From positions 1 to 64,000 of the forward strand of contig PDZX01000013.1 of NCBI GenBank assembly GCA_002753185.1: DNA of 64,000 nt, given 5' to 3'. The position numbers and the translations under genes were made by a program. Of this stretch, positions 1 to 64,000 are shown piece by piece. Position 1 is the first letter of the stretch; each line of letters opens with the position of its first letter. The stretch comes from Magnetococcales bacterium WMHbin3 (GTDB lineage Bacteria > Pseudomonadota > Magnetococcia > Magnetococcales > Magnetaquicoccaceae). Under the pieces are notes generated by a model. It did not search any database. It had not been told where the DNA came from and saw only the letters and a list, made by a program, of their open reading frames with translations.

Positions 1-46
1 GACCGCCTTCCTGTATCGCGACAACCTTGCCGCCCCAGGAACCCAT
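1..46 (-). CDS. possible 5' end of a gene leaving the window
   Basis: An ATG at 46 opens a frame of 15 codons (starting MGSWGGKVVAI) that runs off the left edge. A G-rich stretch lies upstream of the ATG. It would follow gspM and its terminator on the same strand. Too little is visible to assign a function, and it could be a chance open frame. Confidence 0.22.
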   Translation of the reverse strand, partial: MGSWGGKVVAIQEGG

Positions 47-80
47 AAGCTACCAAACTCCCCCGCCCCCGTCAACAGGA

Positions 81-105
81 AAAATGCACCTCGATGCATT
101 TTTTT
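81..105. terminator. bidirectional rho-independent terminator after gspM
   Basis: A 7-bp perfect stem (AAATGCA at 82-88, TGCATTT at 95-101) encloses a 6-nt loop. It has a T run on the plus strand and an A run on the other side, so it can end transcription in both directions. It lies directly after the gspM stop. Confidence 0.6.
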
Positions 106-629
106 CAAAAAACCCCATCCCCGCTCTTCCCTGGCCGGGCGAGAACCACACGACCCCTTGATAAACCAGGAGTTTCCTCACGGTCCAAGGCGAGATTCCC
201 CACCACCACCCCATGCCGCTCCGTCAGATCCGCCAGCCAGGCCATCACCTCGTCGAAGCGCGCCTTCTCCAGCCACAACACCACCCGGCCCCCGCTTTCC
301 GGCTCCACCCGACGCAACGCCCCGCCCAATCCCCGCTCCCGGACGCTCCGATCCGCCAACGCCAGCAACGACTCCCCGCCCGCAGGCCGCGCCAGCGGAA
401 CCGCCCCCTCCTTGCGCAACCGCGTCACCTCGCCGGCCATCCGGCGCATCTCCGCCAACACCCTGGCCTTCTCCCCGGCCAGTTCGGCGCGACGCTCCAG
501 ATCCTCTCGCCAGGGCAGCCACACCAGAAACCAGACCAGCAATCCCGCCACGACCCCCACGCCACCGAGCACCACCCGGCGCTCCCGATCGCCCAGGAGC
601 GCAATCAGCCGTCTCCACCAGGCGTTCAT
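105..629 (-). CDS. gspM: GspM/PilO-type pilus or secretion inner-membrane protein
   Basis: 174 residues. A short cytoplasmic tail precedes one membrane helix at about residues 20-40 (VVLGGVGVVAGLLVWFLVW). A periplasmic coiled coil (about 45-70) and a small alpha/beta domain follow. This is the layout of GspM, the inner-membrane partner of GspL in type II secretion and of the equivalent pilus platform subunit. The start codon at 629 overlaps the gspL stop by 4 bases (ATGA), so the two are translationally coupled. The assignment rests on topology, size and the GspL neighbour, because this family is poorly conserved. Confidence 0.75.
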   Translation of the reverse strand: MNAWWRRLIALLGDRERRVVLGGVGVVAGLLVWFLVWLPWREDLERRAELAGEKARVLAEMRRMAGEVTRLRKEGAVPLARPAGGESLLALADRSVRERGLGGALRRVEPESGGRVVLWLEKARFDEVMAWLADLTERHGVVVGNLALDREETPGLSRGRVVLARPGKSGDGVF

Positions 630-1828
630 GGCCCCTCCACCAGCAAACGGGCCGCAACCCCACTCCCCTCTTGCTCCGCGCCCTGCAGCGCCACCGTCAG
701 CCCGGCCTCCCGCAATGCCCGTTCGAGGGCCTCCAGCCGCTGCAAATCCGCCAGCCGCGCGATCAGTTCCAGTTTCCCCGCCTGATGCCGCACCCCGCGC
801 AACTCCACATCGCCCACCCGGCGCAACACCCCCGCCACCCGGCCGAACAGCGGCACGAACCCCTGCCCCCGTGCCCCGCCGCGCCGCAGGCCCTCCAATT
901 GCTGACGCATCTGCACCCTTGGATCCACCAGGCGCGCGCCAGGCCAGGTCCCCTCGAACAGTTCCCGGATCTCCCGATCCAACCCGGCGATGCGCCGATC
1001 CAGACGCTCTCCCTCCACCCAGCCCAGCCCTGCCTTGATCACCAGCCAGATCAACACGCACACCATCGCAAAACGCAACCGGGCCAACCCATCCCCGCCC
1101 CGGCCCGCCGGGAGATACGCCCCTTGCGCAAGATCGATCCCGCACCCGGCGGCGGCCTGAACCGACATCAGAGAGAGGGGATCCCCGCGCATGGCCTCGA
1201 CCCGCACGGGCACCCCCAGGGCAGTCAGATCCGGAAGGGAAGGAGAATCGACATCCGTCAGCAGGCGAATGCGCGCCGGAGGCCGGATGTCCGGCGCGGC
1301 CAGCGCCCGGCGCAAGGCGAGGGGAAGATTGACCAGGTCCACCGCGAAACCGGAGACCGGGCCGGTACGCGCCATGGCCTGACCCTCCCGCGCCACCACG
1401 CTCCAGCACTCCGGCTCCCAAGGCAACAACAACGGAGCAGGAAAAATCGCCTCCGGCCGCGCCCCGGCCTGACGCAACGGAGCGATCCACTCCTCCATGC
1501 GCCGGCGGCTCACCACGGCCACCGGCAGCCAGCCGTCCGGGGCGCGCCGGCCCAGGGCGAAATGGAGCGTCTCCACCGGCACACAGAGCTGCTCTTCCAG
1601 CAGATAGGGAACCGCCCTGGCCAGATCCCGTGCCGCGATGCGCCCCACCTCCAGGCGGGTCAACACCATCTCCACCCCCGGAGCCACGGCCACCAGCCGC
1701 CTGCCCGCCAGGGCAGCCACCCGCGCCAGGGAGTCGCGGCGGCAGACCCGCTCGCCGTCCCCCGGATTGGTCCAGGCCACCCGGCCATCCGCATCGACAG
1801 GCAGGCCGACCAGCCAGCGCTCCGTCAT
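626..1828 (-). CDS. gspL: GspL type II secretion/pilus platform protein
   Basis: 400 residues. The N-terminal actin-like cytoplasmic domain (about 1-240) carries the characteristic PYLLEEQL segment at about 75-82. One membrane helix (about 252-272, [18 protein letters not shown]) leads to a periplasmic coiled coil and a ferredoxin-like C-terminal domain. GspL links the assembly ATPase to the inner-membrane platform. The start overlaps the rmlA stop by 4 bases and the stop overlaps gspM by 4 bases, which gives a tight rmlA-gspL-gspM unit. It could equally serve the MSHA-like pilus encoded further right, since no separate complete gsp operon is visible. Confidence 0.85.
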
Positions 1829-2694
1829 GCGCCGGCCAGTTCCAGGAGATACCTGCCGTATCCGGATTGCCCCATTCCCCGGCCCAGGGCCACCAGTTCC
1901 TCCCTGGAAATCCAGCCCTGCCGCCAGGCCACCTCCTCGATGCAGCCGATGCGCAACCCCTGACGCCGATCCACGGCGGCCACGAAATTGGCGGTATCCA
2001 GCAAGGCGTCCTCGGTCCCGGCATCCATCCAGGCGAACCCACGCCCCAACTGCTCCACGCGCAGATCGCCCATTTCCAGATACAGGCGGTTCAGGTCGGT
2101 GATCTCCAGTTCTCCCCGCGCGGAAGGCCGGATGGAGCGGGCCAGATCCACCACCCGATCATCGTAAAAGTACAACCCGGTCACCGCGAGATTGGATTTG
2201 GGCTTGAGCGGTTTCTCTTCCAGGCTCACGGCGCGGCCTGCGGCATCGATCTCCACCACCCCGTAGCGGCAAGGGTCGCGCACGGCATAGGCGAACACGC
2301 ACGCCCCGCGCCGCAAACCGGCATGGGCACGCAATTTCCGGGGCAGATCGGCCCCGAAGAAAATATTGTCCCCCAGAATCAGGGCCACCGGATCCCCGGC
2401 GACGAACTCCGCACCGATCAGAAAGGCCTCGGCCAGACCACGCGGCTCGGCCTGCGCGGCATACGCAAGACGCATCCCCAGCCGGGAGCCGTCGCCGAGC
2501 AACTCCTCGAAGCGCGGCAGATCGCGGGGCGTGGAGATGATCAGGACCTGCCGGATGCCGGCCAGCATCAGGGTGGAGAGGCCGTAATGGATCATCGGCT
2601 TGTCGTAGACCGGAAGCAACTGCTTGCAGACCGGCAACGTCGCCGGATAGAGCCGGGAACCGCTGCCCCCGGCCAGTATGATGCCCTTGTGCAT
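1825..2694 (-). CDS. rmlA: glucose-1-phosphate thymidylyltransferase
   Basis: 289 residues, the usual family length. RmlA makes dTDP-glucose from dTTP and glucose-1-phosphate, the entry step to dTDP-rhamnose and related sugars. The N-terminal nucleotide-binding signature [11 protein letters not shown] (residues 9-19), the [12 protein letters not shown] segment and the DNIFFG motif are all present. The ATG at 2694 is chosen because AAGGAG lies 8 bases upstream; an in-frame codon 21 bases earlier has no such site. The gene is sandwiched between pilus genes and overlaps gspL by 4 bases. No rmlB, rmlC or rmlD is nearby. The setting suggests a sugar for pilin or surface glycan, which is inference. 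Confidence 0.93.
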
Positions 2695-2724
2695 GCCAGA
2701 ACTCCTTGTTGTCAATGCAGTCGC

Positions 2725-3432
2725 CTACTGTCCCCCACCTTTCAGGGAGTTCAACACATCGGAATAGTTCTTGAGGGTTTGCAGGGCGTCGCTCAAGCCG
2801 CCACCGGCGGCGGACGGCGCAACGGCGGGTATGACGGGCGTGGGCGCGGCCTTGGGGGCATCCGCCGTCGCCACCTTGGTCTCGGCCTTGACCTCCTCTT
2901 CCTTTTTCTTCTTCTCGACCTTGACCGGATTGAACACCTTCACCCACTGCCGTACGGAACGACCGGCGATGAGGACCTTGTCGGTGGTGATGTTGCGCAC
3001 CTTGGTGCCGGCTTCCCCCTTGAGTTCGTCCCCCTCCTGATACATCTCGCCGTCGATCACGGCGAAACGCTCCCCACCGGAGACATAGGCCATGGAGACC
3101 ACATGCGCACTGAAGTCCTCCTCCGCGCGGTTGGCGATGGCCTGATCCGAGGCCACGGACTGACCGGAATAGCCCAGCATCTCCATGTTGACATCGCCTT
3201 GCACCGAGGTGGGCGGCACCCGCAACTGCTCCAGATCGGACAGACGGGTCTTGATGGTCTGACGAATCGCTGCATCGATCTCCGGGACCCTGATCTTCTC
3301 CTTGTCGGTTTTCTCCTGAAGCGCGAGTTCAGGTGGGGGATGGAGAAACCGCCAACCCAGAAACGTACCCGTCGCGATGGCGGAAAGCAGGATCAACAGA
3401 ACGGAGACGAGACCGAACCGTTTCGCATGCAT
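2725..3432 (-). CDS. MshK/GspC/GspB-like periplasmic pilus protein
   Basis: 235 residues. One N-terminal membrane helix (about 8-27) precedes a charged linker, then a small beta domain (about 100-160) with a pattern like FAVIDGEMYQEGDEL...VRNITTDKVLIAG. That pattern is typical of GspB C-terminal, MshK and PilP/GspC homology-region domains that contact the secretin. A lysine/glutamate-rich stretch (about 165-185) and an Ala/Pro tail follow. The ATG at 3432 has GGGAG 9 bases upstream. It lies 5 bases downstream of the larger platform gene. Family assignment is by domain pattern and context only. Confidence 0.6.
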   Translation of the reverse strand: MHAKRFGLVSVLLILLSAIATGTFLGWRFLHPPPELALQEKTDKEKIRVPEIDAAIRQTIKTRLSDLEQLRVPPTSVQGDVNMEMLGYSGQSVASDQAIANRAEEDFSAHVVSMAYVSGGERFAVIDGEMYQEGDELKGEAGTKVRNITTDKVLIAGRSVRQWVKVFNPVKVEKKKKEEEVKAETKVATADAPKAAPTPVIPAVAPSAAGGGLSDALQTLKNYSDVLNSLKGGGQ

Positions 3433-3437
3433 GGCGT

Positions 3438-4892
3438 CTACTCCCGTTCCAGCTTGAGGTTGAATTGCAACTCCATGACATCGGTACCGAAGTCGCTTTT
3501 GACCACCTTGAAATTCTTGCTGGTCAGGTTGGCGATGAAGGCTTCGTGTTCCTGGCTGGCTTGCTGGAAACCGGCCTTGATGCGCCCCTTCAGGGTCACC
3601 GCTGCCCTGGCCTGGGCCGAGTATTCGATCAGAACCTGATCGAACAGCATCTTGCCCCGCAAGGCCCCGGAGATATCGGTCAGCATCCCCTGCAAGGAAG
3701 GCGCGACCTTCAAACGGGCCAGGTTGTCGGCAAAGGCGACCACCTTCGGAAAGGCCGGATCCACCGGGTCGATCTTGAGGTTGGCATTGGCGCCGATCGT
3801 GGTCAATTTCATGGTCTCGTCGGTCAGCAGAAGGGTCTGCCGCTGCAGCCAGAGGGAACCGAGATAGAAACCGGCCACGATCAGCAGGGAGACGAAGGTG
3901 ACGATGGGCATGGAACGCTGAGACAGATACTGGAGGCGGTCCAGCCAGGGCGAGGAGGCGTCGCTGACATGCACCGAGGAGAGGGCATCGGTGATGGAGG
4001 TCACCACGAACTCCTGGCCCTTGATCTCGTGCATGCGGGGTTTCAGCAATTTCAGGGGGACATCGTTGGCCTTGGCCAGTTTGTATGCCCATTCGGCGGC
4101 CATGAGGCGGGCCTGCTCCTTGCCCATGGCGGTGCTCTCGCCGGTGGCGGCCCAGCCGGTGGAGGTGGAGGCCTCCTTGGTGGCCATGCCGAAGGCGGAA
4201 AAGCCACTGCTGCCGGTGGTGGAAGAGTGAGCGGTGGCGGAGGCGGTTTCGCTCTCGACCCCCAACTGCCAACCGACATGGACGATCATCTCCAGTTTGC
4301 CGGTGATGTCGGCCAGCATGGCGCGCAACTCCTGGCCCACGGTGTCGGCCATATTTTCCCTGGCTTCGGCGGAGTTGGCGTAGAGCGAGGCCCGGCTGGC
4401 GGCCATGACCTGGCCGGAACGCCCCAGCAGAAGATCGACATGCCGGTCGTGCTCGAACATCACCAGGACGGTCTTGTTTTTGGAGTGCTCCCGCAGGCAG
4501 GCATAGAGCAGGGCATGCAGGGAAAAGAGCAGATGATGGCTGGGGTCCTCATTGGCGCCATCCTCGTAAGCGCCATAAAGCTCCCCCTCGACCACGGTGC
4601 AGAAAATGTCGGTGGTGGTCTTGCCGCGGGCGCGCTTCCAATGGGTGCATACCCTGGCGTGCTCCCGGATCTCGCCCGCCTCCAGCAGCCGCCTTTGCGC
4701 CACGATTTCCGCGTAGCGCACCGGGGCCTCGACAGTGAGGAATTTGGGGGTCGCGCCGCCGAAATCGCTCACCACCCATTTGTTGCCCTTGACCGAGGGG
4801 ATGGTCTCCAACTGTTCCGCAGTCCTGCGGCGCAGCAGATGGGCCACGCCGTCCAGTTCCACGATCAGGTCATCCAGCAACGATTTTTTCAT
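3438..4892 (-). CDS. PilM/PilN-like (MshI-like) inner-membrane pilus assembly protein
   Basis: 484 residues. There is a large N-terminal cytoplasmic region, an unusual Ser/Thr/Ala/Gly-rich low-complexity stretch at about 212-265, one membrane helix at about 327-348 (MPIVTFVSLLIVAGFYLGSLW), and a PilN-like periplasmic domain ending FKVVKSDFGTDVMELQFNL. Position and topology match the PilM-PilN or MshI slot between the PilO-like and MshK-like genes. I do not recognise clear actin-fold ATP motifs in the first half, so it may be a divergent or lineage-specific platform protein. Confidence 0.5.
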   Translation of the reverse strand: MKKSLLDDLIVELDGVAHLLRRRTAEQLETIPSVKGNKWVVSDFGGATPKFLTVEAPVRYAEIVAQRRLLEAGEIREHARVCTHWKRARGKTTTDIFCTVVEGELYGAYEDGANEDPSHHLLFSLHALLYACLREHSKNKTVLVMFEHDRHVDLLLGRSGQVMAASRASLYANSAEARENMADTVGQELRAMLADITGKLEMIVHVGWQLGVESETASATAHSSTTGSSGFSAFGMATKEASTSTGWAATGESTAMGKEQARLMAAEWAYKLAKANDVPLKLLKPRMHEIKGQEFVVTSITDALSSVHVSDASSPWLDRLQYLSQRSMPIVTFVSLLIVAGFYLGSLWLQRQTLLLTDETMKLTTIGANANLKIDPVDPAFPKVVAFADNLARLKVAPSLQGMLTDISGALRGKMLFDQVLIEYSAQARAAVTLKGRIKAGFQQASQEHEAFIANLTSKNFKVVKSDFGTDVMELQFNLKLERE

Positions 4893-4929
4893 CGCATCTC
4901 ATCCACAAGACAAATAATTGACGTACCCT

Positions 4930-5505
4930 TCAGTTGCGCGGGAAGACCAGATAGGTGCCCGAAAGGGAGAAAAGCACCTTCTCGCCAGGGGTGGGCGGGG
5001 CCTCTTCCACGCCCAGGAACTTGACCATTCCGCCCTGCTTGAAGCCTGGCTCCTTGGAATAGAGCGCCTTGTTCAGATCCTGAGGGAGGAGTTCCCTGGC
5101 GAACAGGGAGGTGATCTCGAGGCGCTTGGGCTTGAAATAATAGCGGGAGCTGGGGCCGGCGTGGGAGAGCATGGTGCGCAGGTCGGTCACGGTGCTCAAA
5201 CGGTTCTTGATGTCCACTTCGTAGGTGGTCCAGGCCTGTTCCTCGATACGGTTGTCCCGGATCGCCTTCCAGAAGCCCTGCGCCTCCTCGGCGTATTTCC
5301 TGTAATCCTTGATCCGTTCGGCCAGTTGATCCTCGGTGGCCCGCAGCTCCCTGGCGACGGCGAGCCGCCTCTGGGCCGCGATGTGATCCTGATAGGCCGT
5401 CCATGCCAAGTGCGCGCTGTAGGGCATGGCCCCCAACACCCCGATGGCGACCAGGATATAGAGGTATCTTCCGGCCAATGAGATTAACGAAATCAATACA
5501 TTCAT
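4930..5505 (-). CDS. PilO/MshJ-like pilus platform protein
   Basis: 191 residues from the ATG at 5505. One membrane helix (about 4-28, starting LISLISLAGRYLYILVAIGV) is followed by a coiled coil (about 40-75) and a periplasmic alpha/beta region. This is the PilO/MshJ layout. An earlier in-frame start would add 35 residues rich in Trp and Cys with no signal character, so I reject it. It is the first gene of the minus-strand platform block and is divergent from the prepilin gene at 5770. Confidence 0.55.
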   Translation of the reverse strand: MNVLISLISLAGRYLYILVAIGVLGAMPYSAHLAWTAYQDHIAAQRRLAVARELRATEDQLAERIKDYRKYAEEAQGFWKAIRDNRIEEQAWTTYEVDIKNRLSTVTDLRTMLSHAGPSSRYYFKPKRLEITSLFARELLPQDLNKALYSKEPGFKQGGMVKFLGVEEAPPTPGEKVLFSLSGTYLVFPRN

Positions 5506-5664
5506 CACAGTATCCCAACAAAAGATCGATACAGATGTGGGTGTGGATCCGGCATCGGCAAAAATGCAATACCAATGCCACATTACCCTTGACAGCCTTG
5601 GGCTTGGCACATTTTTAGCTTACCTGATTACCATAATATCCAATACATTGCACGCATTTTTTTC

Positions 5665-5694
5665 TTGACTTTCGCATGCATTACCCTCCACAAT
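5665..5694 (+). promoter_or_regulatory. possible sigma-70 promoter of the prepilin gene
   Basis: TTGACT at 5665-5670 and CACAAT at 5689-5694 are 18 bases apart, within the 264-bp divergent intergenic region. AGGAGA sits 7 bases before the prepilin ATG. The -10 match is only partial. Confidence 0.4.
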
Positions 5695-5769
5695 AGCGTC
5701 ATTCTGAACTGACATCGATATATTCTCATCAGAAAACCAACGCATACAAACCAACCCAGGAGAAAGAAT

Positions 5770-6198
5770 ATGAAGATTTTCAAGGAAATCAACAAAAAAC
5801 GCCAGGAGGGCGGCTTCTCCCTCGTGGAAATGGCCATCGTACTGGTCATCATCGGCCTGATCGTCTCGGCCATCGGCGTCGGTAACAGCACCATGAGAAA
5901 GGCCGAGGCCAACAAGGTCGTCCATCAGTTCCTGATCCCGTTCATGGCACAAGCGGTCAACGACAATACGGACATCAACAGCTCCTATACCGTCGGCGAT
6001 GTCACGATTTCCGCAGGCTCGACGGCCGTCTCCACCGCTGGAACAGTCGTCGTGATTGCCACCTCGACCGGTACCGGCGAGGCCCTGACCGCCGGATTCG
6101 CCGCCATTGAGGCGGTCATGATGCCGGCCACCTGCGCCAGTCCAGCCTGCACCAAGACCCTCAACGTCGCCAAACTTTCCAGCACCTCCCCCATGTAA
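5770..6198 (+). CDS. major type IV prepilin, MSHA-like
   Basis: 142 residues. A class III prepilin signal is visible: a charged leader MKIFKEINKKRQEGG, the cleavage site G/FSLVE with Glu at mature position 5, then a hydrophobic helix (MAIVLVIIGLIVSAIG). The C-terminal domain is Ser/Thr-rich and holds two cysteines in CASPAC near the end, a likely disulfide loop. It is monocistronic, with its own ribosome site and a strong terminator, as expected for a highly expressed major subunit. The prepilin peptidase is not in the window. Confidence 0.88.
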   Translation: MKIFKEINKKRQEGGFSLVEMAIVLVIIGLIVSAIGVGNSTMRKAEANKVVHQFLIPFMAQAVNDNTDINSSYTVGDVTISAGSTAVSTAGTVVVIATSTGTGEALTAGFAAIEAVMMPATCASPACTKTLNVAKLSSTSPM

Positions 6199-6216
6199 TC
6201 AAGACAAAGCCCATGC

Positions 6217-6252
6217 AGACCGCTTCTTCCCGTCAAGAAGCGGTCTTTTTTT
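6217..6252 (+). terminator. strong rho-independent terminator after the prepilin
   Basis: A perfect 12-bp stem (6217-6228 with 6235-6246), a 6-nt loop and a run of T from 6246. It separates the prepilin from the TPR gene that follows. Confidence 0.93.
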
Positions 6253-6274
6253 AAATATTTGACAAGTCAAAGGG

Positions 6275-8524
6275 TTGGCAAAATTGCTGACTGGTCTGTT
6301 AAAAAAAATTCTGTGCCCGTCCCTCTCCCCGACAACAACCGATCCCTCGCACGCCAACCTGACGATTGACCAGGCACTCGCATCGATTCACGAGGGCGCC
6401 AACCTGATTGGCATGCAGCGATTCGCCGAAGCGGAGACGCTCTTGCGCAACACACTGCGCGCCATACCCCAAAATGCCGACGCCCTCAACAATCTCGGCA
6501 TCGCGCTTTTCAATCAAAAAAAATGGCACGATGCGGAAGCGGCCTTCCGCCAGGCGCTCCACAGCCGGCCGGATTTCGTGGATGCGCGTTTCAACCTGGC
6601 CATTCTGCTCGGCTCCCTGAAACGCGCTGCGGAAGCGGAAGAGGCCTACCGCCAGGTCATTCATCTCCACCCGGACCATGCCAACGCCTTCAACAATCTC
6701 GGCATTCTCCTGCAGAACCAAAACCGTCTCGCCGAGGCGGAGCGGGCATTCCAGGAGGTGGCGCGCATCCGGCCCGAAATGGCCGCGATCCACAACAATC
6801 TTGGTACGCTTTATGTGGAGTTGCAGCGCCATGCCGAAGCCGAGACGGCCTTCCGCGAAGCGCTCCGACTGCAACCCGATCTGGCCATCGCCCATTACAA
6901 TCTGGGAAAACTGCTCCAGAATCCGGATCGGGCACCCGAAGCGGAGGCCTCCTATCGCCAGGCCATCGCCATCCAACCGAACCATATGGATGCCCACCAC
7001 AACCTGGGCCTGTTGTTGTCCGCAACCAATCGCCAGGATGAAGCGGAGGCGGTTTACCGCCAAGCGCTCCGCATCCAACCCGATCACGCCAATCTCCTTT
7101 GCCATTTGGGCATCCTGCTGCAGAGCCGGCAGCGCTTTCCGGAAGCGGAAGAGGCGTACCGACAGGCATTGCGCTGTCAACCCGATCATATCGACGCATG
7201 GTTCGGTCTGGGAAACCTCCTGTCGGAACAAAAACAGCAGAACGAAGCCGCCGCATGCTTCCGCAAACTGCTGCTCATTCAAGAGGATCACCATGACGCC
7301 CAACTCAATCTGGCCAATGTGCTCGTTACGCAACACCAATATCACGAAGCCGAGTCGATTTATCAAAAAATTTTATGCAACCACCCGAACAATGCCAACG
7401 TTTTGCAAAATCTGGGAAACGCGTATAAGGCACAATCCCTTTACGAACGGGCCGAACAAACCTATCGTCAAGCCATCCGATCAAAGCCGGACCATGTCCA
7501 TTCCTGGTTCAATCTCGGCAACTTGATGAAAGCGCTCAAGCGCCACGACGAGGCGATCGAGGCCTACCGCCAGGCCCTTGCCATCAAACCGGATTATGTG
7601 GACGCCCAGTGGAATCTGGGTCTCGTTTATCTTTCCATGGGGCATCTGCAAGAGGGATGGTCGCGCTACGAACTCCGCTATCACCCGCAACGAACCGACC
7701 GCAACGTCTTTCCGATCGATGTCCCGTTTCCCATGTGGCAAGGCGAGGAGGTACGGGGAAAAGCCCTGTTGATCGTCCATGAACAGGGCTTCGGCGACCA
7801 GATTCAGTTTTGCCGCTATGTGCGCGTACTCCGTGACCAGGGAGCCGCCAGGATTACCCTGACCTGTCATGCAACGCTCCTGGAACTGTTCCGCTCCTTG
7901 CCAGGCATTGACCATCTGCTGCCGCACAAGCCGCCCCCAACCTACCAACACCATGACTATTGGGTGTTCTACTGTTCCATTCCCCTCCTCCTCGGAACGA
8001 CTCTCTCCACCATCCCGGCCATGCTGCCCTATCTGCATGCCCCGGAAGCCCATCGGATCCACTGGGGAAACCAGATACCCGACGGGCGGTTCCGGGTTGG
8101 CCTGGTCTGGAAGGGCAATCCGAACCACTACAACGATATCCAGCGATCATTGCCTGATTTGGCCATTCTGGCGCCCCTCTGGACGGTTGCCGGGGTGACA
8201 TTCGTCAGCCTGCAAAAAATGCATGGCGAGGAAGAGGCGCTCTCGCCACCGCCAGGTCAACCTCTTCTCGCGCTGGGCCATCTTTTGCTCGATTTCGCGG
8301 ACACGGCTGCCGTCATCTCTCATTTGGATCTGGTCATCACCATCGACTCCGCAGTTGCCCACCTGACCGGCGCACTGGGGAAACCATGCTGGGTGCTGCT
8401 TCCGTCCTGGGATGCCGATTTCCGCTGGCTGCATCACCGCGAGGACTCACCATGGTATCCGGGCGTGATGCGTCTTTTTTCACAACACAAACCTGGCTCC
8501 GGTCATCGATCGGATCCGGGATGA
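6275..8524 (+). CDS. TPR-repeat protein with C-terminal GT9-like domain, probably frameshifted at its end
   Basis: 749 residues as read. About a dozen 34-residue TPR units (about 45-455) carry repeated NLG, AEA and P-H/D-A signatures. The C-terminal domain (about 457-740) holds EQGFGDQIQFCRY, GLVWKGNP and HLDLVITIDSAVAHLTGALGKP, which resemble ADP-heptose/GT9-type glycosyltransferases. The start is TTG at 6275; the first in-frame ATG is 46 codons later (6413). The last 10 codons lose similarity to the paralogue downstream. Reading one base fewer near 8490 restores a matching end (VIDRIRDEL) and a stop at 8571-8573 that overlaps the next gene. A role in pilin glycosylation is inference from position. 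Confidence 0.82.
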   Translation: MAKLLTGLLKKILCPSLSPTTTDPSHANLTIDQALASIHEGANLIGMQRFAEAETLLRNTLRAIPQNADALNNLGIALFNQKKWHDAEAAFRQALHSRPDFVDARFNLAILLGSLKRAAEAEEAYRQVIHLHPDHANAFNNLGILLQNQNRLAEAERAFQEVARIRPEMAAIHNNLGTLYVELQRHAEAETAFREALRLQPDLAIAHYNLGKLLQNPDRAPEAEASYRQAIAIQPNHMDAHHNLGLLLSATNRQDEAEAVYRQALRIQPDHANLLCHLGILLQSRQRFPEAEEAYRQALRCQPDHIDAWFGLGNLLSEQKQQNEAAACFRKLLLIQEDHHDAQLNLANVLVTQHQYHEAESIYQKILCNHPNNANVLQNLGNAYKAQSLYERAEQTYRQAIRSKPDHVHSWFNLGNLMKALKRHDEAIEAYRQALAIKPDYVDAQWNLGLVYLSMGHLQEGWSRYELRYHPQRTDRNVFPIDVPFPMWQGEEVRGKALLIVHEQGFGDQIQFCRYVRVLRDQGAARITLTCHATLLELFRSLPGIDHLLPHKPPPTYQHHDYWVFYCSIPLLLGTTLSTIPAMLPYLHAPEAHRIHWGNQIPDGRFRVGLVWKGNPNHYNDIQRSLPDLAILAPLWTVAGVTFVSLQKMHGEEEALSPPPGQPLLALGHLLLDFADTAAVISHLDLVITIDSAVAHLTGALGKPCWVLLPSWDADFRWLHHREDSPWYPGVMRLFSQHKPGSGHRSDPG

Positions 8525-8565
8525 ACTGCACAGCCTTGTACAAACAGAGGTACCAAGCGACCCTC

Positions 8566-10605
8566 ATGAGTGAGCAATCGATCATCACCAGCCTGACGCA
8601 AGGCCCCAGAAGGGCCATTTTGCGCATGTTCGGCGCGGTGGCGCGTTTTTTCCTCAATTGGCTGGTGCGGATGAAACAGGCCAACCCTGGCCTGGAAGTG
8701 AATGAGCTGATCAACTATATTGCCTTGATCGTGAGACTGTTGGAAGGGCACTCCGCGCCCCCCCGATCCACGCCCCCCCCTCCCGTCGCCAGGCCGCCAG
8801 AGAGACCGAAACCGAAGGAAACGCCGCAACCGCTGGCCATCCCGCCTCTTGTCGAGGAGGGAACGGCCCTGTTGCGGGCCGGCCAACCCGATGAGGCATT
8901 GCACCGGATCCTTGCCCATCCTTCCGCCGCGACCCATGCGGAACTGCTGAATCTGACCGGGTTGTGCCATGCGCGCCTGGACCGCCCCGATCTGGCCAAG
9001 GCCGCCTGGGAAAAGGCATTGGTCATCAACCCGAATTTCGCCAAGGCGGGCTTCCATCTGGGCCAGGCCCTCCTGGAGCGCAACCTGCCCGCCGATGCGG
9101 TTCCCGCCTTGCGCCGCGCGGTGGCGATCCGCCCCGATTACGTGGAGGCCCATTGTCAACTGGGCCGCGCGCTGCTGATGCTGGAGCGCCCGGACGAGGC
9201 GGAAGCGAGTTTCCGGCGCGCGCTGGCCATCGACCCGCAACACGGGGAGAGCGGATATGGTCTGGGCAACGCGCTCAAGGCACGGGGCCGTTCGACGGAA
9301 GCGGCGGAGAGGTACCGGCAGGTGTTGCAAGGCGCCCCGGACCATGTGGGGGCGTGTTGCAACCTGGGTGTCGTGCTTCTGGACCAGGGTGGTTTGCACG
9401 AGGCGGAGGCGCAATTCCGGCGCGCCCTGGCAATCGAACCGGAATACGCCGAGGCATGGAACAACCTTGGCATTGTCCAGCACGAGCGCGGGCTGCTGGA
9501 GGAGGCGGTTCTCTCCTATCAGCACGCCTTGGCGGTCAAGCCGGACCATGCCGAGGCCTGCAATAATCTGGCGGCGGTATTCATGGACCAGGGGCTGCCG
9601 CAAGAGGCCGAGGCCAGCTATCGACGCGCCCTGAGCATCCAGCCCGATCTGGCTGATACCCGCTTCAATCTGGGGCTTTTGTATCTCTCCCTGGGGCGTT
9701 ATGCGGAAGGGTGGCCCTTGTACGAGGCGCGCCATCATGCCAGCAAGCGGGAGCGGGTCCCCTCGCCCATCGAGGTGGGGTTTCCCATGTGGAACGGCGA
9801 GGAGGTGGGCGGGAAATCGCTGTTGATCATTCCGGAGCAGGGCTTTGGCGATCAGGTGCAGTTCGCCAGATTCGCCGGTGCATTGAAGGCACGCGGGGCC
9901 AAGGCGGTGACGCTGGCCTGTTCGCCCCCATTGGAGACCCTGTTCGCCACGCTGGAGGGGGTAGATCGGATTCATGCGCAAACCCCTGGACACCCCTACC
10001 CGGAGCATGATTGCTGGACCTTTTCCCTATCGATTCCCCGGCATTTGGGGACCACGCTGGAGACGATCCCGAACCGATTGCCCTATCTGCGGGCTGCCGG
10101 GGAGCGGAGCGCCGCCATGAACCTGCCCGAAGGCATGCGGGTGGGGCTGGCCTGGAAGGGCAATCCCGGCTATTCCAACGACGCCAACCGTTCCCTGCCG
10201 GGTCTTGCGGCGTTGGCGCCCCTGTGGCGGGTGGCGGGGGTGACGTTCGTCAGCCTGCAAAAGGGGCCGGGAGCGGAAGAGGCCGCGCAACCGCCCGCCG
10301 GGCAACCCTTGTTCGATGCGGCGGACGGGATGCGGGACTTCGCGGACACGGCCGGGCTGGTGGCGCAACTGGATCTGGTGATCACCATCGACTCGGCGGT
10401 TGCCCATCTGGCCGGGGCGATGGCAAAACCGTGCTGGGTGCTGCTGCCTGCCTTGGGAACCGACTGGCGCTGGCTGCGCGACCAGCGGGAGGATTCCCCC
10501 TGGTATCCCGGCGTCATGAGACTGTTCCGTCAGACCCGGCCCAACGACTGGCCGGAGGTGATCGAACGGGTGGCGCGGGCGCTGGGGGAGTTGGCCAAGG
10601 GATGA
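8566..10605 (+). CDS. TPR-repeat protein with C-terminal GT9-like domain
   Basis: 679 residues from the ATG at 8566. An N-terminal helical region and a Pro-rich linker (about 62-90) precede about nine TPR units (to about 380). The C-terminal domain (381-679) is closely related to that of the preceding gene, with EQGFGDQVQFARF, LAWKGNPGY, DLVITIDSAVAHLAGAMAKP and a WYPGVMRLFRQ ending. It is probably a tandem paralogue. The start overlaps the frame-restored stop of the upstream gene, so the two were probably coupled. The open frame extends upstream to 8386, but that part lies inside the preceding gene. Substrate unknown. Confidence 0.85.
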   Translation: MSEQSIITSLTQGPRRAILRMFGAVARFFLNWLVRMKQANPGLEVNELINYIALIVRLLEGHSAPPRSTPPPPVARPPERPKPKETPQPLAIPPLVEEGTALLRAGQPDEALHRILAHPSAATHAELLNLTGLCHARLDRPDLAKAAWEKALVINPNFAKAGFHLGQALLERNLPADAVPALRRAVAIRPDYVEAHCQLGRALLMLERPDEAEASFRRALAIDPQHGESGYGLGNALKARGRSTEAAERYRQVLQGAPDHVGACCNLGVVLLDQGGLHEAEAQFRRALAIEPEYAEAWNNLGIVQHERGLLEEAVLSYQHALAVKPDHAEACNNLAAVFMDQGLPQEAEASYRRALSIQPDLADTRFNLGLLYLSLGRYAEGWPLYEARHHASKRERVPSPIEVGFPMWNGEEVGGKSLLIIPEQGFGDQVQFARFAGALKARGAKAVTLACSPPLETLFATLEGVDRIHAQTPGHPYPEHDCWTFSLSIPRHLGTTLETIPNRLPYLRAAGERSAAMNLPEGMRVGLAWKGNPGYSNDANRSLPGLAALAPLWRVAGVTFVSLQKGPGAEEAAQPPAGQPLFDAADGMRDFADTAGLVAQLDLVITIDSAVAHLAGAMAKPCWVLLPALGTDWRWLRDQREDSPWYPGVMRLFRQTRPNDWPEVIERVARALGELAKG

Positions 10606-10775
10606 TACGCGGATGGCGCCCGGCAGATCATCTCACCAAGGAAAGCCAATGACCGCGAACAAATCAGATACCAAACCCATCTGGACCGGCCCTGAGCATC
10701 AGAGTACGCATTTCCGCTTCTGCCCACCAGGGCATGGAGCAGATCGGCATGTCCGTCGTGGAAATCTCGTCAAAA

Positions 10776-11141
10776 TCATGGATTCTGTACCTTGAGGAGA
10801 TGCAGGTTTGCCAGAAGATCCGGGAGATCATCCTGGATGATGCTCCACAAGGTATCATTATCGATACCAAGATAACCGTGAATCAACCGATTGCGGGTAG
10901 CGACAATCAGTCGCCAGGGTATGGCGGACGCAGCGTCACGCACCACTTGCGGAATATGCGTGGCAGCTTCTCCGATCAGCTCAAGGTTTCGTACCGTGGC
11001 ATCATAGGTCAGGCCATCCGCTTCAAACCCGGCCCGATCCATCCCGTCCGTATAGGATAACGCCTTTTCGGTGAAAGCGATCATGTCATCGAGAAAGAAT
11101 CCCCAGACCCGGTCGGAACATTTCGACTCCGATTCAGACAT
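10776..11141 (-). CDS. hepT: HepT-like HEPN-domain RNase toxin (DUF86)
   Basis: 121 residues, all-helical. The HEPN active-site motif RNRLIHGY (R-x4-H-x-Y) is at about residues 83-90, preceded by the usual TYDATVRNLELIGEAA segment. HepT toxins cleave RNA and are silenced when the partner MntA AMPylates the tyrosine of this motif. It follows mntA with an 8-base overlap, the standard order. Between 10606 and 10775 I see no gene. Confidence 0.88.
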   Translation of the reverse strand: MSESESKCSDRVWGFFLDDMIAFTEKALSYTDGMDRAGFEADGLTYDATVRNLELIGEAATHIPQVVRDAASAIPWRLIVATRNRLIHGYLGIDNDTLWSIIQDDLPDLLANLHLLKVQNP

Positions 11142-11424
11142 GAATGGCTTCCCGTGCGACGAAAGGCCGCAACTCTGGTCTGAGGGCTTTTTCTGTCACC
11201 AGATCCACCGAACATCCCAACAAGTCTTCCAGGTAAAACTGTACGCCGAAATAGCGGGCCGAGGTGGCAGGCCCATCAAAAGCGACCAGAAGATCCACAT
11301 CGCTCTTCTCCCTGGCCATATCCCTGGCTGTGGAACCAAACAAGGCCAAACGGGTTACCCCGAATTCCCGGTACAAATGGTCCTTGTGCCGAGAAAGGAG
11401 TTGCATCACATGAACACGCTGCAT
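11134..11424 (-). CDS. mntA: MntA-like nucleotidyltransferase antitoxin
   Basis: 96 residues. The minimal nucleotidyltransferase signature GSTARDMAREKSDVDLLVAF (G-S-x10-D-x-D) is intact at about 25-44. MntA proteins AMPylate HEPN toxins. The ATG at 11424 is chosen because GGAGG lies a few bases upstream. The open frame extends further upstream, but that part is translated repeat array and is not protein-like. Pairs with hepT. Confidence 0.87.
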   Translation of the reverse strand: MQRVHVMQLLSRHKDHLYREFGVTRLALFGSTARDMAREKSDVDLLVAFDGPATSARYFGVQFYLEDLLGCSVDLVTEKALRPELRPFVAREAIHV

Positions 11425-11597
11425 GGAGACCTCCAGCAAACAAGCCAGCCTGAGTATCTGGAAGATCAAAATGATGGAGGCGCTAGGTCTCGCATCTCCG
11501 CTTTTGCCCACCAGCAAAACGCCCATCACTTGAATTTCATATGCTGTCCCCGAATTTCCCAGTCCCCGAATTTCCCATATGCTGTCCCCGAATTTCG

Positions 11598-11798
11598 CCC
11601 CGGACTGGCGGACACGCATCGCCTGGTGACTGTGTCCTTTTTGCGCGGCATGGATGGATGGCCAGTGCGAATCAACCTGCCCTGTTCATACAGGTCCGCC
11701 TCCATGAACATCTCCTCCGTCCATTCCGGCAAATCATCGTATTCCTCGGACTGAATGGCGTGAGCATCAACCTTGGTCCAATCTGTCCCGAATTTCAT
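11598..11798 (-). pseudogene. truncated BrnA/CopG-like antitoxin
   Basis: The frame begins MKFGTDWTKVDAHAIQ and continues EYDDLPEWTEEMF, the N-terminal pattern of BrnA-family antitoxins. After about 65 residues it runs into repeat-array sequence, so the DNA-binding C-terminus is lost. Its first codons (ATGAAATTCGGGACAG) differ by one G from the repeat unit. Its 5' end is duplicated just upstream. No BrnT toxin remains beside it. Confidence 0.6.
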
Positions 11799-11910
11799 AT
11801 GCTGTCCCCGAATTTCCCCGGCAAATCATCGTATTCCTCGGACTGAATGGCGTGAGCATCAACCTTGGTCCAATCTGTCCCGAATTTCATATGCTGTCCC
11901 CGAATTTCCC
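11726..11910. repeat. 92-bp tandem duplication of the antitoxin 5' end plus repeat units
   Basis: Bases 11726-11818 recur at 11818-11910 with a period of 92. The copy contains the first codons of the BrnA-like gene together with one repeat unit, so array growth has carried along neighbouring coding DNA. Confidence 0.9.
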
Positions 11911-12170
11911 TCCGAATTTCATATGCTGTCCCCGAATTTCCCTCCCCATATGCTGTCCCCGAATTTCCCTCCGAATTTCATATGCTGTCCCCGAATTTCC
12001 CCGTCATATGCTGTCCCCGAATTTCCCCGCTCCGAATTTCATATGCTGTCCCCGAATTTCCCGGAATTTCATATGCTGTCCCCGAATTTCCCGGTGTCCC
12101 CGAATTTCCCGGAATTTCATATGCTGTCCCCGAATTTCCCGGAATTTCATATGCTGTCCCCGAATTTCCC

Positions 12171-12370
12171 CGCGAATTTCATATGCTGTCCCCGAATTTC
12201 CCCGCATATGCTGTCCCCGAATTTCCCCGAATTTCCCTCCCGAATTTCGATATGCTGTCCCCGAATTTCCCCGCGAATTTCATATGCTGTCCCCGAATTT
12301 CCCCGCATATGCTGTCCCCGAATTTCCCCGAATTTCCCTCCCGAATTTCGATATGCTGTCCCCGAATTTT
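12171..12370. repeat. 101-bp higher-order duplication inside the array
   Basis: A block beginning CGCGAATTTCATATG at 12171 recurs at 12272 with the same irregular order of short and long units and near-perfect identity for about 97 bases. This shows recent unequal recombination rather than independent insertion of units. Confidence 0.9.
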
Positions 12371-12546
12371 CCTCCCGATGCTGTCCCCGAATTTCGCGTT
12401 CGAATTTTCCCGATGCTGTCCCCGAATTTCGCGTTCGAATTTCATACGCTGTCCCCGAATTTCGCGTGATGCTGTCCCCGAATTTCGCGTTCGAATTTCA
12501 TACGCTGTCCCCGAATTTCGCGTTAATTTCGGAATTCCGCAGGATA

Positions 12547-14628
12547 TCACGGCCCTTCACGAACGGGCCAAACAAATTTTGCATTTGTTATTCCACTATC
12601 ATACACAAGACCGCTATACATATAAACATACCACGCATTAGGATAGGCCGAACCACTTAACAATCCAAAATTTGTGGTGCCAGTCCAATAATCACTTGAC
12701 TGGACGGTCGAGTTAAAGAAGGATGATGAATTGTAATTAGTTGGCATGGCTGAATTATATTGACTCCTATCAACCAGACTTTCCAATTCCCTGTAACTTG
12801 GCAGACGCCATCTACCTGCCACAGAACCATCCGTCAAGCCACAATAACCACTTGTCAGAGAATAGGCTGCGACCAGTGCAGCTAGCCAAATCCGATTATT
12901 TTGCCCTGTCGTATCACCACTATAAAATTGAGTACAATTAGCATTCCTTAACCAGATCAATCCAGTCAAATTGTCCGTAATCGTTCCATTTGCATTGTTC
13001 GTGAAACGAGTTGCCGGCCAGGAAATGCCTTTCTGAAGATCCCCATCTTGACCAGTTCCCGAACATGCTATTGAAGCACCATTATTATCATAACAAACAG
13101 TCTGTCCGGTTTTAGATGGTGACATCGATGTCGTTTGCCCATCGCGCACTGGCCAAACATATAAACTGTTAACACCCTTTGCGCTATTATAAACTTTACC
13201 ATCATAAAAATTGACAAACCATGCGGTAGCCGGTAATTCAATATGCGAAGTGCTCGACCAATACACAAAATTCAATCCATTATCAACATTTCTTTGAACA
13301 TTTAAAAACGGATACCCTGATGACAATGCAGGATCAGATGCACCCAAATCAAGCAAACTGATCAATTCTCTGACACTGGGCAAACGCCAATTCCCAGCCG
13401 ATGACCCATCGGACAAACTACAATAACCGTTTGCCAAGGAATTGGCTGCGGTAAGCGCGGCTGACCAGATCCGATTATTTTGCGATGTCGCATCGCCACT
13501 ATAAAATTGAGAACAGTTAGCATTTTTTAACCATACCAATCCAGTCAAACTGTCTGCAACTGTTCCGTTATTATTGTCCACAAACCGATCAGTCGCCTTC
13601 CAAGATCCAATCTTTGATCGTTTTGCACTGTAAATATCATCTCCCGTAGCTTGGGGATCTGTATTTGCCAAAAATTCCGATGAAAAACTCTGAGCCAGAT
13701 CAAGCACCCCCCTGACAAACAAATAGAACAGGCGACTGATGGTGTTGGCCGCGCCGCTATCCTGCAGGAAAATCCGAATCTGATGGCCGGTGGCACTCAA
13801 ATCCGAGGCGTCGAAGGCCGTCCCGGTCGGAGTCAGTACCAAAGGTGATCCGGTCGTTGGATCCGTTGGATAGGGTGTGCAACTGCCAAGGACCGTCCCG
13901 GAGAGAAACGACATGTTGCCGGACAGCACACCCGACAGCGCCGTGCTTTCCACGCACCAGGAATAGGAATAGGGAGGTCCACTCCCCCCCTGGGCGGTAA
14001 AGTTGATCGCAGTGGTGGTGCCACCGTTGTAGGGAGAACCAATTCTGCCAATCGGGAGCCCGTCCGTGACGATCTCCAGCGTCGATGTCGATGCCAACCC
14101 ATCACAGCCAGCCGCCTTTTTCAACTCGTCCAGCGTCAGCCAGTCCAGAATGTCGTCCAGGCTGTTGGTCTTGTTATAGACCGAATTGACGAATGTGACC
14201 GCAGCCGACTTGGCCCCGGCGGATTTGGTCGGGGTGGGGGTCGGATTGACCACGCCATCGGGACCCAGACTCCAGATGACCGCGCCGACATTGGACAGGG
14301 AATCCACGGTGAGGTACGTGGACTGGTAGGAGCAAATGGCATAGGCCGTGGTCAGGCGGGAATCATATGCATATTGAATGGTGTTGCCCTGGCCGTCCGT
14401 GGTGTAGGGCAGATCGCCCACCTCTGGCAACCTCTTATTGGTCATCACATAACCTAAGATAAACGCCTTGTTGCGCTTGAGAATCTCGGCGGATCTCTGC
14501 CGGCCCTGGGTCTCCATGTACGGCAGCAGCAAAACCACGATGGACGACCACACCCCGGCAACCACCAACACCATGGCCAGGGCGACAAAACTGTATCCGG
14601 CGGATCGATGGTTTTTCATGAGGACCAT
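12547..14628 (-). CDS. pilin-like surface protein with two DUF1566 domains
   Basis: 693 residues from the ATG at 14628 (others at 14619 and TTG 14634). The N-terminus AGYSFVALAMVLVVAGVW resembles a pilin helix, but the position of the conserved Glu5 is Ala. A GC-rich middle part is homologous in layout to the adjacent prepilin. Two tandem DUF1566 (Lcl C-terminal, lectin-fold-like) domains follow at about 343-498 and 540-693. Each has a DNLTGLIWLRNANC-type start, a WRLPS-RELE/I motif and a VWPVR end. The DUF1566 half is clearly AT-richer than the N-terminal half, suggesting a fused, acquired tip. Likely a minor or tip pilin for adhesion. Confidence 0.72.
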   Translation of the reverse strand: MVLMKNHRSAGYSFVALAMVLVVAGVWSSIVVLLLPYMETQGRQRSAEILKRNKAFILGYVMTNKRLPEVGDLPYTTDGQGNTIQYAYDSRLTTAYAICSYQSTYLTVDSLSNVGAVIWSLGPDGVVNPTPTPTKSAGAKSAAVTFVNSVYNKTNSLDDILDWLTLDELKKAAGCDGLASTSTLEIVTDGLPIGRIGSPYNGGTTTAINFTAQGGSGPPYSYSWCVESTALSGVLSGNMSFLSGTVLGSCTPYPTDPTTGSPLVLTPTGTAFDASDLSATGHQIRIFLQDSGAANTISRLFYLFVRGVLDLAQSFSSEFLANTDPQATGDDIYSAKRSKIGSWKATDRFVDNNNGTVADSLTGLVWLKNANCSQFYSGDATSQNNRIWSAALTAANSLANGYCSLSDGSSAGNWRLPSVRELISLLDLGASDPALSSGYPFLNVQRNVDNGLNFVYWSSTSHIELPATAWFVNFYDGKVYNSAKGVNSLYVWPVRDGQTTSMSPSKTGQTVCYDNNGASIACSGTGQDGDLQKGISWPATRFTNNANGTITDNLTGLIWLRNANCTQFYSGDTTGQNNRIWLAALVAAYSLTSGYCGLTDGSVAGRWRLPSYRELESLVDRSQYNSAMPTNYNSSSFFNSTVQSSDYWTGTTNFGLLSGSAYPNAWYVYMYSGLVYDSGITNAKFVWPVREGP

Positions 14629-14630
14629 GG

Positions 14631-15533
14631 TCAATTGACATAAAAACTGAATCGCCTGCTGGTGCTCTGCTGACTCGTGTTGCCATCCTTGAGAAACACA
14701 ATGAAATCATACGGCCCACCCTGGTCGGACGAGGCAAGGGCCGAAGCGCCGGTCATGGTGAGAGAGCCATCCGAAGCGATGCTGGTGGTATAGGTGGCGG
14801 AACTGCAAGCCCCAAAACTGGTCTGCGGGGACAAGGACTGGGAAAAGGTGAATTTGCTCCTCACGCTGGCCGGAAATTCCACGCACCATTGGTAAGAGGC
14901 AATACCACCATCCGGTTTGAACGTCACGGTCGATCCATAGGTGACCCCCACGCTCCCGGCCGGCATGGCATCCGCCAGAATCTGCAACGAACTCCCGCAC
15001 CCCACCGCCGCCTTGAGTTCCGACAGCGTGGCCCAACTCACCATGTCGTCGGTGGTGGAGGAATAATCCGGCACCGTGATCGTCTTGGTCGCATCCACTT
15101 CCGTGACGCTATTTGTCTTGTCGTATCCATAACTCCAGACAATTAATGCAACATTTGTGATCGTCTTGGTGGCATCGCCGGCAAAATTCACCGTGTAGGC
15201 CGCACTGTTGCGATTGCAGACACTGCTGGCGCTTGTAAGATTTGTATCATAACGGTACTGCAAGTTCGTACCCATAGCATCCTGATAATCCCGCACCTGT
15301 CCGACCAGGGTGGTGGGCAGATACTTGTACCCCCCGGCAAAGGCGACCAGCGCCTTGACCGCATTGCCGACGATCACCCCGTTCTTCTCCTTGGCCGCCT
15401 GCTGCATATAAGGTGTATAAAACCCCAACCCCCCGGAGACGATCACCCCGATGATGATCATGACAATGGCCAGCTCGACAATGCTGAACCCGCCCTCCCG
15501 CAACCGGCAAGCAGAACGCGCGTCACTTCTCAT
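14631..15533 (-). CDS. type IV prepilin-like protein, MSHA-type minor pilin
   Basis: 300 residues. The leader MRSDARSACRLREGG ends at a prepilin site G/FSIVE, with Glu5 present and a hydrophobic helix LAIVMIIIGVIVSGGLG. The long C-terminal region has paired cysteines and ends in a beta-rich domain. The ATG at 15533 has GAGGAA 8 bases upstream; the longer frame to 15569 has none. The stop overlaps the start region of the DUF1566 gene. It is longer than a major pilin, so a minor or tip subunit is more likely. Confidence 0.83.
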   Translation of the reverse strand: MRSDARSACRLREGGFSIVELAIVMIIIGVIVSGGLGFYTPYMQQAAKEKNGVIVGNAVKALVAFAGGYKYLPTTLVGQVRDYQDAMGTNLQYRYDTNLTSASSVCNRNSAAYTVNFAGDATKTITNVALIVWSYGYDKTNSVTEVDATKTITVPDYSSTTDDMVSWATLSELKAAVGCGSSLQILADAMPAGSVGVTYGSTVTFKPDGGIASYQWCVEFPASVRSKFTFSQSLSPQTSFGACSSATYTTSIASDGSLTMTGASALASSDQGGPYDFIVFLKDGNTSQQSTSRRFSFYVN

Positions 15534-15646
15534 GGCCAAGTTTCCTCGCTGCGAACGAAAAGAGGTCAATAGGCACTGTCCGCCACGCCTCCACTATACA
15601 CCAGACGGCGTGACGGAAGGTACTCTTTTTCCCGGTGCCGCGACGA

Positions 15647-16867
15647 TTATTTCGCCAGGCCGTACAACGGCATGAACATGCCGATCAGCAACGTCACGAA
15701 CACCCCACCGCCAAAGGCCAAGGCGATCGGCTCGATGCTCTTGCTCAACCCCTTGATCAGGTCCTCCAACCGCCGCGCGTACTCCACGGAGGCGAAGTCC
15801 AACTGCGTGGACAGCGCACCGCTGGTCTCGCCGATGCCAATCAGGCGCACCACGAACGGAGGAAAAAGCCGAGTCATGGCAAACGAATTCTTCAACCCCA
15901 GGCCGTTGATCAGATTCGCCCGCACCTCCGCCATCTTCTCCTTGTACACCTCATTGCTCAGGGAGACGCTCAAGATGTCGATGGACTTGATCACATCCAC
16001 GCCCGCGTTGAGCAACAGACTCAGGTATTCCGTGATGAACGCCAGGTTGGAGGCGTGGATCAATTTGCCAATAACCGGCACATGCAATAATATCTTATGC
16101 ACCCGTCGCCGAAATGCAAAAACTTTGCGCATCATTGTCCGAAATCCGATTATGATGAGCATTATCGCCATCATGATCCAACCCAGATAATCACGCAAGA
16201 AATCGGCGGTGGCGATGATGCCCAGCGTCAGACCAGGCAACTGTTTTCCCGTCGAGGTCAGCAACGGCAGAATCATCGGCACCACGAAATAGAGCCAGAA
16301 GGCCGCAGCCGCGAAAATGGCGGTGAACATGAAGGCCGGATAGGTCAGGGCGCTCTTGGTCTCCCGATAGATCTTGTCCACCTTGATCATGTGCTTGGAG
16401 GCGTCATGGATCGTCCGGTCCAAGGCGCCGGTCTCCTCGCCGATGCGCATCAAGAACTGCACCGTATCCGGAAAAAACCGCCCCCAGGCCCTGACCGCCT
16501 CGGAAAGACTGGAACCGGCCTGAATCCGCCCCACCAGGTCATGCCCCACCTTGGACATGGTCGGGTTGTCGCTGTCGGCGATGGCATCCTGAATCGCCGA
16601 AACCACCGAAATGCCCGACTTCAACATCACGGCCATGTTGTTGAGCGCCTCGGCCATGGCCCCCACGGTCACCTTCTCCTCGAACAACCGCTCCAGGACC
16701 CCATAGACCGCGCCCACCACCGGCGGCAGCGGCTGCGCGAAGATCACCGACGCCCCCTTCTGCTCCAGAAAGGCAATCGCGGAGAGCGGACTTTCGAACG
16801 GCAGATTCACCAACCCCCCACGAACCACCCCGTCCTTGCCGATCAACTTGTAATGAAAATATCCCAT
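15647..16867 (-). CDS. mshG: GspF/PilC/MshG inner-membrane platform protein
   Basis: 406 residues, the usual length. Two T2SSF domains are present (about 70-190 and 275-395), with three strong membrane helices (about 165-190, 220-240, 380-400) and the conserved motifs LMRIGEETGALD and LIGIGETSGALS. It anchors the assembly ATPase in the inner membrane. The ATG at 16867 (MGYFHYKLIGKDG) is preferred because homologues begin this way. It lies downstream of an inserted endonuclease/NTase pair and before the prepilin. Confidence 0.9.
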   Translation of the reverse strand: MGYFHYKLIGKDGVVRGGLVNLPFESPLSAIAFLEQKGASVIFAQPLPPVVGAVYGVLERLFEEKVTVGAMAEALNNMAVMLKSGISVVSAIQDAIADSDNPTMSKVGHDLVGRIQAGSSLSEAVRAWGRFFPDTVQFLMRIGEETGALDRTIHDASKHMIKVDKIYRETKSALTYPAFMFTAIFAAAAFWLYFVVPMILPLLTSTGKQLPGLTLGIIATADFLRDYLGWIMMAIMLIIIGFRTMMRKVFAFRRRVHKILLHVPVIGKLIHASNLAFITEYLSLLLNAGVDVIKSIDILSVSLSNEVYKEKMAEVRANLINGLGLKNSFAMTRLFPPFVVRLIGIGETSGALSTQLDFASVEYARRLEDLIKGLSKSIEPIALAFGGGVFVTLLIGMFMPLYGLAK

Positions 16868-16911
16868 GGCCCCAGTCCTGCCCCCGAATGCATCATCAAA
16901 ACGAATCCTGC

Positions 16912-17298
16912 TCACGCCCTTTCATACAGGGTTCTCCCCTCCCGCATGGCCCGATACACGACATGGCCGAAAACCGTTGCCAAGCGTTGCGCCTCATCCG
17001 AGGAGAATACCAGAATATCCTTCGGAACCCGGAACCGCCTCAAGGCGGACCATATCCGAACCGCCTCCGCGCGCCGGGAACGCGCGGGACCAAACGCACC
17101 ATCCTCGATCACCAGCAAATCCAGATCGGACTCCGGATGGGCATCCAAGGCGATTCGCGAGCCGAACAACACGATCCGTTCCGGATCCACCTCCCGCACG
17201 ATGACCCGGACCATCTCCCGCAGCATCTCCTCCGTCACCGGAAACTCCATCGCCGACGCCACCTCCTGCAACCGATCCGCAAGATCACTCCGATCCAT
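16912..17298 (-). CDS. MNT-type nucleotidyltransferase
   Basis: 128 residues from the ATG at 17298. The signature GSRIALDAHPESDLDLLV (G-S-x10-D-x-D) is at about 46-63. The C-terminal part (RRFRVPKDILVFSSDEA) is typical of stand-alone nucleotidyltransferases. No HEPN or substrate-binding partner is adjacent; instead it overlaps the Uma2 gene by 14 bases. It is inserted in a pilus operon, so it is probably a small mobile cassette. Target unknown. Confidence 0.78.
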   Translation of the reverse strand: MDRSDLADRLQEVASAMEFPVTEEMLREMVRVIVREVDPERIVLFGSRIALDAHPESDLDLLVIEDGAFGPARSRRAEAVRIWSALRRFRVPKDILVFSSDEAQRLATVFGHVVYRAMREGRTLYERA

Positions 17299-17869
17299 CA
17301 CCCTCCATCCCGATCCCGGCATACAGCTCGGCCAGGGTCACTTCCGCATCGACCGACTCCAGACCGAGCCGCGTATCACGCCCGATCAGGTCCATCACCC
17401 GCCAGCCCTCGTCGGTACGCCGCCACAGTTCCACATGCACGGCAGTGGACGAAACCAGCACGATCTCCCGCACGGAAGGCAGGGTGCGATAATCCGCCAC
17501 CTTGTTGCCCCGGTCATGCGTCTGCGTGGACGGAGAGAGAATCTCCACGATCAGCAGCGGATCGGGCAGATAACGATCCGACTGGCCAAACCCGGTGCAA
17601 CTGACCGCCAGGTCGGCCTGATAAAAACTGCCACTCCTCTCCTCCAGCCGGATGCCGGCCTCCACCACGAGATCGCAAGGGGGGCGCAGGCGCCTAAGAA
17701 TGGCCGCCACGAACCGGGCGACCAGCTTGCCATGCACCGGCGTGGGCGGGGCCATGGCGACCACCCGCCCGCGCACCAGCTCATACCGGGTATCGCCCGA
17801 ACCCTCCCATCGCAAAAACGCCTCGGTCGTCATCCATGGCGCGTCATTTTGATGAACCTCAGGCTGCAT
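17285..17869 (-). CDS. Uma2-family (DUF820) putative restriction endonuclease
   Basis: 194 residues. The PD-(D/E)xK fold pattern of the Uma2 family is visible: YELVRGRVVAM, HGKLVARFVAAIL, the acidic segment SFYQADLAVSC, PDPLLIVEILSPSTQTHDRGNKVADY and REIVLVSS. Such genes are common in cyanobacteria and some proteobacteria, and their role is uncertain. It overlaps the nucleotidyltransferase and sits 15 bases upstream of nothing else on this strand but mshE, breaking the pilus operon. Confidence 0.82.
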   Translation of the reverse strand: MQPEVHQNDAPWMTTEAFLRWEGSGDTRYELVRGRVVAMAPPTPVHGKLVARFVAAILRRLRPPCDLVVEAGIRLEERSGSFYQADLAVSCTGFGQSDRYLPDPLLIVEILSPSTQTHDRGNKVADYRTLPSVREIVLVSSTAVHVELWRRTDEGWRVMDLIGRDTRLGLESVDAEVTLAELYAGIGMEGDGSE

Positions 17870-17884
17870 CCGCCTCCCCCCCCG

Positions 17885-19537
17885 TCAATGCCCAAGCACC
17901 CGAATGATCTCCTTGACCGTGGTCTGGCCCAGCTTCACCTTGCGCACTGCGGAATGAAAAATATTTCTGAACCCGGTCTTGACCGCCGCCAGTTCCATGG
18001 TCTCCACGTCGGCATCGCGACCGATCATGCCGGCGATCTCCCGGTTGGAGCGGAAGATTTCGTAAATCAGCGTCCGGCCCATGTAGCCGCTGCCGTGGCA
18101 GTCGTCACACCCACGCCCGCGCCACAGCGTGGCGATCTCCGGGTCTTGCAGATAGGCCAGCTCGTCGGCGTCCGGGCGATACTCCTCCTTGCACCCCGGA
18201 CAGATCTTGCGCACCAGCCGCTGGCTCACCACCCCCACCAGGGAGTCGGCCAGCATGAAATTGGGAATGCCCAACGAACGCAAACGGGGAATCGCCCCAA
18301 AGGCGGTATTGGTGTGCAGCGTGGAAAGCACCAGATGCCCGGTCTCCGAGGCGGAAACGGCGGTCAGGGCCGTCTCCTGGTCGCGGATTTCGCCCACCAG
18401 GATCACGTCCGGGTCGTGACGCAGAAAAAAACGGATGGCGTTGGCAAAGGTGTAACCGGCCTTGGTGTTGATCTGCGTCTGCCGGATCAGCGGGATGCGA
18501 TATTCGATGGGGTTTTCCACCGTCATGATGTTCTTCTCGGTCAAGTTCAATCGCCGCACCGCCGCGTACAACGTGGTGGTCTTGCCCGAACCGGTCGGCC
18601 CGGTCAACAGCACGATGCCGAACGGCTCGTTGAAGATCTGCGTCAGAAGATCGATATCCTCCTCGAACACCCCCAACTGCGCCATGCCCATGAAATCCCC
18701 CTTGGCGGGCAACAGACGCAACACCAGGTTCTCCCCGTAGGGACAGACCGTGGAGGAGACGCGAAAGTCATAGGGGTTGTTCAGGATGGTCTCGGAAAAA
18801 CTCCCATCCTGCGGCAGACGCTGCTCGGAAATGTCCATGCTGGACCGCATCTTCACGGTCGAAATCAATCGCTTGAAGGTCATGGGCAGGGCGAACTGCG
18901 CCCGCATCACGCCGTCGATCCGGAAGGCGATGCTGATCGTCATGTCCATCGGCCGGATGTGGATGTCCGAGGCCCGCGCCTTCACCGCCAACTGCAACAA
19001 ATGAAGAATGAACGAATCCAGGGAACGTACCCCGTCCCGGTCGGCGGCCAGGAGCTGAATCTCCTTCTGGATCAGCTTCTCGACCGGATTTTCCAGGAAA
19101 TAATAATAATACTGAACCGCATTGATGATCTTGCCCTTCTCCCCCTGCCGAATGCGCGGCTTGAGGCCGGTCAGACGGGTGATGGTCTTCTCCAGCCCCT
19201 CCACGTCGTCGGAGAAGGTGGCCACGATCACCTCCCTGTCGTCGTTGAAATAGGGCAGAAACTTGTGGGTCAGACAGGTGTTGAGGTTGAACAGACGCAA
19301 ACTCTCCGGCGTGGGCCGCTTCTGGTCCACGTCCACGTACTTGCGGCCGTCCTGGTCGGCGATGGTGGTGGCGATGTCGTACTGGGAGATGAACCCCAGC
19401 CGTTCCAGGATCTCGCCCACCCGCTCCCGCGTCACCTTCTGGTCCTGCAATGCCAGATCGATGTGATCGTTGCCGATCAGCCCCTTCTCCTTGAGGAGTT
19501 CACCAATCTGCTTGGTTTGCCGCTCCGCCTCCGCCAT
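17885..19537 (-). CDS. mshE: GspE/PilB/MshE pilus assembly ATPase
   Basis: 550 residues. An MshEN/N1E domain (about 1-150) precedes the secretion ATPase core: the ASDIH motif at 189-193, Walker A GPTGSGKTTT at 313-322, Walker B ILVGEIRD at 379-386, a His box HTN at 408-410 and the zinc tetracysteine CPGC (446-449)/CDDC (477-480). It powers pilus extension. MshE-type N domains bind c-di-GMP, and c-di-GMP genes lie further right. No PilT retraction ATPase is visible. Confidence 0.95.
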   Translation of the reverse strand: MAEAERQTKQIGELLKEKGLIGNDHIDLALQDQKVTRERVGEILERLGFISQYDIATTIADQDGRKYVDVDQKRPTPESLRLFNLNTCLTHKFLPYFNDDREVIVATFSDDVEGLEKTITRLTGLKPRIRQGEKGKIINAVQYYYYFLENPVEKLIQKEIQLLAADRDGVRSLDSFILHLLQLAVKARASDIHIRPMDMTISIAFRIDGVMRAQFALPMTFKRLISTVKMRSSMDISEQRLPQDGSFSETILNNPYDFRVSSTVCPYGENLVLRLLPAKGDFMGMAQLGVFEEDIDLLTQIFNEPFGIVLLTGPTGSGKTTTLYAAVRRLNLTEKNIMTVENPIEYRIPLIRQTQINTKAGYTFANAIRFFLRHDPDVILVGEIRDQETALTAVSASETGHLVLSTLHTNTAFGAIPRLRSLGIPNFMLADSLVGVVSQRLVRKICPGCKEEYRPDADELAYLQDPEIATLWRGRGCDDCHGSGYMGRTLIYEIFRSNREIAGMIGRDADVETMELAAVKTGFRNIFHSAVRKVKLGQTTVKEIIRVLGH

Positions 19538-19570
19538 GATCCCGCCTCCTCGCGCCTTCTCGCCCGCCTG

Positions 19571-22500
19571 TCAATGCTTCTGCTGAAGATAGACCAAAAC
19601 CCCCTGCAATCCCAGTCGTTCCGCCAACTCCCGCATCCGCGCCTCGGCCGCCGGCCGATCCGCCAGCGCTTCGCTGCGCACCGAGTACCAGGCCGATCCG
19701 TCGGACTTGCGCACCTCCGCGACCGAAAGCGCCACCCCTTTTTCCGCCATCCTCTTGCGCAATCCCTCGGCATCCCCACGGGCGCGGAAACTGGCCAACT
19801 GCACGGCCCACCCCCCGGATCCGCCCGGAGTGGCGGCCTCTTTCTTGCGTGGCGGGGCATCCGCCCGAACCGGCGACGCCCCTTCTCCGGACTCATGCAC
19901 CAGCCAAAACAGCGTCACATCGTCCGGCTGCCCGGTAACCGGCAGATTGCGCTCCTTCTGATAGCGCGTCAAGGCCAGCATGGTATGCCGCCCCACCACC
20001 CCGTCCGCCGGATGCGAAAGCATCCCCAGACGGCTCAAATGCCCCTGCAACAGCTTCACCTCTGGACCGGAATAACCATAAAAAAACGTCCCCACCGCCA
20101 CCGGGGGATTCCAAAACAGGTAATGCCGCTTGTCCGAATGGAGGATCGTGTATTTCCCGGCGCTGGCCGGGGGGTTGCGGTCCAGCACCAGCAGATGCTT
20201 CCCCTTCTCCTCCTCGATGACCCGCGCCACGCCGTCCAGCCACCCATCCGCCAAGGCGCGCGCGAAGGGCTGCTCGTATCCCTCCAGGCCGTTCAGCTCC
20301 AGAAAACGCTTCACCTCCGGGGCCACCGCAACCGCCGCGACCGCCGCCCCACCCACGGCGCCCCGCATCGACGCCACCTCGCTCTGGGCGATCCGCAGCT
20401 CCTGCCTGGCCTTCTCGGCCTCCGCCTTGGCAAGATCCACATCCTGCGCCGCCTTCTCCCGCACCTGCCTGGCCTCCTCCAGCGCCTTGTCCGCCTCCCG
20501 CCGGGCGCTTTGCGCCGCATCTTCCGCCTGCTGGCGCGCCGCGCGGGACTCCTCCAGCAGACGCGCCTGCCTGGTCGCCTCCTCCCTGGCCTTGGCCACC
20601 TCCTGCTCGGCCCGCGTCACCTCGGCCTCCCGTGCCTCGGCCACCTTGACCTTGCTGGTCACCGCCTGCCCCTTGCCCGCCTCTTCCCGCGCCCGTTTGG
20701 CCTCCCGCTCCGCCTTGTCCCGCGCCGCCACCGCCTCGGCCAGCAGGCGTTCCGCCTGCTGCTTGCGCTGTGCCTGATCCTGCTCCGCCCGCCCCTGCTC
20801 CGCCTGAATCCGCGCCAACTCCCTGGCCGTCTCCTCCCGCGCCCGCGCCGCGTCGGCCTCCGCCTGCCGGCGTATTGCCTCGGCCTCGGCCAGGCGGGCC
20901 TCGGCCTCCGCCTTGCCCTTGTCCAGCGCCTGCTCCGCCTCCTTGCGCACCCGCTCCATACGCGCCAGGGCCGCCTCGGTCTCCTCCCTGGCCTTGCGCG
21001 CCTCCGCCTCCGCCGCCTCCCGCGCGCCGCGCGCCGCCTCCAGCGCCTGCTGCTCCTCCACGGCGCGCTCTTCCCCCGCGCGCGCTTCCCGCCGCGCCTG
21101 CTCCGCTTCGGCGCTCGCCGCCTTCGCCCGCTCCTCGGCCTCCTGCCGCACCCGCGTGGCCGATGCCAGCTCCTTGGCGCGCGCCTCGGCCTCGGACTGC
21201 GCCTGCGCCAGCTTGCGCCCAACCTCCTCCGCACGCGCCTCCGCCAGTTTCCTGGCATCCAGCGCCTCGCGCAACGCCTTGTCCTGTCCCTCGGCCCGCG
21301 TTTTGGCCTCCGCCAATCCGAGCGCCGCCTTGGCCGCCGCGCCTTCCGCCGCCTCGCGCGCCTCGCGAGCCTCGGCCAGGGCCTTTTGCCGCGCCGCCGC
21401 CTCCACCTGCGACAACTCCTTGGCATTGGCCACCTGCGTCAGGGCCTTGGCCTCCGCCACCTGCGCCCGCGCCACCGCCTCCTTGGCCTTCTCGCTCTCC
21501 GTCCGGCTCTTGGCCAACTCCGCTTCCGCCGCCTCGCGCGCCTCCCTGGCGCGCGCCAGCTCCGCGCCCACCCGCTCCCGCTCCAGACGCGCCTTGGCCA
21601 GCTCCGCCTCCGCCTCCTCCTTCACCATCCGCGCCGTAACCGATCCCACCTCCGATCCGGTCCCAGGCCAATGCGCGTTCCCCAACATCAACAGCCCGGC
21701 CAACCCCGCCGCGCCCGCCAACGGCAACCCGACACGCCGCGCCCACACCCCCCACTTCACCCCGGGCCGGCTCAAGCCCAACTCTTTGGCCACCTCCAGT
21801 ATCACCCGCCGCGTCAGACGCATGGTGTTGTAGGCAAACAACCCGTACAGGCAACGATCCATCAGATTGTTCACCCGGCGCGGATTGCCCCCGGTCAACT
21901 GATGCAACAACCGGTAGCTCGCCTCCGGAATCACCAGCCCACCCTTCGAACCCGCCGCGTTCAGCTTGAAGGCAATGTACTGTTTCAGCTCTTCCAGGTC
22001 ATACGGCTTCATCCGGGCATGTACCACGATCCGGCTCTTGAGCTGCCGCAAGGCGTGCGCCTCCAGCTTCGCCTCCAGCTCCGGCTGCCCCACCAACAGA
22101 TTGGAGATCATCCGCACCAGTTCCAGGCTCTCCTCGGTCAGGTTCTGGGCGTCGTCGATCACGATCGCGCAGTTGATCCCGGCGGCATAGCGGTCGATCA
22201 AAAAACGGTTCAACGCCGCCATGTAGGCCTGAGGACCCTCGCCGACATTCTCGATGCCGAAATCCCGATTGATCTCCTCCAGCAGCGCCCCGCCCTGGAT
22301 GAAGGTGTTGAAGACCAGGGCCGTCTCCACCCGCGTCTCGTCCAGGGTGCGCATGATCCTCCGGCTCACCGTGGTCTTGCCGAGTCCCACCTCGCCGGTG
22401 ATCACCAGAAACCCCTTGCGGGTGTAGATACAATGCAAAACTTCTGTTATCATTGCATCGATGCGTGTCGGCAAGAAAAAGACCTCGGAGTCCGGAGCGA

Positions 22501-22642
22501 CCGGGAAGGGATTGCGCCGCAGGCCCAGATATTTGAGATAGGCCTCGCTCTGCTGGGCCATGGTCACCAGTTTGGCGACATCCTCCCAGCTTGCGGGTGT
22601 GGGGTTAGGTGAGGAACTGGCCAACTTGTGCGCGGTGGACAT
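19571..22642 (-). CDS. MshM/ExeA-like AAA ATPase fused to a giant coiled coil, PG-binding and SPOR domains
   Basis: 1023 residues. The N-terminal ExeA/GspA AAA domain has Walker A GEVGLGKTT (83-91) and Walker B AIVIDDAQ (159-166). A membrane helix lies at about 303-321. It is followed by a roughly 430-residue Ala/Glu/Lys/Arg-rich heptad region (about 335-780), a peptidoglycan-binding-1-like domain (about 856-917) and a C-terminal SPOR domain (about 944-1023, AVQLASFRARGDAEGL). ExeA/MshM proteins help place the secretin through the cell wall. Typical members are 270-560 residues with no such coil. It lies 9 bases after the TPR gene in the same operon. Confidence 0.88.
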   Translation of the reverse strand: MSTAHKLASSSPNPTPASWEDVAKLVTMAQQSEAYLKYLGLRRNPFPVAPDSEVFFLPTRIDAMITEVLHCIYTRKGFLVITGEVGLGKTTVSRRIMRTLDETRVETALVFNTFIQGGALLEEINRDFGIENVGEGPQAYMAALNRFLIDRYAAGINCAIVIDDAQNLTEESLELVRMISNLLVGQPELEAKLEAHALRQLKSRIVVHARMKPYDLEELKQYIAFKLNAAGSKGGLVIPEASYRLLHQLTGGNPRRVNNLMDRCLYGLFAYNTMRLTRRVILEVAKELGLSRPGVKWGVWARRVGLPLAGAAGLAGLLMLGNAHWPGTGSEVGSVTARMVKEEAEAELAKARLERERVGAELARAREAREAAEAELAKSRTESEKAKEAVARAQVAEAKALTQVANAKELSQVEAAARQKALAEAREAREAAEGAAAKAALGLAEAKTRAEGQDKALREALDARKLAEARAEEVGRKLAQAQSEAEARAKELASATRVRQEAEERAKAASAEAEQARREARAGEERAVEEQQALEAARGAREAAEAEARKAREETEAALARMERVRKEAEQALDKGKAEAEARLAEAEAIRRQAEADAARAREETARELARIQAEQGRAEQDQAQRKQQAERLLAEAVAARDKAEREAKRAREEAGKGQAVTSKVKVAEAREAEVTRAEQEVAKAREEATRQARLLEESRAARQQAEDAAQSARREADKALEEARQVREKAAQDVDLAKAEAEKARQELRIAQSEVASMRGAVGGAAVAAVAVAPEVKRFLELNGLEGYEQPFARALADGWLDGVARVIEEEKGKHLLVLDRNPPASAGKYTILHSDKRHYLFWNPPVAVGTFFYGYSGPEVKLLQGHLSRLGMLSHPADGVVGRHTMLALTRYQKERNLPVTGQPDDVTLFWLVHESGEGASPVRADAPPRKKEAATPGGSGGWAVQLASFRARGDAEGLRKRMAEKGVALSVAEVRKSDGSAWYSVRSEALADRPAAEARMRELAERLGLQGVLVYLQQKH

Positions 22643-22651
22643 GGCTGACGG

Positions 22652-23689
22652 TCAACGCAGAAAACGCAGCATTTCGTTGGGACGGGAATCCCCCGGATAA
22701 AGTTTCAACAAGGCGAAGAGCCGCGCCTTGGCCTCGGCTGGCCGGCTGGTGCGCATCTCCACCACGGCCATGTTCAGCCCGGCCTCCAGATCGTCGGGGC
22801 GCCGTTCCAGGATCTGCTTCAGGATGGCGGCGGCGTTGTCGTGGCGCCCGCGTGAGATCTCCCAATAGGCGCGCATGTTGAGCACGAACGGATCCTTCTC
22901 GCCGCCCGCCTTCACCTGTCCCAGGGTGGCGAGCAGTTGTTCGACCTGTTGCGCGTCGCCCCGGCTCATGGCCAGGCGCAGATCCCCCACCACACGGCCC
23001 ACATCCCGCTCGCGGCTTTCCTGCACATCCGACGACACCACCACGGACTCGGACTCCTTGGCCTTGGCCAGGCGAGCTTTGCCCAGGGCGGCCTCCTCCT
23101 CTTCCGGGGTCACCTCCAGGGGAGGCGGTTCCTTGCCGGGAGCGGCCTTGGCTTCCGGGACCTCCGGCATGGCGGAATCGCTGAAAAACTTCGCCAGCAT
23201 CTTCTCCTCGGAGAAGGCGTCATCCTCCTCGGCCACGGCCTCCTGAAGGGGTTCCTCGGCCAAGATGGGGGCGGCCTCCCCCTCCGTGCCCTGGGCGCCC
23301 GCGAACAGGGCCTCGTCGGCGGCCTTGGTGGCGTTTTCCTGCTGCTCCTTCTTGACCGTTTCGTCCTGTTTTTCCTGCACGGCCACCCGCTCGGACGGAC
23401 CCTGCATCAACTTGTAAACCCAATACCCTCCCCCGCCGAGCAGGGCAAACACCAGAACCGGCGCCGCCACCACCAGGGATCGGGTCATGAGGGAGGCATC
23501 GGCGAACCAGGCGCCAAAACCGCTCCAGCGGCTCCGCAGCACCTCGCCCCAGGAGGCCAGCAGCCCGCCGTCGCGCGCCGCATCGTCCCCGGCGGACGGA
23601 TTCCGGCTGGACAGGGTGGCCGCGCTGGCGTTCCCCGGCCCGGCTTCCGCCCGCTTCTCCTTGCGCAATGCCCGGTAGATGATGCTCAC
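22652..23689 (-). CDS. MshN-like TPR inner-membrane protein
   Basis: 345 residues. It starts MSIIYRALRKEK, the typical MshN/GspB-type cytoplasmic tail. One membrane helix (about 68-93) follows, then an acidic Ala/Glu/Pro-rich periplasmic linker (about 100-225) and C-terminal TPR units (about 255-345). It probably bridges the inner membrane to the secretin complex. The start overlaps the secretin stop by 4 bases and the next gene begins 9 bases later. Confidence 0.75.
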   Translation of the reverse strand: MSIIYRALRKEKRAEAGPGNASAATLSSRNPSAGDDAARDGGLLASWGEVLRSRWSGFGAWFADASLMTRSLVVAAPVLVFALLGGGGYWVYKLMQGPSERVAVQEKQDETVKKEQQENATKAADEALFAGAQGTEGEAAPILAEEPLQEAVAEEDDAFSEEKMLAKFFSDSAMPEVPEAKAAPGKEPPPLEVTPEEEEAALGKARLAKAKESESVVVSSDVQESRERDVGRVVGDLRLAMSRGDAQQVEQLLATLGQVKAGGEKDPFVLNMRAYWEISRGRHDNAAAILKQILERRPDDLEAGLNMAVVEMRTSRPAEAKARLFALLKLYPGDSRPNEMLRFLR

Positions 23690-25446
23690 AGGATGGTCAC
23701 CCGCATCATCAGGACCAGTTCACGCGCCGTCTCGGTGGCCTGGTCATTGGTGAACAACCGCCCAAGCAGGGGGATTTCGGACAACACCGGCACGCCGGTA
23801 CGGTATTTCGCGGTACTCTTGTCGATCAGGCCACCGAGAAAGACCGTGTCCCGATCCTGGAGTTCCAGTACTGTGCTCATCTCCTTGAGGTTCAAGCGGG
23901 GCAGGGTCACCTGCGATGTCCCGTAGGTCTGCGCGGTCAAACTGCTCTGGTCGATGGTGCTCTGGATCGGGTGAATGGTCATGGTGATCTTCCCCTCCGT
24001 GCCGATGAATGGCACCACCCCCATCATCACCCCGTCGAACAGGGTGGAGGTGCGCACCTCGGTGGTCGGCTGCTGTCCCTGCACCGCAGCCTGGGTCACC
24101 CGCGTCTCGTTGACGTAGTTCATCGAGGTCCCCACGCTGATCATGGCCGGCTGGCCGTGACGGGCGCGAATGGTGGGATTGGACAGGGTGCGCACGTCGC
24201 CGAACTGCTTAAGCAGGTCGAGAAAGATCAATGAGTTGTCGCCGCCCTGGACAAAACCGAGTCCCGACCTGGGGACCTTGGCTCCCTGGGTGGTGGCAAG
24301 GCGTGAGGTGGACCCCAACAGGGCATCCCCTGCCGCGCCCGGCAGGATCACGGTGCTGCCGTCGTTGATCTGGGCATTGTTGTTGGCGTTCGTCATGATG
24401 CCGCCCGGTGAGACGATCTGCCACATCCCGGAGGTGATGGCCAGATTCCGGCGCATGTTGGCCCAGTTGATCCCGGTCTTGAATTGATCGCTCAACTGGA
24501 CTTCGATGATGCGGGCCTCGATGAGGATCTGCCGCGCCAGGATCTCCTTGTAGCGCTGCAGCAGTTCGTTGACGCTCTTGATCGCGGACGGCTTGGCGCT
24601 CATGTACAGGGTGCCGGTCTGACGATTGATCTGGAACGACCCTTTCTTGCCGCTCACCAGGGCGGTCACCGCGGCCTCGATCGGCTCGTAGGGGTTGGTG
24701 GACTTCGCCGAGCCGCTCATGGAGAAGCCCCCTTTCAGGGCGCCCTTCGCCCCGCTGGCGCCCAGCACATCCCCGCCGGACTCGAACGAGGAGGCGTGAT
24801 TGGTCTCCAGGAAATTCAATGGGATGATGATCTCCTGAGTTGGCAGTACCCGCAAGACGTTATCCTCGATCACCCCGTGGAGGTCGGCCAGGCGCAGCAC
24901 CTCGCGCAGGACGGTGGCGGCGGAGACTTTTTGGAAGCTGACCGTGATGATGGGCGCCTCTTCCAGGACCACCGGGTCGAGCAGCAGGTTCAGGCTGGTC
25001 TGCTTGGCCAGGGCGCGCAGGGCCTGGCGTACATCCACCTTGTCCATTTCCAGGGAGACCATGATATCGGTGAGGCGGTCGTATTGCGGCAGCACCGGCA
25101 TCGGCTCGACGGGTTTGCCTTGCTGTTCCATGGCGCGGATCCGGTCGATGCCCGCCTGGAGCGCGGCGTTCTCCTCGACGACCCTGCCGTGGAGTTCCCG
25201 ATCCGGCGCCTTGTTGCGCATTTGTTCAAAATCCCGGCGCGCCTCGCTCCTGCTCTCCGACCATCCCTTGGGATCGCTCCAGTCGAGGGTGTTGCCGGGG
25301 AGTCTGGATTTGTTGAAATGTTCGATCTCCTCGGGGCTCATCTCCTTTTTGTCCGCAGGTTCCGCGCCCTTGCGACCGCTCCAGGTGCAACCTCCGGCGA
25401 GCAGGGAGAGGACAAGAAGGCCATGTAAAATCCAGTTGTGTTTCAT
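23686..25446 (-). CDS. mshL: secretin, MshL/GspD/PilQ family
   Basis: 586 residues. A lipoprotein signal ends LSLLAGGC, suggesting an acylated outer-membrane protein. An STN-like domain (about 140-195, KVDVRQALRALAKQTSLNLLL) and an N domain precede the secretin core (about 330-586), with the conserved PRSGLGFVQGG and VPVLSEIPLLGRLF segments. The ATG at 25446 has GGAAGG 8 bases upstream. First gene of the pilus operon, divergent from waaA; the 240 bases between 25447 and 25686 must hold both promoters. Confidence 0.92.
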   Translation of the reverse strand: MKHNWILHGLLVLSLLAGGCTWSGRKGAEPADKKEMSPEEIEHFNKSRLPGNTLDWSDPKGWSESRSEARRDFEQMRNKAPDRELHGRVVEENAALQAGIDRIRAMEQQGKPVEPMPVLPQYDRLTDIMVSLEMDKVDVRQALRALAKQTSLNLLLDPVVLEEAPIITVSFQKVSAATVLREVLRLADLHGVIEDNVLRVLPTQEIIIPLNFLETNHASSFESGGDVLGASGAKGALKGGFSMSGSAKSTNPYEPIEAAVTALVSGKKGSFQINRQTGTLYMSAKPSAIKSVNELLQRYKEILARQILIEARIIEVQLSDQFKTGINWANMRRNLAITSGMWQIVSPGGIMTNANNNAQINDGSTVILPGAAGDALLGSTSRLATTQGAKVPRSGLGFVQGGDNSLIFLDLLKQFGDVRTLSNPTIRARHGQPAMISVGTSMNYVNETRVTQAAVQGQQPTTEVRTSTLFDGVMMGVVPFIGTEGKITMTIHPIQSTIDQSSLTAQTYGTSQVTLPRLNLKEMSTVLELQDRDTVFLGGLIDKSTAKYRTGVPVLSEIPLLGRLFTNDQATETARELVLMMRVTIL

Positions 25447-25686
25447 GCAAGAAACCTTCCGATGAGACGCGCGAGGTGTTGCGGAGCCGCCAATGAGCGG
25501 TATCCTGATGCAAATGGGTTCATTATACATGGCAGATTCAACCAACGGCAAGCATTTCATTGCATTAACACGATTCAGACGGAATCCGCTCCCGCCGCAC
25601 GATCCGCATTTCCGCCGGGCTGCGCATGCGGTATGATCGGGACCATTCCGATCCCCGATCGTTCCTCACCCGGCCGGACTTTGAAG

Positions 25687-26973
25687 ATGCATGTGCTCTA
25701 TTCGATCCTTCTGACGTTCGTCATTGTTTTGACCCTTCCCTATTGGGGATGGCGCTACCTCGCCACGCCGAAATACCGGGGAACCGTGTGGCAACGGCTG
25801 GGTAACGTTGACCAACTCTGCAATGGACATGCCATAAACACGCCCCGCGTCTGGCTGCACGCGGTTTCGGTGGGCGAGACCATGGCGGCCAGCGAACTGG
25901 CCAAGCGCCTGCCGGACCTGCTCCCCGGCCACGAACTGGTGGTCTCCACGGTCACCAAGACCGGCCAGGAGGTGGCACGCCAAAAAATCCCCCATGCTGC
26001 AGCCCACTGCTACCTCCCCATCGATCTGCCGGTCTGTCTGAACCCGGTCATCGCGGCGATCCGGCCCCGGCTGCTGGTGGTCATGGAGACCGAGTTGTGG
26101 CCCGGCCTGTTCCGGGCGCTGGCCAGGCGTGGCGTTCCCATCGTCCTGGTCAACGGCCGCATCTCGCCGCGCTCCTTCGCCCGTTATCGCCGCCTGCGCC
26201 CGCTGATGCGCCGGGTGCTGGCGGACGGCAGGCTCTATCTGATGCAAACCGAGGCCGACGCCCAACGCCTGATCGCCATGGGCGCCGCGCCCCAGCGGGT
26301 GGTCGTGACGGGCAACCTCAAGTACGACCAGGCCCTGCGCCCCCCGGATCCGTTGCGCCTGCGCCAACTGGACGAACGTCTCCCCGCGCCCGATGCGCCG
26401 GTCTGGATCGCGGCCAGCACCCATCCGGGCGAGGAGGAGATCCTGCTGGAGGTCTTCGCGCGACTGGCGCGCCATCCCGCCGCCCCGCGCCTGATCCTGG
26501 TCCCCCGCCACCCGGAGAGAACCCCGGAAGTGGCGGCCCTGCTGCGACGGCGGCAACTGGCATTTCAACTCTTCTCCGCAACCCGTGGCGCCTGGGAGAG
26601 TCCGGTGCTGCTGGTGGACGAGATCGGCTGGCTGGCCGTGCTCTACCGGATGGCTCATCTGGTCTTCATCGGCGGCACCCTGGTCCCCCACGGCGGGCAG
26701 AACATGCTGGAGGCCGCCGCCTGGGGAGCGCCGATCCTGATGGGACCGCACACCTTCAATTTCCGGGAGATCGCCGAGCAACTCCTGCAAGCCGGCGGGG
26801 CCGCCCTGACGCGGGACGCCGACGCGTTGCACGCCATGCTCGCCGCCCTCCTGGAGGCCCCGGAACAACGCCAGCGCATGGGCGAGGCGGCCCGCTCGGT
26901 GATCCCCGCCAACGCCGGCGCCCTGGAGCGCACCCTGACGGCCATCGGGGCGCTGATGGCGGAAGCGCCATGA
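25687..26973 (+). CDS. waaA: 3-deoxy-D-manno-octulosonic acid (Kdo) transferase
   Basis: 428 residues, the normal length. WaaA adds Kdo to the lipid A precursor at the inner membrane. An N-terminal membrane helix (MHVLYSILLTFVIVLTLPYWG), HAVSVGET, VVMETELWPG, NGRISPRSF and GGTLVPHGGQNMLEAA are family signatures. The start at 25687 matches homologues; the earlier open frame is intergenic. It overlaps lpxK by 4 bases. Confidence 0.95.
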   Translation: MHVLYSILLTFVIVLTLPYWGWRYLATPKYRGTVWQRLGNVDQLCNGHAINTPRVWLHAVSVGETMAASELAKRLPDLLPGHELVVSTVTKTGQEVARQKIPHAAAHCYLPIDLPVCLNPVIAAIRPRLLVVMETELWPGLFRALARRGVPIVLVNGRISPRSFARYRRLRPLMRRVLADGRLYLMQTEADAQRLIAMGAAPQRVVVTGNLKYDQALRPPDPLRLRQLDERLPAPDAPVWIAASTHPGEEEILLEVFARLARHPAAPRLILVPRHPERTPEVAALLRRRQLAFQLFSATRGAWESPVLLVDEIGWLAVLYRMAHLVFIGGTLVPHGGQNMLEAAAWGAPILMGPHTFNFREIAEQLLQAGGAALTRDADALHAMLAALLEAPEQRQRMGEAARSVIPANAGALERTLTAIGALMAEAP

Positions 26974-28052
26974 CCGATCTCCTCCCCTGGCTGGAGGGCA
27001 GCCGCGCCCCCGCCTCCTGGCCGGCGCGTGCCGGACTGGCGGCCCTCGGCGCTCTGGGCGGGGTCTACGGCGGTCTCCAGTGGCTGCGCACCCTCAAACC
27101 GGACCCTTTCCGGGCGCCCTGCCCGGTGATCAGCGTCGGCAACCTCACCGCCGGCGGCACCGGCAAGACCCCCACGGTCCTCTGGCTCGCCCGCCATCTC
27201 GCCCCTTCCGGCCGCCGCATCGCCATCGTCAGCCGCGGCTACCGGCAACAATCCCGCGCGCCGGTCACGGTGGTCGCCGATCCCGACGGCCAACGCCTTT
27301 ACCCCCCCCTGGCCGCCGACGAGGCATCCTTCCTGGCCGGTTCGCTGCCAGGGGTCGCCGTGCTCACCGGACGCCACCGTCCCACCCTCATCCGCCATGC
27401 CGTGGAGCGCTTGCACTGCGACCTGGTCCTGATGGACGACGGCTTCCAGCGCCTGGACGTGTACAAGGATCTCGACCTGCTCCTGCTGGATGCCGCCCGG
27501 CCCCTGGGCAACGGCAGGCTGCTGCCCGGCGGGCTGCTGCGGGAGTTCCCCTCGGCCATCCGCCGCGCCCATGCCGTGGTCCTCACCCGCGCCGACGACC
27601 CGCGCGCCACCCTCGCCACCCGCGCCTGGCTGGCCGAACGGTTTCCCCAGGTGCCGGTCATGACCGCCACCCATCGCCCCACTGCCTGGATCCCGCTCCA
27701 CGCCCCCCGCGATCCCCTCCCCCTGGACGGCCTGACCGCTCCCTTGTTCGCCTTCTGCGCCATCGCCGCGCCGGATCGTTTTTTTACCACGCTGCGCGGC
27801 TTGACCCTTGATCTGCGCGGCCAGCGCCCCTTCCCCGACCATCATCCCTTCTCCCCGCAGGAGACCGCGCGCCTGCTGGCCGAGGCCGCCGATCTGGGCG
27901 CCACGGCCCTGGTCTGCACCGAAAAGGATGCCGTCAAGCTGGATCCCGCCCGCATCGACATGCCGGTGTTCGCCCTGCGCGTGGAGATCGCCTTCGCCCC
28001 TGCCCCGCTCTGGCTGGAGCAGCGCCTCGCCGCCCTGCTTTTTTCGGCTTGA
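26970..28052 (+). CDS. lpxK: tetraacyldisaccharide 4'-kinase
   Basis: 360 residues. LpxK phosphorylates the lipid A precursor at the 4' position. A membrane-proximal N-terminus and a P-loop SVGNLTAGGTGKTPTV (about 50-65) are visible, along with IVSRGY, the LVLMDDGFQ motif and LVCTEKDAVKL near the end. The ATG overlaps the waaA stop (ATGA), giving a lipid A/Kdo pair. Confidence 0.94.
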   Translation: MTDLLPWLEGSRAPASWPARAGLAALGALGGVYGGLQWLRTLKPDPFRAPCPVISVGNLTAGGTGKTPTVLWLARHLAPSGRRIAIVSRGYRQQSRAPVTVVADPDGQRLYPPLAADEASFLAGSLPGVAVLTGRHRPTLIRHAVERLHCDLVLMDDGFQRLDVYKDLDLLLLDAARPLGNGRLLPGGLLREFPSAIRRAHAVVLTRADDPRATLATRAWLAERFPQVPVMTATHRPTAWIPLHAPRDPLPLDGLTAPLFAFCAIAAPDRFFTTLRGLTLDLRGQRPFPDHHPFSPQETARLLAEAADLGATALVCTEKDAVKLDPARIDMPVFALRVEIAFAPAPLWLEQRLAALLFSA

Positions 28053-28077
28053 CAAGCGAATATTTTTTCAGTAAATA
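28049..28077 (+). promoter_or_regulatory. possible sigma-70 promoter for the diguanylate cyclase
   Basis: A consensus TTGACA (28049-28054) overlaps the lpxK stop. A TAAATA follows after 17 bases, about 50 bases before the ATG at 28126. The surrounding 70 bases are AT-rich. Confidence 0.4.
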
Positions 28078-28125
28078 GTTATAGTAACTCTGTGAATTTT
28101 TCGTGCGTTAGATAAATGAATAATA

Positions 28126-29814
28126 ATGAACATTTTCAACCGATTATACATCTGGCAAAAATTCACCCTCGGCTTCATGATCATCGCCGGGTTCTTCATC
28201 GGGCTGGTCTTCGTCTATCAGACCGGGATGCACCAGGTCGAGCAGAGTTACGAAACCCTGATCTCCGAAGATTTCGCCCGCTTTTCCATCGGCTTCCAAC
28301 TCTCCCACTCCCTGGCGCAGATGCGGGACGTGGAGTACAACTTCCGCCTCTCCCCCAGCGCGGAACTGGCCGAGGATCATGAAAAATACTACAAAGAATT
28401 TTTGGAGAAACTGGGAAAACTCACCGAACTGGAAAAGAGCATCGGCGGCCAGGAGCCGGATCTGAAGGCGCCCAAAGGGATTCTCAAGCACATCCATGAC
28501 TACCGCGAAGCCTTTCTCGCCACCTTCAACGCCTGGCGGGAACAGGCCACCGCCAAGGCGAACGAGGCATTCGCCGAAAAAATGGAAGAGGCCAATCAGG
28601 CCATCGAGTTCCTGGTGGAGTACCATTTCAGCCAGGTCCGCAAGGACATGAAAAACGCCTCGCGCCAGGCCCAGCAGTATGGCCGGCACCGCACGCAACT
28701 GGCCTTCTCCCTGGCGATGGTCATGATCGTGCTGTTGGTCGTCATCGCCTTTTTGATGGTCAACAGCCTGGTCCATCCCATCACCAAGGTCACCAAGGCC
28801 ATGCTGCACGTGGCGGACGGCAACATGGAGTCCCAGGTCCCGGTGATCGGCAAGGACGAACTGGGACAGATGGCCACCATCTTCAACCAGATGGCCCTGC
28901 AATTGAAGTCGGCCCACGAGGGACTGCAGAGCGAACAGGAAAAACTGATGACCATCCTGCTCTCTGCCCGCGAGGGGATCATCGGCACCAACCGGGAGGG
29001 GGAAGTGGTGCTGGTCAATCCTGCGGCGCAACGGCTGTTGGGCAAGAGCGAGGAGCAGATCGTGGCCGGCGGGTTCCTCAACATCCTGGACGATCCCGAA
29101 TACGTGCGGCAATTCCTGATTCGTTCCGGCTACGACATGCCGGAAACCGTGGTCTTCAACCAGAAGGTCTTCAACTTTTTCGCCGCCTCCATCCGGGACA
29201 AGGGGGGGGCGATCATCGGCTCGGCGGCGCTGATCCGGGACGTGACCGAGGAGAAGAACCTGGAGCGGCAGTTGCGCAACCTCTCCAACACCGACGGCCT
29301 GACCAAGCTGATCAACCGCCGCCATTTCGACGAACTCCTCCAGGCGGAGTTCCAGCGCGGCAAGCGTTATGGCGTCGAGTTCGGGCTGCTGGTGTTCGAC
29401 GTGGACCATTTCAAGAAATTCAACGACACTTACGGCCACGACCAGGGGGATCGGGTCCTGCAGGCCCTCGCCGGGGCCATGAAGGGCGCCTTCCGGGATA
29501 TCGATTTCTGCTGCCGCTTCGGGGGCGAGGAGTTCTGCGTGATCGCCCCCAGCACCAATCTGTCGGGACTGCTCATCGCCGCCGAACGGTTCCGGGGCAA
29601 AGTGGAGGCGATGGTGGTGGACGGACTCAAGGTCACCATCAGCATCGGCGCGGTGGTCTATCCCCATCTCATTCCTGGGGCGCAGGGACCGGCGGAGATC
29701 TTCAAGGCTGCCGACAACGCGCTGTACCAGGCCAAGAAGGGGGGACGCAATCAGGTGTGCGCCGCCTCCCCTCCGGGGCAGGAGGCGCCACCCTCCACCA
29801 GCACGCCGGGTTAG
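28126..29814 (+). CDS. membrane diguanylate cyclase (sensor-HAMP-PAS-GGDEF)
   Basis: 562 residues. Membrane helix 1 (about 12-34), a periplasmic four-helix-type sensor, helix 2 (about 191-212), HAMP (about 212-265), PAS (about 280-385) and GGDEF (about 390-550). The active site GGEEF is at about 466-470. An RxxD inhibitory site (RDID) lies five residues before it, so product inhibition is expected. Makes c-di-GMP in response to an unknown periplasmic or PAS signal. First of three signalling genes on this strand. Confidence 0.92.
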   Translation: MNIFNRLYIWQKFTLGFMIIAGFFIGLVFVYQTGMHQVEQSYETLISEDFARFSIGFQLSHSLAQMRDVEYNFRLSPSAELAEDHEKYYKEFLEKLGKLTELEKSIGGQEPDLKAPKGILKHIHDYREAFLATFNAWREQATAKANEAFAEKMEEANQAIEFLVEYHFSQVRKDMKNASRQAQQYGRHRTQLAFSLAMVMIVLLVVIAFLMVNSLVHPITKVTKAMLHVADGNMESQVPVIGKDELGQMATIFNQMALQLKSAHEGLQSEQEKLMTILLSAREGIIGTNREGEVVLVNPAAQRLLGKSEEQIVAGGFLNILDDPEYVRQFLIRSGYDMPETVVFNQKVFNFFAASIRDKGGAIIGSAALIRDVTEEKNLERQLRNLSNTDGLTKLINRRHFDELLQAEFQRGKRYGVEFGLLVFDVDHFKKFNDTYGHDQGDRVLQALAGAMKGAFRDIDFCCRFGGEEFCVIAPSTNLSGLLIAAERFRGKVEAMVVDGLKVTISIGAVVYPHLIPGAQGPAEIFKAADNALYQAKKGGRNQVCAASPPGQEAPPSTSTPG

Positions 29815-29817
29815 GTC

Positions 29818-32169
29818 ATGATCCATCTCAATCGCATGCAAATCAGCCACCGCATCACGGCTGGCGTCACCATCCCCTTGCTTCTGCTGATCGTCGTGGG
29901 CGTCTGGAGCTGGACCGCCAGCCACGGCGTGCTGGAGGAAGTGGACCAGATCCGCAACGAACGGCTCAACCGCGTTCTGCTGGCGCAACGCCTGGGCAAG
30001 GAACTGCTCAAAATGCAGTACTATCTGACCGAAGTCTCCATCAACAAGGAGGAGAGGGGAGAGACCGATCCCTTCATCGGGGCAGAGGAATATTTTAAAA
30101 GTATTGTTAAAAACTTAAACGAATACAGAATCGCCTACCAAAACGACCACAACGAGAAAAACCGGCAGGCGGTTGACGAAATCCTTGCCAAGATTGAAAA
30201 TTTTTACAACATCGGCAAGAAGATGACCCAGGCCTTCCTTGCGAATGACAAGGAAGAGGGGTTCCGGCTCAAGCATGCCTTCGACGAGGAGGCGGAGTAT
30301 ATCGATTACTACTTCGTGCCACTCATGACCCAGGAGGAAGAGACGATCCAGGAGGAGATGACCGGCCTGGAAAAGAGCATGTCCAACCTCAAGCGGGGAC
30401 TGGTGGTGGTCATGCTGCTGGCGCTGACCTGCTCCGCGCTGGCGGGCTGGCTGATCGTCCGCTCATTGGTAAAACCGCTCTCCCTGATCGCGGGTGCCAT
30501 GCGCATCGTCTCCGGTGGCGAACTGGGCCATCGGGTCCCGGTGATCGGGCGGGACGAATTGAGCGAAATCACAACCATTTTCAACAATATGCTCGACAAT
30601 CTCGCCCGCAGCGCCATGGTGACCATGGTGCAGTCGGGCAATGTGAACGCCATTATGCACGAACAGGCGCGCCTGAACGAAACCCTGAACCGGAACTCCC
30701 TGGAAAACATGCGCCTGGCCCGACATGTGGTGAGCGAAAACGACCAGTTGGACGCCAAGGTCCATCGCCTGCAGGAGAGCATCACCCAGGCCAACGACAA
30801 CCTCACCCGCATTTCCGGCAGCATCGACCGGCTGCTGGAAGACAACGTGCAACCGATCGCCGCCAAGGCGTTGTCCGCGTCGCACAACGTCGAAGGGATG
30901 GTCGCCGCGTCCCGCACCATGAACTCCCACATCAACGAGGTGTACGACAACCTGCAACGGGTGGACGGCTCGGTGCGCAACGTGGGCGAAGAGGTGGGCG
31001 ACTTGTCGAACGGTATCACGGAAGTGCGACGCCAGTGCCAGGATGCCTCGGCCAGATCCAACTCCGCCTCCCTCCAGACCAAGAAGTCGCTGGAGGTGAT
31101 GGCGAACCTCGCGGAAGAGGTGCGGGCCATCGCCGATATCGTCGAAATGATCAACCAGATCGCCGATCAGACCAAAATGCTGGCCCTGAACGCCTCCATC
31201 GAGGCGGCCGGCGCCGGCGAGGCGGGCAAGGGATTCGCCGTGGTGGCCAACGAGGTCCGGGAACTGGCCCTCCAGACCGCCAAGGCCACCCTGAACATCT
31301 CGGATCTGGCCGTCGGAATCCGCGCCAGGGTGGGCGAGGTCTCGGAGGCCACCCACCAGCTCGACGCCATGATCGGCGGGATCGCCAGGATCAACGACGC
31401 CATCGAGGTGAGCATGGACGAACAGTCCCTCTCCGTCGAGACCATCATGGAGAACATGCGCCGGGTGGGACAGGCGACCGGCGACGTGAAGGAACATGCC
31501 GAACGGCTTCTGGAGGCAGCTCGCGAGGTGGCGCACTCCGCCTCCGAGGCGGAGCGGCTCACCGTGAGCATCGCCTTGGACGCGGGCGAGGCGGCCACGG
31601 CGGTGGGGTTCGTGGCCGACAACAGCCGCGAGGCCTCCGGCCAGGCGGAGTCGGTGCGCCTGTTCGCCAGCGACATCTACGCCGCCTCCATCCAGGTGCA
31701 AAGACACATGCTGGTCTCGATGAATCTGACCAACCTGGTGCGGGGCCTGATCGAATACGCCGGCCTGTTGACCCGCTACGGCCAGACGGTGGGAGACGCC
31801 CTGGAGGAGTCGGGACGCGCCCTGCGCACCGGCAAGACGCCGTTGACGCTCCTGGAGATCAAGAGCAGCCATCTGCGGCTGGTGGAATCGGCACGTCTGG
31901 CCCTGTGCGGCGCGCGGCCGGAGTCCCCCCCTGCGCTGACGGCGACCCCGACCTGCCCGTTGCGGGATACCCCGCTGCACGCCCACCCGGAAGTGAGCGC
32001 TGCGGATCGCCGTTTCCACGAGCAGGCCGCCGCCTGTCTCAGCGCGCTTCAGGATGCCACGCGCGAGGGCCTCCCCACGGAAACCCACGCAACCGCAGCG
32101 CAAGAGATGGAAACCACCCTGATGGCCTTGTTCGCGGCTTTGGACAAGGCCAACGCCAACGCCTCGTGA
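29818..32169 (+). CDS. methyl-accepting chemotaxis protein with C-terminal CZB-like domain
   Basis: 783 residues. Membrane helices at about 13-33 and 195-214 flank a roughly 160-residue helical periplasmic sensor, then a HAMP domain. The MCP signalling hairpin ([18 protein letters not shown] at about 447-464) is intact. The C-terminal region (about 640-750) has the spacing of a zinc-binding CZB domain: H in SSHLRLVES (about 683), C in CPLRD (about 715), H in RRFHEQ (about 732). It starts 3 bases after the cyclase stop, so the two are probably coupled. Confidence 0.88.
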
Positions 32170-32182
32170 GCCAGCCGACGCC

Positions 32183-34171
32183 ATGACCTCCTCCGACGAA
32201 TTGGGCAGCGCGACCCTCCCCCTGCAAGCCCTGATGGATCATCTGCTGCGCGACGGCATGCAACAAGGCACGCTGGAAGCGCGCAACGCCTTCACGCTGC
32301 TGGAACAGACCCTGCGGGAGATCCTGGCCGCCCAACTCGACGAACGGAAACGGGTTCTGGCCGCGCTGGGCGAGATCATCGGCCTGGCCCTGCTCGACAT
32401 CACCCTGGAGGAGAAACTGCAACGCGCCCTGGATTGCATCCTCGCCGTGCCGAGCGTGTACGGCCTGGATCAGGGGTGTCTCTTTCTGGTGGACGAACCG
32501 GGCCGCCTCTTGCGCATGGTGGCGCAACGTCATCTGCCGCCGGAACTGACCACCCTGTGCCGGAGCGTGCCCTACGGCGCATGCCTGTGTGGCCGGGCCA
32601 TGGACGACACGCAACCGGTCCTGTTCCACCCCTCCATCGACGCGGCGCACGACCGGGAACACCCCGGCATGGTTCCCCATGGTCACACCCTGTTCCTGGC
32701 AAGGGATCTGAAGACCGATCGCCCGCTGATGCTGGTCAATCTCTACGTGCGCAACCACTGCCGGGAGGACCCGCGCGCCCATTTTCTCATTGACGCCCTG
32801 GCCATGGCCCTGTCGGTGTTGCATGCCCTGCACGACACCCAGGAGGCGTTGCGGGGCTTCGCCTTCCGGGATCCGGTCACCGGGCTGGCCAACCGCCGCA
32901 TCTTCCAGGACCGGCTGGATCAGGCCCGGCGCCGGGCGATCCGCAACCATGAGTCCTTCATGGTCGTGGCCCTGGGGGTGGACCGTTTCGGACGCATCAA
33001 CGAATCCCTGGGACGCGGCGTCGGCGATCAGGCGTTGCGCCTGCTGGCCACCCGTTTCAAGGAGACCATGCGCGCCGGCGACACCCTGGCCAAGGCGGAT
33101 GGGGGGGAATTTCTCTTTTTGATGTTCATCCGCAATGTACGCGAGATCATGTCGCCGGTGCAAAGGATCCGTGCCCTGATCGCTGACCCCCTCCCCCTGG
33201 AGGAACGCGAGTTGCGGGTGACCGTCTCCATCGGCATCAGCCTCTTTCCGGACGATGGGGAACAACTGCTGGAGAAGGCGCAGTTCGCCCTCAAGAGCGC
33301 CAAGGAGCAGGGACCAGGGCAGTTCCAGGTCTTTTCGAGCCAGGCGCACGCCAAGACCCTGGCCATGCTCGCCCTGGAGCAGGATTTGCGTCAGGCCGTC
33401 GTCCGGCGGCTGCTGGTGCCCCATTACCAGCCACAGATCTCTTTGGCCTCCATGAAGATCATCGGGTTCGAGGCCCTGATCCGCTGGCCCGACCCGGAGC
33501 AACCCGACCGCATGAGGGCCTTTCCCGATCAATTCATCCCCCTGGCCGAGGAGACCGGGTTGATCGTCCCCCTGGGCGAACAGGTGCTGCCGCAAGCCTG
33601 CCGGGATCTGAAGGCGTGGCACGATCTGGGATACCGGGAGCTGCACATGGCCGTGAACCTTTCGGCGCGTCAGTTCGCCAGCCCGACGCTGCTTGCGACG
33701 ATCACCCGTGCGCTCGCCGACTCCGGCCTGCCACCTCGCCATCTGGAGTTGGAGATCACCGAGTCCCAGGTGATGCTGGACAAGGAGCGGGCCAGGGAGA
33801 TCCTGAGCGCGATCAAGGAGCTGGGGGTGCAACTGGCCCTGGACGATTTCGGCACCGGCTATTCCTCGTTGTCGATTTTGCAGCAGTTCCCGTTCGACCG
33901 CCTCAAGATCGACCGCTCCTTCGTGATGAACCTCCCGACGCAAGCCTCCAATCTCAACATGATCAACACCATCATCCAGATGGCGCGCGGTCTGCAATTG
34001 CTGGTGACCGCAGAAGGGGTCGAAAACCAGGATCAGCAGGACAAACTCAAGCTCGGCGGTTGCGATGACGTGCAGGGCTGGTTGTACAGCAAGGCGCTCC
34101 CGGCCGATCAGATTCCCGGTCTGCTGGCCAAATACAATACATCCAATACTTATGAACCTATAAAGGAATAA
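32183..34171 (+). CDS. GAF-GGDEF-EAL c-di-GMP phosphodiesterase
   Basis: 662 residues. A GAF domain (about 60-215) precedes GGDEF (about 225-390) and EAL (about 405-655). The cyclase signature is degenerate: KADGGEF at about 303-309 instead of xGGDEF, so synthesis is unlikely. The EAL catalytic residues look complete: EALIRW (about 429), NLSARQF, ELEITES, DDFGTGYSS (about 553), KIDRSF, AEGVEN and VQG. It likely degrades c-di-GMP under GAF control. It lies 13 bases after the chemoreceptor. Confidence 0.92.
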   Translation: MTSSDELGSATLPLQALMDHLLRDGMQQGTLEARNAFTLLEQTLREILAAQLDERKRVLAALGEIIGLALLDITLEEKLQRALDCILAVPSVYGLDQGCLFLVDEPGRLLRMVAQRHLPPELTTLCRSVPYGACLCGRAMDDTQPVLFHPSIDAAHDREHPGMVPHGHTLFLARDLKTDRPLMLVNLYVRNHCREDPRAHFLIDALAMALSVLHALHDTQEALRGFAFRDPVTGLANRRIFQDRLDQARRRAIRNHESFMVVALGVDRFGRINESLGRGVGDQALRLLATRFKETMRAGDTLAKADGGEFLFLMFIRNVREIMSPVQRIRALIADPLPLEERELRVTVSIGISLFPDDGEQLLEKAQFALKSAKEQGPGQFQVFSSQAHAKTLAMLALEQDLRQAVVRRLLVPHYQPQISLASMKIIGFEALIRWPDPEQPDRMRAFPDQFIPLAEETGLIVPLGEQVLPQACRDLKAWHDLGYRELHMAVNLSARQFASPTLLATITRALADSGLPPRHLELEITESQVMLDKERAREILSAIKELGVQLALDDFGTGYSSLSILQQFPFDRLKIDRSFVMNLPTQASNLNMINTIIQMARGLQLLVTAEGVENQDQQDKLKLGGCDDVQGWLYSKALPADQIPGLLAKYNTSNTYEPIKE

Positions 34172-34175
34172 GTGT

Positions 34176-34514
34176 ATGTTAAAATTTCTCAGCCGAACCG
34201 TGGTGGCAATGGGTCTCGCCTCGCTTCCCGGCGTGGCGCATGCGGAGCTGGATGCCGCCACGGCCCTGGAGGTGCTGAAGCGCAACGACTGCACCAAATG
34301 CCACTCCATTCAGAAATCGAAGAACGGCCCCTCCTACACCAAGGTTTCCCAAAAATATAAGGGAGACGCTCAGGCCGAAGAAAAATTATTCAAGCACCTG
34401 ACATCCAATCCAAAGGTCAAGCTGGCGGACGGCACCGAGGAAAACCACAAAAAGACCGACTTTGACAATAACGACCAGCTCAAGGATTTCATACGCTGGA
34501 TTCTTTCTCTTTAA
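34176..34514 (+). CDS. periplasmic monoheme c-type cytochrome
   Basis: 112 residues. A Sec signal ends AHA, then the heme site CTKCH at about 39-43, and a class I cytochrome c C-terminal helix ends DFIRWILSL. No methionine follows the heme site, so the usual Met ligand is missing; His in EENHKK is a candidate replacement. It directly precedes the decaheme gene (TAATG, one-base overlap), so it probably shuttles electrons to or from that complex. Confidence 0.88.
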   Translation: MLKFLSRTVVAMGLASLPGVAHAELDAATALEVLKRNDCTKCHSIQKSKNGPSYTKVSQKYKGDAQAEEKLFKHLTSNPKVKLADGTEENHKKTDFDNNDQLKDFIRWILSL

Positions 34515-35518
34515 TGAGCTTGAGTACCCCGATGTCAAAAATACTTTCAGCATTGATGGTTCTATTTGTCCTGGTATTGCCCGCCTCCGCCGAGGAACCG
34601 CGCAAGGACGCGGTCCTGCGCGGGGATGCCGAATGCACCTTCTGCCACGACGAAGAGGACTCCACCTCCCTGTTGTCCATCGGCCGCACCCGGCACGGGA
34701 CCCTGGCGGACAGCCGGACACCGACCTGCGTCGGTTGCCATGGTCCCAGCAAGGCGCACATGAAGGAAAAATTGCCAGGCTCGGAAAAACGCCCCACACC
34801 GGACATCACCCATGGCCGGCGCGCCCCCGCGTTGCGCCCCGATGCGCGCATCGACGAGGATTTCGCCAATTTCAAGGGGACATCCAGTCCCGCCGAGGTG
34901 ATCAACAAGGCCTGCCTCGCCTGCCATCAGGGGGAGAAATTGATGTTCTGGTCCGGCAGCGCCCACTCCAGCCGCAACGTGGCCTGCACCAACTGCCACG
35001 AGATCCACACCGATCATGACCGGGCACAAGACAAACTCAGCCAGCCCAAGGTCTGCTTCGGCTGCCACAAGAGCCAGCGCTCCATGTTCAACCGCCCCTC
35101 GCACCACCCGGTCCCGGAAGGGAAGATGACCTGTTCCAACTGCCACAATCCCCACGGCTCGGCGGGACACAAATCCCTGCGTTGGGATACGGTCAACGAG
35201 ACCTGCTACCAGTGCCACATGGAAAAACGCGGGCCGTTCGTTCACAGCCATCCCCCGGTATCGGAAAACTGCCTCAACTGCCACAACCCCCACGGGACCA
35301 CGGTGCCCGCGCTGCTCTCCCACCGGCCGCCCTATCTGTGCCAAAGCTGCCACAGCGACACATCCCACCGGGGACAGGTGGCGGGCCTGCCCAACGGACG
35401 CACCGTCAACGCGGCGGTAATAGGTTCCCTGGCCCGTGGCTGCTTGAAATGCCACACCAACATTCACGGCGGCAACAGCACCGAGAACGCCACCAGCGCC
35501 GGACGGTTCCGGCGCTGA
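34514..35518 (+). CDS. mtrA: periplasmic decaheme cytochrome, MtrA/PioA/DmsE family
   Basis: 334 residues. A signal peptide (cleavage near PASA/EE) and exactly ten CxxCH sites are present (CTFCH, CVGCH, CLACH, CTNCH, CFGCH, CSNCH, CYQCH, CLNCH, CQSCH, CLKCH). Length and heme count match MtrA/PioA, the electron wire that plugs into an outer-membrane MtrB barrel. The start could be 34514 or 34532; the latter gives a more typical signal peptide. The barrel gene follows after 25 bases. Confidence 0.93.
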   Translation: MSLSTPMSKILSALMVLFVLVLPASAEEPRKDAVLRGDAECTFCHDEEDSTSLLSIGRTRHGTLADSRTPTCVGCHGPSKAHMKEKLPGSEKRPTPDITHGRRAPALRPDARIDEDFANFKGTSSPAEVINKACLACHQGEKLMFWSGSAHSSRNVACTNCHEIHTDHDRAQDKLSQPKVCFGCHKSQRSMFNRPSHHPVPEGKMTCSNCHNPHGSAGHKSLRWDTVNETCYQCHMEKRGPFVHSHPPVSENCLNCHNPHGTTVPALLSHRPPYLCQSCHSDTSHRGQVAGLPNGRTVNAAVIGSLARGCLKCHTNIHGGNSTENATSAGRFRR

Positions 35519-35543
35519 CCCAAAACCAGGGAGAGAGACGACC

Positions 35544-37700
35544 ATGAAGACCCCATATCGCCCATCCACCCTGTCTGCCCTGACCGGCCTGCTCGCCATC
35601 GCCATCTGCCCCGGCCTGGCCTGGTCCGAGGAGAAACCGTTGCCGGAGATGAGTCCCACCGCCGCGCCCTACACCAAACCGGAGAGTTCCCTCTCCGTGG
35701 GGGCCGGTTATCTGCTCGGCGACCGTCAGCAGTTGGGCATCTTCGATGCACGGGATCACACCCGCCCGGAACTGCTGCTGGACGCCAATATCGTCCGGCG
35801 CGACGACGCCACCGGCACCTGGAGCCGGGCCATGGGCCGCAATCTCGGCCGGGACGACAACCGGGAAGCCACCCTGGAGATGGAGCGTCAGGGCATGTGG
35901 GGGGTACGTCTCGACTACAACGAAATCCCCGCCCTGGCCCCCTATACCGCCAACTCCAAGACCGACGGCCTGGGGACCACCACACAGATCATTCCAAAGA
36001 GCGCCATTGCCAACAACGGCAACACCTACCATATTGAAACCAACCGGGAACGGGTGACATTCAACACCTTTCGCACGTTCAATCAAAAACTCAAATTTAA
36101 CCTGAACTTCCGCAACGAGACCAAGGAGGGCACCCGTCAATGGGGCCGGGGCGGCGCGCCGGAGTTCGTCCTGGAGCCGGTGGATTGGACCATGCGCCAA
36201 CTGGAGCCTTCGGTCAGCTACCAGGGACGCGACCTGCAATGGCAGTTCGGCTACAGCGGGAGCTGGTACCACAACGACAACAACCTGGTGGACACCCGCC
36301 TGCAAGGGGACAACCCCGCCACGCTGGCCAACCACTACTACCTCTCCCTGCCCCTGGACAACGAGGCGCACCAGATCCATCTGTCCGGCGGTTATCAACT
36401 CCCGGCGGATACCCGCATCACCTTCAAGATCGCCCATGGCCGCGCCTTGCAGAACGAACACCTCCCCACCGCCGACATCGCCGGCCTGGGCCGCACTGGC
36501 GGTCTTGCCAGCCTGGAGGGCCGGGTGGACACCACCCATCTGCTGCTGGGCCTCTCCTCCCGCCCCCTACCGGATCTGCACATCAACGCCAAACTTCGCT
36601 ATTACGACGAGGCCGACAAAACCCCCGCCTGGCTGGTGGCCCAAACCGCCACGGCCCAGGTCCACTCCACCCCGGCCTCGCTCACCACCTATACCGGCCT
36701 GCTGGAGGCGAGCTACCGCCTCCCCTTCGACACCACCGTCACCGCCGGCGTGGAACACAAGAAACAGGACCGCGCGGTCCCCTTCGGCAACGACCGCAAT
36801 GGCGACGGCATGGACGACGAACGCTTCGTCCCCTGGCGCAACCGCCTGGACGAAACCACCTGGCGCCTGCAACTGGCCCGTCACCTTTCGGAGACCGTAA
36901 ACGGCACGGCGAGCGTCGAACATGCCGTGCGCACTGGTTCGAGCTTCGTGGACTCCCCCAACATCCTGGGCACCACGCAAGGCAAGATCGTCCCGTTCTT
37001 CATCGCCGACCGGGAGCGGGACAAACTGCGCATCGCCCTGGACTGGCGTCCCATCGAACGACTCGGCGTGCAACTCAACGCCGAAAACGCCCTGGACCAC
37101 TACGACGACCAGACCCACCCCTACGGCATGAAAAAGGGCCATGCCCAACTCTATGCGCTGGATCTGGACTTCGCCCCGACCGACAAGTGGCTGTTGACGG
37201 CCTGGTACGCCTACGACATCAATCGCACCTGGCAGGACTCCGGACGCTGGAACACCCCCACGCAACACGAGGCGGACAAGAGTTCCCTGCTCACCGACAC
37301 CGGCTCCACCCTGGGTCTGGGGGTGCGCAACCAGTGGAACGAAAAACTCAAGCTGGGGGCCAACTTCCAATGGACCCGCACCACCTCCTCCTTCGATGAC
37401 ATGGTGACCACCGATCCGAAGAGCGCCGTGCCGGCCTATCCGGCGGGGGTCACCCCCCTGCCGACCATCGTCTCGCCCATGACCCGGCTGAACGCCTTTT
37501 TCGAATACAAGGGGCTGGGACCGGGCATGCTGCGTTGGGACTATATCCACGAGCGATGGGAGAGCAACGACTGGAACTGGAAATTCAGCGACGGGACGCC
37601 CTTCATCTACGGGACCACCACGGACAGCACGCAAATGGCCACCCAGGACCGGCAGACTGCGGATTTCATCGGAGTCCGCTACACCACCCGCTTCCAGTGA
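35544..37700 (+). CDS. mtrB: MtrB/PioB-family outer-membrane beta-barrel
   Basis: 718 residues. A signal peptide (cleavage near GLAWS/EE) precedes many amphipathic strands with alternating aromatic residues, ending in a C-terminal strand VRYTTRFQ. Domains such as GAGYLLGDRQQLGIFDARD match MtrB/PioB. The barrel surrounds the decaheme protein and spans the outer membrane. The stop overlaps the GTG start of the next gene. No outer-surface MtrC-type cytochrome is encoded beside it. Confidence 0.92.
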   Translation: MKTPYRPSTLSALTGLLAIAICPGLAWSEEKPLPEMSPTAAPYTKPESSLSVGAGYLLGDRQQLGIFDARDHTRPELLLDANIVRRDDATGTWSRAMGRNLGRDDNREATLEMERQGMWGVRLDYNEIPALAPYTANSKTDGLGTTTQIIPKSAIANNGNTYHIETNRERVTFNTFRTFNQKLKFNLNFRNETKEGTRQWGRGGAPEFVLEPVDWTMRQLEPSVSYQGRDLQWQFGYSGSWYHNDNNLVDTRLQGDNPATLANHYYLSLPLDNEAHQIHLSGGYQLPADTRITFKIAHGRALQNEHLPTADIAGLGRTGGLASLEGRVDTTHLLLGLSSRPLPDLHINAKLRYYDEADKTPAWLVAQTATAQVHSTPASLTTYTGLLEASYRLPFDTTVTAGVEHKKQDRAVPFGNDRNGDGMDDERFVPWRNRLDETTWRLQLARHLSETVNGTASVEHAVRTGSSFVDSPNILGTTQGKIVPFFIADRERDKLRIALDWRPIERLGVQLNAENALDHYDDQTHPYGMKKGHAQLYALDLDFAPTDKWLLTAWYAYDINRTWQDSGRWNTPTQHEADKSSLLTDTGSTLGLGVRNQWNEKLKLGANFQWTRTTSSFDDMVTTDPKSAVPAYPAGVTPLPTIVSPMTRLNAFFEYKGLGPGMLRWDYIHERWESNDWNWKFSDGTPFIYGTTTDSTQMATQDRQTADFIGVRYTTRFQ

Positions 37701-39568
37701 TCTCACGTCTTTTATTATTACTGTTTTTTTTCCCCTGGATGTCGTCGGTCGGCCTGGCCGACGACAACGGGGCCTGTTGGCGCTGTCACGATGGCGGCCA
37801 GGAGATCGTCGCCAGCGGGGAGAAAAAACAGCCGCTCCATGCCATCCCCCCGGAACGGTACGCGCAAGGGGTGCATGGCCGCATGGCCTGCCGGGAGTGC
37901 CACACGGGCATCGTCAACCTCGATCCCCCGCACCAGACCGACACGGCGACGAAAATCGACTGCGCCATCTGTCACGAAAAAAGGACGGAGGAAAAGGAAG
38001 CGCGGATCAGGCGCAACATCGACCTCTACCGAAAATCGTTCCACGCCCGCCCCAATCCGGACGACCCCAACTTTCCCAACGCCACCTGCCACGAGTGCCA
38101 CGACACCCATTTTTTCAATGTCCCCCCCGGCGACCGGGCCACACCGGGCCATGCGGCATGGCGCGCCGGCATCCCGGAGTTGTGCGGCAAGTGCCATGAC
38201 GACCCTCTGGAGCGCTTTTCCGCATCGATTCACGGCGTCGAACTGTCGCGCAAAAACAATCCCCGCGCCCCGACCTGCACGGATTGCCACGGCATACACG
38301 ACATCACCGGATCGCACATTCCCGCCTTCACCCTGGGGGCCACGGAAAACTGTGGAAAATGCCATCCGCGCAATCTGGCCAGCTATCGCCGTTTTTACCA
38401 CGGCCAGGTCAACCGGTTGGGGGCCACCGCCACCGCCAACTGCTTTCACTGTCATGACAGCCACGCCACCCGTGCCGTCAAGGACCCCGGGGCCACGGTC
38501 CATCCAGGCAAGCGTCTGAAAACCTGCCAGAAATGCCACGACGGCCAAAACCGCCCGCTGGCGACCCCTGGTTTCACCTCCTTCACGCCCCACGCCCACG
38601 CCGATGATTTCGCCCGTTACCCGGCAATGTGGATCGCCTCCCGTCTCATGCACGGCCTGACCTGGGGGGTGATGCTCTTTTTTCTGCTGCATTCCGCGCT
38701 CTGGTTCCATCGGGAATGGCGGGAACGCCCCCCCGCGCCGCGCCCGGCCCCATCGGGACGGCATGTGCGACGCTTCCCCTGGTTCTGGCGGGTGGCCCAT
38801 CTGCTCTTCGCCCTGACGGTGATGACGCTGATTGCGACGGGCATGACCCTCCACCATGCCCACGCGCCGTGGGCACCGCTCCTGGCCAAACTCATGGGCG
38901 GACCGGCCAACATGGGCTGGATCCATCGCGGCGCGGCTTTGCTGATGGCGAGTCTCTTTCTTCTGCATTTGCTGGTTCTGCTGCCGCGCCTGATCCGCGA
39001 CAAGCATTTCACCTGGTTCGGACCCGACTCCCTGCTGCCCAACCGGCGGGATTTCCGGGAATGTGGGGCCATGTTCCGCTGGTTTCTGGGCCGTGGCGAA
39101 AAACCGCGTTTCGAGCGCTGGACCTATTATGAAAAATTCGACTACTGGGCGGTCTTCTGGGGCATGGCCCTGATCGGGGGCAGCGGAGTGCTGTTGGCCT
39201 TTCCCCATGTGGCAGGCGCGTATTTCGACGGCTGGGTTTTCAACGTCGCCCTGCTGCTGCATGGCGAAGAGGCCTTTCTCGCGGCGGTTTTTTTGTTTAC
39301 CATTCACTTTTTCAACAATCACTTTCTCCCCTCTCGTCTGCCGCCGCCGGAGACCGTGATCTTCACCGGCAGCGACGCCTTGGAGAAATTGCAAAAAGAA
39401 CACCCGGCCTATCATGCGCGTCTGCTGGCCAACCACGCGCTGGAACGCCACCTGGTCCCGCCCCCCGCGCGGATGCTGGTTCGGGGATCGCAAATCCTCG
39501 GACTGCTGCTCATCGGCTGCGGGCTGATCCTGCTGCTTCTGACCCTGCACGGAGCGTTGACGGCATGA
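37697..39568 (+). CDS. nine-heme cytochrome c fused to a membrane cytochrome b domain
   Basis: 623 residues from GTG at 37697, which overlaps the mtrB stop. Earlier codons are inside mtrB, and later ATGs would cut off the signal sequence ISRLLLLLFFFPWMSSVGLA. Nine CxxCH sites (CWRCH, CRECH, CAICH, CHECH, CGKCH, CTDCH, CGKCH, CFHCH, CQKCH) fill about 25-285. About six membrane helices with paired histidines follow (about 310-620), of the hydrogenase/formate dehydrogenase cytochrome b type. It would pass electrons between the quinone pool and the periplasmic decaheme protein. Confidence 0.9.
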   Translation: MISRLLLLLFFFPWMSSVGLADDNGACWRCHDGGQEIVASGEKKQPLHAIPPERYAQGVHGRMACRECHTGIVNLDPPHQTDTATKIDCAICHEKRTEEKEARIRRNIDLYRKSFHARPNPDDPNFPNATCHECHDTHFFNVPPGDRATPGHAAWRAGIPELCGKCHDDPLERFSASIHGVELSRKNNPRAPTCTDCHGIHDITGSHIPAFTLGATENCGKCHPRNLASYRRFYHGQVNRLGATATANCFHCHDSHATRAVKDPGATVHPGKRLKTCQKCHDGQNRPLATPGFTSFTPHAHADDFARYPAMWIASRLMHGLTWGVMLFFLLHSALWFHREWRERPPAPRPAPSGRHVRRFPWFWRVAHLLFALTVMTLIATGMTLHHAHAPWAPLLAKLMGGPANMGWIHRGAALLMASLFLLHLLVLLPRLIRDKHFTWFGPDSLLPNRRDFRECGAMFRWFLGRGEKPRFERWTYYEKFDYWAVFWGMALIGGSGVLLAFPHVAGAYFDGWVFNVALLLHGEEAFLAAVFLFTIHFFNNHFLPSRLPPPETVIFTGSDALEKLQKEHPAYHARLLANHALERHLVPPPARMLVRGSQILGLLLIGCGLILLLLTLHGALTA

Positions 39569-40275
39569 TGAGATTTTTTTTACTGTTTTTGTGTCTGACA
39601 TGGCTTGCGAACGCGCCGCCGGCCCATGCAGGGGTGGCGGACGCCCTGCGCCGGGCCGCCGAAAAGGGAGACATCTCGGCGCAAAACACCCTTGGCGTGA
39701 TGCACTACCTGGGCAGAGGAGGCGTGTTGCAGGATTTCCAGGAATCGATAAAATGGTTCCGCCGGGCCGCCGACAAGGGCAACGCCGCCGCGCAATCCAA
39801 CCTGGGGGTGATGTACCTGCGCGGGGAAGGGGTCGCCAAGGATCTCCAGGAAGCGGTCAAATGGCTGAAGCTGGCGGCCGGCCAGGAGAACGCCACGGCG
39901 CAAGCCAATCTCGGCATGCTCCATTTGCGCGGCGAGGGGGTCAAGCAGGATTTCAAGGAGGCCGTCCACTGGTTCCGGCGCAGCGCCGGTCAAGGCAACC
40001 CGGCGGCGCAGGCGAAGCTGGGCGATATGGCCCTGCGCGGTCAGGGCATGCCAAAAGATATCGTCACCGCCCACTTCTGGTTCAACCTGGCGGCCAGCAA
40101 GGGCAACAAGGCCGCCCTCCGCATGCGCGACGCCCTCACTGCCAAGATGACCCCGGAGCAGATCACCCGGGCACAGGAAATGGCCAAGAACTGGAAACCC
40201 ACCCCCGGCAAAGCCACCCCCAAACCTTCCTCACCCTGGCGCAAGCCCGACATACCCGCCGAACAGGCGATTTGA
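39565..40275 (+). CDS. Sel1-repeat periplasmic protein
   Basis: 236 residues. A signal peptide (cleavage near AHA/G) precedes about five Sel1-like repeats (about 30-190) of the form AQxxLGxMYLRGEGVxxDxxEAVxWxxxAA, and a Lys/Pro-rich tail. It overlaps the cytochrome gene by 4 bases, so it belongs to the same operon. A scaffolding or assembly role for the cytochrome complex is inference. Confidence 0.88.
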   Translation: MMRFFLLFLCLTWLANAPPAHAGVADALRRAAEKGDISAQNTLGVMHYLGRGGVLQDFQESIKWFRRAADKGNAAAQSNLGVMYLRGEGVAKDLQEAVKWLKLAAGQENATAQANLGMLHLRGEGVKQDFKEAVHWFRRSAGQGNPAAQAKLGDMALRGQGMPKDIVTAHFWFNLAASKGNKAALRMRDALTAKMTPEQITRAQEMAKNWKPTPGKATPKPSSPWRKPDIPAEQAI

Positions 40276-40470
40276 TCCCCGTCCCATAACCCATGACCGT
40301 ATCCCTGCCCATGGGATACCCATGCGCGCCTGGATTCCGTATGCGCGGAATTTGCGAGCCATTGCTCAAAAAATGCTTGCAATGGGATCCGGTTGTGACT
40401 AGATTCCATGGAGCCGGATTTTTCATCTTCCATCATTCCATGAGCAACAAAAACAAAGAGAGAGGAAAAG

Positions 40471-42696
40471 GTGAGCGATATAAACTATTCAAAGACAATT
40501 AATTATAAAAGAGAACACGCCCACCTGCGAGAATGGCCCGCTGATCGCGAATTATTCAAACTGTTACGGCAGGGTCAAGTCCCCTCCCCCCAAGATCGCA
40601 TCGGTCTGGCAATATCGGGAGGCGGCATCCGTTCCGCCACCTTCGGCCTGGGCATCGTGCAATATCTCGGCAAGCTCGGTCGCTACCGGGAATTCGATTA
40701 TCTCTCCACGGTCTCGGGCGGCGGGTTCCTGGGATCCTGCCTGACCTCCTGGTATTCGGCGACCAACTCTGCCAATCCAGCATTCCCATTCGTGCATGAC
40801 AAGAACGAAGAATCGCTTCCATTCCAACATTTGCGTAATTTTTCCAACTATCTGGCCCCATCAGGCAGCCTGCTCGACAACGCGCGCATGCTGGCCATCT
40901 TCATTCGGGGCCTGTTCTTCAACATGGTTCTGGTGCTGCCGTTCATTCTGTTTCTGGCGGCGGCGGGCATCACCTACCTGCCGGGTCTCAGTACCGATTT
41001 TTTTCTGACCAAATGGCTTACTATCATCATTGTGGTACTATTCACGTTGATACATATCGTCTTTGCCGCGTCCAGAGGCAAAGACATCGCCACCTGGAAA
41101 CAACGTGATAGGGCTACCAAGTGGATCATGGGGGGCTTGTTGGTCCTGTTAGGCGTGATCTTCTTCTTGGAACTGCAACCGCATGCCATGGAGCTTTTTT
41201 TCTGTCTGCACGGAAAACTGGAAGAACATAGCGGCAAACTGGTCAGCGTACTGGGAACCGCCGCCAGCAGCGTCTATCTCTTAATAAACAAAATCAAAAA
41301 GAGCGAGGAGGGTACATCCGAGGGCATTCCGTTCGCCAAATACGGCGCTCTGGCTATCGCGACCATTGTGGTTCCTCTGTTCTTCTGGAGCCTGACCCTC
41401 TGGCTGATGATGCCCGGCCTGCACTGGGACGCCTGTTCCATACACATCACCCACAACGACAACTCGCACCCCTACCTGCAGGACCTCACGATTGCGGGCG
41501 CGGTGCTCTTCGGGTTCGGCATATTCTTCAACATCAACAAATACTCCCTGCATGTCTTCTATCGGGACCGCCTGAGCCGCGCCTATCTGATCAAACCCGG
41601 CCAGAAGGCGCCAGGGCACAATGACACACTGAAACTCAGCGAGATGGAGTTCAAGAGCAAGGATGCCCCCTACCATCTGATCAACGCCGCCGTGAACGTC
41701 ACCCGCACGGACGGCATTTCCGACACTGAGGACGATTACGTCATGCGCGGACGCACGGCGGATTTCTTTCTGTTCAGCAAGGAGTGGGTCGGCTCGGCAC
41801 TGACCGGCTATTGCAACACGACCACCATGGAGAAAGCCGACCCCTGGCTCAATCTGGGCACCGCCATGGCCATCTCCGGCGCAGCCTTCTCGCCCAACAT
41901 GGGCACCTTCACCATGAAGCCCCTGACGGCATTGATGACTTTTCTCAATATCCGGCTCGGCTACTGGCTGCCCAATCCAAAGTGCTTCGAAAAACGTCCT
42001 CCAGGATATGCGTGGCAGACAATCAAGGAGTTATGGAAAAATCTCAGTCATTTCAATTTAATAGACGCAGGTACATCACTGACAAAATTGATCAATATAC
42101 CATACTTCCTCATGACGACCTGTAAATATTGGTATCCGCCGCGCAAATATCTCTTCAACGAGGCCTTTTCATCCCTGTCGCCCCACGAGGACGCCTTCAT
42201 CAACGTCTCCGATGGCGGACACATCGAAAACCTGGCCATCTATCCGCTTTTGCAAAGAAAATGCCGCCTGATCGTGGCCCTGGACGGCGAGGCGGACCCG
42301 AAGATGCAATTCGAGGGACTGGCCGACACCATCCGCCTGGCGCGCATCAATCTCAACGTCCACGTCGAGATGGAGACCGCCGAGATGCAAGATCTGCGGG
42401 ATGGCAAACGTCATTACGCCACAGGAAAGATCAAATACTACGAAAACGAAATCGAACGCGTTGGGACCCTGATCTACATCAAGGCATCTCTCTGCAAAAA
42501 AGAGGATGTCGATATCCAACACTACAAGGCGTGCCACCCGGAGTTTCCCCACGAAACCACCCTGGACCAGTTCTTCGACGAAAAACAGTTCGAGGCCTAC
42601 CGCTCCCTGGGCTATCATGTGGCCAAAGAGGTGTTTTCCACCGGGTATGGCATCCAGACAAGCAGCACGCCAGCACCGTTACCCGCAGTCTCTTGA
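40471..42696 (+). CDS. membrane-associated patatin-like phospholipase
   Basis: 741 residues from GTG at 40471, with AGAGAGGAAAAG just upstream. A patatin-type oxyanion loop SGGGIRSATFGLG (about 49-61), nucleophile Ser in STVSGGGFLGS (about 82) and catalytic Asp in SDGGHIENLA (about 580) form the Ser-Asp dyad. About five membrane helices lie between them (about 140-365), an unusual insertion that would anchor the enzyme in the membrane. Probably a lipid acyl hydrolase. It stands alone; the 195 bases upstream hold no gene. Confidence 0.85.
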   Translation: MSDINYSKTINYKREHAHLREWPADRELFKLLRQGQVPSPQDRIGLAISGGGIRSATFGLGIVQYLGKLGRYREFDYLSTVSGGGFLGSCLTSWYSATNSANPAFPFVHDKNEESLPFQHLRNFSNYLAPSGSLLDNARMLAIFIRGLFFNMVLVLPFILFLAAAGITYLPGLSTDFFLTKWLTIIIVVLFTLIHIVFAASRGKDIATWKQRDRATKWIMGGLLVLLGVIFFLELQPHAMELFFCLHGKLEEHSGKLVSVLGTAASSVYLLINKIKKSEEGTSEGIPFAKYGALAIATIVVPLFFWSLTLWLMMPGLHWDACSIHITHNDNSHPYLQDLTIAGAVLFGFGIFFNINKYSLHVFYRDRLSRAYLIKPGQKAPGHNDTLKLSEMEFKSKDAPYHLINAAVNVTRTDGISDTEDDYVMRGRTADFFLFSKEWVGSALTGYCNTTTMEKADPWLNLGTAMAISGAAFSPNMGTFTMKPLTALMTFLNIRLGYWLPNPKCFEKRPPGYAWQTIKELWKNLSHFNLIDAGTSLTKLINIPYFLMTTCKYWYPPRKYLFNEAFSSLSPHEDAFINVSDGGHIENLAIYPLLQRKCRLIVALDGEADPKMQFEGLADTIRLARINLNVHVEMETAEMQDLRDGKRHYATGKIKYYENEIERVGTLIYIKASLCKKEDVDIQHYKACHPEFPHETTLDQFFDEKQFEAYRSLGYHVAKEVFSTGYGIQTSSTPAPLPAVS

Positions 42697-42722
42697 CGGC
42701 GCGTTGGCGAACGGATCGGAAC

Positions 42723-42756
42723 GGGCGCGGGGATGATGTTCAAGACCGCGCCCGAT
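42723..42756 (+). terminator. possible terminator after the patatin gene
   Basis: A perfect 8-bp GC stem (GGGCGCGG at 42723-42730, CCGCGCCC at 42746-42753) has a 15-nt loop but only a weak T run after it. Confidence 0.35.
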
Positions 42757-42869
42757 TTCACTCCGCCGTTTCGTTCCGTGGTTGGACGCGCGGCGGTTTT
42801 TGCTTCCTTCCGGGTGGAGAGATTGCTATCCTGACAAAAGGAGCCATCGCAACACTCACGAGGGAACGG

Positions 42870-43865
42870 ATGCCTGGACAACGAGAATTCTGTGACAAGC
42901 TGGAGCAGGCGACGCAAAATGGTGAGAAAATCGCCCTGGAAGACGCCTTGCGGGTGCTGACGGACCCGGAGGTGCCGCTGCTGCCCTTGCTGGACGCGGC
43001 GTTCCAGGTGCGAAAACGCCATTTCGGGCTGGGGGTGCGGGTCCATATTCTCAATAACGTGCAAAACGGCCTCTGCCCGGAAGATTGCAACTACTGCTCC
43101 CAGTCGGTGAGCGCCGCCGGCGACATCCCGGTCTGGGGCATGAAGTCCGATGAGACCATCCTGGAAGAGGCGGCACGGGCGCACGCCTCCGGGGCCTACC
43201 GCTACTGCCTGGTGCTCTCCGGTCGGGGACCGGGCGAGGAGCGCATCACCCACCTGGCGCAAGTGGTGAACCGCCTGAAACAGACCTTTTCCATGGAGGT
43301 GTGTCTGTCGGCGGGGTTCATCGACCGGCAACAGGCCCAACGCCTCAAGTCCGCCGGACTGGACCGCTACAACCACAACCTCAACACCGCCGAGGAGCGC
43401 TACGGCACCATCTGCCGCACCCACTCCTACAACGATCGTTTGTCCACCCTGCAGGCGGCCAAGAGCGCCGGACTGGAGGTGTGCAGCGGCATCATCATCG
43501 GCATGGGCGAATCCCCGGAGGAGGTGGTGGAGGTGGCCACGGAGCTGCACCGGCTCGACGCCCGCTCCATTCCGGTCAATTTCTACGTGCATGCCCCCGG
43601 CGCAAGCCTGGGCGAACAGAACCGCCTCACCCCGGAGCTTTGTCTGCGGACCTTGTGTCTGTTCCGTTTTCTCAACCCTTGCGCCGAAATCCGCGCCGCC
43701 GGAGGCCGGGAAGCCAACCTGCGCGGCCTGGAGTCCCTGGCCCTCTATCCCGCCAACTCCCTGTTCGCCGAAGGGTATCTCAATACCTCTGGCCACTCGG
43801 CAGACCGGACCATGGCGATGATCCGCGACGCCGGCTTTACCGTGGAACGGGTGGATGAACATTGA
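42870..43865 (+). CDS. bioB: biotin synthase
   Basis: 331 residues. A radical-SAM enzyme that inserts sulfur into dethiobiotin. The cluster motif CPEDCNYC (CxxxCxxC) is followed by SQS, and the YNHNLNT and GMGE motifs are present. The ATG at 42870 has AGGGA just upstream and fits family length; the open frame extends far upstream, but that part overlaps the patatin gene. It overlaps bioD by 11 bases, giving the unit bioB-bioD-bioA. Confidence 0.95.
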   Translation: MPGQREFCDKLEQATQNGEKIALEDALRVLTDPEVPLLPLLDAAFQVRKRHFGLGVRVHILNNVQNGLCPEDCNYCSQSVSAAGDIPVWGMKSDETILEEAARAHASGAYRYCLVLSGRGPGEERITHLAQVVNRLKQTFSMEVCLSAGFIDRQQAQRLKSAGLDRYNHNLNTAEERYGTICRTHSYNDRLSTLQAAKSAGLEVCSGIIIGMGESPEEVVEVATELHRLDARSIPVNFYVHAPGASLGEQNRLTPELCLRTLCLFRFLNPCAEIRAAGGREANLRGLESLALYPANSLFAEGYLNTSGHSADRTMAMIRDAGFTVERVDEH

Positions 43866-44475
43866 CCCGCCCGAACGGGGCCTCTTCGTCACCGGCACCG
43901 ATACCGGCGTTGGCAAGAGCGTCGCTTCGGCCTGGCTGGCGCAAAAATGGTCGGCGGCCTACTGGAAACCGGTGCAGTCGGGCCTGGAGGAGGAGAGCGA
44001 CAGCGACTTCGTGCGACGTCTGAGCGGCGCCCCCGTCTTTCCGGAGCGCCACCGGCTGACCCAGCCCCTCTCCCCCCACGAGGCGGCCCGCCGGGACGGG
44101 GTTCGCATCTCCCTCGATGATTTTTCCCTGCCAACTGGCAAAAAAACCCTGATCGTGGAAGGAGCCGGCGGGGTGCTGGTCCCCCTGAACGACCAGGCGC
44201 GCATGGTGGACCTCATGGTCCGGCTGGGATTGCCGGTGCTCCTGGTGGCCCGCACGGCATTGGGGACCATCAACCACTCCCTGATGAGCCTCGAATGCCT
44301 GCGCGCGCGCGGCCTGGAGGTATGGGGCGCAATCCTCTCCGGCCCGCCCGACACCGTCAACCGGGAGGCCATCGCCCGCTTCGGCGGGGTGCGCATCCTG
44401 GCCGAGATCCCAAGGCTGGAACCGCTGACCAGGATATCCTTGTCGGCCATTCCCTTTTGTGGCGAGGCGCCATGA
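43855..44475 (+). CDS. bioD: dethiobiotin synthetase
   Basis: 206 residues. An ATP-dependent carboxylase that forms the ureido ring of dethiobiotin. A P-loop FVTGTDTGVGKSVAS (about 11-25), the KPVQSG motif and VEGAGGVLVPL are typical. It overlaps bioB at its start and bioA at its end. Confidence 0.94.
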   Translation: MNIDPPERGLFVTGTDTGVGKSVASAWLAQKWSAAYWKPVQSGLEEESDSDFVRRLSGAPVFPERHRLTQPLSPHEAARRDGVRISLDDFSLPTGKKTLIVEGAGGVLVPLNDQARMVDLMVRLGLPVLLVARTALGTINHSLMSLECLRARGLEVWGAILSGPPDTVNREAIARFGGVRILAEIPRLEPLTRISLSAIPFCGEAP

Positions 44476-45785
44476 TGGAACTGGAACGATTGCTGGCCCT
44501 GGACCGCCGACACCTCTGGCACCCCTATACCCAGCAGGCCACCGCCCCGACGCCGCTGGCCATCGCCTCCGGCAAGGGGGCCTGGCTGCGCGGGGTGGAC
44601 GGCCGCGACTATCTGGACCTCATCGCCTCCTGGTGGGTCGCCATCCACGGCCATGCCCACCCGGTCATCGCCCAGGCCATCGCCCGCCAGGCGGAAACAT
44701 TGGAGCAGGTGATCTTCGCCGGCTTCACCCACGAACCGGCCGTGCGCCTGGCCGAGGCCCTCACCGCCCGGCTGCCGGACGGGCTGACCCGGATCTTTTT
44801 CTCGGATGACGGCTCCACGGCGGTGGAGGTGGCCTTGAAAATGGCCTGCCAATACTGGCGCAACCTGGGCCGCGAGCGCACCCGCTTTCTCGCCTTCGAG
44901 GGGGGATACCACGGCGACACGGTGGGGGCGATGTCCGCCAGCCGCAATTCGGGATTTTTCACCAGTTTCGCGCCGCTGCTGTTCGAGGTGGATTTTCTCC
45001 CCTTTCCCGCCACCTGGGAACAGGACCAGGAACGGGAGCAAAAAGAGGCACAGGCCCTGACCGCCCTGGATGACTATCTGGAACGGCATGGGAAGGAGTG
45101 CGCGGCGACGATCCTCGAACCCCTGGCGCAGGGTGCTGCGGGGATGCGGATCTGCCGACCGGAGTTCCTGAAAACCTTTGCCGAAAAAATTCGCCAGGCC
45201 GGGATTCTTCTGATCGCCGATGAGGTGATGACCGGTTTTGGCCGCACCGGCAGCATGTTCGCCTGCGGCAAGGCAGGGATCGCCCCGGACATGATCTGTC
45301 TTTCCAAGGGGTTGACCGGCGGCTTTCTGCCCATGGCGGTGACCGCCTGCCGGGAAGAAATTTACGCGGCATTCCTTGGCGAAACCTTCGACCGGGCGCT
45401 GGCCCATGGCCACTCCTTCACCGCCAACGGCCTCGGCTGCGCGGCGGCCTTGGCCTCCTTGCAATTGTTCGAAACCGAAAAAACCCTGGAGCGGGTGGCC
45501 AGCATCGAAACCATCCACCGGGAACGGCTGGCCGAATTGATAAAACATCCCCGCGTGCGCAACCCCCGCGTCATGGGGGCCATCGCCGCCCTGGAACTGG
45601 TCATGCCGGAGTCGGGGTACGCCTCTCCCGCCACCCCGCGCCTGATCCGCTTCTTTCTGGAGCGGGGCCTGATCATCCGGCCACTGGGGACGGTTGTCTA
45701 TCTGATGCCCCCCTACTGCATCACCCCGGAAGATCTGCACCGGGGCTGGGACGGCATGGTGGAGGCAGTGGACTCTTTTCGATAA
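44472..45785 (+). CDS. bioA: adenosylmethionine-8-amino-7-oxononanoate aminotransferase
   Basis: 437 residues. A PLP enzyme making 7,8-diaminopelargonate. WHPYTQ near the N-terminus, the cofactor motif DEVMTGFGRTG and the PLP lysine in CLSKGLTGG are present. The ATG overlaps the bioD stop (ATGA). bioF and bioC are not in the window. Confidence 0.95.
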   Translation: MMELERLLALDRRHLWHPYTQQATAPTPLAIASGKGAWLRGVDGRDYLDLIASWWVAIHGHAHPVIAQAIARQAETLEQVIFAGFTHEPAVRLAEALTARLPDGLTRIFFSDDGSTAVEVALKMACQYWRNLGRERTRFLAFEGGYHGDTVGAMSASRNSGFFTSFAPLLFEVDFLPFPATWEQDQEREQKEAQALTALDDYLERHGKECAATILEPLAQGAAGMRICRPEFLKTFAEKIRQAGILLIADEVMTGFGRTGSMFACGKAGIAPDMICLSKGLTGGFLPMAVTACREEIYAAFLGETFDRALAHGHSFTANGLGCAAALASLQLFETEKTLERVASIETIHRERLAELIKHPRVRNPRVMGAIAALELVMPESGYASPATPRLIRFFLERGLIIRPLGTVVYLMPPYCITPEDLHRGWDGMVEAVDSFR

Positions 45786-45804
45786 TTCGTGTGGAGCAAA
45801 AGGC

Positions 45805-46746
45805 ATGCAAAATCCATTCGTCGATCGACTCATCGAACGGGCACAAGAACGGGATTCGCGGGTGATCGTCGGTCTCGACCCCAATCTGGAGGTCTTGCCA
45901 AATTTCCTGCAAGAGCGGCTGCGTCGCGAACCCACGGAAACCAATATTGAGGAAATCCTGTTCGAATTCAATGTCGCGGTGATCGAGGCGAGCGCGGCGG
46001 AAGCGGTGGGTTTCAAGCCGCAGGCGGCCTTTTACGAACAGTACGGCCTGGCCGGGATGAAGGCGCTCTACCGCACCCTGACGCGCTTGCGGGAGATGGG
46101 CGAGCTGATCCTCCTCGACGCCAAGCGCAACGACGTGACCCACACCGCCGGGGCCTACGCCACGGCCTGGCTGGGGGCGCATCACCCGATTTTCGGCACC
46201 CCGAACCCGTGGCGGGCCGACGCCCTGACCATCAACGGCTATCTGGGCGCGGACGGCATCCGGCCATTCATGCAGGTCAACCCGGAGGCGGGACTGTTCG
46301 TGCTGGCCAAGACCTCCAACCCCTCCTCCGGGGAGTTGCAAGACCTGCTATTGCAAGACGGCTTCAGCGTGGCCGAAAAGATGGCGCAACTGGCGGCGGA
46401 GTGGGGCGCAACGGCCATGGGCGAATGCGGCTACGCCAACATCGGCATCGTGGTGGGCGCGACCTATCCGGAGCAGGCGGCCCGTCTGCGCGCCATCGCC
46501 CCCCGCGCCCCGTTCCTGATGCCCGGCATCGGCGCCCAGGGAGGCTCGCTGCAAGCGGTGTCAGCCGCTGCCGGTGCGGACCAACTGGGGGCCTACGCCG
46601 CCTCGTCGCGCGGGGTGATGTATCCATTCGCCCCGGCGGCCCTCTCCGGCCCGGATTGGCGCGACGCGGCCCGTCAGGCCATCTCACGGGCGGCCAGGGA
46701 ACTCCGGTTGGCGATCCGGCGGGTCCTGGCCAGCCAGGGAGGGTGA
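45805..46746 (+). CDS. pyrF: orotidine-5'-phosphate decarboxylase, long type
   Basis: 313 residues, the length of the type 2 PyrF group rather than the 230-residue short form. It makes UMP from OMP. The catalytic motif LLDAKRNDVTHTAGAYA (Asp-x-Lys-x-x-Asp) is intact, and the VGLDPN start and GIGAQGG phosphate site are visible. It lies 19 bases after bioA. Its last 63 bases overlap the 3' end of the convergent nucleotidyltransferase gene. Confidence 0.93.
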   Translation: MQNPFVDRLIERAQERDSRVIVGLDPNLEVLPNFLQERLRREPTETNIEEILFEFNVAVIEASAAEAVGFKPQAAFYEQYGLAGMKALYRTLTRLREMGELILLDAKRNDVTHTAGAYATAWLGAHHPIFGTPNPWRADALTINGYLGADGIRPFMQVNPEAGLFVLAKTSNPSSGELQDLLLQDGFSVAEKMAQLAAEWGATAMGECGYANIGIVVGATYPEQAARLRAIAPRAPFLMPGIGAQGGSLQAVSAAAGADQLGAYAASSRGVMYPFAPAALSGPDWRDAARQAISRAARELRLAIRRVLASQGG

Positions 46747-47064
46747 CGCGGCATCACCGCACCCCTCCTGCACCACCACATGCGACGCCCGGATGACATT
46801 GCAAAAATGGTCCGGCAACTCATCCCAGGTCCACAGGTCCACCGCGAACGGCAAGTCGCTCTCCTCCAGGGCCTCGCGGAGTTCCGCCACCCGAGGACGC
46901 TGCCCAGGCGTGGCGAAAACGACCATATCCAGATCGGAGCAAGGATGCGACCTCTCCCGCATACGCGAACCATAGGCCCAAACCGCGACATCGGGAAGAT
47001 GATGCCGCAAGAGACGACGCAATGTCCGATTCTGTTCCGGAGTGATATCCAGAGTGGCGCTCAT
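46684..47064 (-). CDS. MNT-type nucleotidyltransferase
   Basis: 126 residues from the ATG at 47064, which overlaps the stop of the upstream partner. The signature GSRMRERSHPCSDLDMVVF (G-S-x10-D-x-D) is present at about 30-48. Paired with an HI0074-type substrate-binding protein, this is the two-subunit nucleotidyltransferase, related to MNT/HEPN toxin-antitoxin modules. The C-terminal 20 residues overlap pyrF on the other strand. Confidence 0.8.
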   Translation of the reverse strand: MSATLDITPEQNRTLRRLLRHHLPDVAVWAYGSRMRERSHPCSDLDMVVFATPGQRPRVAELREALEESDLPFAVDLWTWDELPDHFCNVIRASHVVVQEGCGDAASPSLAGQDPPDRQPEFPGRP

Positions 47065-47483
47065 TGCCATGCCTTGCCGGTCAAGGTCTGGTAGAGACTC
47101 ATGGCATCCCGCCAAAAAGGCTCGGCGAGCGCCAGGGTATCCAGGGCCTTGCCGCCGCTGTAATCATGGGTGGTATCGATGCGGGCATCGGCATAGCGCA
47201 GCCATTGATCCACCGGGGAGGGCAGGAGATCGTTGCGCCCCGCCAGACGAAACAGGGGCTTGGGACTGACGGGAACGTCCGGCAGGCCGAGTTCCTCGGT
47301 CATGTGCCGCCTGAGGCCCTTCCACAAGGTGTCATAGCAGATTTCGAACCGCTGAATGACCGACTCCGCGATGGCCTCGCGATCCAGTTCCGTGAGTTCG
47401 GTGCGCGCACGAACCGTGGCGAGGTTGGCGAGCTGCCGTTCCAGATGCCGGAGCGATTTTTCCAATTTTTCATGATCCATCAT
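47061..47483 (-). CDS. HI0074-family nucleotidyltransferase substrate-binding protein
   Basis: 140 residues, helical, HEPN-like fold. The segments RFEICYDTLWKGLRRHM and TTHDYSGGKALD are typical of the HI0074 family, which binds the substrate for the small nucleotidyltransferase. It precedes and overlaps that gene. Probably one module, either a toxin-antitoxin pair or a nucleotide-modifying enzyme. Confidence 0.82.
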   Translation of the reverse strand: MMDHEKLEKSLRHLERQLANLATVRARTELTELDREAIAESVIQRFEICYDTLWKGLRRHMTEELGLPDVPVSPKPLFRLAGRNDLLPSPVDQWLRYADARIDTTHDYSGGKALDTLALAEPFWRDAMSLYQTLTGKAWQ

Positions 47484-47511
47484 TTTCGATCATCCCACGC
47501 TGGCGGCTCAG

Positions 47512-47799
47512 TCAGTGGGGTTGCGCCAATTCGGACATGGCCTGATCGATTACGATCGGATCAATGCCATGCCGACGCAGGATATTGGCGAACTCCTGCA
47601 CGTCCGAGCGCGCGAAGCGTTCCTTGTCCACCCGCAGTCCCTGTCCGACATAGTGGCGAATCAAGGGTTGATAACCGGAAAAACCCAAATACGGAGCAAT
47701 ATTTTTCATATCGTCAACAACATCTTCTGGCATACGAAGTGTGATCGAAACCATAGGACGATCCTTTTGCAGACGCTGTCGCAATTCACTGGTTTTCAT
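47512..47799 (-). CDS. BrnA/CopG-like antitoxin
   Basis: 95 residues from the ATG at 47799. A ribbon-helix-helix-like segment SITLRMPEDVVDDMKNIAPYLGFSGY is followed by a helical tail. It overlaps the stop of the BrnT toxin by 14 bases. It probably neutralises BrnT and represses the operon from the palindrome upstream. Confidence 0.75.
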   Translation of the reverse strand: MKTSELRQRLQKDRPMVSITLRMPEDVVDDMKNIAPYLGFSGYQPLIRHYVGQGLRVDKERFARSDVQEFANILRRHGIDPIVIDQAMSELAQPH

Positions 47800-48082
47800 A
47801 ATGTTCCCTCTCCTCCCCCGTCGCTTTTCGGGCGGAAATGAGCCGAAAAATCTCGCCGATCTGCTGCACATGCACCACAAACAACAGGCGCCCGGCGACA
47901 TCCTCTCCGATCACGGCATCCCGCTCATCGCCTTCCCTGCTGGCATCCACAAGGCATAAGAACGGGTCGAAGAATGCCTCGCAAGCCCGCTCGAAACTCA
48001 CCCCGTGCTTGATCCGGTTGGCAAGCGCCTTCTGACGATTCCAAACAAACGTAATACCCTGGTAATGGCAAGTCTCATCCAT
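47786..48082 (-). CDS. brnT: BrnT-family RNase toxin
   Basis: 98 residues. The BrnT pattern FVWNRQKALANRIKHGVSFERACEAFFDP (about 12-40) is followed by the strand core RLLFVVHVQ and EIFRLISARKAT...EREHYE. BrnT is a RelE-fold ribonuclease that blocks translation. Toxin precedes antitoxin, the usual brnTA order. Confidence 0.88.
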   Translation of the reverse strand: MDETCHYQGITFVWNRQKALANRIKHGVSFERACEAFFDPFLCLVDASREGDERDAVIGEDVAGRLLFVVHVQQIGEIFRLISARKATGEEREHYENQ

Positions 48083-48100
48083 GCCGAATCATCGCATACT

Positions 48101-48119
48101 GTATTGATATTGTCAATAC
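48101..48119. promoter_or_regulatory. palindromic operator upstream of brnT
   Basis: GTATTGATATTGTCAATAC is a perfect 7-bp inverted repeat with a 5-bp centre, 19 bases before the brnT start. It contains a TTGACA on the minus strand (48116-48111), a possible -35 box. Autorepression by the BrnA-BrnT complex is the likely use. Confidence 0.55.
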
Positions 48120-48242
48120 CATCCCCTCTCCCCTCGCCTTGCGAGAAATCCACGCCAGCATTCACGGAAAGCGTTTTTTTTCGGCGCGAAATGGCTTATC
48201 AATAGGGGGTACGATTAACGACAATTTCGCACGGGAGAGATC

Positions 48243-48650
48243 ATGGCACTGCTCGGCTCCATACCGCTTTTCACCTATATGCTGGTCATCCTCAACGGCC
48301 TGATCTTCGCCCACAAGGCCCAGTTGGCCATCACCACCAGCACCCCGGTGTTCGGCTTCATGCTCTCCTCCGGGGCGCAGTTGAGCTTTACCGTTGCCGA
48401 CCTGCTGATCCTGGCGGGGGTGATCGCCCTTTACATCGAAATCTTCAAGGCCACCCGCTCCGGGACCGAATCCATCGTCGATCATCTCCTGTCGATGGTG
48501 ATTTTCGTACTCTTTCTGGTGGAATTCCTCATCTTTCCCCCGGCGGGGACCATGCTGTTTCTCACCTTCACCCTCATGTCGCTGCTCGATGTCGTGGCCG
48601 GCTTCACGGTCACCATCTCCACCTCGCGCCGCGATATCGGCAAGTCCTGA
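48243..48650 (+). CDS. small integral membrane protein, unknown function
   Basis: 135 residues with about four hydrophobic helices (about 5-25, 48-68, 82-100, 104-124). It has no signature I recognise. The ribosome site GGGAGAG lies shortly before the ATG. It is followed 6 bases later by the DegT-family gene, so the two may be one unit. Confidence 0.7.
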   Translation: MALLGSIPLFTYMLVILNGLIFAHKAQLAITTSTPVFGFMLSSGAQLSFTVADLLILAGVIALYIEIFKATRSGTESIVDHLLSMVIFVLFLVEFLIFPPAGTMLFLTFTLMSLLDVVAGFTVTISTSRRDIGKS

Positions 48651-48656
48651 TCCGGC

Positions 48657-49919
48657 TTGCGCCATCCGCTCATGTCCCCCTGGCCCATACCATCGGCAGC
48701 CCGTTTCCGGCCCGGCATCACCGCCGGAGAGCATCTGGCCACCCTCGGCAGTCTCCTCCTCGACACGAAACCCCAGGAGGGAGACCGGCAGGCGCAACTG
48801 GAGTCCGCCCTCGCCCGCCGCCTGGGGGTGGCCGACGGCTCCACGCTCCTGACCCCCCATGCCCGCGTGGCCATCTATCTGGCGGTGAAGTCGCTGCTGC
48901 AAGAGGGTCGTCAAACGGTGATCCTCTCCCCCTACACCATTCCGGATGTCGTCAACATGGTGGTGTGCGCGGGTGGCATTCCCCGTTTCGTGGACCTCGA
49001 CCCCGAGACCCGCGACCTCGACCGGCAAGCCGTCCAGGAGGCGATGAACGACGCCACCGGAGCAGTGTTGGTGACCCATCTCTTCGGGATGGGCCGCGAC
49101 GTCTCCGACCTGGCCACGGCATGCCGGGAGCGAGGCATCGCGCTGATCGAAAACGCGGCGCAGGCCTTTGGCGTGGTGGTCAACGGGCGTCCGGTGGGGA
49201 GCATGGGGGATGCGGGGGTGTTTTCTTTCGGTCTGGGCAGCACGCTCAGCGCCTTGTGCGGAGGGCTGCTGGTCACGCCGCACCCGCGGCTGCGTTCCCA
49301 TGCCGGGACCGTGCTGGCCTTCTTCCCCTGGATGGAGCGCGCCGATCTGTTGGGCAAGGCGGGCGAGGCGTTGCTGCTCGATCTGGTCACCTGGCCCTGG
49401 CTGTTCCGTTTGGGGAGCTATTGGCTGGTCAGGCCCTGGCTGGACCGGATGGCCCTGGAGAAATGCGACGTGACGTTGCGCAGCGCCTTTCCGGAGAAAC
49501 TCGCCCGGCGCATGACCCCCATGCAGGCCCGGCTGCTGTTGCGCAAGCTGGCGCGAGTGGATGCCGAAATGCGCATGCGCATCGCCAATGCCCGGAGGTA
49601 TCACGAGGGGCTGTCCGGCCTGTCCGGGCTGCTGCTCCCCCCGTTGCGGGAGGACGGCTCCCACGGCTATCCCCAATTCCCCGTGCGCTGCCAGGAGCGC
49701 GAGGCATTGATGCACCACCTGGCGCGCGCCAGACGGGATATCCCCCTCCCCTCGCTGGTCAACTGCGCCGCGCACCCCTGTTTCAAGGAGTACGCCGTCC
49801 CCTGCCCCAACGCCGCAACCCTTGCCAGCCAGACCCTGCTCCTGCCCACCTATCCCGGCTATTCCCCGTCCGAAATCGACCGCAACATCGAGGTCATTCG
49901 GCAATTTCTCACCAAATAA
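48657..49919 (+). CDS. DegT/DnrJ/EryC1/StrS-family protein lacking the PLP lysine
   Basis: 420 residues; an alternative start is the ATG at 48672. The fold-type I aminotransferase layout of sugar aminotransferases is clear (ILSPYTIPDVVNMVVCAGG, VDLDPETRDLD, VTHLFGMGRDV). The cofactor motifs are altered: ENAAQAFG instead of EDAAQAHG and FSFGLGSTL where family members have FSFxxTKNL, so both the Asp that contacts the PLP nitrogen and the Schiff-base Lys are replaced. It is probably not a classical aminotransferase. Confidence 0.82.
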   Translation: MRHPLMSPWPIPSAARFRPGITAGEHLATLGSLLLDTKPQEGDRQAQLESALARRLGVADGSTLLTPHARVAIYLAVKSLLQEGRQTVILSPYTIPDVVNMVVCAGGIPRFVDLDPETRDLDRQAVQEAMNDATGAVLVTHLFGMGRDVSDLATACRERGIALIENAAQAFGVVVNGRPVGSMGDAGVFSFGLGSTLSALCGGLLVTPHPRLRSHAGTVLAFFPWMERADLLGKAGEALLLDLVTWPWLFRLGSYWLVRPWLDRMALEKCDVTLRSAFPEKLARRMTPMQARLLLRKLARVDAEMRMRIANARRYHEGLSGLSGLLLPPLREDGSHGYPQFPVRCQEREALMHHLARARRDIPLPSLVNCAAHPCFKEYAVPCPNAATLASQTLLLPTYPGYSPSEIDRNIEVIRQFLTK

Positions 49920-50073
49920 CCTCCGGACATCACTGTGGCTTCCGCCGCCCCATCCCGCGAATGGTCTCCAGGAGTTCATAAAGATCGGAAGAGGGGTTGG
50001 GATGGGGTTCCACAGTCAGTGGCGGGCCGGCATGATAACCAAAATTTTGACACGATTCTCGTCTGGCGAGTCG

Positions 50074-51366
50074 TCATGCTTCGTTTTTCCACCTGCACAG
50101 ATTATTGATCGACCCCATATAGGGCACTCCCCCATAGCGGCCTCTCAGGTATCCGTTTTCCAAATTTTCCTCCTTGCGAGGCTGAACGGCGGTCATCGGA
50201 TAGATCTCCGTGGCCCCCTGCCGATTCTTTTCGCACAACCAGATCTGCGCCGGCGCCAACTCCCCCATGAGATGAGTCAAATGCGTAGCGAAAAGAAGCT
50301 GCGCCCCCTTGGGATTGGTGGACTCCTCCTGAAAAAGCTCCACCAGACGCATGGCCGCGAATGGATGCAGCCCGGATTCCAGTTCATCCACCACCAGAAT
50401 CCCGCCTTGATCCAATGCCCGATAGACCTGGATGGCCATGCCCAGCATGGTCTGAGTACCTCGACTCTCCCATTCGTATGGCAGATAAAAAGAATCAGAG
50501 TCAATTTTATGCTCAAAATAAATATTTATCAAATTCTTGGCAATTTTCGCCGCTTTCTTCCGATTATCAAGATCATCAAAAAGTCGCATGTTTATATTTA
50601 AAATTTCTTTCAGATGATCATCCGAAATTTTTTTAATTTTTACACCAGAAACACCGGTATCCGCCTCGCGCAAAAAAGAAACTACAAAATCGCGCATCTG
50701 GTCGTTGGTTTCCAAATCATTCGCTTCTAAGGATAAAAGAAATTCATTATCAGCATCAAGATTAAATTCAATACAATCCTGAAAATAATCCCACAAACGC
50801 TTTAATTGCATATGGTTATTAACTCCAGCGGTTGACAAAAAAAGTGCATCGTCTCGCGTTTGATTTTTGATATTATTATGATTACCTTTAAGATGAGGGC
50901 CAAAATAAAATTTTGTTCCGTCTTCGTCATATCGATGAAACAGTACGCGATGACGGCTCATGGTGGGAAATGAATACAACCATTCCTCCATCACCCGATG
51001 CTCGCCAAAAATAAATCCATAGTGGTATCGGCATCCATCAATAACCAAATCGCAATCCATGCGCGATGGGGCTTTCGCGGACATGTCGTCCAGAGCAAAT
51101 GACCTTTTGATACCCTTAGGCATTTTTGGCTACTCATGCGACAATTGAATCGCCCGCACAAATCGCGAAAACGTCTCCAACAGATTGCTCTTGCCGGAAG
51201 CATTTGCCCCATATACGGCTGCCACGGGCACCACCGGCTCCTTGATTCCCGGCACGTTCCGCAGGCCGCGCACCGCCTGCTGGTTGGATGCCTTCGGCAC
51301 CACCAATAAAAATTCCTGATACTCCCGAAAGGAGTACATGTTTTCCACACCGAATCGCAGCAGCAT
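50074..51366 (-). pseudogene. AAA_15-type ATPase interrupted by an in-frame stop
   Basis: An N-terminal part (51366-51130, MLLRFGVENMYSFREYQEF, Walker A GANASGKSNLL) ends at a TAG. The same frame continues two codons later as a 349-residue part (51123-50074) with Walker B ILVVDELESGLHP, the H-loop LLFATHLTHLMG and the rest of the ATPase. One nonsense codon explains the split. Related OLD/RloC-like ATPases occur in defence systems. The middle (50500-51000) is much more AT-rich than its neighbours, suggesting transfer. Re-initiation at 51123 could still give a C-terminal protein without Walker A. Confidence 0.78.
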
Positions 51367-51495
51367 GCAGGCGGACTCCCGAATGAATTGGCCATTCAAC
51401 CCAAATTGGAAGCCGATTTTAGCGGTTTTTCGCAAAAAGGCAATTTAATTTCCAGCAAAAAAGGCATTTCACGACATATGCGGCAGGATCTCACG

Positions 51496-52971
51496 TCACA
51501 GCAGCATCCGGTTTTCCCGCGAACGGGTCTCGCCCACCGAACTCACCCGAATGGCGGCCAGACCGGAGACCGGGCATTTGTTCTCGCAGATGCCGCAGCC
51601 GATGCACAAATCCGGCTGCACGAAGGGACGTTTCAGCGCCACCTTCCGTTTCTCCCGGCCCATCACCTCGACGGTTTCGTACCAGATCGCCTTGGGGGTG
51701 GTGGGACACACCTCCTCGCAGACGATGCACGGCACATCCATGGCCCACGGGAGGCATCGGCCCCGGTCGAAGAAGGCGGTCCCCAGTCGCACCGGATCGG
51801 GAAATGGCTTGACGCCAACCTTCTCCTGGATCGAAATGGGACGGATCGCCGCCGTCGGACAAACCTGGCCGCACAACACGCAATGATGCTCGCAATAGCC
51901 AATGCGGTTCATCAACAACGGGGTCCACAACCCCTCCAGACCGGCCTCCAGCAAGGCGGGCTGCAACACCCGCGTGGGACAGACCCGCATGCACAGGCCG
52001 CACTTGATGCAACGCGCCAGAAAATCCACCTCCGGCAACGACCCCGGCGGACGGATCACCTCGGCAGCCGCGACGCTGCGCGCCGACACCGATCCCTTCA
52101 ACATCGGCACCGCCAGCAACCCCACGGCAATGCTCTCGGCCACCCGCCGCCGCCCCGCGTCCAATGGTGCGCCCACCGAACTGCGCGGCCTGGCCAAACC
52201 ATAATGCAACGCCCCCTCCCCGCACGATTCGATGCAGTTCAGACAAACGAAACACTCGGTATGCCGCACCCGCCCGTCCGGGTCCGCCGCGCCCTGACAG
52301 CCGTACAGACATTTCCCGCAACCCACGCACTTGTCCACGTCCCGCCGGATGCGCCACAACGACCACTGGGAAAAAAATCCCAACAACGCCCCCAATGGAC
52401 ACAACGTCCGGCACCAGAAACGGGGCAAAAACCGATTGGCCAACAAAAGCGCCGCGAACAAAAACCCCACCAACACCCCGCCATGAAACACCCCGTGCTC
52501 CAGCGCGGGCAATATCGACACGATCCAGGAACGGTAGACCAGCGCGATCGGATCCAGCAGCCCGATCTGCAACACCCCGAATCCGGCAAAAATTATTAAT
52601 ATAATTAATAAATAATACTTGATGCGGTACAGGGGCCGGTAGCGGTTCTTTTCATACTCGTCGGAGGGACGATCCCGATTGAACAGATGACCCAGAAATT
52701 GATTCAGGTTGCCCAACGGACAGATCCAGGAGCAAAAAAATCGCCCCATGAACAAGGTAGGGATTAAAACAACCAATGAAAAAACAAGACCCGCATACAA
52801 GGTGTGACTGGTAAAAAACGCGGAGAGCGCGGTCAGGGGATCCCATTGCAAAAAAAGCCCCACCTCGTACCCTTGCAAGTGGGAAAAGTCGGTGACCAGC
52901 AGAAAGAACACGAACAACGCGAAGAAAAAGACCCCGTATACCCGCCGGACGCCACGCAGACCGAACATCAT
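51496..52971 (-). CDS. NapH/MauN-like polyferredoxin membrane protein
   Basis: 491 residues. About five membrane helices (about 10-235) carry two CxxxCP motifs (CSWICP, CRTLCP) as in NapH/NosR. A C-terminal ferredoxin region has several 4Fe-4S sets (CVGCGKCLYGC, CFVCLNCIESC, CIKCGLCMRVCP, CVLCGQVCP, CIVCEEVCP, CIGCGICENKCP). It passes electrons through the inner membrane. The start overlaps the DUF362 stop (ATGATG). Last gene of a four-gene redox operon. Confidence 0.88.
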   Translation of the reverse strand: MMFGLRGVRRVYGVFFFALFVFFLLVTDFSHLQGYEVGLFLQWDPLTALSAFFTSHTLYAGLVFSLVVLIPTLFMGRFFCSWICPLGNLNQFLGHLFNRDRPSDEYEKNRYRPLYRIKYYLLIILIIFAGFGVLQIGLLDPIALVYRSWIVSILPALEHGVFHGGVLVGFLFAALLLANRFLPRFWCRTLCPLGALLGFFSQWSLWRIRRDVDKCVGCGKCLYGCQGAADPDGRVRHTECFVCLNCIESCGEGALHYGLARPRSSVGAPLDAGRRRVAESIAVGLLAVPMLKGSVSARSVAAAEVIRPPGSLPEVDFLARCIKCGLCMRVCPTRVLQPALLEAGLEGLWTPLLMNRIGYCEHHCVLCGQVCPTAAIRPISIQEKVGVKPFPDPVRLGTAFFDRGRCLPWAMDVPCIVCEEVCPTTPKAIWYETVEVMGREKRKVALKRPFVQPDLCIGCGICENKCPVSGLAAIRVSSVGETRSRENRMLL

Positions 52972-53978
52972 CCCACCCTGGATTCCACCACGTTCAACTC
53001 GCGCCAGGCCACCCGGCCCAACCCCCGCGCCTCGGCCATGGCCAGAAACGGCACCCGATCCGGCGTCAGATCCAAAAATCCCAAACAGAAACTGTCCAGG
53101 GCCACCTCGTCCAACGAAGCGATCACCGTCTCCCCGACCGCCACGTCCTCCAGATTGCCGCCGGTGGGACCGTTCCGCTTGAGGATCCGGGTGGCGTCCA
53201 TCACCGTCAGGGTGGGCCGCACCGCTGCGGCCAGGTCCACGATCGAGCGGTGAATCGATTGATGCAACCGGTTGCGCTGGCCGCCGATCACCCCGTACCA
53301 GTTCTTCATGGCCAAAGTGCAAGCACAAAGAGAATGGTGTTTGACAATGGGCAGATTGATCACCTTGTCCGCCTCATGGAAAAAACGGGCCACCGGCCAC
53401 GCCTTGAGCACCTCGCCACCCATGTCGGTCTCGACGAAATCCTCCCGCCCCGCCAGACGCACCTTGCCCCCGGCCTCCTCGACCGCCTGACCGATCCCGG
53501 AACGCGCGAAACAGCGCCGGGGATCGTTCAGCGAGACATCCGTCACCCACACCTCCTTTGCCCCGGCCTCCCGGCACATCTTCACCACGGCCCCCACCAA
53601 CTCCGGGCCGGTGTTGGCCCCCTGCTCCGGCTGCCGGTCCCACCCCACGTTGGGTTTTAGCAACACCCGGTCGCCGCGCCCAACGAAACGGGCCATCCCA
53701 CCCAGCTTCTCCACCGCCTCCCGCGCCATGGCCTCGGTGCGCGCGCCCCGCGCCACCGCCATCACCGGGCGCAAAGGATCGGCGGCCACCCGGAAATCCT
53801 TGAACTTCTTGAGTTCCACCAGGCTCTGGCGCATGGGGCGGTCGCTGTAAACCAGATACCCGCCCCCCGCCAAACCCGCCGCCAGACCGGATACCCCCAG
53901 CACCCGGCCCAGAAAGACCCGCCGGGTCAACGGCGGTTCGATGACATCATTTCTTTCCGCCTTGCGCCGCGTCGCCAT
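52968..53978 (-). CDS. DUF362 protein with Tat-like signal
   Basis: 336 residues from the ATG at 53978. A twin-arginine-like segment TRRVFLGRVLGVSGLAAGLAGG sits near the N-terminus. The DUF362 core has VLLKPNVGWDR, KEVWVTDVS and NLPIVKHHSLCACTLAMKNWYGVIG. The family is found with ferredoxins, and its reaction is unknown. It overlaps the genes on both sides, so it is part of the same operon and probably the same complex as the NapH-like protein. Confidence 0.85.
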   Translation of the reverse strand: MATRRKAERNDVIEPPLTRRVFLGRVLGVSGLAAGLAGGGYLVYSDRPMRQSLVELKKFKDFRVAADPLRPVMAVARGARTEAMAREAVEKLGGMARFVGRGDRVLLKPNVGWDRQPEQGANTGPELVGAVVKMCREAGAKEVWVTDVSLNDPRRCFARSGIGQAVEEAGGKVRLAGREDFVETDMGGEVLKAWPVARFFHEADKVINLPIVKHHSLCACTLAMKNWYGVIGGQRNRLHQSIHRSIVDLAAAVRPTLTVMDATRILKRNGPTGGNLEDVAVGETVIASLDEVALDSFCLGFLDLTPDRVPFLAMAEARGLGRVAWRELNVVESRVG

Positions 53979-54861
53979 TTGCCAAGAACCTCTGCACCGG
54001 CCCCCAGGCCGCATCCAAGGGAATCCCGAACGCGCCGAGCAGCCGCTCCCCGTCGCGCAGATAGAACCACTCCCCCTCGTAGGGATCTTTTACCAAGATC
54101 ACCACCCGGCCCTCACGCTCCTCCCGGACCAGGGGAATCCCCTCCCTGGCAAGGAACGCATTCAATTTTTTCTCCAGTTGCGCGCCGTCTTCCGCGAGAA
54201 AGGCCTGCACCTCCTTCCCCTCCCTGCGAAAGGTGCGCTCCAGCACATTGACGAAAAAATCCAAGCCCCGGTAGCCCTCCTTGAAGAAACGGGTGGCCAG
54301 CTCCTCGCCCAGTTCCGGAAAGCGGAATTTCACCAATCCGGCCTCACCACCAGCCGCCCGCGCCACCGCTTCGCCGACCGCCTCCAGGGGGGCGTCGTCG
54401 GCAAAGGCGGTCAGCTTGACGTAACGGGATCCCACGATGAAGCGCAACCCCCGCCCATCCCGGCTCCCCATCTCGCCGATGGCCACCGGACGCGCGCCGG
54501 GACTCGCCTCCTGGGAGATGACGCCGAAGGCATGCAATGGTTTGCCCATCTCATAGATGTCCACCACCACCGTTGGACGCCCCCCGGAGCCGTACTCGCC
54601 GACCGCCAGTTGCGTAAAGCCGGCGCTGATGAAAAAAACCGCATGGCCGTTGACGTAGTCGTGGAGGTTCTCCTTGCCGAACAGGCGCGGCTCGCCCAGG
54701 CGCGGCAGTTCCCCGGCCCGCGCGGGCAGCAGTTCCGCCAATGGGGACAGACGCGCCCCGGCCTGCTTGAAATCCAGCAGACCGGGGTCGTAATGCTGGC
54801 CGTCCCGCCACACCCCCCAGGCGATCGCCGGCAGCAGAGCCAGCAACAGCCAGCGGGTCAT
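53947..54861 (-). CDS. DUF6599-type exported protein
   Basis: 304 residues from the ATG at 54861. One N-terminal hydrophobic helix (MTRWLLLALLPAIAWGVW) precedes a soluble domain with LFGKENLHDYVNGHAVFF and VDIYEMGKPLHAFGV, seen in proteins encoded beside DUF362/ferredoxin genes. No catalytic motif is recognised. The start overlaps the reductase stop by 4 bases. Confidence 0.72.
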   Translation of the reverse strand: MTRWLLLALLPAIAWGVWRDGQHYDPGLLDFKQAGARLSPLAELLPARAGELPRLGEPRLFGKENLHDYVNGHAVFFISAGFTQLAVGEYGSGGRPTVVVDIYEMGKPLHAFGVISQEASPGARPVAIGEMGSRDGRGLRFIVGSRYVKLTAFADDAPLEAVGEAVARAAGGEAGLVKFRFPELGEELATRFFKEGYRGLDFFVNVLERTFRREGKEVQAFLAEDGAQLEKKLNAFLAREGIPLVREEREGRVVILVKDPYEGEWFYLRDGERLLGAFGIPLDAAWGPVQRFLANGDAAQGGKK

Positions 54862-56054
54862 AGGGTGAGCAGGCGATGGGCGGCGGCGAGTTTTTGCGCA
54901 ACCGGCAGGCCATACGGACAGGCGCGCGAACAACCATCATCCGCGCACTCCCCGCAGGCTGCCGCGTTTTTCTCCACGGACGCATAAGCGCGCATGGCAT
55001 TTTTTTCATCGCCATAATTGGAAAAATACATCTGGTAGCGCAGGATGGAGGCGATTTCCACTCCTGCGGGGCAGGAGTCCAGGCAGTCGCCGCAGCCGGT
55101 GCGGCAGTAATCGGCGCCGTGCAGGGCGGCATAGAGATCCAGATGGCGCTGGTCCGCCGCCGTGAAGGGTTTTCCCGAAGCGGGCAGATAGAGATCCAGA
55201 TCCTGCGCCGACTTGATGGTGATCACCAGCCCGCTCACCTCCGGGTGGTGCAAGGCCCACTTGAAGGCGGACTGTTCGTACTGGCCCGGATCGAACTGCA
55301 TGCCGCTCTCGCGGGTCCCGGCCAGGACCTTCATGGCCACCACCCCCACGCCGCGCGCATTGGCCTCCTTGAGCACCTCCGGGACCTTGGGGAATTTCAT
55401 GAAATGGAACGCCGGCATGATGAGGTCGAAATGACCGGAGCGAACCGCCTCGCTCATCAGCGCCTCCATGTTGTGGGGGCCGTGGGAAGAGGCGGCCAGG
55501 TGACGCACCTTGCCCGCCTTTTTCAGCTCGGCGGTGGCCATCAACATTTCCTCGTCCAACAGACGGGCCTTTTCCTTTTCGAGATCATTGAGTTCCCCAA
55601 TGGCATGCACAAAGACCACGTCCAGGTAGTCGGTTCCCATGCGCTTGAGGCTGTTCTCGACGGCGGCGATGTAATCCGCCTTTTTGGCGCCCACCTGCAG
55701 ATGGCTCTTGCCCGCCTGGAAGGGGATGGCCTGACAGTATTTGGAGGCGATGTGGATCTTGTCGCGCGCCTTGACCTTGCGCAACGCCTCGCCGATAAAA
55801 TCCTCGCTGGGACCGTAGTCCGGCGCGGTGTCGAAGTAGTTCACCCCCCGGTCGATGGCCCGCAACACCAGCGCGGCGGAGGAGAGTTTGCCCGCCCCGA
55901 AGGAGATGTCGCTCATTTTGATGCCGGTCTTGCCCAATGGCCGCCAGCTTTCCACCTTGGCCCTGCCGCCCTCGTCCGCCGCCTGCGACGAGGCGGGAAC
56001 CCCCCCGGCGACGGCCATCAGCGCCGCCGACTTGATGAATGTCCTGCGTTCCAT
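54858..56054 (-). CDS. Tat-exported aldo/keto reductase with 4Fe-4S motifs
   Basis: 398 residues. MERRTFIKSAALMAVAGG is a classic Tat signal (RRxFxK). The aldo/keto reductase barrel (about 40-310) has GVNYFDTAPDYG and the catalytic Asp/Tyr/Lys/His set (D-Y, ASKYC, VFVHAIG). The C-terminal tail has CRTGCGDCLDSCP and CGECADDGCSRACP, two probable iron-sulfur sites. The ATG at 56054 has GGAGGAG upstream. First of the redox operon. Confidence 0.88.
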   Translation of the reverse strand: MERRTFIKSAALMAVAGGVPASSQAADEGGRAKVESWRPLGKTGIKMSDISFGAGKLSSAALVLRAIDRGVNYFDTAPDYGPSEDFIGEALRKVKARDKIHIASKYCQAIPFQAGKSHLQVGAKKADYIAAVENSLKRMGTDYLDVVFVHAIGELNDLEKEKARLLDEEMLMATAELKKAGKVRHLAASSHGPHNMEALMSEAVRSGHFDLIMPAFHFMKFPKVPEVLKEANARGVGVVAMKVLAGTRESGMQFDPGQYEQSAFKWALHHPEVSGLVITIKSAQDLDLYLPASGKPFTAADQRHLDLYAALHGADYCRTGCGDCLDSCPAGVEIASILRYQMYFSNYGDEKNAMRAYASVEKNAAACGECADDGCSRACPYGLPVAQKLAAAHRLLTL

Positions 56055-56145
56055 ATCGATCTCCTCCCGAAAAAATGCCATTGCGCGCCAAACCCCGTGA
56101 CATCAGTTTCTCTCGATCACACCTGGTTTGTCCAGTGACCAGTCG

Positions 56146-58383
56146 TCACTTCCTGGCGCAATGGTCGCCCATCTTGCGATCCCAGTTGGCAATGTGGAAC
56201 GTAAACCAGTTCTTGACGAAGCTCAACAGGTCCAGAAGGATGGTATAGGCGCCCGAATCGATGCTTTTTTCGAAGATCTCCGCCTGAGCGCGAAAAATGG
56301 CATGCTGCGCCAGATGGTCCTGCATTGCCGGATCCTTGGCGCGCCGCATGAGCTGCTCCTCGCGGTCGAAATGGGCACGGGCGTGATCGAAAAGCTTCCT
56401 GGCCAGTTCCCGCAAGGTCGCAACGGGGGCACGCTCCCGCATGGCGCCGTGAAAGCGGTTCACCATGGCAAACAGCGTTTTGTGGTCGTCGTCGATCTCC
56501 AGGACGTTGACCAGCAGGCTGTTGTGCCAGGCGACCAGCTCGATTTGCCGTGGCGGCGACGGCATGGGGTGCAAATAGAGCGCATCCAGGGCGGCAAACA
56601 GCTCCTGACGCCGCAGATGCACATCGCGCATGGCTTCACCGGCCTCGGAGGACCGATCCCCGTTGAGCAGGGTGATGGCCCTGCTGGCCGCCTCATGCAT
56701 GGCCTGACACTTTCTCAGGGTATCCTGGAAAACGGGGATCTCCGCCAGCGGGGTGGCGCGATTGGCCTCGAGCCACTTGCCCACCTCGCTGTTTTCCCAG
56801 CTGGCGAAAGCCGTATTGCCCAGCCGCACGTTGCCGAAGGCCGCCTTTTCCAACTGCCCGATCATGGTCAGGATGTCACTCTTGAAGCGATACATCTCGA
56901 AGGGTTCCGCAAACCCCTCGAAAGAGAGCAGAGAGTCGTGGAAGGCATCGTTGTACTCGCGGGCAATCCTGGACAACACCCCGAACTGGTTGACGGAACC
57001 ATTGAGAAAACGGGTCATGCGCACGGAGCGCTCCAGCCTGGCCTTGACCTGCTGGGAGAACTGGTTGGTGCGGATGGCCGAGTCGTGACTGGTCTTGGTG
57101 AATTGGCTCGCATCCAGGGTTCTTTGCTCCATGTCGCGCACGGTGGCGGCCATCCGCGCGGCCTGACCGCCGATCTCTCCCATGCTGGCGACGCCGCGTT
57201 CGGCCTCCAGGACGACATTCCGGGTGGCGGTTTCCAGTTGGTGGGCGCTGTCTTGAATGGCGCCCATCGCATCCTTCAACTCGTGCATGCTGTCGGCCAC
57301 CTGCTGCGTGGTCAGGATCTGGTCATCGACGGCCAGGGCGATCTCCCGGTTGCCTTGTTCGATGCGTTCCACCCAATCGAAGATCTTGGTGGAAACCTGT
57401 GCCGCATCGCTGGAGCGGTCCTGAATTTCCTGAACCCGGATCACGATATCGCCGGTGGCCTGACTGGTCTGTCTGGCCAGGGCCTTGATTTCGCTGGCCA
57501 CCACCGCGAATCCCTTGCCGGCCTCGCCCGCCCCGGCCGCTTCGATGGAGGCGTTGAGGGCCAACATGTTGGTCTGATCCGCGATATCGTAAATGAAGTC
57601 CACCACCGCGCCGATCTCCCTGGCGGCGTTGGCCAGCGCATCCAGGACAAAGCCGAACTCGCTGGTCGCCTGGCTGGCGGCCGAGGCGGCCATGCTGGCC
57701 TGTTGACACTGCGCGTGGACCTGATGAAAGGAGTCCACCATCTCATCCGTGGCCGTGACCACCGTTCCGCTGACCGTCGTGGATCGGCGCAGCCGCTCCA
57801 TCACCCCGTGCAGGTCTTCCACCATCTCGTTGGCGGCGGACTGCACGGTGTGCAGAACGGCCTTCGATGCGTCGGACTCATGATTCACGAGGTCGATCTC
57901 ACGGGCAATCTCCATGGCGGATTGATTGAGGAGTCCCATGTGCTCGAGGATCCGGCTCAGATTGACCAGGGTGGCGGCCATTTCCTTGGCCAACTGGCTG
58001 TTGTCCTGATCGATCTCCCCGGCCAGTGTGAAGAGGGCGCCGACATCCTTGCCGAGATACTTGTGAATCTGAATCAGTTCCATGATCAACGACGAGGCGT
58101 TGCCGACCTGCATGCCGATGACACGGATTGCGTGTTGCAATTGGTCGTTCAGGAGGACAAACGGGTCCTGGGCAGGGGAGACGCCATGCACTCCCCGCTT
58201 GAGGAATTTCAGGATCAATGGATGGGCTGATTTCATGAAACGATCGATAATAGATAAAATTTTCTGATCATCACGGACGTCGGACACTCCCTCTTGCCCC
58301 CTCCTATCGATCACACCCCTTTTTCGGCTGCAAAAAATGCTCCGGCTCCAGGCGTTCAGGGTGTCGAGATCGGCATCGACCAT
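56146..58383 (-). CDS. soluble methyl-accepting protein with CZB-like and hemerythrin domains
   Basis: About 745 residues; the start is uncertain (58395 or 58473 also possible). No membrane helix. The MCP hairpin [18 protein letters not shown] lies at about 264-281, followed by a CZB-like region (about 494-574) whose zinc ligands are partly lost (SEVGKWL where CxLGKWL is usual). The C-terminal hemerythrin domain (about 612-745) has [15 protein letters not shown] in [13 protein letters not shown] in [10 protein letters not shown] and [16 protein letters not shown]. It is probably a cytoplasmic oxygen sensor for chemotaxis. Confidence 0.9.
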
Positions 58384-58528
58384 ATCATACCGCATCTCCG
58401 GCTGGAAACGCCACAAGGAAGAAGCCGCCGGCAACCGAATCGGATCCTGCGGGCTGGTGGCGGGCCATTCCAACGAATCTGGCCGTTGCGGAGCGCGATG
58501 GGAGTGCCCTGATTGAGAAGAAACAAAA

Positions 58529-58561
58529 ATGCCGAAGCCTTCGCGAGGATGGCTTCGGCAT
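58529..58561 (-). terminator. rho-independent terminator beside the tRNA-Pro remnant
   Basis: A perfect 11-bp stem (ATGCCGAAGCC at 58529-58539 and its complement at 58551-58561) has a T run only on the minus strand. It lies 25 bases beyond the 3' end of the partial tRNA-Pro, as if it once ended that tRNA gene. Confidence 0.75.
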
Positions 58562-58585
58562 GAAGAGGGATCGAAGGAGAATGAA

Positions 58586-58635
58586 TGGTCGGGGTGGCGA
58601 GATTCGAACTCACGACCCCAGCGACCCGAACGCTG
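58586..58635 (-). repeat. att-like partial copy of tRNA-Pro (3' half)
   Basis: 50 bases identical to the 3' half of the tRNA-Pro at 61185-61234, including CCA, the T arm and the anticodon region up to CGCTG. It then diverges completely. It is the expected displaced end after insertion of an element into the tRNA. Confidence 0.9.
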
Positions 58636-58653
58636 GAATACCGGCTTTTTGGC

Positions 58654-58723
58654 GTTTCCGCATATTGCGCTATCTCTTATAAAATCAATACATTATTTGC
58701 TTGACGTTTCCGCGAGTTTCCGC
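58654..58723. repeat. three GTTTCCGC repeats next to the att site
   Basis: GTTTCCGC occurs at 58654, 58706 and 58716 within 70 bases of the tRNA fragment. Spaced short repeats beside an attachment site are typical of integrase arm sites. No integrase gene is seen. Confidence 0.5.
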
Positions 58724-58844
58724 TAATTTCTCTCCAGTGGCCGCTGACCGCATTTCCGGCCAGATGGCCGCCGTGTTGAACGGCACCCCCAAGGCCGAGT
58801 GCTTCCCATCTCTCCCAAACGAACCGCAACAGGAGTTTGATCCC

Positions 58845-59090
58845 ATGCTGACCGTGACCCTGCCCGATGATCTGGCAAGATCGTTTCGCACCCTGGCCGA
58901 AGAAGCCGGGCAAACCCTGCATGAGTGCGTCGTGTCGGCCATGCGTCGTTATCTGGAAGAGATGGAGGAGCGGGAAGACATGGAAGATGCCCGGCTTGCC
59001 TTGGAGTCTTACCGGCAAAATCCAGAAGGTGCGTTGAGTATTGACGATGTGCTGAATCTGTGTGGTCTTTCCAGGAAGGATGTATCGTGA
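58845..59090 (+). CDS. ribbon-helix-helix antitoxin-like protein
   Basis: 81 residues. MLTVTLPDDLARSFRTLAEEAGQTLHECVVSAMRRYLEEM is a ribbon-helix-helix pattern. AGGAG lies about 10 bases upstream of the ATG. The stop overlaps the GTG of a RelE-like gene, as in relBE-type pairs. It lies within the tRNA-Pro element. Confidence 0.8.
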   Translation: MLTVTLPDDLARSFRTLAEEAGQTLHECVVSAMRRYLEEMEEREDMEDARLALESYRQNPEGALSIDDVLNLCGLSRKDVS

Positions 59091-59300
59091 CCTGGACAGT
59101 GGTTTGGGATGCCGCCGCATCTCCAGAGGGCGATCGGATTGTCAGTTGATCCACGGCCACCAGGATCATGCACGCTGAAAGGCATTCCGAACGTCTGGCG
59201 TATCCGCGAGGGTGATTATCGCATCATCTATTCCATCCAGGATGACCGACTGGTGGTCCTGATCGTCAAGATCGGCCATCGGCGCGAAGTCTACCGCTGA
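59087..59300 (+). pseudogene. RelE/ParE-like toxin, deleted and frameshifted
   Basis: The GTG at 59087 begins MTWTVVWDAAAS, a normal RelE start, but reaches a stop after 20 codons. The second half is in another frame (about 59150-59300: PRPPGSCTLKGIPNVWRIREGDY...VVLIVKIGHRREVYR), a clear RelE C-terminus. About 20 residues are missing between the two. The toxin is therefore inactive while the antitoxin is intact. Confidence 0.75.
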
Positions 59301-59309
59301 TCACCGAAT

Positions 59310-59364
59310 GCCCGGCCTACCGCGACGGCGGGAAGAGGTGGCACCTTCACCACCCTGGCCGGGC
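59310..59364. other. stem-loop in a 240-bp intergenic stretch
   Basis: Arms GCCCGGCC (59310-59317) and GGCCGGGC (59357-59364) form a perfect 8-bp stem around a 39-nt region that can fold again. There is no T run. No RNA family is recognised. Confidence 0.4.
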
Positions 59365-59544
59365 TACCCCTTTGAAGGTACGCCGATGAAGGAGAATCGG
59401 GCGCATGGTTGATTCGCAAGCTGAATGGCTTCATCAACCTATCGCGTCCCTTATCCTCCATAATGTAGAGTCTTCCCCAGTTGCGCAACGTTTCTGGCTT
59501 CCAGCCCGATCATCTGGACGCCATGCCACCTTGGAGAAGACATC

Positions 59545-59838
59545 ATGAATACTGAACAAATTCCTCAACGAATCCGTCAAGCCCCCACCCTGGCCGCAAG
59601 CGCGGCGATCATCGAACGCTTGGCGCGTTCCCCCGCAACCCAACGTCCCATGTTGAAACGTCCGGGTGCGGCAGCGTATCTGGCCATCGGCGTGAGTACG
59701 CTGGAAAAAATGGCCCTTACCGGCGGCGGGCCGCGATTCATCAAGCTTGGGAAAACTGTTGTCTATGACCCCCACGACCTGGATAGCTGGTTGGAGTCGC
59801 GGAAGGTTTTCAGCACCAGCTATCGATGGCGGTTGTAA
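59545..59838 (+). CDS. AlpA/excisionase-like helix-turn-helix protein
   Basis: 97 residues. The C-terminal half (LKRPGAAAYLAIGVSTLEKMALTGGGPRF...LDSWLESRK) is the winged-helix excisionase/AlpA domain used by phages and islands to control excision. It lies inside the tRNA-bounded region and supports an integrated element. Confidence 0.85.
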   Translation: MNTEQIPQRIRQAPTLAASAAIIERLARSPATQRPMLKRPGAAAYLAIGVSTLEKMALTGGGPRFIKLGKTVVYDPHDLDSWLESRKVFSTSYRWRL

Positions 59839-59922
59839 ACTCCCCAAGCCACGCAAAATGAAAACCGCCGGGGAGCGGGAAACTCACCCGGCGGGAAACC
59901 ATGGACGCGGGCACAGTATACC

Positions 59923-60252
59923 GTGCCAGACCGTCGAGGGCAACCACCAACTCTGGCCGAAATCGAATCGGCGTTGGCCGCTCTTGACCCTGGATGCGAC
60001 CGGGAAAAATGGTTCACCGTCGGCGCGGCACTCAAGAACAGGCTTGGCGACCAAGAAGGATTCCACCTGTTCGACCATTGGAGCCGGGGCGGCGCATCGT
60101 ACAACCTTGCCCCCTGGCGAAACAAGCGCGATGATGGCCGCCTTGACCAGTCAAGCCCGATTGGTCGAAAGCACGGAGCTTGTTCAACGTATCGAAGAAG
60201 TTGGAGGAAACCGGATGACCAGTATTTTATCGAACAGGGTCAAGCGGTTTGA
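59923..60252 (+). pseudogene. PriCT-2 primase fragment
   Basis: The frame (starting GTG) carries IESALAALDPGCDREKWFTVG and FHLFDHWSRGGASYN, the PriCT-2 domain found in phage and plasmid primase-helicases. After about 50 residues similarity stops, and neither a primase nor a helicase domain is attached. A remnant of a replication gene. Confidence 0.62.
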
Positions 60253-60331
60253 ACAGGGCGATGGCAAAGCCAACGGAGACGGATGGTTGGCGCGTTATTT
60301 GGCGGACATCAGGGATCTTCAAGCCGGATGA
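60131..60331 (+). CDS. small hypothetical protein of the element
   Basis: 66 residues (MMAALTSQARLVE...NRVKRFEQGDGKANGDGWLARYLADIRDLQAG). It overlaps the primase remnant in another frame. The regular helical C-terminus and close spacing to the next small frame suggest it is coding. Function unknown. Confidence 0.4.
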   Translation: MMAALTSQARLVESTELVQRIEEVGGNRMTSILSNRVKRFEQGDGKANGDGWLARYLADIRDLQAG

Positions 60332-60340
60332 AAACGTTTT

Positions 60341-60514
60341 GTGCCGATGACGCCGGAAGGGATCGAACGCGAGGATGCGGAACTTGCACACACGGCGGAA
60401 GGTCGGCGGGTCTTGGCGGCGTACCGGTGCGGTGCCCGAATGGGGGGCTATGTGCGGAGGAAGATAATTGATGTGCCGGACGGGGAACCGCGCATTTGGG
60501 GGTGGACGCCTTGA
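60341..60514 (+). CDS. small hypothetical protein of the element
   Basis: 57 residues from GTG (or ATG at 60347): VPMTPEGIEREDAELAHTAE...MGGYVRRKIIDVPDGEPRIWGW. It begins 9 bases after the previous small frame. The amino-acid pattern looks protein-like, unlike the other frames here. Function unknown. Confidence 0.4.
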   Translation: MPMTPEGIEREDAELAHTAEGRRVLAAYRCGARMGGYVRRKIIDVPDGEPRIWGWTP

Positions 60515-60592
60515 ACTTCGACTGCCTGGGCTGGCGCAACGGAACAGATGGATGACGAGACAGGGGCGGAACCACCCACCAGGGAGTGATCA

Positions 60593-60961
60593 TCACCTGG
60601 TGGGGGCAAGCAATCCCTGGCCAGGGGCAGGCATGCGCATCTCCTGACTGGCAGGGACATACTGCACGGGGAGGGGCCATGCCCGCATGAGTCCGAAAAG
60701 CAGGCCGATCCCGCCAAGGATCATGGCCCCCATCTTGATCACCATGCGGAGTTCCAGTTCCTTCATGTCCCGCTTCAGTTCGATCTTGGCGGCTTCGACA
60801 TCGCCCTTGATGGCCAACTCCTTGAGCCGCGTTTCTTCCACCTTCTGAAGGACATTTGACAGTGCCTTGGCCTGGGCTTCGGCTTGGGCAGGCGGCACCC
60901 CGGCGCTTTCCAATTCCTTCACAAAGGCCAGCGTGTCAAACGGGATGGCAATGGTGGTCAT
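60593..60961 (-). CDS. DUF1640-like coiled-coil membrane protein
   Basis: 122 residues. MTTIAIPFDTLAFVKELESAGVPPAQAEAQAKAL is typical of the DUF1640/CCDC90-like family. A coiled coil (about 35-72) and one membrane helix (about 75-93, IKMGAMILGGIGLLFGLM) follow. The family is frequent in mobile regions, and its role is unknown. It is a complete gene within the tRNA-Pro element. Confidence 0.75.
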   Translation of the reverse strand: MTTIAIPFDTLAFVKELESAGVPPAQAEAQAKALSNVLQKVEETRLKELAIKGDVEAAKIELKRDMKELELRMVIKMGAMILGGIGLLFGLMRAWPLPVQYVPASQEMRMPAPGQGLLAPTR

Positions 60962-61146
60962 GGGGTTTTCTCCTGGCAGGCTAATCCGGGCCGGGGGCTG
61001 TTCACCCTCTGACCGGGAGCAACTGACAGGCGCGAGGAAGGCGGGCCGACTCTCTCACCCTGGAAGCGCAAGCGCCATCCTGTCACGGGTTTGACGAACT
61101 CCCGAATTTTTTCCAATTGATTGCTATTTCGATTGCTGAAACAAAA

Positions 61147-61169
61147 ACAGCCACCTTGCGAGTGGCTGT
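61147..61169 (-). terminator. terminator after tRNA-Pro
   Basis: An 8-bp stem (ACAGCCAC at 61147-61154, GTGGCTGT at 61162-61169) is followed on the minus strand by TTTTTGTTT. It lies 16 bases after the CCA end. Confidence 0.75.
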
Positions 61170-61184
61170 AAGTGTTTGATTTAT

Positions 61185-61261
61185 TGGTCGGGGTGGCGAG
61201 ATTCGAACTCACGACCCCAGCGACCCGAACGCTGTGCTCTACCAGACTGAGCCACACCCCG
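61185..61261 (-). tRNA. tRNA-Pro (anticodon CGG), CCA encoded
   Basis: Read on the minus strand: acceptor CGGGGTG/CACCCCG, D arm GCTC-AGTCTGGTA-GAGC, anticodon arm CAGCG-TTCGGGT-CGCTG with anticodon CGG and G37, T arm GTGAG-TTCGAAT-CTCGC, discriminator A and an encoded CCA. Its 3' 50 bases are duplicated at 58586-58635. Confidence 0.96.
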
Positions 61262-61303
61262 ACAAATCAATTCCAACAGGATAATACACAACCCGCATCC
61301 GGG

Positions 61304-62314
61304 TCAATAGTCTCTCTCAACGGAAAAATCGGCCAGCATGGCCATGGCCTCCCGTTCCGGGGTATCCGGGAGCACGGTCAATCGCTCCTTGGCTTCGCGC
61401 ACGAAGGCCCTGGCGCGTTGCATGGCATACTCCAGGGAACCCCGCTCGCGCACCAGGCGGATGGCCCGTTGCAATCCGTCGGGCGGGATCTCGCGGCGCT
61501 CCAGGCAGGCGACCCAGAAGGCCCGCTCCTCCTCGCTGCCGTGACGATAGGCGTGAATCACCGGCAGGGTGATCTTCCCCTCCTGGAAATCGTCACCCAC
61601 GGTCTTGCCCAACACCTCGTTGGTGGCCGAATAATCCAGGGTGTCGTCCACCACCTGATAGGCGTTGCCCAGCAACAGGCCGTAACTGGCCAGGGCCTCC
61701 TCCTCGACGGCGGAACGGCCACCGAGCAGCGCACCCAGACGGGCGGCGGCGGCAAACAGCGTCGAGGTCTTGCACTGCACCACTTCCAGATAGTGCTCCT
61801 CGGTGGTGGAGAGATGATTGGTGGCCACCAGTTGCATCACCTCGCCCTCGGAAATGACCGCACAGGCGTCGGCGATCACCCGCAATACCGCCAGGTTGCC
61901 ATGCGCCACCAGGATCTGAAAGGACCGGGAAAAAAGAAAATCCCCCACCAGAACCGGCGCCTTGATCCCCCAGACCGAATTGGCCGTCGCCCTGCCCCGC
62001 CGGGTGTCGGAACGGTCCACCACGTCGTCGTGCAGCAGCGTGGCGGTGTGGATGAACTCCACCACCGCAGCCAGCAGGGCGTCGTCGTTGCCGCGATATC
62101 CGAACATCCGCGCGGACAGTAGGGTCAATACCGGTCGCAGCCGCTTGCCGCCGCTGGAGACGATGTGCCCACCCAGGGTCGGAATCAACGCGACCTGCGA
62201 GTCCAACTGCTCCAGAATGATCGCGTTGGTCCGCTCCAGATCCGGACCAATGAGGTCCTTCAGGCGCTGCAATACCGGCGGCAGATTGTTGGAGGCTGGC
62301 GAGGATGCGGTCAT
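61304..62314 (-). CDS. ispB: polyprenyl (octaprenyl-type) diphosphate synthase
   Basis: 336 residues from the ATG at 62314. It makes the side chain of ubiquinone or menaquinone from IPP and an allylic diphosphate. Both aspartate-rich motifs are present, LLHDDVVDRSDTRRG (about 88-102) and YQVVDDTLDYSA (about 215-226), with GGKRLRP near the start. The open frame reaches 62371, but the extra 19 residues do not look like a homologous start. Confidence 0.93.
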   Translation of the reverse strand: MTASSPASNNLPPVLQRLKDLIGPDLERTNAIILEQLDSQVALIPTLGGHIVSSGGKRLRPVLTLLSARMFGYRGNDDALLAAVVEFIHTATLLHDDVVDRSDTRRGRATANSVWGIKAPVLVGDFLFSRSFQILVAHGNLAVLRVIADACAVISEGEVMQLVATNHLSTTEEHYLEVVQCKTSTLFAAAARLGALLGGRSAVEEEALASYGLLLGNAYQVVDDTLDYSATNEVLGKTVGDDFQEGKITLPVIHAYRHGSEEERAFWVACLERREIPPDGLQRAIRLVRERGSLEYAMQRARAFVREAKERLTVLPDTPEREAMAMLADFSVERDY

Positions 62315-62424
62315 GGTGCGCTGGAACAATATGCAAATATGATGAATTAGTGATACAAGGTGAACAGACAATAGGGCGATGCCCCCAAACCGTCAAGTGC
62401 TCATGACCATCCGGGAGACTCTTT

Positions 62425-63069
62425 TTGAAAAAATCACCCGAACACCACCAAAAACACGATGATTTCCGCTCACTCTGGCGTCCGTCCGGGGTGCGGTTGC
62501 GCCTGGCCTCGGCCTCGGAACGGCGACGGACATTGCTCGAACAGGTGGGCCTGCGCCCGGAGGTGCATCCCACCCACGTGGACGAATCCCGCCTGCCCGG
62601 CGAGGAGGCGGAGGATTACGTGGAACGGCTCGCCCGCCTCAAGGCCGCCGCAGGCCGCGATCCGAACGTGGAGCTGGTGCTGGGGGCCGATACCGCCGTG
62701 GTCCTGGACAAGGAGATCCTGGGCAAGCCAGCCGACGCACAGGAGGCGGTGGCCATGCTGACCCGCCTATCGGGACGGTCCCACCGGGTGCTGACCGGGG
62801 TGACGCTCATGGGCCACCCCTGTCCGGAAGGACGCTCCCTGGTGGTGGCGTCCCAGGTGTGGATCAAGGAACTCAGCCAGACGGAAATCCGCGCCTACGT
62901 GGCCAGCGGCGAACCCATGGACAAGGCGGGGGCCTACGGGATCCAAGGCCTGGGGGCCTTCCTGGTGGCCAGGGTGGAGGGATCCTGGTCCGGGGTGGCG
63001 GGATTGCCCTTGTACGAAACTTTGGGGTTGCTTGCGAGTTTTGGGTTGACATTTGCATCGGAGGAGTGA
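62425..63069 (+). CDS. maf: Maf-family nucleotide pyrophosphatase
   Basis: 214 residues from TTG at 62425. The Maf signature RLRLASASERRRTLLEQVGL, the GADTAVVLD motif and DKAGAYGIQGLGA are clear. These enzymes hydrolyse non-canonical or modified NTPs and affect septum formation. GGGAGA lies upstream of the TTG. Its last bases carry the promoter of rplU. Confidence 0.9.
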   Translation: MKKSPEHHQKHDDFRSLWRPSGVRLRLASASERRRTLLEQVGLRPEVHPTHVDESRLPGEEAEDYVERLARLKAAAGRDPNVELVLGADTAVVLDKEILGKPADAQEAVAMLTRLSGRSHRVLTGVTLMGHPCPEGRSLVVASQVWIKELSQTEIRAYVASGEPMDKAGAYGIQGLGAFLVARVEGSWSGVAGLPLYETLGLLASFGLTFASEE

Positions 63070-63075
63070 TAATAG
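63046..63075 (+). promoter_or_regulatory. likely promoter of the rplU-rpmA-obgE operon
   Basis: TTGACA (63046-63051) overlaps the 3' end of maf. A GATAATAG follows (GATAAT at 63067, TAATAG at 63070; 15-18 bases spacing). GGAAGGAG precedes the rplU ATG. Confidence 0.5.
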
Positions 63076-63126
63076 CCCCTTTTACGCAGTATCCCCCGCA
63101 CGGTTCGCAAGGAAGGAGTGGTTGAC

Positions 63127-63435
63127 ATGTATGCAGTCGTCCGCACAGGCGGAAAACAATACAAAATGGCGGTCAATGATGTCGTGCGCGTCGAGAAATT
63201 GCCGGGCGCCGAGGGCGAGGAGATCCATTTCGACGACGTGCTGCTCGTCTCCGCCGATGGGGGCGTCAAGGCCGGCGCCGCCGCCGAGCAGAGCCGCGTA
63301 ACCGGCACCATCCTGCGGCAGTTCCGCGACAAGAAGGTGCTGGTCTTCAAAAAGAAGCGGCGCAAGAACTACCGGCGCACGCACGGACACCGGCAACACC
63401 TGACCGAATTGCGGGTCACGGCGATCACCCCCTGA
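63127..63435 (+). CDS. rplU: 50S ribosomal protein L21
   Basis: 102 residues, the normal length. MYAVVRTGGKQYKMAVNDVVRVEKL is the conserved start, and KKKRRKNYRRTHGHRQ is the basic rRNA-binding segment. The ATG at 63127 has GGAAGGAG 8 bases upstream. First of the universal L21-L27-Obg cluster. Confidence 0.98.
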   Translation: MYAVVRTGGKQYKMAVNDVVRVEKLPGAEGEEIHFDDVLLVSADGGVKAGAAAEQSRVTGTILRQFRDKKVLVFKKKRRKNYRRTHGHRQHLTELRVTAITP

Positions 63436-63466
63436 CCCCTTTCATTGAATCCTTGGGAGAATACAA

Positions 63467-63718
63467 ATGGCGCATAAAAAAGCAGGCGGCAGCACGCGCA
63501 ACGGACGTGACTCCGCCGGACGCCGGCTCGGCGTCAAACGGTACGGCGGCCAGGCCGTCATCCCCGGCAACATCCTGATCCGGCAGCGCGGCTCCGAAGT
63601 CTACCCCGGCGAAGGGGTGGGCATGGGCCGGGATTTCACCCTCTATGCCATGGTGGCGGGCACCGTGCAATTCGGCGAGCGCAACAATCGCCGCTTCGTG
63701 CATGTGGTTGCCTCCTGA
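63467..63718 (+). CDS. rpmA: 50S ribosomal protein L27
   Basis: 83 residues. [25 protein letters not shown] is the invariant N-terminus reaching the peptidyl-transferase centre. GGGAGA lies upstream of the ATG. It lies 31 bases after rplU. Confidence 0.98.

Positions 63719-64000
<282 letters not shown>

Follow-up and report, generated by a model that had tools for sequence, protein, structure and literature searches.

We propose, at a probability of about 0.6, that the window (the whole analysed stretch of 64,000 nucleotides) holds an Mto-type electron conduit of magnetotactic Magnetococcales, which shares a co-directional run of genes with a dedicated sensory module and usually serves electron uptake. 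The conduit itself is of a known type; its linkage to sensors is the interesting part. The literature searched yielded no description of an Mto conduit from magnetotactic cocci.

Magnetotactic cocci are studied for their navigation of oxygen gradients, and the sensing of extracellular redox partners remains a question for electromicrobiology and chemotaxis research alike. The pairing could let the cell locate minerals and cling to them. If true, an iron-mineralising lifestyle would be tied to an electron route at the cell surface, and receptor and conduit would provide a genetically defined pair with which to study the bacterial sensing of redox partners outside the cell.

Gene content and extent of the run

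Table 1. Genes of the co-directional run with their coordinates in the window.
Gene product	Position	Strand	Basis
Diguanylate cyclase, 562 aa	28126..29814	+	N-terminal sensor, HAMP, PAS, GGDEF (Pfam scan)
Methyl-accepting chemotaxis protein, 783 aa	29818..32169	+	4HB sensor, HAMP, MCPsignal (Pfam)
GGDEF-EAL protein, 662 aa	32183..34171	+	Pfam; GAF match under cut-off
mtoD, periplasmic monoheme class I cytochrome c, 112 aa	34176..34514	+	4xxl_A match
mtoA, decaheme MtrA/DmsE-family cytochrome, 334 aa, 10 CxxCH	34514..35518	+	TIGR03508, 6r2q_A, tree
mtoB, MtrB/PioB outer-membrane porin, 718 aa	35544..37700	+	PF11854, TIGR03509, 6r2q_B, tree
mtoC, nine-heme c-type domain fused to cytochrome b, 623 aa	37697..39568	+	CxxCH, homologues, tree
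Sel1-repeat protein, signal-like N-terminus	39565..40275	+	PF08238; overlaps mtoC stop

The preliminary description had reported five closely packed or overlapping genes with 20 CxxCH motifs at 34176-40275. All of these are present, and the genes hold 1, 10, 0, 9 and 0 motifs, respectively. Shuffling the multiheme proteins (2000 shuffles each) yields on average 0.10 and 0.05 motifs with a maximum of 2, and the remainder of the window adds one further CxxCH among stop-to-stop frames of at least 80 aa. For mtoC, we use the GTG start at 37697, which overlaps the porin stop, and set aside the mechanical ORF start at 37535.

With regard to its extent, the described segment is too short. The three signalling genes at 28126-34171, which the description had not seen, are co-directional with the mto genes, show gaps of 3-13 bp and are part of the same closely packed run; the chemoreceptor gene begins 3 bp past the diguanylate cyclase gene. 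Promoter or terminator signals above chance were not found. Judged from the sequence, mto and signalling genes would form one operon.

Conduit proteins

The mtoD product exceeds the curated cut-off of PF00034 (cytochrome c). Its best solved-structure match covers residues 6-112, i.e., nearly the full length, of 4xxl_A (E=2.9e-23), which we take to be MtoD of Sideroxydans ES-1. MtoA scores 257.5 bits for TIGR03508 (DmsE-family decaheme, cut-off 192.2), and MtoB passes the curated cut-offs of both PF11854 and TIGR03509. Among solved structures, the two match 6r2q_A (E=2.6e-54) and 6r2q_B (E=2.4e-19), respectively, where 6r2q is presumably the Shewanella structure with MtrA and MtrB chains.

MtoC belongs to the CbcL/MtoC/MtrH family, which is characterised by an N-terminal CxxCH domain, six C-terminal transmembrane helices and conserved heme-b histidines; H368, H410, H522 and H537 are kept in 40/40 homologues. 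The structural model of MtoC shows six long C-terminal helices and best matches chain 1kqf_C of formate dehydrogenase N (FdnI-like cytochrome b) in the PDB; its confidence is low (mean pLDDT 57.8) and the membrane half alone was used. The suggested fusion of the inner-membrane module in one polypeptide is upheld. We rejected the idea that such a fused c/b protein is new, since the fusion is already known from the accessible part of PMC6295460.

The Sel1 repeats exceed the curated cut-off of PF08238. Only in the window and its sister genome G001 (locus L028) does the Sel1 gene directly follow mtoC at the 3' side; locus L053 holds a homologue of 43% identity about 6 kb upstream of mtoD. The position after mtoC is not conserved; Sel1 was rejected as a core conduit part and is accessory.

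By gene content and order, 34176-40275 is an mtoD-mtoA-mtoB-mtoC cluster, a type known from Fe(II)-oxidising Betaproteobacteria. We also judge the earlier suggestion of a conduit from the quinone pool to the surface that does without MtrC/OmcA to be right: OmcA/MtrC is above its cut-off in 0/48 Magnetococcales genomes (own best 26.1 bits vs. 209.3), and matches far below the cut-off occur in 18/48. Membership in the MtrCAB type was rejected, as MtrC was not found.

Host and distribution

The host is a magnetotactic Magnetococcales MAG. A magnetochrome domain is above cut-off in all 48 Magnetococcales genomes and in 0/14 controls, and an MtoA 95% identical to that of the window is found in a Magnetococcales MAG; a 16S gene was not found in the MAG. 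The mto cluster occurs in 12/48 genomes across seven families of the order. In all 12, mtoD adjoins mtoA or mtoC, and mtoC adjoins mtoB in 10 of them (one is cut by a contig end, one is unlinked). Greedy gene picking hid genes behind antisense frames (e.g., mtoB and mtoD of L028), which were checked separately. RuBisCO was not found in the 48 genomes, so autotrophy, if any, needs another route. When a link between conduit and magnetosome genes was sought, a single genome (G036) showed a MamE-like gene on the mto contig, at a distance of about 8 kb from the cluster.

Phylogenetic placement

Trees of MtoA, MtoB, MtoC and the sensors are quick trees with SH-aLRT support only and midpoint root. 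The underlying contig scan gave 34 loci, none of which is titled as one of the characterised iron oxidisers that the cited papers name. For MtoA, ten duplicate loci and rows with fewer than 8 CxxCH were left out. The MtoB tree is restricted to rows >550 aa and >120 bits (n=45), and the MtoC tree (n=40) includes a different octaheme protein (L044_x10085) on a very long branch.

In all three trees, the Magnetococcales copies form one clade with SH-aLRT 100 (12/97 rows for MtoA, 11/45 for MtoB, 12/40 for MtoC). The nearest supported sets around this clade comprise 6, 7 and 8 other rows, respectively. Among rows that include no named, characterised MtoA and, in the MtoA tree, no named PioA, mtoD and/or mtoC are labelled nearby for 4/6 (MtoA) and 2/7 (MtoB) nearest-set members, and 7/8 rows of the MtoC set adjoin mtoAB. 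The MtoC proteins of two AB-linked clusters (L066 and L130) fall outside the nearest set. The three large proteins group with betaproteobacterial clusters, several of which have MtoD and/or MtoC; the mutual relations of the betaproteobacterial rows differ among the trees. The trees set the three apart from Shewanella-like Mtr and from a molybdenum-reductase-linked copy.

Electron route and direction

MtoB is predicted to form an outer-membrane barrel which, by analogy with solved MtrAB relatives, would be filled by MtoA such that ten hemes cross the outer membrane. Because MtrC/OmcA was not found, MtoA itself probably forms the end at the surface. MtoC would span the inner membrane, where its b hemes, as family and conserved histidines suggest, would link nine periplasmic hemes to the quinone pool. 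MtoD may act as a distinct carrier in the periplasm, possibly toward an acceptor of high potential; this step is doubtful since MtoD of ES-1 is described in the accessible text of PMC13390432 as having no interaction with MtoA or ImoA.

Our best guess is that the conduit usually takes up electrons, the donor being Fe(II) or minerals that bear it, at the boundary of oxic and anoxic zones. The direction is not decidable from sequence, because MtoC relatives are known from Fe(III)-reducing and Fe(II)-oxidising bacteria alike, without a diagnostic feature in the available part of PMC6295460, and a published tree, as far as accessible, does not separate MtoA from MtrA (PMC10734462). The same conduit might mainly export electrons, with Fe(III), Mn or electrodes being respired in the absence of a surface MtrC, as has been argued for other MtrAB-bearing magnetotactic bacteria; we regard this as possible if clearly less probable than uptake. 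Within the MtoC family, CbcL and MtrH belong to reducers, as far as the accessible sources tell, and MtrAB without an outer cytochrome is given in the available part of PMC13200544 both for Magnetospirillum AMB-1, which is termed an iron reducer, and for magnetotactic Bdellovibrionota. Speaking against export, mtoD and/or mtoC accompany several of the closest relatives, a large MtrC-like neighbour is labelled for 0/25 rows in the enclosing supported set of the MtoA tree, and the whole order (n=48) shows no OmcA/MtrC above cut-off.

Linked sensory genes

The diguanylate cyclase has a GGEEF motif by sequence reading, and its sensor is weakly four-helix-bundle-like (4HB_MCP_1 under cut-off). The GGDEF-EAL protein is likely a c-di-GMP phosphodiesterase, because its EAL is intact and its GGDEF motif is, by eye, degenerate (DGGEF). 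For the uptake conduit proposed here, chemoreceptor and c-di-GMP make-and-break pair would most likely steer swimming and attachment to where the conduit can work.

Homologues of the cyclase sensor are found in the mto loci L028, L164, L053, L030, L036 and L034, and full-length homologues of the GGDEF-EAL protein in L028, L164, L053 (two) and L038. In 12/12 genomes, one by inference, the mto genes have a cyclase or chemoreceptor of the window's subfamilies at a distance of up to about 5 kb, where G003 is counted via contig L053, assumed to be from the same genome. The receptor type is missing from three mto genomes (G003, G016, G018), which have the cyclase type only. Both sensors gave no matches at E<=1e-8 in the remaining loci compared, including the betaproteobacterial mto loci.

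We also scored the 48 genomes for the chemoreceptor sensor. Eleven matches reach at least 287 bits and the rest at most 149; the eleven fall into 9/12 mto genomes and 0/36 others, and ten of them are on the mto contig (a subfamily member at L179 is away from it). Held-out sensors score 211-328 bits vs. at most 146 for 17/18 sensors from elsewhere, the latter being hand-picked from matches away from mto loci, mostly from among the highest-ranking ones.

The sensory genes could also be neighbours by history, i.e., hitchhikers in one transferred block that came in along with the mto cluster and are not functional partners. More distant relatives of the chemoreceptor sensor are common in the order (45/48 genomes), and the profile was built from eight of the mto loci themselves; without the profile-source genomes, co-occurrence is 1/4 vs. 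0/36 (p=0.10). We nevertheless consider hitchhiking unlikely, given that the linkage is seen in differing layouts among the 12 genomes (upstream, downstream, convergent, divergent), that two sensor types with both cyclase and receptor outputs recur, and that the sensor subfamilies were not found in the betaproteobacterial mto loci searched. A bolder and tentative extension of the functional reading is a conduit that steers itself: the Mto operon would encode its own receptor and c-di-GMP switch, which would take the magnetotactic cell to an extracellular electron donor and keep it in place, with magnetotaxis, energy taxis and mineral oxidation being one behaviour.

Other conduit classes

The earlier suggestion of a PioAB-like or "reduced" Mtr system gives way to an Mto make-up, with MtoC and MtoD present. 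A PioABC-like conduit as in photoferrotrophs would have the MtrA/MtrB superfamilies in common with the window, and is very improbable given the MtoC and MtoD in the cluster and no HiPIP (PioC) match among the eight genes and the downstream patatin gene. Least probable of all is a DmsEF-type conduit to an extracellular DMSO or iodate reductase, from whose DmsE the family TIGR03508 takes its name: the Pfam/TIGR scan of the run found no reductase beside the cluster, DmsA/YnfE is above cut-off in 0/48 genomes (own best 131.7 bits vs. 777.7; best of the order 602.5 bits in G015, which has no mto cluster), and the MtoA tree speaks against it. Membership in either class was rejected, as neither HiPIP nor reductase was found beside the cluster. 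The preliminary description had named DmsEF placement with a reductase elsewhere as evidence against its view. As far as it could be tested, this was not borne out: the tree keeps MtoA apart from the MtrA copies of L156, where a molybdopterin oxidoreductase lies in the same gene run.

Comparison with known systems

The closest likeness is to the betaproteobacterial mtoDABC clusters, which according to the accessible part of PMC6295460 also combine decaheme MtoA, porin MtoB, CbcL-type MtoC and MtoD. Compared by description, the window differs in its magnetotactic Magnetococcales host and in the chemoreceptor and c-di-GMP genes within the run. The MtoAB-MtoD-ImoA system of Sideroxydans lithotrophicus ES-1 has the MtoD, MtoA and MtoB types in common with the window, and its Mto pathway is tied to the oxidation of Fe(II), smectite and magnetite in the available texts of PMC10734462 and PMC12016527. 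At the inner membrane, ES-1 has the tetraheme ImoA (PMC13390432, accessible part), in contrast to the nine-heme cytochrome b fusion found here. With Shewanella MtrCAB, the window shares MtrA/MtrB homologues (6r2q chains), while its cluster is without MtrC/OmcA and CymA and forms a separate branch.

With regard to the sensory module, the accessible part of PMC5585712 describes the Esn system of Geobacter sulfurreducens, i.e., MCP EsnA, CheW EsnB, CheA EsnC and diguanylate cyclase EsnD. It likewise joins a chemoreceptor to a diguanylate cyclase and is required for electrode growth. EsnA has a GAF domain and, in that text, no putative periplasmic domain; esnA, esnBC and esnD are scattered, whereas receptor and cyclase of the window are inside the gene run of the conduit. 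For Shewanella mcp_cache, the available part of PMC5789149 reports that receptor and EET genes are both required to congregate on minerals. Its sensor domain differs from that of the window, and, going by locus tags, the receptor gene SO_2240 is away from mtr (SO_1776-1779).

Gene content and protein identities

The cluster comprises five same-strand genes with intergenic distances of -1, 25, -4 and -4 bp, the nine-heme gene starting with GTG at 37697 and overlapping the stop of the porin gene. Their CxxCH counts are 1, 10, 0, 9 and 0, i.e., a total of 20 that is far above the shuffled expectation. Pfam and NCBIfam matches over the cut-offs are to class I cytochrome c, DmsE-family decaheme cytochrome, MtrB/PioB porin and Sel1. 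Motif counts and family matches together confirm the five genes with 20 motifs of the preliminary description. After the patatin-like gene listed below, the genes read by eye like biotin synthesis (bioB, bioD, bioA).

Coordinates of the features discussed
Feature	Position	Orientation	Basis
Diguanylate cyclase with HAMP and PAS	28126-29814	co-directional with mto genes	Pfam
Chemoreceptor with four-helix-bundle sensor	29818-32169	co-directional with mto genes	Pfam
GGDEF-EAL protein	32183-34171	co-directional with mto genes	Pfam
mto cluster with Sel1 gene	34176-40275	+	motif counts, Pfam, NCBIfam
Patatin-like phospholipase, downstream of the cluster	40471-42696		

Among the solved chains, 4xxl matches the monoheme protein best, over nearly its full length (E 2.9e-23); we take this chain to be MtoD from Sideroxydans lithotrophicus ES-1. 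Chains A and B of 6r2q, presumably the Shewanella MtrCAB structure, are matched by the decaheme protein and the porin, respectively; the molecule names printed for these chains differ and look wrong. No PDB relative by sequence was found at E 0.1 for the fused nine-heme/cytochrome b protein. A structural model based on eight sequences is of low quality (mean pLDDT 57.8); its C-terminal half shows six long helices, and its top structural match is 1kqf_C (formate dehydrogenase N chain C, E 0.0085, probability 1.00). H368, H410, H522 and H537 are kept in 40/40 homologs, and the first Cys and the His of each of the nine CxxCH motifs in 39 or 40. The plain motif count among these homologs is nine in 29, eight in nine, seven in one and ten in one. 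Given what the individual proteins match, the cluster is mtoD-mtoA-mtoB-mtoC.

Outer cytochrome and reductase searches

The cluster had been read from sequence as a quinone-to-surface route without an MtrC/OmcA-type cytochrome, similar to PioAB or a reduced reductase. The first part holds: the OmcA/MtrC family TIGR03507 reaches its cut-off in none of 48 Magnetococcales genomes, the window's included (matches far below cut-off in 18); the make-up is to be revised to mtoDABC. Another surface cytochrome may be encoded in the window's genome, since it has other multiheme genes, such as one for a NapC-type protein and, on contig C67, a cluster with an 11-heme protein. At this C67 locus the 11-heme cytochrome (840 aa) is accompanied by several c-type cytochromes, a PPIase and two proteins with NHL repeats.

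The alternative of a DmsEF pair serving a reductase encoded elsewhere is not upheld. Molybdenum enzymes are matched by the DmsA/YnfE family TIGR02166 in 47/48 genomes, none at cut-off: the highest score, 602.5 vs 777.7 bits, comes from a genome without mto cluster (G015), and the window's own genome yields 131.7 bits. In addition, the copies of L156, a gene run with a molybdopterin oxidoreductase, are placed elsewhere in the MtoA tree.

Host and distribution in Magnetococcales

The window's genome is a 4.6-Mb assembly of 157 contigs in which no 16S gene was detected. The magnetochrome domain PF18509 exceeds its cut-off in 48/48 genomes of the order vs 0/14 control genomes, which makes a magnetotactic host very probable. 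A search for the RuBisCO large subunit gave no match in any of the 48.

The nearest MtoA (95%) lies in a named Magnetococcales MAG (L048), and eight further Magnetococcales loci are among the 34 loci found. MtrB-type porins occur in 14/48 genomes: 12 are of mto type, spanning seven families of the order, and two (G013, G017) of another. mtoD adjoins the cluster in 12/12 mto genomes (before mtoA in ten genomes and after mtoC in the other two), and mtoC follows mtoB in 10/12; a contig end lies between them in G004, and mtoC is on another contig in G030. For G003, contig L053 was taken as the upstream half (G003:C218) since mtoA stands at its end.

Several other Magnetococcales loci were noted. 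In G013 (L102) and G017 (L103, L163) a different MtrA/MtrB type is found; in L102, where the stretch has no mtoC or mtoD, its neighbours are a c-type protein with four hemes and a protein of 1271 aa. In L040 and L042-L047, another MtoC relative (39-43% identical) adjoins an octaheme cytochrome, which matches PF13447 Multi-haem_cyto in both cases scanned; the stretch examined holds no homolog of mtoA or mtoB, and this pairing makes a different quinone-linked multiheme module. Contig G036:C25 carries the mto cluster with its chemoreceptor and also, at a distance of about 8 kb from mtoC, a MamE-like protease that bears a magnetochrome domain; further along stands a cation-efflux protein.

Phylogeny

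We computed quick, unrooted maximum-likelihood trees with SH-aLRT support. The Magnetococcales copies form one clade with support 100 in each tree (MtoA 12/97 rows, MtoB 11/45, MtoC 12/40). The nearest supported set adds six rows for MtoA (L057, L062, L108-L111; mtoD and/or mtoC nearby labelled in four) and seven for MtoB (L057, L060, L061, L064, L109-L111; two so labelled). For MtoC it adds eight, of which seven adjoin mtoAB; in the genome of the eighth (L088), mtoD-mtoA stand at a separate place. Going by their titles, the rows of these sets belong to Betaproteobacteria or Gammaproteobacteria, the remainder coming from genomes of the same order as a Sterolibacterium MAG; the gene order of L111 is exactly D-A-B-C. 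Relations among the non-Magnetococcales rows vary from tree to tree. Placed elsewhere are the MtoC of two other AB-linked clusters (L066, L130) and, in the MtoA tree, Shewanella-like layouts with one or two large ten-heme cytochromes. Magnetococcales MtoC relatives unlinked to MtoAB, mostly adjoining an octaheme cytochrome, form separate branches. The best fit is a single origin for the Magnetococcales cassette; the trees, being unrooted, do not show the direction of transfer.

Outside the order, two divergent genes recur in the mto clusters L105, L111, L121 and L131, one of about 440 aa and one of about 485 aa; in L111 their first residues resemble those of a response regulator and of a membrane sensor kinase. 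L058 (CAMAXP010000007.1), a contig from a MAG titled Bordetella parapertussis, holds a cluster of mtoD, a four-heme gene, mtoA and mtoB; the title may be a misassigned name of an environmental MAG.

Sensory genes adjoining the conduit

The sensory genes are spaced by 3 and 13 bp, and the GGDEF-EAL gene ends 4 bp before mtoD. The forms of the GGDEF-type and EAL motifs bear on c-di-GMP synthesis versus breakdown. Since the cyclase reads GGEEF and the GGDEF-EAL protein DGGEF with EAL kept, they are the expected maker and breaker of c-di-GMP, respectively.

Homologs of the cyclase sensor occur in the mto loci L028, L164, L053, L030, L036 and L034, and those of the receptor sensor in L028, L164, L036 (and L167, same contig), L038, L033 (two), L037, L032 and L104. 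Of these, the L038 protein and one L033 protein resemble cyclases that bear the receptor-type sensor. Full-length GGDEF-EAL homologs are found in L028, L164, L053 (two) and L038. Neither sensor matched (E<=1e-8) the other Magnetococcales loci (L039-L047, L098-L103, L163, L168, L169), the mto-genome pieces on other contigs or contig ends (L029, L031, L035) or the loci outside the order (L057-L078, L105-L162). Overall, a receptor or cyclase of these subfamilies lies within about 5 kb of mto genes in 12/12 mto genomes, in varying arrangements (upstream co-directional, downstream, convergent, divergent).

A profile of eight receptor sensors was searched against the 48 genomes. Distant relatives occur in 45, and the scores split into 11 matches of at least 287 bits and a next one at 149. 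The 11 sit in nine genomes, all mto-bearing, and 10/11 are on the mto contig. The high-scoring sensor is thus present in 9/12 mto genomes vs 0/36 others (Fisher p 1.3e-7, the genomes being related), a co-occurrence that is partly circular because the profile sequences come from eight of these nine genomes; leaving these out gives 1/4 vs 0/36 (p 0.10). A leave-one-out test, with close pairs of mto-linked sensors held out together, partly counters this circularity. Held-out mto-linked sensors score 211-328 bits, while 17 of 18 sensors from elsewhere in mto-bearing and mto-lacking genomes score at most 146. The exception, L179 of the mto genome G026, has 587 aa, scores about 300 bits and lies off the mto contig.

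Proposed function and comparison with known systems

MtoA inside MtoB would form a heme wire across the outer membrane, and MtoC would join the periplasm to the quinone pool. MtoD would be a periplasmic electron carrier, but for ES-1 MtoD no interaction with MtoA or ImoA was found, and it may serve a high-potential acceptor (accessible part of PMC13390432). The products of the sensory genes would guide the cell and hold it in place. Electrons might flow either way, since no feature was found to separate the MtoC of oxidisers from CbcL/MtrH of reducers (PMC6295460) and MtoA and MtrA were not clearly separated (PMC10734462, accessible part). We favour uptake, given the presence of MtoD, the lack of MtrC and the fact that Mto clusters make up several of the nearest relatives.

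We found no report of this cluster in Magnetococcales, in a literature search covering neither supplements nor subscription papers. A single paper there contains both 'Magnetococcales' and 'MtoA'; in its accessible part, the order appears for its magnetosome genes. The main texts of two magnetotactic-genome papers contain no 'cytochrome' or 'Mtr' (PMC5955933) and no 'cytochrome' or 'MtrA' (PMC7602337). The conduit is of a known kind, in a host for which no report was found. Geobacter Esn is a precedent for receptor and cyclase (PMC5585712) and Shewanella mcp_cache for the receptor (PMC5789149), but according to the accessible parts of these papers neither stands in the conduit's own gene run. 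The new element is the steady partnership of the conduit with a private chemoreceptor and c-di-GMP pair, which is directly testable.
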